From IMG/VR virus record IMGVR_UViG_3300048589_000303, positions 1 through 38,227 of that record: a stretch of DNA of 38,227 nucleotides. One strand, 5' to 3'. The DNA is from a virus. Both the position numbers and the translations under genes were made by a program. The notes under the pieces are model-generated. The model was not told where the DNA came from, ran no database searches, and was given only the letters and a program-made list of their open reading frames with translations. This document shows, in pieces, positions 1 to 38,227 of the stretch (the first letter of the stretch is position 1; each line of letters starts with the position of its first letter).

Positions 1-357
1 GGCCTTCGGCGCCGGGAGAGAGGAGTTAATTCCCGACTCGGTGACGGTGTTCAGCGTTTCCACCGCCGCCCGGACTGTCCGGGGCAGCGGCGTGATCGAT
101 CCGGTGGTTGCGCCCATGGTGGATCGTTCAATGCCTGGGGTGGGCGACATGACGCGCCGGCTTGACTGGCCGTGTCGCGTCACGAAGAGCCGATGATCAG
201 GGACGCGATCGAGCGCGGGGGATGGGAACCCGGCGGGATGCTCGATGACGGTCATCGGCTCTTCGTGAAGCACCAGCGGTCGCCGGTGCCTGAGCGCCGC
301 AAGGGGTGCGGCGTCAGGCGCTACGGCAGGGGTGGAGGGAATGAGGTGGATACTCAT
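1..357 (-). CDS. Unknown protein, partial (runs off left edge)
   Basis: An open frame of 119 codons starts with ATG at 357 and reaches the window edge without a stop. It begins three bases after the TGA of the gene before it (361-651), which suggests translational coupling as last member of the leftward operon headed by the regulator at 1305. No separate ribosome binding site is visible. The protein is rich in Pro, Ala, Arg and Thr and I recognise no domain. If the window is a closed circle, the frame would continue through the repeat array at the right end and give a Cys/Arg-rich tail that looks non-coding. Either the window is not circular at this point or this gene call is wrong. Reality of the gene is inferred mainly from tight spacing and GC-rich third codon positions. 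Confidence 0.45.
   Translation of the reverse strand, partial: MSIHLIPSTPAVAPDAAPLAALRHRRPLVLHEEPMTVIEHPAGFPSPALDRVPDHRLFVTRHGQSSRRVMSPTPGIERSTMGATTGSITPLPRTVRAAVETLNTVTESGINSSLPAPKA
181..267. repeat. 16-bp perfect inverted repeat
   Basis: CACGAAGAGCCGATGA at 181-196 is exactly reversed and complemented at 252-267, with 55 bases between the arms. It lies inside the partial open frame at 1-357, so it could be a long-range RNA hairpin or a protein-binding dyad. There is no T-run, so it is not an intrinsic terminator. Confidence 0.6.
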
Positions 358-360
358 GGT

Positions 361-651
361 TCAGGCCGCCTTCGGCCGGCTGACCGCATCCAGCGCGGCG
401 TTCAGGGCGTCAAGGTCGCAATAGAGGGGAACCCGGACTTCGAGCGTGTAGTTCCAGGCGGACCGCGGGAGGAAGCGGTCATCGAGCTTGGCAAGGCAAT
501 CCGCCATCGTCTCACCCGTGACCGTGTACGGCTCCGGCGCGGTCGGATACTCGCCGCCCTGCCAGGCAACGCCAGCCAGGTACGTGCCGTCCGGGTACCG
601 GGTTCCCTCGATGAACGGGAACGCCGCATAGGGCTGATCGGTCGGTCGCAT
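361..651 (-). CDS. Small unknown protein
   Basis: A 96-residue acidic to neutral protein, soluble, with aromatic N-terminal half (QPYAAFPFIEGTRYPDGTY) and a C-terminal part predicted helical (LYCDLDALNAALDAV). The start is set by the ribosome binding site: AGGAGG at 658-663 lies directly against an ATG at 657, but six bases from the in-frame ATG at 651, the normal distance. It sits in the leftward operon after the XRE regulator, between other short unknown genes; genes in this position in temperate phages are often early regulators or host-takeover factors, but nothing in the sequence shows a function here. Confidence 0.65.
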   Translation of the reverse strand: MRPTDQPYAAFPFIEGTRYPDGTYLAGVAWQGGEYPTAPEPYTVTGETMADCLAKLDDRFLPRSAWNYTLEVRVPLYCDLDALNAALDAVSRPKAA

Positions 652-661
652 CTCCATCCTC

Positions 662-856
662 CTAGGCCGCCGTCTCGGCAACCGCTTCGGCGTCAATGTC
701 GACGCCCTGTTCGGCAATCAGGCGCAACGCTTCATCGAGCCGCGCCGCGCAGTAATCGAGATAGGCGACGATCTGGTCATCGGTCAGGTGACTGGCCTCC
801 GGGTACTGGACCCGGAAGGCGGCGCAATCGACCGGGGTGCTCGTGGTGACGGTCAT
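662..856 (-). CDS. Small unknown protein
   Basis: A 64-residue acidic protein, probably mostly helical (LTDDQIVAYLDYCAARLDEALRLI). The start ATG at 856 has a GGGAGG ribosome binding site six bases upstream, inside the end of the preceding gene (860-1051). Its first residues MTVT repeat those of the preceding protein. No known domain is recognised. It belongs to the leftward regulator operon. Confidence 0.7.
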   Translation of the reverse strand: MTVTTSTPVDCAAFRVQYPEASHLTDDQIVAYLDYCAARLDEALRLIAEQGVDIDAEAVAETAA

Positions 857-859
857 GCC

Positions 860-1051
860 CTACCTCCCCATGCTGATCACGTAGGCGGCGGTCACGTCCG
901 GGCGATTGGCAAGCTCGCGGCGCACCTGCTCGGCGGCCTGTCGGCTCCGGAACTCGCGGCACGCCCGGATGCCGGACTGCCACTGCGGAGAACCAAGCAC
1001 GAAGTGGCGCTCGTCGCCGATCTCGTAGCCAACCAGGTACGTCACCGTCAT
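860..1051 (-). CDS. Small unknown protein
   Basis: A 63-residue basic protein beginning MTVTYLVGYEIGDERHFVLG, with a beta-like N-terminus and a helical Arg-rich middle (REFRSRQAAEQVRREL). The start ATG at 1051 overlaps the TGA of the XRE regulator gene as ATGA, and an AGGAGG lies about ten bases upstream. Translation is therefore likely coupled to the regulator. No domain is recognised. Confidence 0.7.
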   Translation of the reverse strand: MTVTYLVGYEIGDERHFVLGSPQWQSGIRACREFRSRQAAEQVRRELANRPDVTAAYVISMGR

Positions 1052-1305
1052 GCCGCCGAAGCCTCCTGTTTTTCAGACGTCATTTTGCTCTCACGTGAGA
1101 GTTCAAAGAGCAAAAAAAGAGGAATGTCGAAGATGCCGGAAATCTTGTCGGCAAGCTCTCCGCTGATCGTCCGTTGCCCGCTTATCACCATGGTGATGAA
1201 CGAGCGGGACACTCCCAGCCGTTCGGCAAGCCAGACGTTTTGGCGTCCTTGCTTTTCCATCACAGCACCTAGATTCGTTGCGAGGTAGCGGTCGGTGATT
1301 TCCAT
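1048..1305 (-). CDS. XRE-family HTH regulator (Cro/CI-like)
   Basis: An 85-residue protein with a single Cro/C1-type helix-turn-helix, about residues 12-66. Helices are visible around VWLAERLGVS and RSFITMVISGQR, and the fold ends near IFDIPLFLLF. It has no protease or dimerisation domain, so it is closer in size to Cro than to LexA-like CI repressors. It diverges from a second XRE gene at 1355. A strong sigma70-type promoter (1312-1340) with an operator between its -35 and -10 boxes lies directly upstream, and a second, perfect copy of the operator lies inside this gene near its 3' end (1088-1101). The transcript would begin about at the start codon, so it is probably leaderless. Autoregulation through both operators is inferred. 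Confidence 0.85.
   Translation of the reverse strand: MEITDRYLATNLGAVMEKQGRQNVWLAERLGVSRSFITMVISGQRTISGELADKISGIFDIPLFLLFELSRESKMTSEKQEASAA
1088..1101. promoter_or_regulatory. Intragenic operator copy
   Basis: CTCTCACGTGAGAG is a perfect 14-bp palindrome inside the 3' end of the regulator gene. It differs by one central base from the operator at 1317-1332 about 230 bp away. The spacing would suit DNA looping between two bound repressors; that role is inferred. Confidence 0.6.
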
Positions 1306-1311
1306 GACGCC

Positions 1312-1340
1312 ATATTACTCTCACCTGAGAGTGTTGTCAA
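1312..1340 (-). promoter_or_regulatory. Sigma70-type promoter of the leftward regulator operon
   Basis: On the minus strand TTGACA (1335-1340) and TAATAT (1312-1317) are separated by exactly 17 bases. The expected transcription start falls within a base or two of the ATG at 1305, giving a leaderless or nearly leaderless mRNA. Confidence 0.8.
1317..1332. promoter_or_regulatory. Operator between divergent XRE genes
   Basis: ACTCTCACCTGAGAGT is a near-perfect palindrome that fills the spacer of the leftward promoter, so a bound repressor would block RNA polymerase. It lies between the divergent regulators starting at 1305 (minus) and 1355 (plus) and shares its core with the palindrome at 1088-1101. 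Which of the two regulators binds cannot be told from sequence. Confidence 0.7.
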
Positions 1341-1354
1341 CTAGTGTTCACGGC

Positions 1355-1696
1355 ATGAAATCCGGAGAGCATTTCGGGAGTTGGCTGCAACATCGGTTAG
1401 ACCTGAAGCGAATGCGTCAGGCCGACCTAGCTCGTGCCACTGGAACTTCTACCGGCCTGATCAGCCATTGGATTCAGGGCAGCCGCCGTCCCACTCCGGA
1501 ATCCGTAGTACAGATTTGCCGGGCACTCGATGCAAGCGTTGAGGAAGCGTTCCGGGCCTTGGGCTGGTTTGATGAGCCGACGGCAGATACGCCTGCCCAA
1601 GCCGACTTGATTGCCACAATCCGTCGACGAAATATCAACGACGTGACCGCGCGGGCGATGATTGCGATGATTGGCCATATGGAGCCAAGCGAGTAG
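1355..1696 (+). CDS. XRE-family HTH regulator (repressor-like)
   Basis: A 113-residue protein with a Cro/C1-type HTH in residues 5-60 (MRQADLARATGTSTGLISHW, then a GSRRPTPESVVQICRAL helix) and a C-terminal part (about residues 75-113) that is not a peptidase domain. The ATG at 1355 is chosen because the HTH begins just after it; upstream in-frame ATGs would overlap the operator and the divergent promoter. No clear ribosome binding site is seen. It diverges from the regulator at 1305 and precedes the exported-protein gene. Its last 36 residues are mirrored, 24 of 36 identical, by a detached fragment at 2476-2595. Base composition is lower in G+C than the phage backbone. It is a likely immunity repressor. 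Confidence 0.8.
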   Translation: MKSGEHFGSWLQHRLDLKRMRQADLARATGTSTGLISHWIQGSRRPTPESVVQICRALDASVEEAFRALGWFDEPTADTPAQADLIATIRRRNINDVTARAMIAMIGHMEPSE

Positions 1697-1756
1697 AGCT
1701 AGTGGCGTTGGGCGCAATCGAACAGGAAGTGTTCGAGGTCAAGAAGGAGAATTGCA

Positions 1757-2479
1757 ATGTCTCGACTTGCCCCCATTCTGGTGATGTTGATCCTGTTGAC
1801 GAACTTTACAGACACCAAGACTTTCGACCTCGAAAGCATCCCAGACCCGACTTTAGGTGAATCTGCGATCAGCAAAGGAGCGTACCAGATCGATTGGGCT
1901 GAAGCGATCGTCAAGGACGGCATTCGATACGTTCTAGGACTGAACGACCCGCCTTCGAACCATCTGCCGATCATCGTGCAGAACATATCGGGCGAAACAA
2001 TGGAGAATCCACGGCTTCGTGTGGTGTGGACCGACGACGATAGTCGAATGGTTGACTCCGGAGCATGGGTGTACCCCCACGTCCTCAAGCCTGGTGAATA
2101 TGGATTTGCCGGCGCGACGTGCGACCACGCATCGTGTCGATTCCCACTTGATTACGGAAAATTGAGCGTCTATCTCGTCACCACGCATGACGAGGCAATG
2201 GATAACCGTGCCCCCATCAACATCACTCGCGCTGAAGTGTCTTCCTCAAACCGACTGTCCGGGAGGCTGATCAATGCAACGCAGCATGACGTCGAGAAAA
2301 TTTGGCTTTGGTGGGTGTGCATTGAGCGAAGCGGGTTCATCATCAAATTCGACTTTGCTCCAATCAATGAGGTCCGAGTAATCCGTTCCGGAGGAAACGA
2401 CGAATTCATCGTCAATCTAACTAGCGATTGTGCCGACGGATACATCGTAGCCGCGGAGGGCAACGCCAGAGGAACGTGA
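1757..2479 (+). CDS. Exported protein of unknown function (moron candidate)
   Basis: A 240-residue protein starting with a short hydrophobic segment (LAPILVMLILLTNFT, residues 4-18) that could be a signal peptide or N-terminal anchor, although the positive N-region is only one Arg. The rest is predicted beta-rich and soluble, with Cys at about 122, 127, 192 and 229 that could form disulfides outside the membrane. GGAG seven bases upstream of ATG 1757 supports the start. G+C is clearly lower than in flanking phage genes, and it lies between the repressor-like gene and a duplicate of that gene's tail, so it looks acquired. I do not recognise the family. A lysogenic-conversion or superinfection-exclusion role is only inferred from location and export. 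Confidence 0.75.
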   Translation: MSRLAPILVMLILLTNFTDTKTFDLESIPDPTLGESAISKGAYQIDWAEAIVKDGIRYVLGLNDPPSNHLPIIVQNISGETMENPRLRVVWTDDDSRMVDSGAWVYPHVLKPGEYGFAGATCDHASCRFPLDYGKLSVYLVTTHDEAMDNRAPINITRAEVSSSNRLSGRLINATQHDVEKIWLWWVCIERSGFIIKFDFAPINEVRVIRSGGNDEFIVNLTSDCADGYIVAAEGNARGT

Positions 2480-2595
2480 CCGCCCTGACGCCGGCCCAGG
2501 CGGATCTGATCGAGACGATCCGGCGGCGCAACATCAGCGACCAGACGGCCCGGACGTTGCTGGCGACGCTGAACGCGATGGAACCGAGGGAATAG
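2476..2595 (+). pseudogene. Detached C-terminal fragment of an XRE regulator gene
   Basis: The frame from GTG 2476 to TAG 2593-2595 encodes 39 residues whose core (TPAQADLI-TIRRRNI-D-TAR, ending MEP-E) matches the last 36 residues of the regulator at 1355-1696 in 24 positions. No HTH part precedes it. The fragment has GC-rich codons like the phage backbone, whereas the intact regulator does not. It overlaps the stop of the exported-protein gene as GTGA, so it could still be translated as a small peptide. The simplest reading is that it is the remnant of the original regulator gene, cut off when the 1355-2479 segment arrived with a new version. Confidence 0.75.
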
Positions 2596-2653
2596 GAGGA
2601 ATGAGGGCATGAGTTCGAGCGAGCGCAGAGCGTCAGGAGGAGGGACAGGAATT

Positions 2654-3493
2654 ATGGCGAAGAAGCGGTCCACCATCACCGTAGACGGTGAAGAGATTGC
2701 CGTGCTCCAGAATGAGGGAGAGGACTACATTTCGCTGACCGATATGACGCGATCGTTCGAGGGCGGCAGCGCACTAATCGAAAGCTGGTTGCGCGGAACG
2801 GATACGTTATTGTTTCTCGGCGCGTGGGAACGCCTAAACAACGAAGATTTTAATTCCCTCGAATTCGAGGGAATTAGAAACAAGTCGGGGCATGGCAGTT
2901 TTTACCTCTCAGTCAAGACATGGATCGCAAGAACTGGCGCGATCGGGATCATCGCAAACCCGGGCCGTTATGGCGGGACATTCGCTCACAAGGACATCGC
3001 CTTTGAGTTCGGAACGTGGCTCAGCCCGGAATTCAAGCTCTTCCTGATCAGGGAGTTCCAGCGCCTCAAAGACGACGAAAGTCGTCGTTTGTCGCTTGAG
3101 TGGAATCTGAATCGCACGCTCTCCAAAATCAATTACCGGATTCACACAGACGCAATCAAGGAGCACATCATCCCGGCGGCAGTCACGTCGGCTCAGGCGG
3201 GACTCATTTATGCGAATGAGGCCGATCTTTTGAACGTGGCGCTATTTGGGCTTACCGCCAAACAGTGGCGTGACGCAAACCCAGGTCGCTCCGGGAACGT
3301 CCGTGACTACGCTACGATCGAGCAGTTGCTTGTGCTCGTCAATCTTGAGGCGTTGAATTCTGAATTTATCCGCATTGGGATGTCGCCCTCCGATCGACTC
3401 AAGCGGTTGAACCAGACTGCAATCAGTCAACTCCGATCGTTGGCCGGCGACAAGCGCCCGAAGGCCCTGGCATCCAAAATCGACGCGAACTAA
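2654..3493 (+). CDS. KilA-N domain protein (phage antirepressor type)
   Basis: A 279-residue protein with an N-terminal KilA-N DNA-binding domain, about residues 5-120: ISLTDMTRSF near the start, a central GSFYLSVKTWIARTGAIGI and the hallmark AHKDIAFEFGTWLSPEFKLFLIREF (quoted in parts: AHKDIAFEFG, WLSPEFKLFL). The remainder is helical and lacks a known domain. Members are found in temperate phages and large DNA viruses, often as antirepressors or regulators. The start at 2654 is preceded by AGGAGGAGGG about 11 bases upstream; an ATG at 2609 in frame lacks this. G+C is low compared with the structural genes. Its stop overlaps the stop of the convergent gene at 3490. Confidence 0.85.
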   Translation: MAKKRSTITVDGEEIAVLQNEGEDYISLTDMTRSFEGGSALIESWLRGTDTLLFLGAWERLNNEDFNSLEFEGIRNKSGHGSFYLSVKTWIARTGAIGIIANPGRYGGTFAHKDIAFEFGTWLSPEFKLFLIREFQRLKDDESRRLSLEWNLNRTLSKINYRIHTDAIKEHIIPAAVTSAQAGLIYANEADLLNVALFGLTAKQWRDANPGRSGNVRDYATIEQLLVLVNLEALNSEFIRIGMSPSDRLKRLNQTAISQLRSLAGDKRPKALASKIDAN

Positions 3494-3888
3494 CCGCGCA
3501 GCACCCACCCGTCGCCGTCGCAGGCTGGGCAATCGTGGCCGTCGTACCAGCCGCTCCCGTTGCAGTCGTGGCAGACGTCGGTGGTGACGATCCGTTTCGG
3601 TCGCCGCGCTGGCGGCTGCTTGAACAGCGGGGTGACGGGCCGGTTGCGGTGCGCGTGCGCCTGCTGCTCCCTGATCCGCTGGCCGATCAGATACGATCGG
3701 GTGATCTGATAGCGGCGATCGCCGATCTCGTGCCGGCTTCCCCTGGAGGGTTCGTTGATGTCCCGAACGGTCTCTACCACTCTGCCGGTGACCGCATCGA
3801 TCTCCTCCACGATTTCGAGTCCGACCGTATACCGTTCGCCGTCCGCTTCGATGGTGCCCCCAAATACGCCCGATTGCCGCACAACCAT
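3490..3888 (-). CDS. Small protein with DnaJ-type zinc-finger motif
   Basis: A 132-residue protein. The N-terminal 70 residues look like a beta domain (GTIEADGERYTVGLEIVEEI) and the C-terminus carries CHDCNGSGWYDGHDCPACDGDGW, two CxxCxGxG-like knuckles as in the central zinc-binding region of DnaJ. The ATG at 3888 is chosen because GGAGG lies seven bases upstream; the ATG at 3927 has no site and lies upstream of the expected transcription start. A TTGATA-17-TAGTCT promoter with an SOS-like palindrome in its spacer lies at 3930-3958. It diverges from the integrase and converges with the KilA-N gene. Function is unknown; a chaperone or nucleic-acid-binding role is possible. Confidence 0.75.
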   Translation of the reverse strand: MVVRQSGVFGGTIEADGERYTVGLEIVEEIDAVTGRVVETVRDINEPSRGSRHEIGDRRYQITRSYLIGQRIREQQAHAHRNRPVTPLFKQPPARRPKRIVTTDVCHDCNGSGWYDGHDCPACDGDGWVLRG

Positions 3889-3929
3889 TCCGGTGCCTCC
3901 GCTATTGACGATCCAACTACCTGCCATCC

Positions 3930-3958
3930 AGACTAGAACACATGTTCTGTTTTATCAA
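3930..3958 (-). promoter_or_regulatory. Promoter of the zinc-finger gene
   Basis: On the minus strand TTGATA (3953-3958) and TAGTCT (3930-3935) are 17 bases apart. The predicted transcription start lies near 3922, leaving a leader of about 34 bases before ATG 3888. Confidence 0.6.
3935..3948. promoter_or_regulatory. LexA-like (SOS box) palindrome
   Basis: AGAACACATGTTCT contains GAAC-N4-GTTC, the core of Gram-positive-type LexA boxes. It lies exactly in the -35/-10 spacer of the minus-strand promoter and 34 bases before the integrase start, so one protein could control both divergent genes. Identity of the binding protein is inferred only from the motif. Confidence 0.55.
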
Positions 3959-3981
3959 GATGTGCCGGAGAGGCAATCCGC

Positions 3982-5442
3982 ATGACCAGCCGATACATTT
4001 TGTATATCCGGCAGAGTGTCACGAACGATCGTGAAGATTCGCTCAGCCTCCATTTCCAGGAACGCGCCCTGCGTGAGCTGGTCGCACGGGACGGCGGCGT
4101 GGTGATCGAGCCGCCGATCATTGACGCCGATGAGCGCGGCTGGGACCCGCACCGGCCCGGCATTGCGGAGCTGATCGAACGCACCAAAGGGCAGCGCCCT
4201 GACGCGGTGGCCGTCTACGCGATGAGCCGGTTCGCGCGAGACAACTGGCTGGCCGAGGGCATTTGGCGGCAACTGATCCAGGTGCAGCCCGGCTTGCAGT
4301 TCAAGAGCGTTACCGAACCGCACGCCCACGACGACATGGTGCGCGGCATCCTGGGGGTGATCAGTCAGGCGGAACGGAAGCGCATGGGGGCCTTCCTGCG
4401 CAGCGCGTTCGCGGAACGGGCCCGGCAGGGCAAGCAGCATGGCCGCGCTCCCTACGGCTACCGGAAGGATGCAGACGGGCGGCTGATCGTCGAACCGTCC
4501 GAGCGCGACGTGCTGCTGGCGATTGCGGAGCGGTTCGAGGCAGGCTGGTCGCTGCGCCGGATCACCTTCTGGTTGCGGGACCAGTACCCCGACGATCGCC
4601 GCTGGCACACCGCGACGGTGCGTGACTTGCTGTCATCTCCGACGCTGGCCGGGGCGATCCGCTGCGGTGAGGTCGTCGAATGGGATTCTCACGAGCCGAT
4701 CATCGACCGGGTGCGGCAGGAACGGATCGTGGCGCAGCTCGACACCCGGCGCTGGGTGCGGACTAAACGCCACACATCCTGGCTCGAACGGCTCATGGTC
4801 TGCGGGTGTGGCGCGCCGATGGATTTCTTTGGCCGCCCCCACGATGTCGAGAAACGGCTGCATTCCAATTTCCGGTGCGCGGCTCACACGGCCAGGATGC
4901 GGTTCGATCGCCAGCACTTCCCGCCCTGCACGTCGTCGCCCCGCTCCATTACCGCGCCCCGCGCTGAACGGCTGGTGGCCGCGGCGCTGGCAGATGCCTT
5001 CAGCACGATCCCCGACTGGCGCGCGGTCGAACAGCGGGCGACGGCCCGGGTGAAGGGACAGGCCCCGGATGCCCATCGCCAGCGCCGCCAGATGGAACGC
5101 GATCTTGACCGCCTCACGGTGGAACGTGATCGCCTGCTGGTGCTCTACCGGCGCGCCACCATCGAGGTTGACCGCTGGGAAGCCGAGGACCGGCAGCTCG
5201 CCGCCCGGATCGCTGATCTGCGCGCCCGGATTGCGGCGCTGCCGGAACCGCCGTCTGCTGTCTCCTTGCAGGCCACGCACCAGGTGTTGTCGGCGCTGGC
5301 CGGAGACGTGGCGATGCTGGCCGGGTTCGCCCCTGATCGACTGGCGGCCATCATGCGCAGCCACGGCATCACCGCGCAGCTGCACGATGGCGGGGTGCGG
5401 CTTATTTGGCCGGAATCGTTGGGGTATTTCTTCGAGGGGTGA
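3982..5442 (+). CDS. Large serine recombinase (integrase)
   Basis: A 486-residue site-specific recombinase for phage integration and excision. Residues 3-145 form the resolvase catalytic domain: YIRQS with the nucleophilic Ser12, and AMSRFARD with Arg83 and Arg86. The recombinase domain follows (about 155-265; GRAPYGYRKDADG, then the WHTATVRDLLSSPTLAG region). A cysteine cluster (C274, C276, C299, C316) marks a zinc-ribbon region, though the first pair is CxC rather than CxxC. A coiled coil spans about 360-425, as in the family. Length is typical. The start has GGAGAGG eight bases upstream. The att site is not identifiable. The promoter region holds the SOS-like palindrome. The usual excision cofactor (RDF) cannot be identified by sequence. 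Confidence 0.95.
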   Translation: MTSRYILYIRQSVTNDREDSLSLHFQERALRELVARDGGVVIEPPIIDADERGWDPHRPGIAELIERTKGQRPDAVAVYAMSRFARDNWLAEGIWRQLIQVQPGLQFKSVTEPHAHDDMVRGILGVISQAERKRMGAFLRSAFAERARQGKQHGRAPYGYRKDADGRLIVEPSERDVLLAIAERFEAGWSLRRITFWLRDQYPDDRRWHTATVRDLLSSPTLAGAIRCGEVVEWDSHEPIIDRVRQERIVAQLDTRRWVRTKRHTSWLERLMVCGCGAPMDFFGRPHDVEKRLHSNFRCAAHTARMRFDRQHFPPCTSSPRSITAPRAERLVAAALADAFSTIPDWRAVEQRATARVKGQAPDAHRQRRQMERDLDRLTVERDRLLVLYRRATIEVDRWEAEDRQLAARIADLRARIAALPEPPSAVSLQATHQVLSALAGDVAMLAGFAPDRLAAIMRSHGITAQLHDGGVRLIWPESLGYFFEG

Positions 5443-5516
5443 ATGCGGTACTGGCGGGGTGAAGGTGATCAGCCCCCCAATACAGCACACGGTGCGGTAG
5501 ATGGATGCGGAGCGGG

Positions 5517-5543
5517 AACGCCGGGGAGATGATCCCCGGCGTT
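5517..5543. terminator. Intrinsic terminator between convergent genes
   Basis: A perfect 11-bp stem (AACGCCGGGGA with TCCCCGGCGTT) and a five-base loop lie between the integrase and the convergent lysis genes. A short T-run follows on the plus strand; the symmetry may also stop minus-strand transcripts. Confidence 0.8.
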
Positions 5544-5550
5544 TGCCATT

Positions 5551-5814
5551 CTACCGCTTCGTCACGTCGAGCATGTTCGATGCCATCGGCACATCGGATG
5601 CGATCGCCTTGCCGTGCGCGGCGCGGTTGGCGTCGTACGCACCCTCACCCAGTCCACGGGTCAGGATGATGCCGATCACGGTCGGGACAACGGCGGCGAC
5701 CATGATGCGCCAGTCCGTCGTCTGCGTGACGAGCCCGGCGATGCCCGAGATGCCGGTGAGGGCGGCGATGATGAGCGAACGCTTGAACGCTTCATTGTAA
5801 ATGGGACTACCCAC
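5551..5814 (-). CDS. Small membrane protein, holin candidate
   Basis: An 87-residue protein with two predicted membrane segments (about residues 13-30, LIIAALTGISGIAGLVT, and 36-54, RIMVAAVVPTVIGIILT) and a hydrophilic C-terminus. It starts with GTG at 5814, two bases after the preceding stop, with AAAGGA upstream. It lies at the end of the lysis block after the endolysin, where a holin is expected. Class II holins have this size and topology. An assignment from sequence alone is not certain because other small membrane genes (5816-5893, 7302-7676) lie in the same block. Confidence 0.65.
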   Translation of the reverse strand: MGSPIYNEAFKRSLIIAALTGISGIAGLVTQTTDWRIMVAAVVPTVIGIILTRGLGEGAYDANRAAHGKAIASDVPMASNMLDVTKR

Positions 5815-5815
5815 G

Positions 5816-5893
5816 TTACCTGTCCTTTCTGCCGGACCACCAGATGTAGCCGACCACGATCACGAAGAACAAAATGCCGAACATGTCTGCCAT
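5816..5893 (-). CDS. 25-residue single-span membrane microprotein
   Basis: The frame encodes MADM, a hydrophobic stretch FGILFFVIVVGYIWW and a basic end SGRKDR, so a single membrane helix with a positive cytoplasmic tail. It starts five bases after the endolysin stop and ends one base before the GTG of the holin candidate. A second ATG nine bases in is possible. No good ribosome binding site is seen; coupling to the endolysin gene would be needed. It may be a small lysis accessory (holin/antiholin type). Confidence 0.5.
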   Translation of the reverse strand: MADMFGILFFVIVVGYIWWSGRKDR

Positions 5894-5898
5894 AGGCG

Positions 5899-7302
5899 TT
5901 ACACATCCCGCTCCCAGGAAAAGCCCCCGTCCCAGCGATAGAGCTCGTTTCCGTTGCCGCGCCGGATCTTTTCCTGCGCTTTCGGCCAGAGCCCGGTCTT
6001 CTTGCCGTAGGCGAGCCAAACTTGGCTCGGGGCGGAATTGAGATCGAACCGTTCCTCTGCCCCGGTCGTCGGATCAGTGAACCGGCCATACAGGCGGCGC
6101 AGGGACTCGAACGAATGCCCAGCCGGAATCGTGTGCTTGTCCGGCTCCGGTTCCGGCTGCGGCTCTTCTTCCGGGAGTTCAATTTCCAGCCCGAGGGCGT
6201 GCCAAAGATCAACACGGCGCATCAATTCCGGCCACAGGCCCCGGTTCCGGATGAACTCCGGGCAGTTCTTGCCGTCCGGCGCCCAATCGTGGTGCTGCTT
6301 GATATGGTTGATGTCCAGGTCCCACGCCCCAACATTGTTCCGGAAGAACCGGCCCGGGTTGGTGGCGATCTCATTGATGAGCCACGCCAGGTGCCAGAGC
6401 GTGCGGTCGAAGTTGCCGATCTGGATCGTCTCGATAGCGATGCTGTTGCGGTTGCCGGCGCCGTTGAATCCGTCGCTGGCGTGCCAGGCCGCTTCATCGA
6501 GCGGCAGTAGCTGAATGACTTTCGTCGGCCCGACAACGAAGTGAAACGACACCTGCGCTGGCCCGCCCCCGTTGTGAACGAACCACTTGTGCATGGTTTC
6601 GTCCGCGCCCGGCGACTGATTGCCGACCTCATGGACGGTGATCCAGTCGGGCGACGGCATCGGCAGCGCGGGCCGGTTCGCGCCAGGCGGGGTAATGGCG
6701 ATTTCGACCGGCGGGGCCGGTACGGGGATGACGCTCACGGCGTTCTCACTTTCTCCCGTTGCCGGGAACAGCCGTTCCATCACGGCCAGCAGCTTCGTGT
6801 CGTACTTGGCGTCTACGGCCCAGGTCGCCCGGTCGCCCGCGTAGATGCGATTCAGATCCTCGACGTTCGTGACCAGCGGGCAGGCCGGGTCGTTGTATTT
6901 CGCGCTCCACCGGCGCACCCAGCCGATCGCGGCCGGCGGCAGGATGATGCGCCCGGCACTGTTCCATTCCCGCAGCGCCACCAGCATCGACCAGACGTGC
7001 AGCGCAGCCGCTTCGGTGCCGTCGAGGATTTTGTACGGGGTTGGATCGCTCGAGCTGGTGATGCCGAGCCCGGCCGCGTTGAGTTCACGCCAGCGCCCTT
7101 CTGGCCCTCCCCCGCCCGTTTCGTGGTGCCATTGACTCAGCAGCACCGTATGTCGCAACCCAAATGCGACACAGAGGGCGACGAGCTCGCGCACGTAGTC
7201 GGCGGTGTCGGCCGGCCGCACATCGCGGGGCGAGGCCGCCCGGATGCGTTGCAGGGCGTCGGCGGCCGTGATCGCGTCGCGGCCGCGGATCGGGGTGGGC
7301 AT
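5899..7302 (-). CDS. Endolysin with N-acetylmuramoyl-L-alanine amidase domain
   Basis: A 467-residue cell-wall hydrolase. Residues 1-180 resemble a glucosaminidase/lysozyme-like domain (LLSQWHHETGGGG with possible catalytic Glu61). Residues 215-360 form an amidase type 2 (PGRP-like) domain: WITVHEVGN with Zn ligand His224, HFVVG, AWHAS, and QHHDWAPDGKNCPEF supplying His337 or His338 and Cys347. A Pro/Glu linker (375-388) leads to a C-terminal module of about 75 residues, perhaps for wall binding. The start at 7302 overlaps the preceding stop as TAATG. It has no signal peptide, so release would need a holin. Two enzymatic domains in one protein are common in phages of Gram-positive-type hosts. 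Confidence 0.85.
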   Translation of the reverse strand: MPTPIRGRDAITAADALQRIRAASPRDVRPADTADYVRELVALCVAFGLRHTVLLSQWHHETGGGGPEGRWRELNAAGLGITSSSDPTPYKILDGTEAAALHVWSMLVALREWNSAGRIILPPAAIGWVRRWSAKYNDPACPLVTNVEDLNRIYAGDRATWAVDAKYDTKLLAVMERLFPATGESENAVSVIPVPAPPVEIAITPPGANRPALPMPSPDWITVHEVGNQSPGADETMHKWFVHNGGGPAQVSFHFVVGPTKVIQLLPLDEAAWHASDGFNGAGNRNSIAIETIQIGNFDRTLWHLAWLINEIATNPGRFFRNNVGAWDLDINHIKQHHDWAPDGKNCPEFIRNRGLWPELMRRVDLWHALGLEIELPEEEPQPEPEPDKHTIPAGHSFESLRRLYGRFTDPTTGAEERFDLNSAPSQVWLAYGKKTGLWPKAQEKIRRGNGNELYRWDGGFSWERDV

Positions 7303-7676
7303 TACCGGGCTTCCTTTCGGTCGCGTTCGTCGTTGCGGTCTTCCAGGTCGGTCACGCAGCGCCAGAGCTTGAACGAGGCGACGATGCCGCCCAGGTAGAG
7401 GACGCCGATGATGAGCCGCATGATCTGGCGGGTGGTCAGGAAGCTGTGGCCAATCCACCCCTCCCGATCCGAGACCGTGAACAGGTAGGCGACGCCGATC
7501 ATGAATGTCAGGGCGGCGACGACCGAATAGAGCCGGACCAGCCAGACGCCGATCGAGGTCTGGATGCGGGTGCCGCGCACCATCAGCAGGGCCAGCCACG
7601 CTTTCCAGAGCGCGAACAGGACGGCGGGAACGCCGACGGCGGCAAAGGTGAGGGTCTCGAACAGCCGGTCGTTCAT
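7302..7676 (-). CDS. Membrane protein of the lysis region
   Basis: A 124-residue protein with three or four predicted membrane segments (about 8-32, 43-68, 84-104). The C-terminus is charged (DLEDRNDERDRKEAR). It begins at an ATG that overlaps the stop of the upstream gene as ATGA and ends overlapping the endolysin start. It could be a holin or a membrane accessory; it is longer than a typical class II holin. Confidence 0.65.
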   Translation of the reverse strand: MNDRLFETLTFAAVGVPAVLFALWKAWLALLMVRGTRIQTSIGVWLVRLYSVVAALTFMIGVAYLFTVSDREGWIGHSFLTTRQIMRLIIGVLYLGGIVASFKLWRCVTDLEDRNDERDRKEAR

Positions 7677-8142
7677 CGCTGCCTCCGATCGTGCCGATCG
7701 CGTATCCGGGCGAACAGTTCGTCCGCAGCGTAATTGCCGGTCGGTTCCGGATCGATCACGGGCGCGTAGGATCGGTTGGCGATGGCGCGGGCTTCGTTCG
7801 GTCCGACGGTCGCGACGATAAGCGGGTCGGTCGCCGTCGCTTCGCGGGCGTCGGGGAGGGATCGGCCGGCGCGGTGGTAGCACCAGAGCGCGAACCGGCG
7901 GAGGACTCGTGGTCCCGCAGGTCCTCGATGGCGCGTCGCCGGTCGAGCGCCTCCCGGAGCGCCCGGTTCTCCGCCTCGCACGTTTCGTAATCGATCAGGA
8001 TCGCGCCCAGGTCGAACGCGGCGTTCTTGATCGCCCTGATCCGCGCGATAGGCCGCAACCCGAGCGCCCGCCCGATCACCGTGATGGCGATCGTCAGCCC
8101 GCCAGTTACCAGTTCCGGTAGCCATTTGTGCCATGTCTCCAC
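7673..8142 (-). CDS. Membrane-anchored protein, apparently frameshifted
   Basis: The first frame starts with METWHKWLPELV at 8142, with one membrane segment (about residues 9-28) and a short coiled-coil-like stretch (ETCEAENRALREALDRRRAIEDL). After about 7900-7930 this frame turns into low-complexity, out-of-frame-looking sequence (ending 7756). The -1 frame there reads naturally (LRRFALWCYHRAGRSL to RIRDRHDRRQR) and ends at 7673, overlapping the next start as ATGA. It has no ATG, GTG or TTG of its own after the switch. The 470-bp total is two more than a multiple of three. A one-base deletion (mutation or assembly error) or ribosomal -1 slip would join both parts to about 155 residues. No canonical slippery heptamer is seen. 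Confidence 0.55.
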
Positions 8143-8205
8143 GTCCTTCTCGCCTTACGATCATTGGTCCCGTGGCGCTCATGCGCTCACTGTGCGCCGC
8201 TAACG

Positions 8206-8808
8206 TCACCGCGCCACCATCGCCCCGAGCGGAATCGCGATTCCGGTGCTGATGGCGTCGTTGACGACGCCGGTGCCGCCGGTGACGCGCGCCCGGCCCG
8301 CGATGTTGATGGACGATCCGGTGCCCTGCACGATCTTGTAATCAATGGCCATGCCGTCCCGTTCGCCGCTGGTGAGCGTGGTCTGCGTGCCGTCAACGGT
8401 CGAACCCGACGCCTCGATGCGAACGCAGGCGTAGATCGTCTGCCCGGCCGGAGCCGTGATCCCCATATGGGCCCACGCAATCACCAGATAGGGGATGCCG
8501 AGCAGCAGCGGCCCGAGGTTGCTGTTCGTGATCGTGGTGCCGCTCGTCGATGTGACGTTGGTGCCGGTGGCCGCGCCCTTGACGTTGACGGTGGTCAGAA
8601 TTTGCGGGGTCGCGTAGCTGATGCGCTCATACGGCAGTTCAATCGGCAGCCGTCGCGCGGCCTCATCCCGCATCCGGGCGAATTCACGTTCCAGCGTTTC
8701 GATCCGGGCCAGCAGGTCGGCCGGTTCGATGATGCCGAGCTGGCGCCGCATGCCGGCATCCATCTGGTCGCGGGGATCGATCAGGCGGGGGGCGTTGCGT
8801 CGGCTCAT
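8206..8808 (-). CDS. Tail tip/fibre-type protein
   Basis: A 200-residue protein. Residues 28-55 form a coiled coil (LLARIETLEREFARMRDEAARRL), and the rest is beta-rich with many Thr, Ser and Gly (TTVNVKGAATGTNVTSTSGT), ending in a pattern seen in trimeric fibre tips (GTGSSINIAGRARVTGG). The start overlaps the preceding stop as ATGA. It follows the baseplate-like gene and precedes lysis genes, the usual place for host-recognition fibres. The assignment rests on composition and position. Confidence 0.6.
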   Translation of the reverse strand: MSRRNAPRLIDPRDQMDAGMRRQLGIIEPADLLARIETLEREFARMRDEAARRLPIELPYERISYATPQILTTVNVKGAATGTNVTSTSGTTITNSNLGPLLLGIPYLVIAWAHMGITAPAGQTIYACVRIEASGSTVDGTQTTLTSGERDGMAIDYKIVQGTGSSINIAGRARVTGGTGVVNDAISTGIAIPLGAMVAR

Positions 8809-9800
8809 CCCAGCGCCCTCCGTTCGGTGACGATGCCGCTGCAGCCCATGACGCGGCGATCGTCGAGCGTGCGCCCCACGATCCGCACGGCCAGCTGCAC
8901 GGAAATCGACGGCAACAGACAGCAGATCGTGTCGCCCTCCCGGAACGCCGCGAACGCGCTGTCCACGTTGAGCAGGCCGAACTCGATGGCCTGTCCAGAC
9001 GCCGCCAGTTCGTTGACCGTGCCGATGGCCCGGTTGCGGATATGGACGGCATGGGAGCCGCCCGGAATGCCCGCCGATCCCTGCCGCCGCCCGACCGCGG
9101 TGATGCTGGCCGGATTGGTGACCGTGATCGTCTGCATGGCTTGATGGCGGTCGTTGAGCGGATAGGCTTGCAGGTCGTTGATGACCGGGTCGAGCGACGT
9201 CGGCAGTCGCCAGTCGGCGATGTGGCGCCCTTCGCAGACCTGCACGGTGCCGGTCAGGTCGGTGCCCTTGCGGCCCCAGTGGAAGGCCAGCGTGTCCGGA
9301 TCGATCCACCATTCCTGCCCGGTTTGGGAGGCGTGGCTGTCGAGCGCCTGCCGCAGGTCGCCGCCGTCGAACGGGAACGAAACCGGCAGCCCGAAGTCGT
9401 CGGCGGTGCGCGCCTGGACCGGATTCCCGAGCCCGCGCACGCTGGCCGAGATGGCTTCCAGCGCCACCGTGCCAGGCATCCCGTAGAGCGGGCGATTGCG
9501 GCGCGGCATCCGGATTGCATTGAACGCCGATTCGAACGACGAGGCCGCCACCTCGGTGGTGCCGTCGCCGTTCGGTTGCACGTCGCCGATCACCCCGCCC
9601 CATGTGCCGGCGTCGTCGTCCTCCACCACGATCCAGTGGCCGCGCAGCTCGTCGTTCAGCCCCGCCGTGACCAGATCGGACGACAACACTTCCGCCGACA
9701 GGGAGCCGGACCCACCCACGACCCATGAGCGCGAGACGCCCGTGACCGGAACGCGCTGTGTGCCAAATCCCCTCGGGTCGCTGATCAGGACGGTGCTCAT
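8805..9800 (-). CDS. Tail baseplate hub / Gp37-like tail protein
   Basis: A 331-residue protein. The N-terminal half (VTGVSRSWVVGGSGSLSAEV, DELRGHWIVVEDDDAGTWGG) resembles siphovirus tail-tip proteins of the ReqiPepy6 Gp37-like type, which take the place of the baseplate hub. The middle has alternating beta segments and a YPLND region, the C-terminus a short beta domain with a REGDTICCLLP motif. It starts as ATGA overlapping the Dit-like gene. It lies right after the distal tail gene, as expected. The family assignment is by remembered pattern, moderate. Confidence 0.65.
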   Translation of the reverse strand: MSTVLISDPRGFGTQRVPVTGVSRSWVVGGSGSLSAEVLSSDLVTAGLNDELRGHWIVVEDDDAGTWGGVIGDVQPNGDGTTEVAASSFESAFNAIRMPRRNRPLYGMPGTVALEAISASVRGLGNPVQARTADDFGLPVSFPFDGGDLRQALDSHASQTGQEWWIDPDTLAFHWGRKGTDLTGTVQVCEGRHIADWRLPTSLDPVINDLQAYPLNDRHQAMQTITVTNPASITAVGRRQGSAGIPGGSHAVHIRNRAIGTVNELAASGQAIEFGLLNVDSAFAAFREGDTICCLLPSISVQLAVRIVGRTLDDRRVMGCSGIVTERRALG

Positions 9801-12586
9801 CCGTGCACCGCCGGGGTGTATTCGACATCGACCGCGCAGACGACGCCGGTTTCGTCCGCGGCCAGCGTCACGCTGTGGTCGCCCGGACTGACCCAGAGCC
9901 AGCGCGGGGCCAGCCGTCGCGTGCCGTCGGCCGCCACCTTGAGCACGCGGTAGGCCAGCGGTGGGACCGTGCGCACCTCGGTGCCGTTGTCCTCGATCCA
10001 CGCTCGCATGGTTTCGCCGTCGATGACCAGCGATTCATCGGCCAGCAGGACGATGTAGCGCCCGGTCGTTTCCGGCGCGATCTGCACCCGCTGAATCTCG
10101 GTGGCGACGTTCAGGGCATCGACGCTGTTGACGATGATGTCCCGGTACAAGACGAACGCCGGGGTCTCGGCGGTCAGGCTCGATTGCGTGATCGTCGATT
10201 GGTCGAGCGTCAGGTGCAGGTAGGTGTGATTGCGCCCGGTGGCTACGTAGTCCTTGTTCCGGATCACGTAGCGGGAGGTTGAATCCGGGGTGCCGCCCGG
10301 CCACGAGGCGACGGTCAGGTTGTCGGTGCCGTTGTCGGTAATGGCGACGGTCTGCCCGGCCCCGACTCCGCTGACGATGCGGACGGTGCCGCCGATATAC
10401 TGGTCGGCGATCCATTCCTTCGAGCTATCCGTGAGCGTGGTGGCGGTGGCCGAAGTGGCGCTGCCGTCGTCGCCGCGCCACGATGCCCCGATCTCATCGC
10501 CGCCGTTCGGAATCACGAACAGCCCGACCGCGTAGGTATCGTCTTCCAACGTCAGGTTCTGGATCGCTTCGTTGCCGAGCGACGTGTTTGGGGTGGCGTC
10601 CTCGAACTCGTGCGTCCATGCCGTCGCGCCGTTCTCCTGCCGCGAACCCGCCACCAGCGTGCACATGCTGTTCGGGTTCTTCCACTGGTAATCGAAGCGC
10701 CAGTTGGTGATCTTGACCGGCAACGTGATCGAGACGCCGTCGAACCCGCCCGAATCCTTCAGATCGGGCGCGCCCTCCCAGCGCCGGTTGGCATCGAAGA
10801 TGGCGAAATAGTCGTAATTCGTGCCACTGGCCGGATCGAAGGCCGTGTTCCATTTCTGGTTGAAGATGTCGTTATTGTCGTAATAGGTGTCAAGCGCCCA
10901 CGAACCCGGCACATCGAGGCTGTACTTGCTTGGCTGTTTCTGGCCCGATTCCAGCCACCACAGGCCGCGTTGGCGGTTGCTGCGTTCCGTCTTGCGCACC
11001 GGGTAAACCCACCGGGAATTACTCGACATGAACAACGCCACCGAAACGCCGTTCGACAGCGCTCCGCCCCCGAGCGCCGCGTGCGTGACGGTGGTTGTGC
11101 TGCTATCGGTGATCTCAATCGTGGTTCCGGCCTGTGCGCCACTCAGGATCGTCATGTAGCCGCCGATCCAGCGGTCAACCTCCGAGCCTAATCCCGTCGG
11201 GATGTTGGTCACGGTCGATGAGCTGCCCGTTGTCGTCGTGACGTAGGCGTGCCCGATGTCGAACGCCGGGGCGGTGGTTGAATCGAAGATGTGATTGACG
11301 CCCGGCAGCACCGTCTGATCGGAAAGCAGGAGCGTGTAGGTGGCCGATTCGCCGGGGGCCAGGTGCCCGATCACCATCCACAGGTAGCTTTGCGCCGAGT
11401 CGTAATCGGTGATCTCGCACGGCTGCGGCGTGCCGTCCCGGAGCAGCGCCCAATAGGTGCCGGTGGTGTCGCCGCCGGTGTTGTCGCCGAGGTCGATGCG
11501 GTACGGGTGGTTGACCAGCGAGTTGTCGCCGTCGTTGGTCAGGGTGAATTCTCGGGCGTAGATCGCCTGCGGGAAATTTCCGGCCGGGGTGGCGATCAAC
11601 TTCAGGTGCGTCGGGGCGGTGCCCGAGACCGCGAATTCGGTGGAGGTGAACGGCCCGGTCACGAACTCGAACGCATCGAAGTAGGCGGTGCCGGTATCGC
11701 CTGCGCCGATCAGGACTTGTGCCCCGATCTTGCAGTAATCGGTGTTGGCTGGGGCCACGCCGTTGGCGAGTGAGAGGGTTTCCCACACGTTGTCGCTCTG
11801 GCCGCCGATCCAGTTGCCGCCGCTCGACCCGATCAGGGAATCGGCGCTGTTGTAGAACCCGATGTATGGCCGGGCATCGACCCCGTTCCCGTCAAGCTCC
11901 TGCCCGTTGGTCGTTCGCACTGCGCACTTGAGTTCAACCACGTCACCTTCACTGGCCGGAAACTCCGTGTCGTTCATCACGTAGACCGTGCCACCCGCCC
12001 CGGTGTTCGCGCTCACCACGAGCTTGCCGGAACCCGCGCTGTCATGGAACACCCCGGCGTCCCGGCTGAACGCGCTCGTGACGTTGGCGGGATCGCTGCC
12101 CTTCGTCCATCCGGTCGTGTTCGTAGCGAATGAGGCGTTGGTGATCGCGGTCGGCGCGACGACGTTGGCCTCCGTTTCGAGGGTGTCGGAGTGCCAGCGC
12201 GGATCGGTGGTCAGCCACGTCACCGAGACCATATCGACGTCCTGATGGCGGGTGTAGCCGCTGGGGCGCGAGACAACGGCCCGGCAGGTCCATTCAGTCG
12301 CCCCGTTGTCGGGGGTCATGACCAGTTCGCCTTCGTCGGTGTCGAGCGGGTTGAGCAGCGACGTGAGCGTGCCCAGCCAGGTCAGCAGGGGATCGGTGCC
12401 GGTGGTTTTGAACCAGGCGGTGATGGTGCGTTCGGTGAAGGTGACGTCGGTGATGACGCTGGTGGTGCCGGCCCGGTCAGCCGTCGCGATCACGGGCGAC
12501 CACTGGTCGCGCCCGATCTCGAACGGAATCCCGTTGTCGAGCTGGTAATCCTCGAATTCGATGCCACGCCAGCTGACGATGTGCAT
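9797..12586 (-). CDS. Distal tail (Dit-like) protein with carbohydrate-binding modules
   Basis: A 929-residue tail protein. Residues 1-135 look like a siphovirus distal tail/Dit N-terminus (WRGIEFEDYQLDNG, ending VSVTWLTTDPRWHSD). Residues 145-312 look like a jelly-roll carbohydrate-binding module (NASFATNTTGWTKGSDPANV, YCKIGAQVLIG). Residues 340-435 resemble the DUF2341 type domain (REFTLTNDGDNSLVNHPYRI). Two copies of a roughly 60-residue beta module sit at about 455-520 and 712-776, related to one in the major tail protein. A C-terminal beta domain closes the protein. GGAGG six bases before ATG 12586 supports the start. It is likely the adsorption device reading cell-surface sugar. Evolved Dit proteins with inserted CBMs are known. 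Confidence 0.75.
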   Translation of the reverse strand: MHIVSWRGIEFEDYQLDNGIPFEIGRDQWSPVIATADRAGTTSVITDVTFTERTITAWFKTTGTDPLLTWLGTLTSLLNPLDTDEGELVMTPDNGATEWTCRAVVSRPSGYTRHQDVDMVSVTWLTTDPRWHSDTLETEANVVAPTAITNASFATNTTGWTKGSDPANVTSAFSRDAGVFHDSAGSGKLVVSANTGAGGTVYVMNDTEFPASEGDVVELKCAVRTTNGQELDGNGVDARPYIGFYNSADSLIGSSGGNWIGGQSDNVWETLSLANGVAPANTDYCKIGAQVLIGAGDTGTAYFDAFEFVTGPFTSTEFAVSGTAPTHLKLIATPAGNFPQAIYAREFTLTNDGDNSLVNHPYRIDLGDNTGGDTTGTYWALLRDGTPQPCEITDYDSAQSYLWMVIGHLAPGESATYTLLLSDQTVLPGVNHIFDSTTAPAFDIGHAYVTTTTGSSSTVTNIPTGLGSEVDRWIGGYMTILSGAQAGTTIEITDSSTTTVTHAALGGGALSNGVSVALFMSSNSRWVYPVRKTERSNRQRGLWWLESGQKQPSKYSLDVPGSWALDTYYDNNDIFNQKWNTAFDPASGTNYDYFAIFDANRRWEGAPDLKDSGGFDGVSITLPVKITNWRFDYQWKNPNSMCTLVAGSRQENGATAWTHEFEDATPNTSLGNEAIQNLTLEDDTYAVGLFVIPNGGDEIGASWRGDDGSATSATATTLTDSSKEWIADQYIGGTVRIVSGVGAGQTVAITDNGTDNLTVASWPGGTPDSTSRYVIRNKDYVATGRNHTYLHLTLDQSTITQSSLTAETPAFVLYRDIIVNSVDALNVATEIQRVQIAPETTGRYIVLLADESLVIDGETMRAWIEDNGTEVRTVPPLAYRVLKVAADGTRRLAPRWLWVSPGDHSVTLAADETGVVCAVDVEYTPAVHG

Positions 12587-12589
12587 GCC

Positions 12590-15500
12590 TTACCTCCGCC
12601 CGTTCCGGGAGCGCGCCAGATCGTGCGACCGCTGCGCAAACCGGCTCCGATCGAGCGTGACCGTCTGAAAGACGGGTCCGTAGTAGGTGGGACCGTTGCC
12701 GCCGCCCTGCGCCCGGTCGGTCAGGTCACGGGTGGCGGGTGCGGGCAGCACCGACGTGCCGCGCGGCACGCTGTAGTAGTCGTGGTTGACGGCCAGCACG
12801 TTTGGCCCACCCGGATAGCGCAGCAGTTCCGGCCCGGCCTCGGCGGCTTCAATGACGATGCCCCCGCCCGCGTAGCCGTCGATCACCCCGCCGTGCAGGG
12901 CGGCGCGCCCGGCTGCGGCCAGCGATCCGCCGTCGATGCCAACGGTGGTGACGTAGGTGGTGACCGACCGGCCATCCATCGCGTTCAGCAACGCGAGCAC
13001 CCGGCTCAGACGGCCCTCGACGTCGTTGTCGGTCATCTTGACGTCGATGCCGAACGCCTCACCGATCACCCCCGCGAACAGCGTCACGGCATCGGTCAGG
13101 TTTTCAATCGCGACATTGGCCGAATCGACATCGCCGAAGTTGACCGATAGCACGCCGTCGGGTTCGGTAAGTAATCCCATGCTCAGCAACATCGCTTTCA
13201 GTTGCGGGTCCGCATTGGCGATTTCGAGCACCATGTTCGCCGTCGATGCCTGCATGGCTTCGCTCGACGACGCCGCCGCCAGTTGCGCCAGTTCGAGCGC
13301 CTGCGCGGTTTTGGCCTGATCGAGGAAGCCGAGCGAGACCAGTTGCTGTTCGGCGGGCATGTCGGCGATGGTGTCCACGTAGGCGGCGTGTTCTTCGGCC
13401 AGTTGCGCCATGAGCGGTAACTGCTTGGCTTGAATCCGCAGCGCGTCTTCCTGGACGGAGTTGTTGGCCAGCATGATCCGGTGGTTGGCTTCCAGCCCGT
13501 CCCGGTACGTCTTGTCGCTGATCAGGCCTTTCTGGTTCAGGTCGTTGAGGGTGCTGGTGGCCTTGTTGCCTTCGGTCAGGCTGTTCGACCAGTCCCAGAT
13601 GCTTTCGGAGAGCCGGGCGAAATTCTGGGCCGTCCCGACGACGCCGCCAAAGGTGCTATCGAGCACCGACGCGGGATTCATGTCAGCCGCCGATTCGCGC
13701 ACGCTATCGGCGAGTTGCCCGTATTCCTCGGCCAGTTCCGCGATGACGGCCAGCGATGTTTCAGACGATCGGGTGCCGTACTCGATGGATTTTGCGTAGG
13801 TGTCAGCGTAGTCCGATGCGAGTGCCAGAACCTTCGATCCGGCGTCTACCGCGTAGACGTATTCGCGGACGGACTTCCACGCCGCCCCCGCTGCGGCCGC
13901 GCCTTCGATCAAGGCGGTATTGATTTCGAGTTGACCCATCGAGAAGGCGCGCAGTGTCCGGGGGTCGGTGATGCCAACGACATCGGGCGCCATCGGTTCC
14001 GCGCCGGACCAGAGGTTCGCCCGTTGCCGTTCGATTTCCCGATCAGCGGCGAGTGTTTGGGTTTTCAGAAGCTGCGCGGCGGCGACTTCCTGCGCAATCA
14101 ACGCATCGGTCAGGATGTCCGCAGACCGTGCCTGCTCTTGTGTCGCCGTTGTGTTAGAGGTGAGTGCCGTGGTTTGTGCTTGCGTCGCGGTCGTTACGCC
14201 GGTTGCGGCCGTCGCTACGTCGTCCATCGACGCGGCAAGGTTGGCGTTCCCGGCTGTGGCGACGTCGGTCGAATCGCCCCACCCCTGAACTTCGTGATTG
14301 ATGTCATTCAGCGTATCGTGAAGAATCTTCCAGTCGCCAGCCAGTTGATCGCTGGCCTGGAATTCGCTCCATGCCGCCGTAGCATCACGGATCGCGTCCA
14401 CATTGCCAGATGAAATGATGGCGGCAAGGTCGTACTGCATATTTGAGATTTTGTAGCCGGCTTCCTCCGCACTGGCCCCGAATTCATTGATGTACTCCGT
14501 CATCTGGATCATTTGCGGCAGGATCATCGGCGAGACGTTTCCGCCCGCTTGCCACGCCTGGAACTCGTCGCCAAATTCGTTCCACAGAGATTGAAAGCCA
14601 GCAAGATCGTTTGTCGCTTCGTCAAGCCCCGCCGTGATCCCTGTGAACAAGGTATCGGCAGCGGTCAGGGTGGCGGCATCGGCGGCCGATTGTCCGAGCG
14701 TGGTATAGGATGCGGCCAGCGCATCGACCGCCATCTGTGAACTACTGGACACCTCTTCAACATCGGTCAGGGCGCCATAGAGTTCGATTGCGCCATAGGT
14801 TGCCAACCCCAACCCGGCGATGATTCCCACCGGGCCGATCAGCGCGGGGGCGAGTGCAATCAATGAGGTGAACGCGCCCGCGCTCTTGAGTCCCATCAGT
14901 CCCTTGCCGAGCTGCGCAATGCCGCCCGCCGCAATGCCGGCCTGCAGCCCGAACGATCCCAGCCCCGCCGCCACCTCACCGACCGGGCCGGTGAAGTTCA
15001 CGAATGCGAGTACGGCATCCTGTGTGTCGTTGGCGAGTTGCTGCACGCGCCCCGTGGTCGTATCGGCGGCGTCACCGGCTGCCCCGATCGCGAACTCGGA
15101 TTGCTCCATCAGGGCGTTGAACCGGAACGCCCCCGCCTCGGCGTTGCTCATGGAGAGCGTGAGGTTGTCCTGATCGATCGCCGCCTGGTTCATCGTCAGG
15201 CCGAGCATTTCAGCGGATTCAGCTTCACCACGAATGGCCGCTGCGACCCGCTGCGCCGCGTCTGCGAGCGTGGTGCCGTTCACCGCGGCCAAATCGGCGC
15301 TGGTGACGATGAGCTGCTGGATCTGCCCGTCAGTCAGTTCATAGTTGCGTTTGAGCGTGCCCATGATGTTGGCCGCTTCAATCGCCTGATCGTTTGAAAA
15401 TGTCGTCGAACCCTGAATCGTGTTGGCGAGATCGATGTACGATTGAGCGGCTTCCCCGTAGGTCCGATTCAGCGCCATGATGGCGACTTCATGGTCCCGT

Positions 15501-15835
15501 GCCTGACCGGCGTACATGGTGAACGCGGTGCCGAGAATCGCCAGCCCCGCTACGGTGTCCTGGGCGGATCGCCGGTAGTCGCCGAGCGACCGGGCAGACT
15601 GGTCAATGGACGTGCTGGCCTCTTCCGCCGCCCGGCCGGTTTCCTTGAATCGATCGTCGAGCGGATCGATCGCCCGCACCGCTTCATCGGCGGCCGGCTT
15701 GAGCTTCTTGGCGGAGCCGGTAGCGTCGTCAAGCGCCGGGCCGATCTTTTCGGCGGAGTCGATCACGGCGTCGAATACCTTGGTGGCATTGTTGACGCCG
15801 GTAATCGTGATTTTCAGATCGCCGCCTCTATCCAT
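12590..15835 (-). CDS. Tail tape measure protein
   Basis: A 1081-residue, Ala-rich, mostly helical protein that sets tail length. It starts with a short beta part (LKITITGVNNATKVFDAVID), then long helices (about 20-280), with hydrophobic segments at about 281-354 (including LIALAPALIGPVGIIAGLGL) typical of TMPs. The C-terminus has YAGGGIVIEAAEAGPELLRY, a motif common at the ends of tape measure proteins. It follows the frameshifted chaperone pair, as expected. At about 0.15 nm per residue, the tail would be roughly 160 nm; that estimate uses the general rule and not a measurement. Confidence 0.93.
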   Translation of the reverse strand: MDRGGDLKITITGVNNATKVFDAVIDSAEKIGPALDDATGSAKKLKPAADEAVRAIDPLDDRFKETGRAAEEASTSIDQSARSLGDYRRSAQDTVAGLAILGTAFTMYAGQARDHEVAIMALNRTYGEAAQSYIDLANTIQGSTTFSNDQAIEAANIMGTLKRNYELTDGQIQQLIVTSADLAAVNGTTLADAAQRVAAAIRGEAESAEMLGLTMNQAAIDQDNLTLSMSNAEAGAFRFNALMEQSEFAIGAAGDAADTTTGRVQQLANDTQDAVLAFVNFTGPVGEVAAGLGSFGLQAGIAAGGIAQLGKGLMGLKSAGAFTSLIALAPALIGPVGIIAGLGLATYGAIELYGALTDVEEVSSSSQMAVDALAASYTTLGQSAADAATLTAADTLFTGITAGLDEATNDLAGFQSLWNEFGDEFQAWQAGGNVSPMILPQMIQMTEYINEFGASAEEAGYKISNMQYDLAAIISSGNVDAIRDATAAWSEFQASDQLAGDWKILHDTLNDINHEVQGWGDSTDVATAGNANLAASMDDVATAATGVTTATQAQTTALTSNTTATQEQARSADILTDALIAQEVAAAQLLKTQTLAADREIERQRANLWSGAEPMAPDVVGITDPRTLRAFSMGQLEINTALIEGAAAAGAAWKSVREYVYAVDAGSKVLALASDYADTYAKSIEYGTRSSETSLAVIAELAEEYGQLADSVRESAADMNPASVLDSTFGGVVGTAQNFARLSESIWDWSNSLTEGNKATSTLNDLNQKGLISDKTYRDGLEANHRIMLANNSVQEDALRIQAKQLPLMAQLAEEHAAYVDTIADMPAEQQLVSLGFLDQAKTAQALELAQLAAASSSEAMQASTANMVLEIANADPQLKAMLLSMGLLTEPDGVLSVNFGDVDSANVAIENLTDAVTLFAGVIGEAFGIDVKMTDNDVEGRLSRVLALLNAMDGRSVTTYVTTVGIDGGSLAAAGRAALHGGVIDGYAGGGIVIEAAEAGPELLRYPGGPNVLAVNHDYYSVPRGTSVLPAPATRDLTDRAQGGGNGPTYYGPVFQTVTLDRSRFAQRSHDLARSRNGRR

Positions 15836-15847
15836 CTCACTGCCTGC

Positions 15848-16033
15848 CTAGTCGTCCGGGTCGTCCGGGAACTGCGCGTTGGCCAGTTGCGCCCGTGCGT
15901 GCTGGTCGCCCTGCGCGTCGGCGATCCCCTCGTTGATGGCGTTCCGCAGGATCACGGCTTCGTTCCAGCGTTGCGCGTCCTGCCGCATGTAGTCGTCGGG
16001 GCGCATGGGCGACAGGTCGAACCAGTAGCTCAC
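15848..16033 (-). CDS. Tail assembly chaperone, downstream frame (GT-type)
   Basis: A 61-residue frame starting with GTG at 16033 that overlaps the preceding stop as GTGA. The -1 frame remains open upstream to the slippery heptamer at 16135-16141, adding 34 codons (including GYERVSYWFDLSPMRPDDYM around the junction). The ribosome can therefore make a fusion of about 210 residues (15848-16479). This is the classic arrangement before the tape measure gene, in which the short form is abundant and the fusion is scarce. The stand-alone GTG start may not be used. Confidence 0.75.
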   Translation of the reverse strand: MSYWFDLSPMRPDDYMRQDAQRWNEAVILRNAINEGIADAQGDQHARAQLANAQFPDDPDD

Positions 16034-16479
16034 GCGCTCATAGCCGGCGGGTCGGGTTGGCTCGTCTCCGGCGTTGGGGAGTCCGAGCCGGGTTCGTTCG
16101 GCCCACCGGGCGTAGACCCGGAAGGCGCTGACTCTTTTGGGTCCGGTGGCAGGAACGGCGCCGATCGGATCTGCATGGCCAGCCAGATCGCGGTGGCCGG
16201 TTCGAGCGCCCGCAACGCCTGCGGCCCGCTTTCACCCGGGGGCGGCACCGGCTCGTACGTGCCGGTCTCCCGGTTGCGGGCCGTCGCGTTCCAGGCGACC
16301 ACGAAGGGCGCGATGGCGGCGAACAGGTCGCTGAAGGTGAGCGAGCCGTCGATCACGATGGCGTCGATCTCTTCGAACGACAGGCTGGTGACGATGGTGG
16401 CCCGGAACGGTTCCCCGCCCTCCGGCGCATCCTCGTCACGGGTAACGACCTTGGTTCGGTTCGGGACGTGCCCGGTCAT
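16030..16479 (-). CDS. Tail assembly chaperone, upstream frame (G-type)
   Basis: A 149-residue protein with a helical core (SLSFEEIDAIVIDGSLTFSD, LFAAIAPFVVAWNATAR) and a disordered Pro/Ser-rich C-terminus after residue 110. It lies between the major tail protein and the tape measure gene, where phage chaperones bind the tape measure during tail assembly. Codons 114-115 carry the slippery sequence C-CCA-AAA. Frameshifting there would replace the disordered tail with a 95-residue extension. Confidence 0.8.
   Translation of the reverse strand: MTGHVPNRTKVVTRDEDAPEGGEPFRATIVTSLSFEEIDAIVIDGSLTFSDLFAAIAPFVVAWNATARNRETGTYEPVPPPGESGPQALRALEPATAIWLAMQIRSAPFLPPDPKESAPSGSTPGGPNEPGSDSPTPETSQPDPPAMSA
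16135..16141 (-). promoter_or_regulatory. -1 ribosomal frameshift slippery heptamer CCCAAAA
   Basis: C-CCA-AAA lies in the X-XXY-YYZ register of the chaperone frame. After slipping, the -1 frame has no stop until 15848. Downstream, CCGGG-N6-CCCGG and GAGTC...GACTC can form a stimulatory branched stem starting near the heptamer. Confidence 0.8.
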
Positions 16480-16533
16480 GCAGGTGCCTCACGGGGCGAA
16501 CACCGGCGGGTCACGTCGCCCGCCGGGTCGCTG

Positions 16534-17778
16534 CTAGAGCATCGCGCTCAGGGTGTTCTTGGAGATGTAGGAGACGCGCTTGCCGTTCGAGACGTTCAGG
16601 TAGGCGCGGTACGGGAACGTCGCCGTGACGTTGCTGCCACGCAGCGATTCCGACGGCGCGCCCCAGACGATGCGGTGCAGATCGATCCGCGCCAGCTTGT
16701 TCGGCAGCGTGACGTGGCCGTTGATCGCCGACCCTTCCTGCTGCACCCGCAGCATCTGCGGGGCTTCGGCGCGGAACTGGTCGTACTCGGTGCGGGTATC
16801 GAACTCGAGCCGCAACTGCCCGGTGACGACACGCTTGCCACGCCCGACCTTGCGGCTCATGGTGTCCACGTCGTTCATGAACCGCTTGGCCGACAGGTTG
16901 TTGTTGTGGGTGAGCGAGAACGAGATCAGCCCGTGCTCGATCTCGGTGGTGCCGAGGGTGCCGCCGACGGCGTCCCGGAACACCTTGGTGCCCGGCGCGG
17001 CGATCCGTTCGCGCGTCCGGTCGCTGATCCCCGGCGTGAACGGTTCGGTCAGCACGCCGGTGACCGCCGCCGCGATCGCGTTGGGGAGCAGGCCGACGAA
17101 CGTGAGCGTGGTGGCGGTGTTGGACGCAATGCCGATCACTTCGCCTTCGTTCGTTCCTGACGTCACGTACAGGAACGCCCCGGCCCACTCGTTGACTGAC
17201 CAGGACGCGCCGGTATCGATGAACGTGCTGGTGCTGCCGCCGGTCGCCGTGACCGCGGTGGTGGCCAGCAGGGCGTTGGTGCGCAGCCAGAGGTTGGCGC
17301 TGTACTGCCAGGTCGCCTCGTTGTTGTCGGCGTCGATGCTGATGGTGAAGTCGTTGACCATCAGTTGTTCGGCCCGCTTGACCATGCCGGGGAAGCCGTT
17401 CTCGACGGTCAGGCTGGCCAGGTCGTCAACGAAGCGGGACGGCTCGTGGGTCCACAGATAGCCCGGAACGCCTTCGCCGTCGGAGACGCCCGCCTTGCCG
17501 CCGGCGACGCCGAGTTCCATCAGGACCGGGAAGTCCTCATAGGTCAGGTTCTGGGCGTAGGTGCCGCCGTAGGTGTAGGGGCTGAAGACGGGATCGACGT
17601 CGCCGTCGTAGGAGCCGTCGTATTCCGGCACCTCGATCAGCTGGCGATCCTCGGTCAGCGCCAGATTGCCGTAGAGCTTGAAGTCGGGGGTGACGGCCAC
17701 GCCGCGCACGGCCTCGAAGCCCGCCTGAATGCGGCGCAGCGCGTCGTCGTTCGGGAGCCGGTTCAGTGGCACGCTCAT
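16534..17778 (-). CDS. Major tail protein (tube)
   Basis: A 414-residue protein. The N-terminus (NDDALRRIQAGFEAVRG) is followed by beta-rich tube-like sequence (EVPEYDGSYDGDVDPVFSPY, TISIDADNNEATWQYSANLW). Residues 180-240 carry an extra beta module (ASWSVNEWAGAFLYVTSGTN) also seen twice in the distal tail protein, likely surface-exposed. The C-terminal domain (VTGQLRLEFDTRTEYDQFRA, FPYRAYL) fits the tube fold. It lies between the tail completion genes and the tail chaperone, and starts as ATGA on the preceding stop. Confidence 0.85.
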   Translation of the reverse strand: MSVPLNRLPNDDALRRIQAGFEAVRGVAVTPDFKLYGNLALTEDRQLIEVPEYDGSYDGDVDPVFSPYTYGGTYAQNLTYEDFPVLMELGVAGGKAGVSDGEGVPGYLWTHEPSRFVDDLASLTVENGFPGMVKRAEQLMVNDFTISIDADNNEATWQYSANLWLRTNALLATTAVTATGGSTSTFIDTGASWSVNEWAGAFLYVTSGTNEGEVIGIASNTATTLTFVGLLPNAIAAAVTGVLTEPFTPGISDRTRERIAAPGTKVFRDAVGGTLGTTEIEHGLISFSLTHNNNLSAKRFMNDVDTMSRKVGRGKRVVTGQLRLEFDTRTEYDQFRAEAPQMLRVQQEGSAINGHVTLPNKLARIDLHRIVWGAPSESLRGSNVTATFPYRAYLNVSNGKRVSYISKNTLSAML

Positions 17779-18026
17779 GCGTCACCTTCTTTGGCGGAAA
17801 CCGCCGTGTACATGGCCGTGCCGTCCGGGCGCGGCGCGGTGGCGTCGTGGAGTTGCTGCGGGCTGAGCACGGCTACGTCGGCCGCCGTCAGATCGCGGCG
17901 CGGCACGCCGATCAGGAAGTCGCCCGGCTTGATCGGCGTGAACGTGAACGCCACCGGCGCGTCAGCCGCTTTGGCGGCCTTTGGTTCCGGTGCGGCTTTC
18001 GGTTTGGTCTCTGGTTTGTCTGGCAT
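17775..18026 (-). CDS. Small unknown structural-region protein
   Basis: An 83-residue protein with a Lys/Pro/Ala-rich disordered N-terminus (MPDKPETKPKAAPEPKAAKA) and a short folded part (FTPIKPGDFLIGVPRRDLTA). It ends as ATGA on the major tail protein start. A similar Lys/Pro/Ala-rich tail ends the protein at 19591-19872, whose folded region likewise has a GDP-PDG pattern. No function is known. Confidence 0.7.
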   Translation of the reverse strand: MPDKPETKPKAAPEPKAAKAADAPVAFTFTPIKPGDFLIGVPRRDLTAADVAVLSPQQLHDATAPRPDGTAMYTAVSAKEGDA

Positions 18027-18035
18027 GACTGCCTC

Positions 18036-18488
18036 CTACTCCGCACCCGGAAAGCGGTGCGTCTTGACACTGAAGAAGATCGTGACGGTCGAATAGAGCG
18101 CCCCCGCGTAATCGGCGAGCAGCCCCGCCTCGTACCGGGTCGGCCGGCAGTGGTGGACCATCTGGTCCGAGCCGCTGGCCCGCAGGTGGAACGCGCTGGA
18201 GCCGGGCGCGAAGTGATCCCAGATTTCTTCGATCAGCGCATCGACGGCGTTGATTTCGGCCGGCGTGCGCCCCTTGGAGGCGACCATGATCTGCACCCGG
18301 ATTTCGTGCTCCCAGACCTGTTCGGAGAGCATCGGCGTTCCGGTGCCGAGTCCGGCGAAGATGAGCGCCGCCGGGGTTTCGCTGATCGTGTTCGGGGCCG
18401 GGTAGTAGGCCTGCTTGAGGCCCGCGTTGGCGATCCCGGCGTCGCGCAGCTCGTCGGCGATCCGGCGGCAGATGGTCGAGACGCGCAT
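18036..18488 (-). CDS. Tail terminator / completion protein
   Basis: A 150-residue protein with an N-terminal helix (STICRRIADELRDAGIANAG) followed by a mixed alpha/beta fold, including EHEIRVQIMVASKGRTPAEI and a YSTVTIFFSV strand. This pattern and its place between the gp10-like protein and the tail tube gene fit tail terminator proteins. The start at 18488 shares TGATG with the previous stop. Confidence 0.65.
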   Translation of the reverse strand: MRVSTICRRIADELRDAGIANAGLKQAYYPAPNTISETPAALIFAGLGTGTPMLSEQVWEHEIRVQIMVASKGRTPAEINAVDALIEEIWDHFAPGSSAFHLRASGSDQMVHHCRPTRYEAGLLADYAGALYSTVTIFFSVKTHRFPGAE

Positions 18489-18961
18489 CACGCGCCTCCC
18501 AGCCGGGATTCGATGTAGGCCAGAATCTTGGCCCTGGTTTCCGGTAGCCGGCGGATCGCTTCTTCTCGCCCGGCCTTCATGTAGAACCGGCCGGTGGTGC
18601 CGGGGTGGTTGACGCTCCGGTAGGCGACGCGCTTGCCGTTCCAGGTGAACGACAGCGCCTTCTTGCGCCGGGCCGCGATCGTGTGCGGTTTCGTGCCGTA
18701 CTCGTGGTGCTTGGCGTACGGGATGTTCGTGCCCCACTGGGCGCTGAAGACGCCGCCCCGGTCCTGCACCGGCGTCCCGACGATCGAGCGCCGCAGGGTG
18801 CCGGTCTTGACGCCGACGACGCCTCTTTCCATCGACTTGCCCTGCCCGTAGCTGATGAGGTCACCGATGCCGAGCTTGAGGCCCTCGTCAATCACCTCCC
18901 GGTGCCGTTTGAGCCGGGGGATGAAGCGGGTTTCGTCGGTCATGCGGATCTGAATGTCCAT
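18488..18961 (-). CDS. HK97 gp10-like tail completion/neck protein
   Basis: A 157-residue basic protein. VKTGTLRRSI in the middle and PYAKHHEYGTKPHTI are hallmarks of the HK97 gp10 family, which joins head to tail. The start at 18961 overlaps the preceding stop in TGATG; an upstream in-frame ATG at 19030 is discounted because its residues look out of frame. Confidence 0.85.
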   Translation of the reverse strand: MDIQIRMTDETRFIPRLKRHREVIDEGLKLGIGDLISYGQGKSMERGVVGVKTGTLRRSIVGTPVQDRGGVFSAQWGTNIPYAKHHEYGTKPHTIAARRKKALSFTWNGKRVAYRSVNHPGTTGRFYMKAGREEAIRRLPETRAKILAYIESRLGGA

Positions 18962-19587
18962 CAGACCACCACGCCCTTCCCGGTCACGCGGTGCCGCCGC
19001 AAGATCGCCTTGACCTGCGGATCGGCCCACGGATCGCGGATCGGCGCCACGGTGCCGTCAGCGCCCACGAACCCGGCCGGGCTGGCCTGTTCCTGCTTGA
19101 TCCGTTCGGCGGTGACGAAATTGGCGACCCAGATGATGTCGTCCGGCACGCTCTGCACCTGATCGGCCCAGACGCCGGTGATGGTCACGACGCGGTAGCC
19201 GAGCCAGTCGGCGCCCGCGTTGGAACGCAACGCCGTGATCTCGCCGGCCCGGTTGCGCAGCGCCACCGACCAGTAGGTCGTATCGAGCGCCACGCCCCCG
19301 CTCAACACCCCGGCCCAATCCTGCTGGCCGACCGTGATCGCGCCGATGGAGACCGCGGGAACCGGCAGCACCAGCACGCTGCTCGATCCGCCGTGCGGGT
19401 AGATGGTGCGGGTGGCGGGAGCCGGCGCGCCGACGATCCACTGCCGCCCGGTCGCTTCGTCGATCAGGCCGGAGACGACGGCATTCATCGCGGACACCCG
19501 GTCCTCGAGTTCTGCGCTCAGTCCATCGGACGGCTCAGCCGGTCCGAGCATCTGCACGATGATTTCGTCGTCTCCGTACTGGCTCAT
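18961..19587 (-). CDS. Head-tail connector protein (gp6-like)
   Basis: A 208-residue protein with an acidic helical N-terminus (AELEDRVSAMNAVVSGLIDE), a beta-rich middle (VLVLPVPAVSIGAITVGQQD, and DTTYWSVALRNRAGEITALR) and a helix near the C-terminus (VANFVTAERIKQEQ). The pattern and location after the capsid group match HK97 gp6-type adaptor proteins. Confidence 0.75.
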   Translation of the reverse strand: MSQYGDDEIIVQMLGPAEPSDGLSAELEDRVSAMNAVVSGLIDEATGRQWIVGAPAPATRTIYPHGGSSSVLVLPVPAVSIGAITVGQQDWAGVLSGGVALDTTYWSVALRNRAGEITALRSNAGADWLGYRVVTITGVWADQVQSVPDDIIWVANFVTAERIKQEQASPAGFVGADGTVAPIRDPWADPQVKAILRRHRVTGKGVVV

Positions 19588-19590
19588 GGT

Positions 19591-19872
19591 TTAGCGGTTC
19601 TCCGGGGCCGTCTTGGCCTTGTTCTCCGGCGCGGCCTTCTTGGCGCGCGCCTTCGGTTCCGGGTCAGGTTCCGGGGCTACGGTCACGGCGGGAACGAACT
19701 CCGCGCCGTCCGGCAGGGGGTCGCCCGCGTTGATGCGGAACTTCCCTTTCCCGATGAAGTAGTGACCGTCCTGTGGGGCCGTGCGTGTCATGTCGTCCGT
19801 CTCCATCGCGATCCTCAGGCCCGACACAAGCCCGGCCGTTGATTGCGGGTTGGTCGAGCCGAGGAAGCGCAT
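19591..19872 (-). CDS. Small unknown structural-region protein
   Basis: A 93-residue protein with a short folded centre (GHYFIGKGKFRINAGDPLPD) and a Lys/Pro/Ala-rich disordered end. Start 19872 overlaps the preceding stop in TGATG; internal ATGs at codons 23 and 28 are possible. It lies between decoration-like and connector genes. No function recognised. Confidence 0.6.
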   Translation of the reverse strand: MRFLGSTNPQSTAGLVSGLRIAMETDDMTRTAPQDGHYFIGKGKFRINAGDPLPDGAEFVPAVTVAPEPDPEPKARAKKAAPENKAKTAPENR

Positions 19873-20240
19873 CAGACCAGCAGTTCCGCGGTCACCTGGT
19901 AGGTGATCGAGTCGGCGTCGGCGTGCGTGGCCAGCACGCGCCAGAACGGCGGCAGGACCGCGTTCGCGCTCACGTTGGCCGAGACCGTCGCGCCCGGATA
20001 GACGAGCAGGTAGGTGTCGCCGGTAGCGGCCACGGCGGCCGACGCCAGCAGGGTGTAGTAGTCGCCCGTGATGGTGTCGGCGCCCTGGATGGTGAACACC
20101 ACCGAGGCGGCCGCCGGATCGAGCGTGCAGTTGATGTGGACGCGCACGCCCCGGTGGCCGCGGTTGCGCTGGTTGCCGCTGTTGTTGGTGGCCGTGCGCG
20201 CCGCGCTGGCCATGAGTTCGATCAGATGGTTGTAGGCCAT
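19872..20240 (-). CDS. Head decoration-like protein
   Basis: A 122-residue beta-rich protein (VRVHINCTLDPAAASVVFTI, TYLLVYPGATVSANVSANAV) directly after the capsid gene. Genes at this position often encode decoration or head-stabilising proteins. No key motif is visible. Confidence 0.55.
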   Translation of the reverse strand: MAYNHLIELMASAARTATNNSGNQRNRGHRGVRVHINCTLDPAAASVVFTIQGADTITGDYYTLLASAAVAATGDTYLLVYPGATVSANVSANAVLPPFWRVLATHADADSITYQVTAELLV

Positions 20241-20264
20241 GGTCGTCTTCCTTTCCCCTCAGCC

Positions 20265-21581
20265 CTAGCTGAGTTCCACCACGGCAAAGGCCGCCGGGCG
20301 ATAGACCGTGAAGGCCAGCCGGGTTTCGGCGAGAATCGTCTGCATGTTGCGGATGAGCTGGTTGTCGATGTACCCCACCTCGATCGCGCTCTGCATGCGG
20401 TCCCAGACCTGCGCCTTCGTGCCGTCGCCGACGATCGGCTCGCCTTCGGTGATGACTTCCGATTCGATGACCCGCAGGCCCCAGAGGCGCTGAATGCCCA
20501 TGCCGGTGCTGAACGGGCCGCCCGCCAGGTACTGCTCGTGGCCGTCGGTCTGGGTCAGGAAGCGCTCCATGTCGGCCGGATGAATGAGCACGAAGTCGGC
20601 GCGCGCCCGGCCGGTGTAGCGGATCATCTGCCGCGCCCGCAGGATGCGGTTGAAGTCCTCGTTGGGACCGCCCGCGCCCTCGACCGGGTTGCTGGCGAAG
20701 TAGGTGGCGTCAAGGTCCTGGATGCCGCTGAAGGCCAGCAGGCCTTTCAGTTCCGGCGGGGTGCCGGTGCCGTTGATCAGGTCGTCCTCGATCACCTCAT
20801 CGAGTCCCTGCAGAAGCCGGGTCTCAATGATGCTCTGGAGCTGCGGTTCGTCCCACAGGGTCTGCTTGGTGACCGGGATGTGGTGCGCGATGGTGGCGAC
20901 GCTCGCGGTCGCGCCGAGCCACGCGATGGCCGATTCCGGCTTGACCGAGGCATGGGCCGGGGATTCGGACGCGCTGGCCGAATGCGTCGCTTCCGGCACC
21001 CAGTCGGCGTTGTTGGTGAAGCTCGACTCGTAGAAGTATTCGACCGTGTTGCTGTCGGTGGTGCCGCCCAGGAAGGCGCTGCGCACCCCGAGGTCCATGC
21101 GGTCAGGGGCGAAGATGCCCGGCACGCGCTGCGCGGCGATCATGCCGCTCGGCAGCCCGCCCGTGTAGACGAGCGCGCGCTGTTCCGGCGTGCCCCGGAA
21201 TCCCTCGAACTCCACGCGGCCACCGGACCGGCCCCCGCGCTTCTTGAGGTCCTGGAAGGCATCGCTGTCGATGTAGCGGCGACCGAACCCGGCCGGCTCG
21301 TCGTCCTTCCGGTCCCGCGTTTCCTGCGCCGGGGCCGCGGAGCTGCGGCGTCCGGCCGGTTCGGCGAACCGCTGGCTGTCCTTGAGCATGGCCGCGTTGC
21401 GGGCTTCACGCGCTTCGGCGTCGGCCAGCTCGGCGGTCAGCTTGGTGGTTTCTTCGGCGATCTGCGCGAGGCGGGTTTCGCCAGCGTCATCGAGCTCGCC
21501 CTTCTGGCTTCGTTCGGCCAGCGGCTTGCCCTCGTTGTAGAGCAGCGTCAGGGCTGCCCGGATCTCTTTTACCGTCTTCAT
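20265..21581 (-). CDS. Major capsid protein, HK97 fold
   Basis: A 438-residue capsid protein. Residues 1-60 form a coiled-coil delta scaffold (KEIRAALTLLYNEGKPLAER, ETTKLTAELADAEAREARNA), likely removed by the protease, followed by a linker and a shell domain (ARADFVLIHPADMERFL, YLAGGPFSTGMGIQRLWGLR, ESEVITEGEPIVGD, AFTVYRPAAFAVVEL), the standard HK97-type order. GGAG eight bases before ATG 21581 overlaps the end of the protease gene and defines the start. Capsid follows protease by two bases. Confidence 0.95.
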   Translation of the reverse strand: MKTVKEIRAALTLLYNEGKPLAERSQKGELDDAGETRLAQIAEETTKLTAELADAEAREARNAAMLKDSQRFAEPAGRRSSAAPAQETRDRKDDEPAGFGRRYIDSDAFQDLKKRGGRSGGRVEFEGFRGTPEQRALVYTGGLPSGMIAAQRVPGIFAPDRMDLGVRSAFLGGTTDSNTVEYFYESSFTNNADWVPEATHSASASESPAHASVKPESAIAWLGATASVATIAHHIPVTKQTLWDEPQLQSIIETRLLQGLDEVIEDDLINGTGTPPELKGLLAFSGIQDLDATYFASNPVEGAGGPNEDFNRILRARQMIRYTGRARADFVLIHPADMERFLTQTDGHEQYLAGGPFSTGMGIQRLWGLRVIESEVITEGEPIVGDGTKAQVWDRMQSAIEVGYIDNQLIRNMQTILAETRLAFTVYRPAAFAVVELS

Positions 21582-21583
21582 GG

Positions 21584-22300
21584 TCAGTCTCCGGCCGGAT
21601 TGAATCCGGCGAACGCGAAGGCGAATTCCGTGTGCAGGGATCGCCGCGTCGATGGTCCGAGTGGAGTGGTTTCCCCGGCTCCGGCTCGTTCGTTCCACGC
21701 GGTGAGCAACTGCGCGATCTGGCGTTCCTGCTCGTCCGAGAGAGCGCCCGATCGCAGCGATGCCAACAGGGAGGTGAGGAGTTCCGCGTCCCGCTGCTGG
21801 CGGGTGGCGGTGATCGTCGCGGCCTCGTTGGCCGGGAACGTCACCGGGCTGGACTCCCAGAACTTGACTTCGGTGATGACGCGAATGTCGGACTTCTTCG
21901 CGCCGGAAAGTTGGGACAGGTCAATGGGATCGTCGTCTTCGGCTGAACGGTCCTTGATCGTCTGGAAGCCGAACGACATGCCGAACGGCACGCCGAACCG
22001 CATCCGGGCGAGGAACGTGCTGCCCTCGGCGCCGTCGTCGGCAATCCCGACGTTGACGTAGAGGCCGTGCTTGTCTTCTTTCAGGGTGACGTGCTTGCCG
22101 ATCGGCGCGTCGGGGTTGTGGTTCCACAGCACCGGGATCTTGTCGGCCCGTTCCTTGATCGATTTCTTGAACGCGCCGGGGGCCATCGCGGTCCACCAGG
22201 AATCGGCGGCCCACCAGGTCGAGGCGTAGCCCTCGAAGCCGGCCGGGTTGTCGTCGGCGGCCCGGAAGTCGAATGCGGTTCGGTACTGAATGTCCGGCAT
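21584..22300 (-). CDS. Prohead protease (HK97 gp4/U35 family)
   Basis: A 238-residue serine protease that matures the capsid shell. GFEGYAS near residue 21, IPVLWNHNPDAPIGK with the catalytic His, FGVPFGMSFGF with the nucleophilic Ser, and VTFPANEAATI follow in family order. The C-terminus is helical, as usual for the scaffold-like tail. The start ATG 22300 has AAGGCGGG a few bases upstream, part of the hairpin leader. Confidence 0.93.
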   Translation of the reverse strand: MPDIQYRTAFDFRAADDNPAGFEGYASTWWAADSWWTAMAPGAFKKSIKERADKIPVLWNHNPDAPIGKHVTLKEDKHGLYVNVGIADDGAEGSTFLARMRFGVPFGMSFGFQTIKDRSAEDDDPIDLSQLSGAKKSDIRVITEVKFWESSPVTFPANEAATITATRQQRDAELLTSLLASLRSGALSDEQERQIAQLLTAWNERAGAGETTPLGPSTRRSLHTEFAFAFAGFNPAGD

Positions 22301-22405
22301 GGCGCCCGCCTTAAACACAAAAGCGCCGCCAGTTGACTCCCCGAAAGGAATCCACTGGCGGCACAAGCAACGCCCGATCAGTTGTTCTGCCTAGCTTAGC
22401 AGATT
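22301..22405 (-). promoter_or_regulatory. Hairpin leader, copy A (before protease-capsid)
   Basis: Minus strand order: AATCTGCTA, then TGATCGGGCG, then a hairpin (GCCGCCAGT at 22354-22362 with ACTGGCGGC at 22325-22333, inner GATTCC-GGAGTC pairing), then a T-rich tail and the AAGG ribosome site of the protease. It shares all these blocks with copy B at 28305-28400. The hairpin and CTTTTGTGTTT tail look like an intrinsic terminator; TGCTAAGCT could be an extended -10. Confidence 0.7.
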
Positions 22406-22423
22406 GCGGTTATGTTCGCGCGG

Positions 22424-23281
22424 TTAGGCCGGATTGAGCGCAACCATCGCGCCGATGATGTTATTCGATGACGCGCCCGAGGTCGTGACAACTGCCGTGC
22501 GCGTTCCAGTCGCCCCGGATGATTCCAGCGACGCAAGGCTCACGCCACCGGCGTATACCCCCTGAACGTCCGATGAGTCGAATGCGTTGCCATCCAAGGT
22601 CAAACTGGTTGCCGTGCTGCCCGTTCCGGCAATGGCAAGTACAAGCAGCGCTGCGTTCTCGATGTCCGGTGAGATGGAGTCGAGTTCGACGGTTTTTGAG
22701 GTTGCGCTACCGCCTCCGGTGCGTTCTGGCGTGCCGGACACGTTGATCGGGTCCATCGCATCGTGCCCGGATATGCGAGCAACAACCGTCGAATAGACCA
22801 CCCAGTCAGGGTCGGGAACGATCGGCGAGACTTCACTTCCATCTGCGATGCGGTACTGCGTGATGTACCAGTCCCACGCTTCGCCACCTGATGCAATGAC
22901 TGTGAATCCAGGGATCGGTTCGACTGCTTCACTGCCCCAATAGGCCAGCGCAACCAGGAGGTCACCCTCCTGAATACCGCTCGGCAAATTCACCTGACCG
23001 GCGGAGCCGCCCCCGAGCACCGCGATGGATTCAATCAGCGGATCGCTGGCCGGCTCTTCAACATTTAGTTCATCCACCAACGCAACAATCCGGGCGCGTT
23101 TGGCCGGATCGAACCGCAGGATCGGACTGTACCCCGCGCCCTCGATGCCGAGATCAATTGCCAGCGACATGGGGATAACACTTCCCGCCGTGAGGCGGTA
23201 TGCGGACCGGCCGTCCGTGGAGCGGTACGTGCCAGTTTGCTCAATGGTAAAGAACTGCGGGGTCAGGCTGGATCGGGTCAT
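22424..23281 (-). CDS. Paralogue of the 70-residue gene, fused to a beta-rich domain
   Basis: A 285-residue protein. Residues 7-52 (TPQFFTIEQTGTYRSTDGRS, then YRLTAGSVIPMSLAIDLGIE) are paralogous to the neighbouring 70-residue protein. A linker then leads, from about residue 85, to a large beta-rich domain with many Gly, Ser and Thr (GSAGQVNLPSGIQEGDLLVA, and later TAVVTTSGASSNNIIGAMVA). It may be displayed on the capsid as a decoration or head fibre. It sits between portal and protease genes, where HK97-type phages usually have none. ATG 23281 overlaps the previous stop as ATGA. Confidence 0.75.
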   Translation of the reverse strand: MTRSSLTPQFFTIEQTGTYRSTDGRSAYRLTAGSVIPMSLAIDLGIEGAGYSPILRFDPAKRARIVALVDELNVEEPASDPLIESIAVLGGGSAGQVNLPSGIQEGDLLVALAYWGSEAVEPIPGFTVIASGGEAWDWYITQYRIADGSEVSPIVPDPDWVVYSTVVARISGHDAMDPINVSGTPERTGGGSATSKTVELDSISPDIENAALLVLAIAGTGSTATSLTLDGNAFDSSDVQGVYAGGVSLASLESSGATGTRTAVVTTSGASSNNIIGAMVALNPA

Positions 23282-23490
23282 TCGAGCGCCTCCGCAATGA
23301 TCGCCTGTATCTCCGCCTCTTCCTCAGCGTCGAACACCGGCACCGCATCATAGGCCGCGCCGTCGATGCCGAGCGCGATCGCCAGCGACATCGGGATCAT
23401 GTCGCCTTCGGTGAATTGATAGGCGGCCGTTCCGTCGGTCAGACGGTACGTGCCGGTCGATGGAATCTCGAAGAACTGCGGGGTGCTCAT
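23278..23490 (-). CDS. Small protein, paralogue of the next gene's N-terminus
   Basis: A 70-residue acidic protein (TPQFFEIPSTGTYRLTDGTA, YQFTEGDMIPMSLAIALGID) that matches the start of the 285-residue neighbour along about 45 residues. It ends in an acidic helix (AEEEAEIQAIIAEALE). AAAGGA upstream supports the ATG at 23490. It diverges from the endonuclease gene. The pair probably arose by tandem duplication. Confidence 0.75.
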   Translation of the reverse strand: MSTPQFFEIPSTGTYRLTDGTAAYQFTEGDMIPMSLAIALGIDGAAYDAVPVFDAEEEAEIQAIIAEALE

Positions 23491-23537
23491 GCTTGTTGTC
23501 CTTTCTACGCGAAAACGCCAACGGAATCGGGCCGTTT

Positions 23538-23546
23538 TGGTATAAT
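23538..23546 (+). promoter_or_regulatory. Extended -10 promoter of the endonuclease gene
   Basis: TGGTATAAT matches TGnTATAAT exactly and is striking in GC-rich DNA. No good -35 is present, as is usual for this type. It would leave about 105 bases of leader before ATG 23658. Confidence 0.6.
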
Positions 23547-23657
23547 TGGGCTAACATTCAACGGGGCTAGGATGGACCTCATGAATCCATCGACGAGCGG
23601 AATCTCGGTGCCGCGCCCCACCCTCCCCGAGACGCTTCGACCGAGCGAGGTACCAAA

Positions 23658-24500
23658 ATGCCAACGTTTCACGTCATCTGTCAGTCCTGCGGAAGTGCGT
23701 TCACCGCTTTCCGTGGCAATGATCGCGGCGCGCCAAGATTTTGTTCTCAGGGATGTAAGGCTCAATCCCAGCGCGGCAAGGCATGGGGTTGGGGCAAGCC
23801 CGCCGCTGCTGGCGAACAACGGCCACGGCCTGATTTGCGCGGGAAGACGCCACGCACCGACGCGGCACGCCAGCGCCTTGAGGATCGATCTGGCCTTCCA
23901 TTTGCCGAAGCTATGCGATCGCTCTACATGCATAAAGGCATGTCGATCGGAGAGGTTGCCGCATTTGCCGACACTGGACGCCGTACGGCGCGCAAGTGGT
24001 TGCGTGATGCTGGAATCCCGCAGCGCACGATGTCTGAAGACAAGGCGCTGCAAATGGCTCGGCTGACTCCTGAAGAGCGCGAATTGCAAATGGCTGCGTG
24101 CCGGGAAGCAGTACGAGGTATGGCGCAGTCGGACGAGCATCGCTTCAAGATCGCCCGCACAAAACAGGATCGGGCGGTCCTCAGTGGTGACGAATCGACG
24201 ATCTTGGCGGCACTCAACGCCGTTGGGCTGCACCCGGTCCCGCTGTACGCGATCCATCGCTACAACATCGACTTCGGCTTCCCTGAAATCAAGCTCGCCG
24301 TGGAATACAACGGCGGGAACTGGCACCACACGCCGAAAAAGCAGCGAGAGGATGCCGCCAAGCGCGCGTGGTTGGAGGCGGACGGCTGGACAGTTGTCTA
24401 CTTCCCGCGCCTCAAGCAAGAGCCCATTGATCCCAACGGGAGCGCCCGCATCGCTTTGGCTGACTTGGTGGCAGAGGTGCAGCGGTTGGCTCATCGTTAG
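23658..24500 (+). CDS. Endonuclease-like protein: zinc finger, HTH, Vsr-like nuclease
   Basis: A 280-residue protein. Residues 8-33 contain a zinc finger (C8, C11, C29, C33). Residues 85-118 look like a helix-turn-helix (MSIGEVAAFADTGRRTARKW). The C-terminus (about 195-255) resembles the PD-(D/E)xK nucleases of Vsr or DUF559 type: NIDFGFPEIKLAVEYNG with Asp205 and Glu217, then WHH 222-224, and WTVVYFPR. GAGG eight bases before the ATG supports the start. It lies alone on the plus strand against the head operon, has its own promoter, and its TAG shares bases with the portal gene's TAA. It is probably a free-standing homing or mobile endonuclease. Confidence 0.75.
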   Translation: MPTFHVICQSCGSAFTAFRGNDRGAPRFCSQGCKAQSQRGKAWGWGKPAAAGEQRPRPDLRGKTPRTDAARQRLEDRSGLPFAEAMRSLYMHKGMSIGEVAAFADTGRRTARKWLRDAGIPQRTMSEDKALQMARLTPEERELQMAACREAVRGMAQSDEHRFKIARTKQDRAVLSGDESTILAALNAVGLHPVPLYAIHRYNIDFGFPEIKLAVEYNGGNWHHTPKKQREDAAKRAWLEADGWTVVYFPRLKQEPIDPNGSARIALADLVAEVQRLAHR

Positions 24501-26626
24501 TTCCAATCGGACAAAACGGGGGCCAGCGCCAAAGTTCCCCGAGGATGCTCCGCCCACACGTGCCGTTGCGAGTCCGCCAGCGGCACGATCTTGCCGTTTC
24601 GTTGCGCACAGGTCAGCCCATCGCTGCCCGGGTCCGTGGTGTGCAAAATATTGTCGAGCAGCTCTACCTCGGTCACCCCGCGCTGCCCGTACCCTTGGGC
24701 CTGCGCAAGATTGTAAGAAACCTGCGATTCAGTCCTCGCGATGGTCATGGAGCGGCCCGCGTACGTTTCCTCGTAGAGTCCCGTGAGCCGTTCGGCGAGA
24801 TCGTCCATCGTCACCCCCTCGGCCAGCGCGTCGTTGACGATCCGCTGAATGTCGCCCTGCGTGGTCGCGGTGATGCCCTGCACGCGCCCGGCGATGTGGC
24901 CGATGATGTCCTGCACCCACGGGTTCGCCAGGTCCCACTGGCTGCCCGGTCCCGCGCCGGCCGATCCGAGCAGCACCTCGGCGTCGGCAATCGCCTGTTC
25001 GCCCATCGCGCTCCAGAGCCGCTCGATCAAGTCGCGCAGTTCCTCGTTCTCGCCGTCCCAGTCGATCAGGTCGATGTTGACGGCGTCGCGGGTTTCGATG
25101 GCGGCGGAGCGTTGCGCCGGAATCAGGGCCAGCACGCGATCCTTCTGGCGCTGGAAGTAGGCGTCGATGAGCGGCGCCCACTTGCGGCCCGCCTGCTCGT
25201 AGAGCCGGATGCTGCGCTGCTGGATCGCGTCCCGGCGTTCGAGCGGCAGCTTGTTGCGCCGTTCGGTTCCGGCCGGCAGCGCCCGGGCGTCGTCGTCATC
25301 GTCGTCGTCGGGCTTATCCTCAACAGTCGGCGCGATGTAGACGGTATCGCGCATCGGCTTGCCGACCGGGGTTTCGATCAGGTTGAACGGAACCATGTAG
25401 ACATCATCGGCCGGGTTGACCGGGTAGCCCATCGCCTGCCGGTACTCAGCCTTCGAAAGCGCACCGGATCGGTATTCTTCCAACAGGTGCGTGCGCCGCT
25501 GCTGCTGGTCTTCCTGCAGGGCGTCGATGCGGGAGACGTCGAACTCGAGATGCACGTCGCCGCGCGGGTCCAGTTCCGGCAGCAGGCCACGGGTCAGCGC
25601 GTCGTCGATGCGCGCCCACAGTTTCTGTACGGTGTCCTGGTAGAACGACTTGCGGGCCTCGGCGTAGTTGCTGAACGTATTGCGTTCCTGGGCGAACCGC
25701 TGGCCGACCAGCGAACCCGGCACGCCGAACGCCTGGCAGATCGCGATCTCGGAGACGTCCCGCAGATCGACGTAGGCGAGTTCGTTGTAGTCGAACGACA
25801 GGCGCTTGATGTCCTTGATCGATTCCAGGAACGGCGGCTCGGCGCTGTTGATCGCCTCGATCCAGCGTTGCCGCGCGACCGCCGCGTCGTCGTCGGTCAG
25901 GTCCGCGTCCGGGTCAAGGATCAGTCCGTAGACCGGCAGCGCCCCGCCGTCGAAGAACGCCTTCAGGTAGTCCTGCATCGTGTTGAGCAGCCCGTACTCG
26001 CGCACCGCCACTTCCAGCGGTCCGATGCCGCGGGGATCGCCGTCGCCGGTGGCCGCGTACGGAATCACGATGATGTCGTCGGCGGGGATCGTGACGTCGC
26101 CCCGCCCCGGCACCCGGTACTCCCAGTCGTAGGCGTCCTGATCGCGGGGAATCGGCTTCAGCCACTCGGAGCGCAGCGGCCACAGTTGCACCGGCACCGC
26201 GGCGTCCGACCGCTCGATCTCGATGGCGCCGTAGCCGAAGACGGCCATCCGGGTGGCGACCTGGTGGATCAGCCCCGCCTCACCCATGAGCGGGTTCGGG
26301 CGCGACAGGATGCGGCGCATCGGGTGATCGGGCAGCGTTTCGGTGTCACCGTCTCGGTCCCGGTACACCCGCACCGGCGCTTCGGCCAGCGACGACGCGA
26401 TCAGGTTGACGCACCGGAACACCAGCGTGAGCTTCTTGTAGGCGTCCCGGTGATAGGTCTCGGGGTTGGTGCGCGGCCACTGCGGCTTGCCGACCGTGTG
26501 CGAGACGTGCAGGGCCGCGTTCGCCTCCCGCAGCTGCAGCGGGGCCACGGATGCCCGGTGAGCCGGCGCGATGCTTGACGGCACAGGCGTCCCGCGCCAG
26601 CGGATGAAATCCACGAACTTGCTCAT
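24497..26626 (-). CDS. Portal protein fused to MuF-like minor head domain
   Basis: A 709-residue protein. Residues 60-420 are a HK97-type portal: TLVFRCVNLIASSLAEAPVR near the start, MRRILSRPNPLMG, GYGAIEIERSD, PLEVAVREYGLLNTM, QAFGVPGSLVGQ. After a poly-Asp linker (about 440-447) the C-terminal region matches phage head morphogenesis (MuF/SPP1 gp7) proteins: MTIARTESQVSYNLAQAQGY and TDPGSDGLTCAQRNGK with EHPRGTLALAPVL replacing the usual HPxCRC. Start ATG 26626 overlaps the terminase stop in TGATG. The frame ends overlapping the endonuclease stop on the other strand. Confidence 0.9.
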   Translation of the reverse strand: MSKFVDFIRWRGTPVPSSIAPAHRASVAPLQLREANAALHVSHTVGKPQWPRTNPETYHRDAYKKLTLVFRCVNLIASSLAEAPVRVYRDRDGDTETLPDHPMRRILSRPNPLMGEAGLIHQVATRMAVFGYGAIEIERSDAAVPVQLWPLRSEWLKPIPRDQDAYDWEYRVPGRGDVTIPADDIIVIPYAATGDGDPRGIGPLEVAVREYGLLNTMQDYLKAFFDGGALPVYGLILDPDADLTDDDAAVARQRWIEAINSAEPPFLESIKDIKRLSFDYNELAYVDLRDVSEIAICQAFGVPGSLVGQRFAQERNTFSNYAEARKSFYQDTVQKLWARIDDALTRGLLPELDPRGDVHLEFDVSRIDALQEDQQQRRTHLLEEYRSGALSKAEYRQAMGYPVNPADDVYMVPFNLIETPVGKPMRDTVYIAPTVEDKPDDDDDDDARALPAGTERRNKLPLERRDAIQQRSIRLYEQAGRKWAPLIDAYFQRQKDRVLALIPAQRSAAIETRDAVNIDLIDWDGENEELRDLIERLWSAMGEQAIADAEVLLGSAGAGPGSQWDLANPWVQDIIGHIAGRVQGITATTQGDIQRIVNDALAEGVTMDDLAERLTGLYEETYAGRSMTIARTESQVSYNLAQAQGYGQRGVTEVELLDNILHTTDPGSDGLTCAQRNGKIVPLADSQRHVWAEHPRGTLALAPVLSDWN

Positions 26627-27930
26627 CAGCGAATCCTGACCGTCTTCGGTTTCCGGTAGAGCCAACCGACGATGTAGCGGCCAGCATCGCAGTAGTGATA
26701 GGTCGCCTTGTCCTCAATGGCTTCCGTGGGGTCGCCGTTCGCATCCAGCACCCGGCTGTACGTGTTGAGTTGGTCGATCAGCCCGGCACAGGACCGGAAC
26801 ACGAAAAGTTCGTTGCGCTGGAACGCGCCGTAGACGCGGTTGATGCCAACCTCGACTTCGCGCACATCCGGCTCGGCAATCGGATAGCCCGCCTGCCGGA
26901 ACTCTTGCCGCCACTGCCCCTCTGAATGCGAGCCGCCAACAGCACGCACCGGGCGTCCGTGCTTGGCTACCCATGCCGCGGCGTGCTGGCGTGCCGTGCG
27001 GCCACCAGCCAGGTATTCGGCGTACACGTAGTTTCGCTTTGTGGCGGGGTCATGGGCGATCCACAGGCCCGCCGTGTTGATGCCGCCGAAGTCGGCGCCC
27101 TGATAGCGGGGCCACGCTGGGTCAACCTCGAAGTCGTCAACCACATGCACGGTCGGGTCGAACACGTCATAGATCAGCCCGGCTGGTCGCTCGAACTGGC
27201 CCATGTAGAACATCTGGAATTTCCACCGGGGCAGATCGCGTTTCGCCCGGTCCAGCTCGTCCTGCGGGAAGCGCGGGTTGGCGGTGCTGGGGAAGTTGAT
27301 CACGTCGATCTCGGGGTGGTTCTGTCCCGACGCAACCCACGGATCCCAGAACGTCTGCTTCAACCAGCCGAGGTCGTACGGCGTGGTGGTGAACAGCGCC
27401 CGGCCCTGATGGATCGAGAGGCGGCGCTGAATCGCTTCCCACGAGCCGCGCTTGTACGTCTTCTGCCCGGCCTCATCGTTCCACGCCGCCTTTGCGGTCA
27501 TGGATTCAAGGCTTTCAGGATCGGCTGCGTAGCCGAAGTAGACGTTGGTGGGAATGGTCTGCGATGCGCCCCACAGCTTGCGTTCTCCGGCTTCGGAGAG
27601 CGTGAACTTGCGGACCGGCGATCCCTGATAGCTGCCGAGCCCGAGATAGGTCTCGAACAGTCGCCGGAACTCGGGCAACGCCTTGACTTCGAGCAGCGGG
27701 AACGTGGGGGTAGTGACCAGGTAGTCGCCCGGTCCTTTGGCGATCATTTCCTGCCAGAGCCAGATCGGGCCGAACGAGGTCTTGCCGGATTGCGTGCCGG
27801 CCAGAACGACCACGGTGCGTTTGGTCGATTGCAGGGCGCGCCACTGACCGTAGTGCGGGTGAATGTCCACCCCGCCCTTGCCGTCTGGTTCGATCAGGTC
27901 CGGCGCTGCCGGGAACGCCGCCGCCACCAT
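26626..27930 (-). CDS. Terminase large subunit
   Basis: A 434-residue DNA-packaging motor with ATPase and nuclease domains. Walker A is GTQSGKT (45-51), the Walker B acidic region is WNDEAG (150-155), the coupling motif TTTPY is at 181-185. The nuclease domain begins at YQGADFGG (277-283) with Asp280 as likely metal ligand, and continues with EVEVGINRVY and a C-terminal KATYHYCDAGRYI. Its order after the small subunit and before the portal is standard. The start overlaps the previous stop. Confidence 0.93.
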   Translation of the reverse strand: MVAAAFPAAPDLIEPDGKGGVDIHPHYGQWRALQSTKRTVVVLAGTQSGKTSFGPIWLWQEMIAKGPGDYLVTTPTFPLLEVKALPEFRRLFETYLGLGSYQGSPVRKFTLSEAGERKLWGASQTIPTNVYFGYAADPESLESMTAKAAWNDEAGQKTYKRGSWEAIQRRLSIHQGRALFTTTPYDLGWLKQTFWDPWVASGQNHPEIDVINFPSTANPRFPQDELDRAKRDLPRWKFQMFYMGQFERPAGLIYDVFDPTVHVVDDFEVDPAWPRYQGADFGGINTAGLWIAHDPATKRNYVYAEYLAGGRTARQHAAAWVAKHGRPVRAVGGSHSEGQWRQEFRQAGYPIAEPDVREVEVGINRVYGAFQRNELFVFRSCAGLIDQLNTYSRVLDANGDPTEAIEDKATYHYCDAGRYIVGWLYRKPKTVRIR

Positions 27931-28304
27931 CAGGACGGCTCCGGCTCATGGATGCGGACCACGGAGACGGCCAGCGGCCCGCCGTCGTGCCCTTCGTGCC
28001 GGATGGTCTGGTTGTCTCGGAACTTGTCCGGCCGGCGCGCCTTGAGCAGGAAGATGGTCAGGGTGTCAGAGGGGTTGTTCTTGTCTTTGGCTCGTTCGTG
28101 CGCGTGATCTTCCAGCGCGTCGGTGCCGTCCTCGATCGCGGCATCGGTGAGCGCCCGGAACTCGGCATCTTCATCGCGCCATTCGTAGTACGTTGAGCGG
28201 CCTATGCCAGCGGAACGACACGCCGCCGCTACGCTCTTGCCATCGGAAAGCTCGGCAAGAATCGCAACGGTTCTTTTAGGTGTCCGCTTTAGCGTATTCG
28301 CCAT
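27930..28304 (-). CDS. Terminase small subunit
   Basis: A 124-residue protein with an N-terminal HTH (AILAELSDGKSVAAACRSAG followed by RSTYYEWRDED), the DNA-recognition part of small terminases, a helical central region (RALTDAAIEDGTDALEDHAH) and RRPDKFRDNQ near the end. The ATG at 28304 is chosen over an upstream in-frame ATG (28379) because the preceding residues come from the hairpin leader, and AAGG lies seven bases before 28304. Confidence 0.87.
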   Translation of the reverse strand: MANTLKRTPKRTVAILAELSDGKSVAAACRSAGIGRSTYYEWRDEDAEFRALTDAAIEDGTDALEDHAHERAKDKNNPSDTLTIFLLKARRPDKFRDNQTIRHEGHDGGPLAVSVVRIHEPEPS

Positions 28305-28400
28305 GCCACGCCTTAACGCAAAAGCCGCCAGCAGGAACGCTTTCGCGCTCTCACTGGCGGCACTCGCTCGCCCGATCAATTACGGATAGAGTAGCAGATT
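28305..28400 (-). promoter_or_regulatory. Hairpin leader, copy B (before terminase)
   Basis: Minus strand: AATCTGCTA, TGATCGGGCG, GCCGCCAG (28354-28361), an inner stem closed by a GAAA loop, CTGGCGGC (28324-28331), TTTTGCG, AAGG and the terminase ATG. All blocks occur in the same order in copy A. The inner arms differ between copies while pairing is largely kept. It can act as terminator for upstream transcripts; TGCTACTCT could be an extended -10. Confidence 0.7.
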
Positions 28401-28424
28401 CAGCGCCGGTGTGTTATGTGCGGG

Positions 28425-28502
28425 TCATCGTCGGTCCAATAATCGGCGAACGATGAAGAACACGACAAATGCCACAACGAAGGCAACGAGAAAGTTTTCC
28501 AT
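28425..28502 (-). CDS. 25-residue single-span membrane microprotein
   Basis: The frame encodes MENF, a Val/Phe-rich hydrophobic helix (LVAFVVAFVVFFIV) and a basic tail RRLLDRR. It starts in a TGATG overlap with the preceding gene. Its layout mirrors the 25-residue microprotein in the lysis region, with no clear sequence similarity. No function known. Confidence 0.6.
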   Translation of the reverse strand: MENFLVAFVVAFVVFFIVRRLLDRR

Positions 28503-28762
28503 CACCCCGCCCCTACGCCGCGCTCGATCAACCACAGCGCCTGTCCCTCCACCGCCGCGCTGATTCGTGACAAGGTGGTCTCCCGGTTGGCAGGCGTGAA
28601 CGTTGCGTCTACGTGAATATCGCCGGTCTCTTCGGACGCGGTGACCGTGATTGTCCACAGGTATCCGATCGCATCAACGGTCTGAACGTGCTTCAACCCT
28701 CCGGGGACGATCTGCGTCTTCCCCATCGCGAGCTTCCCCGGCATCGTTGGTTTGAATTCCAT
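28502..28762 (-). CDS. Small unknown protein
   Basis: An 86-residue protein, beta-rich (IGYLWTITVTASEETGDIHV) with a helical end (TLSRISAAVEGQALWLIERG). It looks like a complete small fold. It lies at the junction between early and late minus-strand genes. No family recognised. Confidence 0.65.
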   Translation of the reverse strand: MEFKPTMPGKLAMGKTQIVPGGLKHVQTVDAIGYLWTITVTASEETGDIHVDATFTPANRETTLSRISAAVEGQALWLIERGVGAG

Positions 28763-28771
28763 TCTATCCCC

Positions 28772-29008
28772 CTACGCCGCCTGTTGGTCCGGCTGGCGCC
28801 ATTTGATTTCCTTGCCCTGCCACATCGTGACCCGGCCACAGAGACAAACGATACGCCAGCATGCGTCGTTGGATGCCCACGCGATGACCAGCGCCTGATC
28901 GATCACCAGGTACTTGCCGCCCCCGGACGACGGCCGCACCTCACCGATGGTGCGCTGGCAGCCGGGGCACTGTTCGGAGCGATGACGGTGACGGCGTGGC
29001 GGCAGCAT
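28772..29008 (-). CDS. Small zinc-ribbon-like protein
   Basis: A 78-residue protein with CPGC (residues 14-17) and CLCG (about 56-59), separated by beta-like sequence (GKYLVIDQALVIAW). The cysteine pairs suggest a zinc ribbon. The ATG 29008 has no strong ribosome binding site; an upstream ATG in frame would overlap the preceding gene in another frame. Confidence 0.65.
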   Translation of the reverse strand: MLPPRRHRHRSEQCPGCQRTIGEVRPSSGGGKYLVIDQALVIAWASNDACWRIVCLCGRVTMWQGKEIKWRQPDQQAA

Positions 29009-29025
29009 GGCGGTACTCCGTTTCG

Positions 29026-29427
29026 CTACTCGGGCTTCGGCTTCGTCGCGACCAGTTTGCCGTTCGGGGGCGGGGGATCGCCGAGCGTGCCTTTGGGTTG
29101 CGTGCCCCGTCGCCCCCAGTCGGGTTCCGGCTTCTGGATCGGCACGAACTTCACCCACACGCTGTCAACATCGCTGCGCACCTCGATCTCATTCTCGGGC
29201 ATGGTCGGGTCTAGCATGCTCGGGATGTACGTATCCCGCTGCACGATCTCAAACCCGGCATCGTTCAGCGCGGCGATGATGGCGTCGGCCCGTTGTCGGT
29301 GATCGGCTTGAACACCGTCCCATCCGTGGTAAGGCAGATCATCCCACGCTGCAGGTTTGCGGTTGTAATGAGCATTGGGCTTGGCTTCATATGCAGCCCG
29401 CGCGATCACGTCTCTGGCGTTATCCAT
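29026..29427 (-). CDS. Unknown early protein
   Basis: A 133-residue protein. The helical start (RDVIARAAYEAKPNAHYN, then DHRQRADAIIAALNDAGFEI) is of a kind common in small phage early proteins, followed by TYIPSMLDP and a beta-like, Pro-rich C-terminus. TYIPS also occurs in the next upstream protein (29420-29935). Start overlaps that gene by eight bases. No function assigned. Confidence 0.7.
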   Translation of the reverse strand: MDNARDVIARAAYEAKPNAHYNRKPAAWDDLPYHGWDGVQADHRQRADAIIAALNDAGFEIVQRDTYIPSMLDPTMPENEIEVRSDVDSVWVKFVPIQKPEPDWGRRGTQPKGTLGDPPPPNGKLVATKPKPE

Positions 29428-29935
29428 CGGTCGCCTCCTTGAGTAGGGCGTCGATCTGTTCGGTGCTTACGTTCAACGCCAGACCGAACCCAAACTGGAA
29501 CCCCTGTTTCCACGTATCGCTGACATTGAGCGGCGTTTCAGCATCGACATCAACAAGGTCTATCCACTCCCGCAACTTCCTCAGCCCCGCGTGCGTCGCC
29601 TGACGGTGCAGGGCGAGGATGCGTTGCCGGGCGGCTTCCCGTTCTTCGATCGCAGCCACCAATTCCGGGGGTGCTTCACGTCCCTTTTCGCTTTCGGGCA
29701 GCCGTGACCAAATGGACGTGCGAACCGTCCCAACGTCTTCGGCCAGCACTCCGAATCGCGATACCGCACCCGCGAACGCCTCATCCGGCGCGGGGTCCGG
29801 GGCGACGGCGAGGGCGGCTTCGAGGGCGAGTCGCACTTCCGAACTGGGGATGTACGTGCCGTATCCCGGTATCTTTTGGACGCCCCTCAACGTTCGCTGG
29901 AACGTCTCGATCATCGCATCCGTGATCTGTGTCAT
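29420..29935 (-). CDS. Unknown early protein
   Basis: A 171-residue, mostly helical, acidic protein (EVRLALEAALAVAPDPAPDE, PPELVAAIEEREAARQRIL) with GTYIPS near residue 27. The start ATG 29935 overlaps the VRR-NUC stop as ATGA. It has no recognised domain. Confidence 0.7.
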   Translation of the reverse strand: MTQITDAMIETFQRTLRGVQKIPGYGTYIPSSEVRLALEAALAVAPDPAPDEAFAGAVSRFGVLAEDVGTVRTSIWSRLPESEKGREAPPELVAAIEEREAARQRILALHRQATHAGLRKLREWIDLVDVDAETPLNVSDTWKQGFQFGFGLALNVSTEQIDALLKEATDG

Positions 29936-30342
29936 TCGCACTCCCCCAATTCCTGCAACACATCGTCCAGATCCTCTGGATAGACGAACCGGGCATCGAC
30001 CCCGGCCCGCTGGTATTCCCTGATCCATGCCCGTTGATCGGGCCGCGACTCACCCCGGTCAGACTTCAGCTCGAACACGAACTGGCGCCCGTGCCCGCAG
30101 ATGTGCATGTCCGGAAACCCACCCCGGCTCTTGCGGCTATCCGTTTCGTGATGCACCTGGTACCCGTGGTTCATGGCCGCCTCGGTGATCGTTTCTTGCA
30201 GTTCCTCTTCGGTCATGCGCGTAGCCGGGCGCGAGCGGCGCTGACGCTTCGGCGCCGACGCGGCAGGGACCGCTAGTCCCTGCTCGCGTTCGATCATTTC
30301 CCGATATTCGAGGTAGCTCATTTCGGTGCGGGAATCGCTCAT
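29932..30342 (-). CDS. VRR-NUC-type nuclease
   Basis: A 136-residue protein. The basic N-terminus is followed by a VRR-NUC/Holliday-resolvase-like PD-(D/E)xK domain: ITEAAMNHGYQVHHETDSRK, GFPD (75-78, Asp78), FVFELKSDRG with Glu91 and Lys93, and PDQRAWIREYQRAGVDARFV. Phage versions probably process branched DNA during replication or packaging. The start overlaps the previous stop as ATGA. Confidence 0.85.
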   Translation of the reverse strand: MSDSRTEMSYLEYREMIEREQGLAVPAASAPKRQRRSRPATRMTEEELQETITEAAMNHGYQVHHETDSRKSRGGFPDMHICGHGRQFVFELKSDRGESRPDQRAWIREYQRAGVDARFVYPEDLDDVLQELGECE

Positions 30343-30824
30343 GCCGTCACCCCCCGCGTCCCGGCCTCGAGGCTGTCGAGCCGGTTCAACATCGACAGCG
30401 GGGCCTTGCTGACGTCCTGCGTGCCGCCAGTCCAGTCGCGCACCGTGGCGGTCGTCACCCCGACCTTGACGGCCAGCGTCTCGGCGTCCATGTCCAGCAG
30501 CGCCATCATGCGGCGCAACCGGGCGGCGTTCCACGCCTCCGTTGTGGGCGACGGCGTCGGTTCAGGGGCCGGCGACCGTTCGATCGCCCCATTGGGGATC
30601 GAGGCCCCGTTGATGGCCCGGTCCCGGCCTTTGAGCGCCGCGTCGATCTGCTGGCGCAGCTGCTGGCGCTCGTCGGCCAGCGGCTTGAGCGAGGCCAGCG
30701 CGGTCGTGATCTTGCGGTCAACGGCATCGAGGCGCTTGATCAGCGTGGTGAGTTCCGATCCGCCGGCGGCCGTCTTCGGTTCGGTTCGTGCGTGTGGGCC
30801 AGAGCCCTTGATTCCTCGTGGCAT
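30339..30824 (-). CDS. Coiled-coil protein with C-terminal HTH-like region
   Basis: A 161-residue protein. Residues 25-70 form a coiled coil (LIKRLDAVDRKITTALASLK), and residues 105-145 look like a Cro-type HTH (LLDMDAETLAVKVGVTTATV, then RDWTGGTQDVSKAP). It lies between the methyltransferase and the VRR-NUC genes. Likely DNA-binding; specific role unknown. Confidence 0.65.
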   Translation of the reverse strand: MPRGIKGSGPHARTEPKTAAGGSELTTLIKRLDAVDRKITTALASLKPLADERQQLRQQIDAALKGRDRAINGASIPNGAIERSPAPEPTPSPTTEAWNAARLRRMMALLDMDAETLAVKVGVTTATVRDWTGGTQDVSKAPLSMLNRLDSLEAGTRGVTA

Positions 30825-31312
30825 CACTCCACCTCCTGATCGAGCACCCGGTCCATCCCGATGAAAACGGTGCCGTCCTGTGCGCGGCGCGGGTCCCAGA
30901 TGACCACGCAACTCGGAAACGGCGCATTGACGGTCGAGCCACCGAATCGCATCCGTCCCCGGATCAGCCGAATCTCTGCCGCCTTCATGACGTGAAGGTG
31001 CCACCATTTGGTGCAACTGCGGACCGGGATCAACGCCACGACCAGCGCACCGTTCTCGGATTCTTCATGCGCTTTGCGAATCCAGCGGCCAATGTTGTGG
31101 CTGTACGGCGGATTCATGAACACGGCCTCGCCGGCCCATGATTGCTTCAGGCCGTCATCTGCCTTGGTGAAGAAGCGATCCGTGACGGCGTTCTCTTCGG
31201 TCGCACACGGATCGAGCGAGAACGGCCCGAACTCTTCGACCAGCGCGTCAACGAACGCGCGCGGGGTGCTCCACTCTTCGGTATTGGAGCTGAACGCGGC
31301 TACGTGCTTCAT
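30824..31312 (-). CDS. Phage-type DNA N6-adenine methyltransferase
   Basis: A 162-residue protein. EWSTP (13-17), FSLDPCA (31-37) and NPPYS (67-71) are the signature of the phage N6-adenine methyltransferase family; the catalytic motif is NPPY. RSCTKWWH and RGRMRFGG, then PSCVVIWDP, follow in family order. No restriction enzyme gene is near, so a protective or regulatory role is more likely than a restriction system. Start in TGATG. Confidence 0.9.
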   Translation of the reverse strand: MKHVAAFSSNTEEWSTPRAFVDALVEEFGPFSLDPCATEENAVTDRFFTKADDGLKQSWAGEAVFMNPPYSHNIGRWIRKAHEESENGALVVALIPVRSCTKWWHLHVMKAAEIRLIRGRMRFGGSTVNAPFPSCVVIWDPRRAQDGTVFIGMDRVLDQEVE

Positions 31313-31530
31313 CACTCCCCCTCCCCGTTCGCCCGTTGCTTCTGGCGTTCGATGAAGCGTTCCAGGTTGCCGATCTCGACGTCGAACGCATCGACGGTGG
31401 CGCTCAGCCCCTGCTCGTGGGCGTGCTTGCGTTTGAGCCGCAGGGCCGTCAGGCGGTCGTCCTGACTGGCGATGTTGGCGGCGAACAGCCGCTCGCGGGT
31501 TCGGGCCTTGCGTTCCGGGGTCAGTGTCAT
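31312..31530 (-). CDS. Small coiled-coil protein
   Basis: A 72-residue, charged, helical protein (ASQDDRLTALRLKRKHAHEQ, VEIGNLERFIERQKQR). The start ATG 31530 overlaps the HTH gene's stop as ATGA. No function known. Confidence 0.7.
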   Translation of the reverse strand: MTLTPERKARTRERLFAANIASQDDRLTALRLKRKHAHEQGLSATVDAFDVEIGNLERFIERQKQRANGEGE

Positions 31531-31883
31531 CCGTGTACCTCCCGTTCGAGTTCAATCAGACGGCGAATGGCGGAATAGCCGGGCCGGGTGCGGCCGAGTT
31601 CCCACGAGGAACAGGTCGTTTGCCCGATGCCGAGCCGGGCGGCGAATTGATCCTGCGACAGTCCGAGCGGATCCCGCAGCGACCGGATGCGCCGCCCGTC
31701 CCACGCCGCCGAGTGCGCGTAATGGGTGCGGGCCGGCCGGGTCCGGGGCGGTGGCGGGGTGTCCGTCCCCCGCAGTACCGCGATGGCCGCCCGCTGTTCG
31801 GCCAGCGCGTGCCGGGCACGCTCCACGTCGTCGTATCCCGCCGCCGGGTTCATCAGGTCTTCCCAGGTGCGGACCGCGCTCAT
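31527..31883 (-). CDS. HTH protein (XRE type)
   Basis: A 118-residue protein with an N-terminal helix (DDVERARHALAEQRAAIAVL), a Pro/Arg linker and a C-terminal XRE-type HTH (RSLRDPLGLSQDQFAARLGI, GQTTCSSWELGRTRPGYSAI). It may be a second regulator for the early operon. The start is at the ATG overlapping the previous stop. Confidence 0.75.
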   Translation of the reverse strand: MSAVRTWEDLMNPAAGYDDVERARHALAEQRAAIAVLRGTDTPPPPRTRPARTHYAHSAAWDGRRIRSLRDPLGLSQDQFAARLGIGQTTCSSWELGRTRPGYSAIRRLIELEREVHG

Positions 31884-32161
31884 CGGGTGGCCTCCGTTTC
31901 GACGGGGAGCAAGGCTTTCATCCGATACCAACGCGCCGCCATTTCAGGGCTGGAAAACACCGGCATGAAGTTCTCGAACATCACCCGAAAGTCATCAATC
32001 GGCACCGCCACATGCCCGTCCGGCACGCACAGCTTCTTTGCACGAGCGGCGACGGCTTCCCACGCCTGCCACTCTCCGGTGCCGTTCTTTAGCGCCACCA
32101 GATACGCGCCGCGCAACCGGGCAACGCCGTCTACGTCGGTCGGGTCAATCGGCATGGTCAT
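31880..32161 (-). CDS. Small unknown early protein
   Basis: A 93-residue protein (DVDGVARLRGAYLVALKNGT, then GEWQAWEAVAARAKKL). Two halves: an N-terminal helix and a part with FRVMFENFMPVF. The ATG at 32161 overlaps the previous stop in TGATG. No domain known. Confidence 0.65.
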   Translation of the reverse strand: MTMPIDPTDVDGVARLRGAYLVALKNGTGEWQAWEAVAARAKKLCVPDGHVAVPIDDFRVMFENFMPVFSSPEMAARWYRMKALLPVETEATR

Positions 32162-32484
32162 CACGCCGCCTCCTTCCGCAGTGCCGGGCACACGTAGAAC
32201 GGGATCGGGTTCGGGCCAACGCCGTCGACACGCCAGATGTGCGCGGGCAGCTTTCGGGGCTTGCCGCCGGGCGTGGACAGCACCCGGTACTCGCCGCTGC
32301 TCTGCCGCTGCACGATCCAGCCGACCATCGTGCCCGCGTGCTTGTCGGCCGCGTGGGTGAACGCGATGCGCACTTTCCGGGTCCGGTCGTGGAGCCTGGC
32401 GGCGGTCTCGACGTAGTCGGGCTGAACTACCAACGCGGACAGCGCCGTAAGGAGGGTGTCGTAGCGATACGGGCGGTCAGCCAT
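32161..32484 (-). CDS. Small unknown early protein
   Basis: A 107-residue basic protein with a helical start (YDTLLTALSALVVQPDYVET) and a beta-like middle (TMVGWIVQRQSSGEYRVLST). The ATG at 32484, in TGATG with the previous stop, is preferred over an adjacent GTG. No family recognised. Confidence 0.65.
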   Translation of the reverse strand: MADRPYRYDTLLTALSALVVQPDYVETAARLHDRTRKVRIAFTHAADKHAGTMVGWIVQRQSSGEYRVLSTPGGKPRKLPAHIWRVDGVGPNPIPFYVCPALRKEAA

Positions 32485-32708
32485 CACTCACCACCTTCTT
32501 TGCTCAGCTTCCAAAGCCACTCACCAATCAGTCCGCGGTCAAACGCGATTGCCGCCAGTACGTGCCCGGCTTCTCGGAGATTGGCCATCGCCTCGGAGTT
32601 CTCTTCTGCTTCGTTGAACCCATCCTGAATGCTGTCCAATGCGGCAGTCAGGGCTTCATCCGAGAACAAGCTGGCGTTGACGACGTGCGATACGAATTCC
32701 CCGCCCAT
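32484..32708 (-). CDS. Small unknown early protein
   Basis: A 74-residue acidic, helical protein (SDEALTAALDSIQDGFNEAE). The ATG at 32708, in TGATG with the previous stop, is preferred over a GTG one codon earlier. Nothing known. Confidence 0.65.
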   Translation of the reverse strand: MGGEFVSHVVNASLFSDEALTAALDSIQDGFNEAEENSEAMANLREAGHVLAAIAFDRGLIGEWLWKLSKEGGE

Positions 32709-33151
32709 CACTTTTCCCCTTTCGGCGGCGTCACCACGAACCGTTCGCTCGTGACCTGCTCGATGCCGGGCACCGGGAGCGTGGCGTTCCTGGCGAAGTG
32801 AATAGCCGCCTTTTCGTCGACGACTTCCACGATCAGGCCGAGCGGTGCGCGGGAGCGGGCGTAGTCTTCCAGCGCGTCCCGGTCCGTGACCTTCCAGTCG
32901 GCCCGCTGTTCGATCCGGGCCTTGTACCCGGTGGCGGCGTCGGTCACGGACGCGGTGCCGTCTTTGCGAAGCCGCGCTTCGATGGCGGTGCGGATTTCGG
33001 CCACGATGGTCTGCTTGTGCTTGATCAGGGCGGTCTCATCGGCGATGTCGGCCTCCACCACGGCAAGCATCGAGAACAATTCCGGGAGTCCGATCCGTTC
33101 GGTGTCGAGCGTGACGGCTGTGGGGTTGGCTTTGAGCTCGAGATCGGTCAT
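32708..33151 (-). CDS. Coiled-coil early protein
   Basis: A 147-residue protein with a coiled coil (about residues 28-62; LAVVEADIADETALIKHKQT, IVAEIRTAIEARL) and a C-terminal alpha/beta part (DWKVTDRDALEDYARS, GLIVEVVDEKAAIHF). The layout resembles phage Gp157-like or host-nuclease-inhibitor-like proteins; this is only a resemblance in layout. Confidence 0.7.
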   Translation of the reverse strand: MTDLELKANPTAVTLDTERIGLPELFSMLAVVEADIADETALIKHKQTIVAEIRTAIEARLRKDGTASVTDAATGYKARIEQRADWKVTDRDALEDYARSRAPLGLIVEVVDEKAAIHFARNATLPVPGIEQVTSERFVVTPPKGEK

Positions 33152-33351
33152 CAGTTATCCTCCACCACGGTCATGCCGGTGCGCTTGCGGATCAGGTTCT
33201 CGACCTGAATGCGCGGGATGTAATGGCGCGCCCATGTGCCGCCAGCCGACTTGAGTTCCCCATCCTTCAATGCCTTGTCGATGATGGCCAAGGGGAGCTT
33301 GTACTCATCCATAATTCGCTTCTTGGTCAGAAGTTCGAGGTGATTGCTCAT
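33151..33351 (-). CDS. Small winged-HTH-like protein
   Basis: A 66-residue protein with a MerR/excisionase-like order (LTKKRIMDEYKLPLAIIDKA, then GTWARHYIPRIQVENLIRKR): a helix-turn-helix and a wing. It could be a recombination directionality factor or regulator; AAAGGA lies upstream of the ATG. It lies directly after the frameshifted gene. Confidence 0.65.
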   Translation of the reverse strand: MSNHLELLTKKRIMDEYKLPLAIIDKALKDGELKSAGGTWARHYIPRIQVENLIRKRTGMTVVEDN

Positions 33352-33371
33352 GCGTTCGGTCCTTTCTTTGG

Positions 33372-34075
33372 TTAGAACGGCGGTGGGGTGGGATTCCAAA
33401 ACAAGTGCACCTCCCACTGCCTCATAAACACTTCGATGCTGTTGCCGGTCCGGCTGTAATCGACGCCGTACCGTTCCCGGATCTCGTCGAAGAATTCGGG
33501 GCCGAGATTCCAGCGGGCGCATTCCTGGGCGTCGAAGGCCAGCAGCGCGAACGCCTGCTCGCGCTCATTCATGGCGCCGGTCATGCCGTTGCGCTTGGCG
33601 CGTCGTTCGAGGAACTGCGCCGTATCTCGCTCATTCGCGTGATCAAAGAGCCAGCGGGTTCGGGCGTCCCAGTAGTAGCGGTACTTGGCCCACTCGCGGG
33701 CCGCGTCGTAGCAGGGCTGGAAGGCGTCGTCGTAGAGCTCCCAGCGGCGATCGATGCTGAGGCTGCCGATCTGGGAGAAGCCGTGAGCGTGGCGTGCGCC
33801 GATTCCAGGAATGAGCTGTATGCCGTGTGCTTTGCGCTCATGAGCAACCATTTCTTCAACCGTTCTCCGTACTGCGGGTGTTCCGGGTGGTGTTCGAGCC
33901 AGGTCCACGCCGTGTGCAGCCACGGCTCAATCTGGTCGCGCTTCTCCACGATCGGGGTCAGGGCGATCCAGATTGGCCGGGCTTCCGCGTACCACTCGGG
34001 GGTGTCGCGATCGGGGCGGGCCGTCAACCGGTCGAGCATGGCGGCAATCGGATTGAGGTCCGGGTAGCCGGTCAT
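33372..34075 (-). CDS. Unknown early protein, apparently frameshifted
   Basis: The first frame starts at ATG 34075 (MTGYPDLNPIAAMLDRLTAR) and reads naturally to about GERLKKWLLMSAKHTAYSSF, then turns Ser/Thr/Pro-rich. From about 33850 the -1 frame reads naturally (IGSLSIDRRWELYDDAFQPC, and later MRQWEVHLFWNP) to TAA at 33372. The 704-bp total is two above a multiple of three. A single base lost between about 33780 and 33870 (mutation or assembly error), or a ribosomal -1 slip, would join them into one protein of about 235 residues. Alternatively the second part starts at ATG 33851 as a separate gene with a weak ribosome site. No recognised family. Confidence 0.55.
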
Positions 34076-34392
34076 GCCGACACCTGTTCGATCGGCGCAT
34101 AGACGGCGTTCTCGATGGCCAGGCGCTCGTACCGCCCGTTGATCTCCCGGACTTCGCTCCACCCCTTGCCCCGCGCCTGCTTGGCGAGCGCCTCCATCTC
34201 AGGGGTGACGTGGATGGCCACGATCGTCCACTTCTCGCCATCCCTGTCTTCCAGGATCGATCGCATTTCTGCGATTTGCTTTTCAAGGTCATCGACCTCA
34301 GCCTGTGCCTCGTCTAGCCGATCGTTGGCGTAATCCAGGTCGCGTTTCAGTGCTTCGAGCGCCTTCTTGCTGACAGCGAGCGGTTCGCTCAT
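34072..34392 (-). CDS. Coiled-coil early protein
   Basis: A 106-residue acidic protein with a long coiled coil (residues 8-50; LEALKRDLDYANDRLDEAQA, EVDDLEKQIAEMRSIL), then a short alpha/beta tail (EKWTIVAIHVTPEMEALAKQ). It overlaps the next start as ATGA. Nothing known. Confidence 0.7.
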   Translation of the reverse strand: MSEPLAVSKKALEALKRDLDYANDRLDEAQAEVDDLEKQIAEMRSILEDRDGEKWTIVAIHVTPEMEALAKQARGKGWSEVREINGRYERLAIENAVYAPIEQVSA

Positions 34393-34814
34393 GCGGCCCT
34401 CCGATCGACGAAGCCGCGTGAACTGACGACGATGGCCGGAAATCCGTGGGTCCGGGCCTCGTCGAGGATCTGGCGCGAGCTGCGGCTGAAGTGGATGTTG
34501 TCGTGGAAGACGGCGAACGAGACCTCCGCGCCAATGGAGCGGAACTGCCGGGCGTTGAAGATCAGGCGATCGTTCGTCACCCGACCAACCAGCATCGGCA
34601 CGTTCATGGCCATCTCGATCGCGATGGCATCAATGCCGTCGTTCGATCCGGCTACCACCGCGGCGTTGAGCCGGTCGCCGTCGAAGGTCTGTTCGATGAC
34701 TCCGGTGATCGCGGCGGTCCACCGTTCCCGATCAGGCGTCGATGCGCCGTTGAGCCGGTCGCCGGTGATGATCAATATCTTCATGCCGCGCTTTGGTTTG
34801 GTCACGATGTTCAT
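34389..34814 (-). CDS. SLOG-type DUF2493-like protein
   Basis: A 141-residue protein with the Rossmann-like pattern of the SLOG/DUF2493 type: KILIITGDRLNGAS near the start, a helix (TAAITGVIEQTFDGDRLNAA), VVAGSNDGIDAIAIEMA, and AVFHDN. Such proteins are thought to bind nucleotides or nucleotide derivatives and occur in many phages, usually of unknown function. The start ATG 34814 overlaps the J-domain gene stop as ATGA; a second ATG ten codons in (34784) is possible. Confidence 0.7.
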   Translation of the reverse strand: MNIVTKPKRGMKILIITGDRLNGASTPDRERWTAAITGVIEQTFDGDRLNAAVVAGSNDGIDAIAIEMAMNVPMLVGRVTNDRLIFNARQFRSIGAEVSFAVFHDNIHFSRSSRQILDEARTHGFPAIVVSSRGFVDRRAA

Positions 34815-35230
34815 GCGGCCTCCTTGAGGGTTGGCTTCAATCGGTCATAGGCGACGTTGATCGTCTGCATCCGGTGCGTGTCGCCGCCAGCGTCGGGGTG
34901 ATAGAGCCGGGCCAGCGCCTTGTAGGCAGCGTGGACCACCGCCGGCGGTGCGTCGTCGGTCACGTAGAGCGTGCGCCGGTCACGGTTGCCCGGCTGGCTC
35001 CCGGTGTTCGTCTCACTGGGGCGCGATTCGCGCAGATTCGCGTAGATCGATCGCACCAGGTCAACGGCCAGCGGGGCGTATTCGCCCCAGACGATCCACG
35101 CCTTGATCTCCGGATTCCACGACCGCAGATGCGGCGGAATGGTCAGCTTGAGCTGACTGAGCAGCCCTTCGTGGTACGGGAAGCGCAGGACCACCGATCC
35201 GTCTACTTGCCATGCCGCAGACGCGCTCAT
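34811..35230 (-). CDS. J-domain protein
   Basis: A 139-residue protein. The first 75 residues are a mixed fold (VLRFPYHEGLLSQLKLTIPP, IKAWIVWGEYAPLAVDLVRS) and the C-terminus is a J-domain: AAYKALARLYHPDAGGD with the key HPD motif at 111-113, then INVAYDRL. A J-domain recruits Hsp70 (DnaK), and phage examples work in replication-complex remodelling. The start ATG 35230 overlaps the helicase-like gene's stop as ATGA. The N-terminal part has no recognised family. Confidence 0.85.
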   Translation of the reverse strand: MSASAAWQVDGSVVLRFPYHEGLLSQLKLTIPPHLRSWNPEIKAWIVWGEYAPLAVDLVRSIYANLRESRPSETNTGSQPGNRDRRTLYVTDDAPPAVVHAAYKALARLYHPDAGGDTHRMQTINVAYDRLKPTLKEAA

Positions 35231-37368
35231 GCACTTTCCTCCTCGGCCTCGAAGAACGAGGTCTGCGCGTCCTCCCCGTCCGGGAACGCCAGGTGAATGA
35301 CATTCTTGAGCTGGCCTTCGAGCGTCTTGCGCACGAAGTTGGTGCGGCGCTTTTCGTCCCGTGACAGCAGGTAGCCGGATTCGTTCAGGCGTTGCAGCAG
35401 CGTCTTTTCGAGCAACGGGAACTGTTCGCCCGCCCGCTGCAACCGCTCCCGGATGTGCAGGTACGTGGCCGTGAAGTTCAGGTACACGCCGCCCGATGTG
35501 CAGACCCAGCCGATCTTGTTCCCCTGCGGCCGCCATTCCGGATCGCTCTGGCCGATCGCGATTTCGCGCCAGCCCCAGTTGCCCGGATTGTCCGGCCTTC
35601 GCCCGCCGGGACTGGTGAGATGGACCCGGCCGGCCAGCAACTCGGCTTCGAGGGTGATCAGGAACTGCCGGACCGGATCAACCGCGTCCTGGTGGCTGGC
35701 CTGCTCGACGATCAGGGTGCGCAGAATCTGTTCCGCTTCATCGCTGAGCGCATCGATCACGTTATCGGCGACGGCGCCAGTCTCACGGGCGTAGTCCGCA
35801 AACAGCGAGAACGCGGCGAACATCTGCGCGGCCGTCTGGGTCGTGCGATGGTGGGCGCTGCTGGCGCTCTGGAATTCCGCCCGGCAGAAGGTGAACCGGT
35901 CACGATACGTCGCCTGCACGGCTTCGTAGTTCGCGGCAATCCACCGGATGTAGGCGCTCAGGGCAGCCGCGTACAGGCCGCTCTTCGCGTCGCTCTGGGC
36001 CGTGGTCAGGTTCGCCCAGTTCATCGCGTGCTTGTTGATCTCCACGATCAGGAAGCGCGAATTCAGGCTCTGCCCGAGCGGCGCGTCTTCTCCGGTGATC
36101 AGCAGCAGCCCCCGCGGCGCGCGCTGGGATCGCAGTTGCGAATCGCGGGTCAGCCGGGCACGTCCTGATGTGTTGCCGGCCGCACGCCCGATCCGTTCCG
36201 CAATCGCATCGACCTTCGCGGCGACGTTGCGCTGGAAGTCATCGATCACCAGCACGGCATCCTTGGCCAGGTTCGCCTGGACTTCCAGCGCGTTCGCCGT
36301 ACTGGTGAAGTTCGCCGGGAGGTTGTCACTGGTGAAGGCCGGGCCGAACGCCTGCTGCACCAGCGCGGCAAGTTGGCTCTTGCCGAGCCCGGTCGAACCT
36401 TTCAGGAAGATCGAGAAGTCGATCCGTCCCAGAATCGCCCGCAACGTGGCGCACCACAACGGGACCGTGATCGTGCGGTTGGCCACGTCGAGCGACGCCA
36501 GCCACGCCGCGGTAGCAGCCCGGAGGTCGTCGCCGGTCGGCGGGTCGGGGAACCGGTACTGGTCGAGCGGTGGCGAGAGATGGACGCCCACGTCGGCCCG
36601 CAGTCCATCGGCTGTGATCGCGCCGGTGGCGGTCAAATACCCCATCTCGCCGTCGTCAAGCTCACGCCACCCGGTGTGCCCGTAGATGGACTTCTTTTCC
36701 GGATCGCTGTTCAGCCGGATCGCGGCCGCTACGATGGCGTGCGCGTTCGGCCCCGGCATGACCACGGCTGATGCGCCGATGCGGTCGGTGTGCCACTCCA
36801 TTGCCTCGAACTGCCGGGCCGGAATCGTGAAGGTGCGGCGAATCTCGCCGTGCCAGGCTTCCACCCGGAACTCGCGCCGGTCCTCGGTGCCGTCGTTGAT
36901 TTCGATGTCTTCGAGAATCCGCCCGCCAAAGTTCGCCGCCTGGATGGTGATCAACTCAGGATCGTTCGAGCTGCGGGGCCGCTCGTAGAACACCCCTTCC
37001 TCGGTCACTGAATACTGATCCTTGCGGTCCTTGAACGAGACCGAGTGCCGGGCCGGTTCACCCAGCAGGAGATCGGCCTGTTGCGCCACCACCACCAGTT
37101 CGCGGCGGCAATCGTCGGACCCGTCGTAGAGCTTGCGTACCGCGTTCAGGAAGCGCTGGCGGCTCGTTTCCGACGCCAGGTCGAGCTTGTCGATATGGAC
37201 GATCTGGCCGCCGCTCAGTTCGAGCTGCACCCGATGCTTGCGGCCCGGCGCCCGTTCGAGCCGGTAGGTGTGGCCGGACGCCGGGAAGAGGATAAAGCCC
37301 TCACCAAGCTCGAACTCAAGCGGAGCGCCGGACTCGGGAGCGCCAGCCCCGTGATCGTCAGAAGACAC
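35227..37368 (-). CDS. DUF927-like ATPase, replicative helicase
   Basis: A 713-residue protein. Residues 110-300 look like a DUF927 region (IYGHTGWRELDDG, TVPLWCATLRAILG), then an ATPase: Walker A GSTGLGKS (324-331), Walker B VLVIDDF (372-378), RGLLLITGED sensor 1 and a downstream conserved Arg. The C-terminus has a winged-helix-like part. It is probably the phage helicase acting with the primase next to it. Start is GTG at 37368, overlapping the primase stop by 11 bases; no ATG fits. Confidence 0.8.
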   Translation of the reverse strand: MSSDDHGAGAPESGAPLEFELGEGFILFPASGHTYRLERAPGRKHRVQLELSGGQIVHIDKLDLASETSRQRFLNAVRKLYDGSDDCRRELVVVAQQADLLLGEPARHSVSFKDRKDQYSVTEEGVFYERPRSSNDPELITIQAANFGGRILEDIEINDGTEDRREFRVEAWHGEIRRTFTIPARQFEAMEWHTDRIGASAVVMPGPNAHAIVAAAIRLNSDPEKKSIYGHTGWRELDDGEMGYLTATGAITADGLRADVGVHLSPPLDQYRFPDPPTGDDLRAATAAWLASLDVANRTITVPLWCATLRAILGRIDFSIFLKGSTGLGKSQLAALVQQAFGPAFTSDNLPANFTSTANALEVQANLAKDAVLVIDDFQRNVAAKVDAIAERIGRAAGNTSGRARLTRDSQLRSQRAPRGLLLITGEDAPLGQSLNSRFLIVEINKHAMNWANLTTAQSDAKSGLYAAALSAYIRWIAANYEAVQATYRDRFTFCRAEFQSASSAHHRTTQTAAQMFAAFSLFADYARETGAVADNVIDALSDEAEQILRTLIVEQASHQDAVDPVRQFLITLEAELLAGRVHLTSPGGRRPDNPGNWGWREIAIGQSDPEWRPQGNKIGWVCTSGGVYLNFTATYLHIRERLQRAGEQFPLLEKTLLQRLNESGYLLSRDEKRRTNFVRKTLEGQLKNVIHLAFPDGEDAQTSFFEAEEESA

Positions 37369-37912
37369 GGGCGCTGCCTCGTTTCGTCTCCACCCGCTCG
37401 CGATAGGAGTCGGGGTTGCGTCCCGCGCCAATGATGGCCGTCCGGACCGAGGCCACGAACGACTGGCAGCCAGCCCAGTGCTCGCAGAAGGTGAAGATAC
37501 CGCCCCCGCGCCCGCAGCCCCAGCAGTACCACTTCTGGCCATCGGCCGAGACCTTGAAGCTGGGCGCGGAATCGTGATGATCGGGGAACGGGCAGCGACC
37601 CACGAAGTTGTTGCCGGTTTTGCGCAGATCGACCGCCGCCAGCATGGGCGCCAGATCGAGCATCGTAATGTCCTGTTTGATGCGATCGAGATCGTAGCGG
37701 GCCGCGCCGGGACGAAGGGCCGCCAGCGGGTCCGGAATCCGTTCCCGCATTCGCAGCTCGTTCACGATGGCGGTACGGCGAACGCCCAGAAATGCGCGGG
37801 TCGGTTCATCGGGTAACTCCGCCAGGTCCATGTCGATCCCCCAGAGCCAGCCCGCCAGGTGATCCTGCGAACGCCCACGCACGTAGCTTTTCAAGTCATC
37901 CTGTTGCTGCAT
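37358..37912 (-). CDS. CHC2 zinc-finger primase
   Basis: A 184-residue protein. The N-terminal 95 residues are helical. Residues 100-150 contain the primase zinc finger: CPFPDHH (C107, H112 or H113), SAPSFKVSADGQKWYCWGCG with C130 and C133, and a following GIFTFCEH. There is no TOPRIM catalytic domain, so the primer polymerase may lie in another protein. Start ATG 37912 has GAGGA upstream; a TTG at 37924 is also in frame. First gene of the early operon, next to the repeat array. Confidence 0.85.
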   Translation of the reverse strand: MQQQDDLKSYVRGRSQDHLAGWLWGIDMDLAELPDEPTRAFLGVRRTAIVNELRMRERIPDPLAALRPGAARYDLDRIKQDITMLDLAPMLAAVDLRKTGNNFVGRCPFPDHHDSAPSFKVSADGQKWYCWGCGRGGGIFTFCEHWAGCQSFVASVRTAIIGAGRNPDSYRERVETKRGSARVF

Positions 37913-37927
37913 GCCAGTCCTCAATTG

Positions 37928-38216
37928 TTGTCGGCACTTGTCGGCAACGAATCACCATGCCGACAACGAAAACTCCGCATCATATCGGGGGATATTGGGT
38001 CACTTGTCGGCATTGTCTGCTTTGTCGGCATGGAACTAGGTACGCACACACGGACTCGATCTTTTTTCGTCATCACGGATATGTGCGCGTTACGTATGCG
38101 AGCATCTACTTTTCTGCCGACAATGCCGACAATGCCGACAATTCGCTAAAACGTGCGGAGAAATCCGCAGGTTTTGTTGTCGCCTCCCTTGTCGGCATGA
38201 GACCTCATGCCGACAA
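37928..38216. repeat. Array of TTGTCGGCA-type repeats (origin or operator)
   Basis: At least ten copies of TTGTCGGCA(T) occur in both orientations: 37928-37936, 37938-37946, 37957-37966 (reverse), 38004-38013, 38022-38031, 38115-38123 (reverse), 38123-38132 (reverse), 38132-38141 (reverse), 38189-38198 and 38207-38216 (reverse). Three copies share bases in 9-bp steps at 38115-38141. The stretch 37913-38227 has no convincing gene; it lies upstream of the primase-helicase genes. Iterons at an origin or operators of a regulator are the two readings. Confidence 0.8.
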
Positions 38217-38223
38217 GGGAGGC
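38182..38223. repeat. Perfect palindrome with 20-bp arms
   Basis: The arms at 38182-38201 and 38204-38223 are exact inverted copies with only AC between them. Each arm contains one TTGTCGGCAT repeat. DNA extrusion to a cruciform, or a bound dimer, would be possible; no T-run follows, so it is unlikely to be a terminator. Confidence 0.8.
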
Positions 38224-38227
38224 AGAA

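Follow-up and report, generated by a model that had tools for sequence, protein, structure and literature searches.

An array of a 9-bp repeat at the right end of the window (the whole stretch of viral DNA analysed here, 38,227 nucleotides) is probably a replication origin, or the main part of one truncated by the contig end, bound by the phage's own DUF927 AAA+ helicase through its C-terminal domain. Replication most likely starts there, with the phage's helicase gripping two mirror-image sets of the 9-letter site. The features concerned are the following.

35227-about 37368, minus strand: DUF927 AAA+ (SF3-like) helicase, proposed initiator (PF06048, profile matches)
37358-37912, minus strand: primase gene, CHC2 zinc-binding domain, 184 aa, ATG start (PF01807, E 8e-17)
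37928-37936 and 37938-37946, plus strand: two direct sites TTGTCGGCA, just upstream of the primase gene (sequence)
37958-37966, minus strand: single inverted site TGCCGACAA (sequence)
38004-38030, plus strand: left triplet, 9-bp steps, with the middle copy degenerate, TTGTCTGCT (sequence)
38031-38114, no strand: central segment of 84 bp between the triplets (composition, stability)
38115-38141, minus strand: right triplet, three exact inverted sites, 9-bp steps (sequence)
38182-38223, no strand: perfect palindrome of 42 bp, holding the inverted sites 38189-38197 and 38208-38216 (sequence)

Copies and symmetry of the repeat array

Ten exact copies of the repeat, some direct (TTGTCGGCA) and some inverted (TGCCGACAA), were found at 37928-38216; when the whole 38-kb window was shuffled by dinucleotides, the mean was 0.40 copies and the maximum 2. 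The count of ten or more given in a preliminary description of this DNA was therefore confirmed, as were the triplet in strict 9-bp steps (38115-38141) and the place of the array beside the primase. The CHC2 gene starts at 37912 (minus strand), 15 bp from the closest site, and the 315-bp gap between this start and the contig end contains the ten copies. An eleventh exact copy is solitary, at 1145, within a Cro-like gene. Clusters of at least five copies of an 8-mer did not occur in 60 Markov shuffles of the window. A second two-orientation cluster of this size was sought in the window and not found, although further copies may lie beyond the contig end.

The array is two-sided, which had been missed before: the left triplet faces the inverted right triplet across the 84-bp segment, and the two (38004-38030 and 38115-38141) are exact mirror images about an axis at 38072.5. 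When a tolerance of 1 bp was allowed, 8 of 11 sites were paired symmetrically. Six exact symmetric sites were reached in 9 of 2000 trials with 11 single sites placed at random; given the two triplets, their opposite orientation by itself is a coin flip. The central 84 bp contain 52% A+T (window, 36%), and in stability they rank among the lowest 1% of stretches of this length. This segment is a candidate melting region, AT-rich in relative terms only; less stable stretches are present in the immunity/integration region, at about 1-4 kb.

Palindrome and contig end

The palindrome at 38182-38223 had been described as having 20-bp arms with two bases between them, and it does: the 20-nt arms are perfect and the loop is 2 nt. 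Arms in shuffled windows did not exceed 13 nt, and the runner-up in the window also had 13 nt. A function as transcription terminator was rejected, the T run being absent. A simple fold-back artefact of assembly was judged unlikely, because both borders of the palindrome lie within the contig, although the second is just 4 bases from the contig end. Since the contig stops there, the array may be cut. When the two contig ends were joined directly, the left-end ORF read into the array with no early stop, and sequence between the ends is therefore probably missing.

Helicase and primase genes

The helicase ORF is open from 37542 (771 aa), with a GTG at 37368 as the likely start. Its translation contains Walker A and Walker B motifs (GSTGLGKS and VLVIDD) and scored 24.9 bits against PF06048 (DUF927), for which the gathering threshold is 22.6. 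A profile made from the helicase and its homologues matched Cch of SCCmec (5dgk, E 1.8e-4), and a profile with Chloroflexia homologues matched a 'Pathogenicity island protein' (8tch, E 1.8e-8), in the AAA+ domain only. The protein is a member of the DUF927 helicase family. The earlier view that no initiator was evident nearby, and that the binding protein would be new, was not supported: a DUF927 helicase adjoins the array and groups by profile with Cch and the pathogenicity island protein. Profile matches to toxin repeat domains involved a short GW motif and were set aside as chance.

No Toprim domain was detected in the CHC2 primase, which has the zinc-binding part only, or in the helicase. 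AlphaFold gave no usable model of the helicase, either in full length or for the C-terminal part. The helicase gene is followed by a gene for a protein with a weak DnaJ domain (34811-35536); J-domain proteins are also encoded near the replication genes of G006, a relative described below, and in two Brachybacterium plasmid loci.

Phage, host and relatives

The contig is linear and represents part of a temperate tailed phage, with genes for a portal protein, the terminase large subunit, a major head protein, a serine integrase, a KilA-N protein and CI- and Cro-like HTH proteins. On the minus strand the order begins at the left end with the Cro-like gene and continues, presumably over the missing junction, with the array, the replication genes and then the structural genes. 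Relatives of the portal protein (52-63% identity) were found in eight viral contigs, from all of which both the helicase and the TTGTCGGCA repeat are absent. The largest portal relative, G006 (loci L028 and L029), has an IstB/DnaC-type ATPase in place of the primase-helicase module. Because the portal relatives lack helicase and repeat, and G006 has the DnaC-like ATPase instead, the gene contents compared indicate that the replication module has evidently been exchanged within this phage group. G006 is a prophage beside folD and encodes a tyrosine integrase. The best matches of the flanking folD were to Thermomicrobiales and Chloroflexia genomes, and the host of the window phage is on this ground probably a Thermomicrobiales/Chloroflexia bacterium.

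Close relatives of the helicase and of the primase were absent from viral and genome contigs in single-query searches. As an array, TTGTCGGCA was present in no other record searched. The doubled repeat TTGTCGGCATTGTCGGCA was matched in 13 viral contigs, none of which had an array. Two human-gut phage fragments encode helicases 28% identical to that of the window, and no array is present in the fragment sequence available.

Arrays beside helicase homologues

A first set of loci came from 158 genomes of the host class, in which a protein search gave homologues with 24-36% identity. All six Chloroflexia loci with enough flank carry arrays of 8-9 bp sites in two orientations, at most 300 bp downstream of the helicase match, and in none of the six does another repeat cluster of the locus rank above this array. 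The repeat words, one per locus, are ACCTGGCC, ATGTAACC, GTTACCCC, TGTCCCCG, TGTCACAT and TGTCCCTA, most of them with 9-bp steps; TGTCACAT belongs to L149. A second set, gathered later by profile search of 400 genomes of the phylum, comprised 13 further helicase loci (one duplicate was excluded), and an array was present downstream of the helicase in seven and absent from six. The positive loci include close kin (L162/L163 and L165/L176/L166), so that the independent events are fewer than seven. As background, 108 unrelated loci (510 kb) were scanned and gave one such cluster, and none with a 9-bp step. Arrays of this kind are thus recurrently associated with the helicase family.

A TGT start is common to many of the repeats (TGTCGGCA, TGTCACAT, TGTCCCCG, TGTCCCTA, TGTTCCCG, TGTTTCCA). 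Similarity of the repeats was not significantly correlated with similarity of the helicases (Spearman 0.118, Mantel p 0.12). The position of the array differs, being upstream of the primase in the window and downstream of the helicase in the Chloroflexota homologues. The module of locus L147 has the layout of the window: three sites at 9-bp steps, 96 bp, and three inverted sites at 9-bp steps (93 bp in the window). The array of L147 is longer, which would suggest that the window array extends past 38227. A single ORF of L147 (1770-6533) encodes a helicase and, after it, a region resembling family A DNA polymerases; the array lies between the two, inside the reading frame. L150, an integrated Chloroflexia element, has arrays at 5617-5915 and 13211-13443, with the words TGTCCCTA and TGTAACCG; the second is mirror-symmetric, and no helicase of the DUF927 family adjoins it.

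Homologues were also found on 21 plasmids, and on about half of these an array precedes the CHC2-helicase gene by 0.6-1.0 kb. The step patterns are strikingly alike in Rhodococcus, Brachybacterium and Cellulosimicrobium plasmids. A group of actinobacterial plasmids (pAL1, pFiD188, pRHL2 and others) has a common layout, with the array about 0.6-0.9 kb before the CHC2-helicase gene and with replicon-specific words. It frequently consists of three sites spaced 12 bp apart, one inverted site, about 40 bp, and two sites at 9 bp, and it is a candidate origin for the group. The arrays lie at the following positions.

L040, 3246-3490: plasmid array
L041, 3453-3610: plasmid array
L046, 3765-3861: plasmid array
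L048, 3636-3782: plasmid array
L049, 3329-3426: plasmid array
L050, 3525-3621: plasmid array
L054, 3484-3579: plasmid array

Alternative readings of the array

The preliminary description had left open whether the array was an origin or the operator of the early operon. As an operator it would be bound at its many sites by a phage HTH repressor or activator that controls the primase promoter. Its sites lie 15-310 bp from the primase start, genes for HTH_3 proteins are present (1048-1305 and 1295-1696), and many-copy operators are known in other phages. No match to a sigma-70-type promoter was found in 37700-38227, however, and arrays of this kind recur beside DUF927 helicases in elements of other gene content. 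The HTH genes are, moreover, flanked by palindromes of their own, CTCTCAC[C/G]TGAGAG, which differ from the array repeat. These palindromes, CTCTCACGTGAGAG (1088-1101) and CTCTCACCTGAGAG (1318-1331), stand at both ends of the Cro-like HTH gene 1048-1305 and are likely the operators of the CI/Cro switch. Because the CI/Cro-like genes are flanked by this different operator-like palindrome, the array is disfavoured as a CI/Cro operator. The small HTH proteins, previously named as candidate binders, are not supported in that role. An operator role is quite improbable on this evidence, and it is the origin half of the earlier claim that gains comparative support, from the loci of the helicase homologues. 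Beside its proposed role as origin, the array may double as an autoregulatory site.

It is also unlikely that the array is an origin read by another protein, whether a small one of the phage or a host initiator (for instance DnaA), with the helicase being recruited. Plasmids often have a small ORF between the array and the primase-helicase gene, and often an HTH gene after it, so that in them a second protein could read the sites, but these partner genes vary among the plasmids, the Chloroflexota elements and the phage, and the constant neighbour is the helicase. The consensus of the DnaA box is TTATCCACA, and by comparison with it TTGTCGGCA is no DnaA box. Most improbable is a partition site, a packaging site or a structural repeat unrelated to the start of replication. 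Some plasmid arrays do adjoin ParA genes (L041 900-1159, L037 754-861), and arrays alone are for this reason no proof of an origin. The parA-adjacent arrays, however, have their sites in one orientation or nearly so; no partition gene was found among the window proteins scanned, and a phage with a serine integrase does not need plasmid persistence.

Proposed initiation and its significance

We infer that the array serves as an origin and that it is read by the DUF927 helicase rather than by another protein. The 9-bp sites would be iterons, arranged in two mirror-image sets that flank a less stable segment of 84 bp. It is the C-terminal domain of SaPI Rep helicases that recognises iteron origins, and SaPIbov1 Rep has a relative in Cch, a DUF927 protein (PMC7581432). 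The phage helicase would bind the iterons through its C-terminal domain, with one assembly per side, melt the segment between the two sets and load itself bidirectionally. Priming may then involve the CHC2 protein, whose gene lies just downstream. A separate initiator would be unnecessary, since the neighbouring DUF927 helicase is proposed to recognise the origin.

The two-sided design of iteron origins has so far been described mainly from phage satellites such as SaPIs. PICI origins always have two iteron sets around an AT-rich region, an organisation found in no other known bacterial replicon (PMC6092414); the window fits this description closely. If the array works as proposed, the two-set organisation is no longer confined to PICI replicons; the same origin logic would be present in a complete temperate phage and in many plasmids and integrated elements of two phyla, and the initiator of the phage would be the helicase itself. 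We lean, by a little, towards the broader view that DUF927 initiator helicases and the two-sided iteron origins they read form a replication system general to Chloroflexota and Actinomycetota mobile elements (phages, integrated elements and linear plasmids) and not a speciality of staphylococcal or enterobacterial satellites. The repeat word would be lineage-specific, the 8-9 bp step and the mirror layout would be constant, and the window phage would have this system in the place taken by a DnaC-type module in related phages. Mirrored short repeats no more than a few hundred bases from a DUF927 helicase could then serve to locate origins in dark phage and plasmid genomes, and natural origin-initiator pairs with many repeat words would be available for study of how the C-terminal domain reads DNA.

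Comparison with known replication systems

A winged-helix initiator of the Rep_3/RepA type, as in classical iteron plasmids, was not found among the neighbouring window proteins scanned, and no window protein scanned matched the lambda O or P families. The iterons of lambda lie inside the initiator gene O, which adjoins a helicase loader, whereas the window array lies outside the replication genes. The alpha protein of phage P4 belongs to a primase-helicase element that reads short repeats in both orientations (ori and crr), and the window likewise combines a primase-helicase element with short two-orientation sites. P4, whose alpha and ori are named in PMC6092414, differs in having a single primase-helicase protein instead of two, and two repeat clusters against one in the window contig, the end of which may hide more; scans of the window proteins gave no match to the P4 alpha family.

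The actinobacterial 'telomere-associated' CHC2-helicase proteins (pAL1, pRHL2, pFiD188 and others) have in common with the window the CHC2 domain and a helicase of SF3/DUF927 type (22-32% identity), together with an array of 8-9 bp sites, some direct and some inverted, upstream of the gene. In contrast to the window, they are single polypeptides of about 1,700 aa, encoded mostly on linear plasmids, with other repeats and another layout (e.g. steps of 12, 12, 14, 41 and 9). SCCmec Cch (PDB 5dgk) is alike in helicase family, by profile alone; the similarity is weak and limited to the helicase region, and the type of element and the host are different.

The SaPI/PICI replicon resembles the window in having an initiator helicase of the DUF927/SaPIbov1 Rep kind with an adjacent primase, and a less stable centre flanked by two iteron sets in mirror arrangement. 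The window helicase belongs with the Rep family by its matches to PF06048, 5dgk and 8tch, in the AAA+ domain. The window, however, comes from a complete tailed phage, which has its own genes for portal, terminase and capsid, and not from a helper-dependent satellite; its primase is a CHC2 zinc-binding protein and not an AEP; and its array lies upstream of the primase, whereas the SaPI/PICI origin lies immediately 3' of rep. Because it is carried by a full phage and has an array that does not lie 3' of the helicase gene, the window system is not a SaPI/PICI replicon, although it would work like one.
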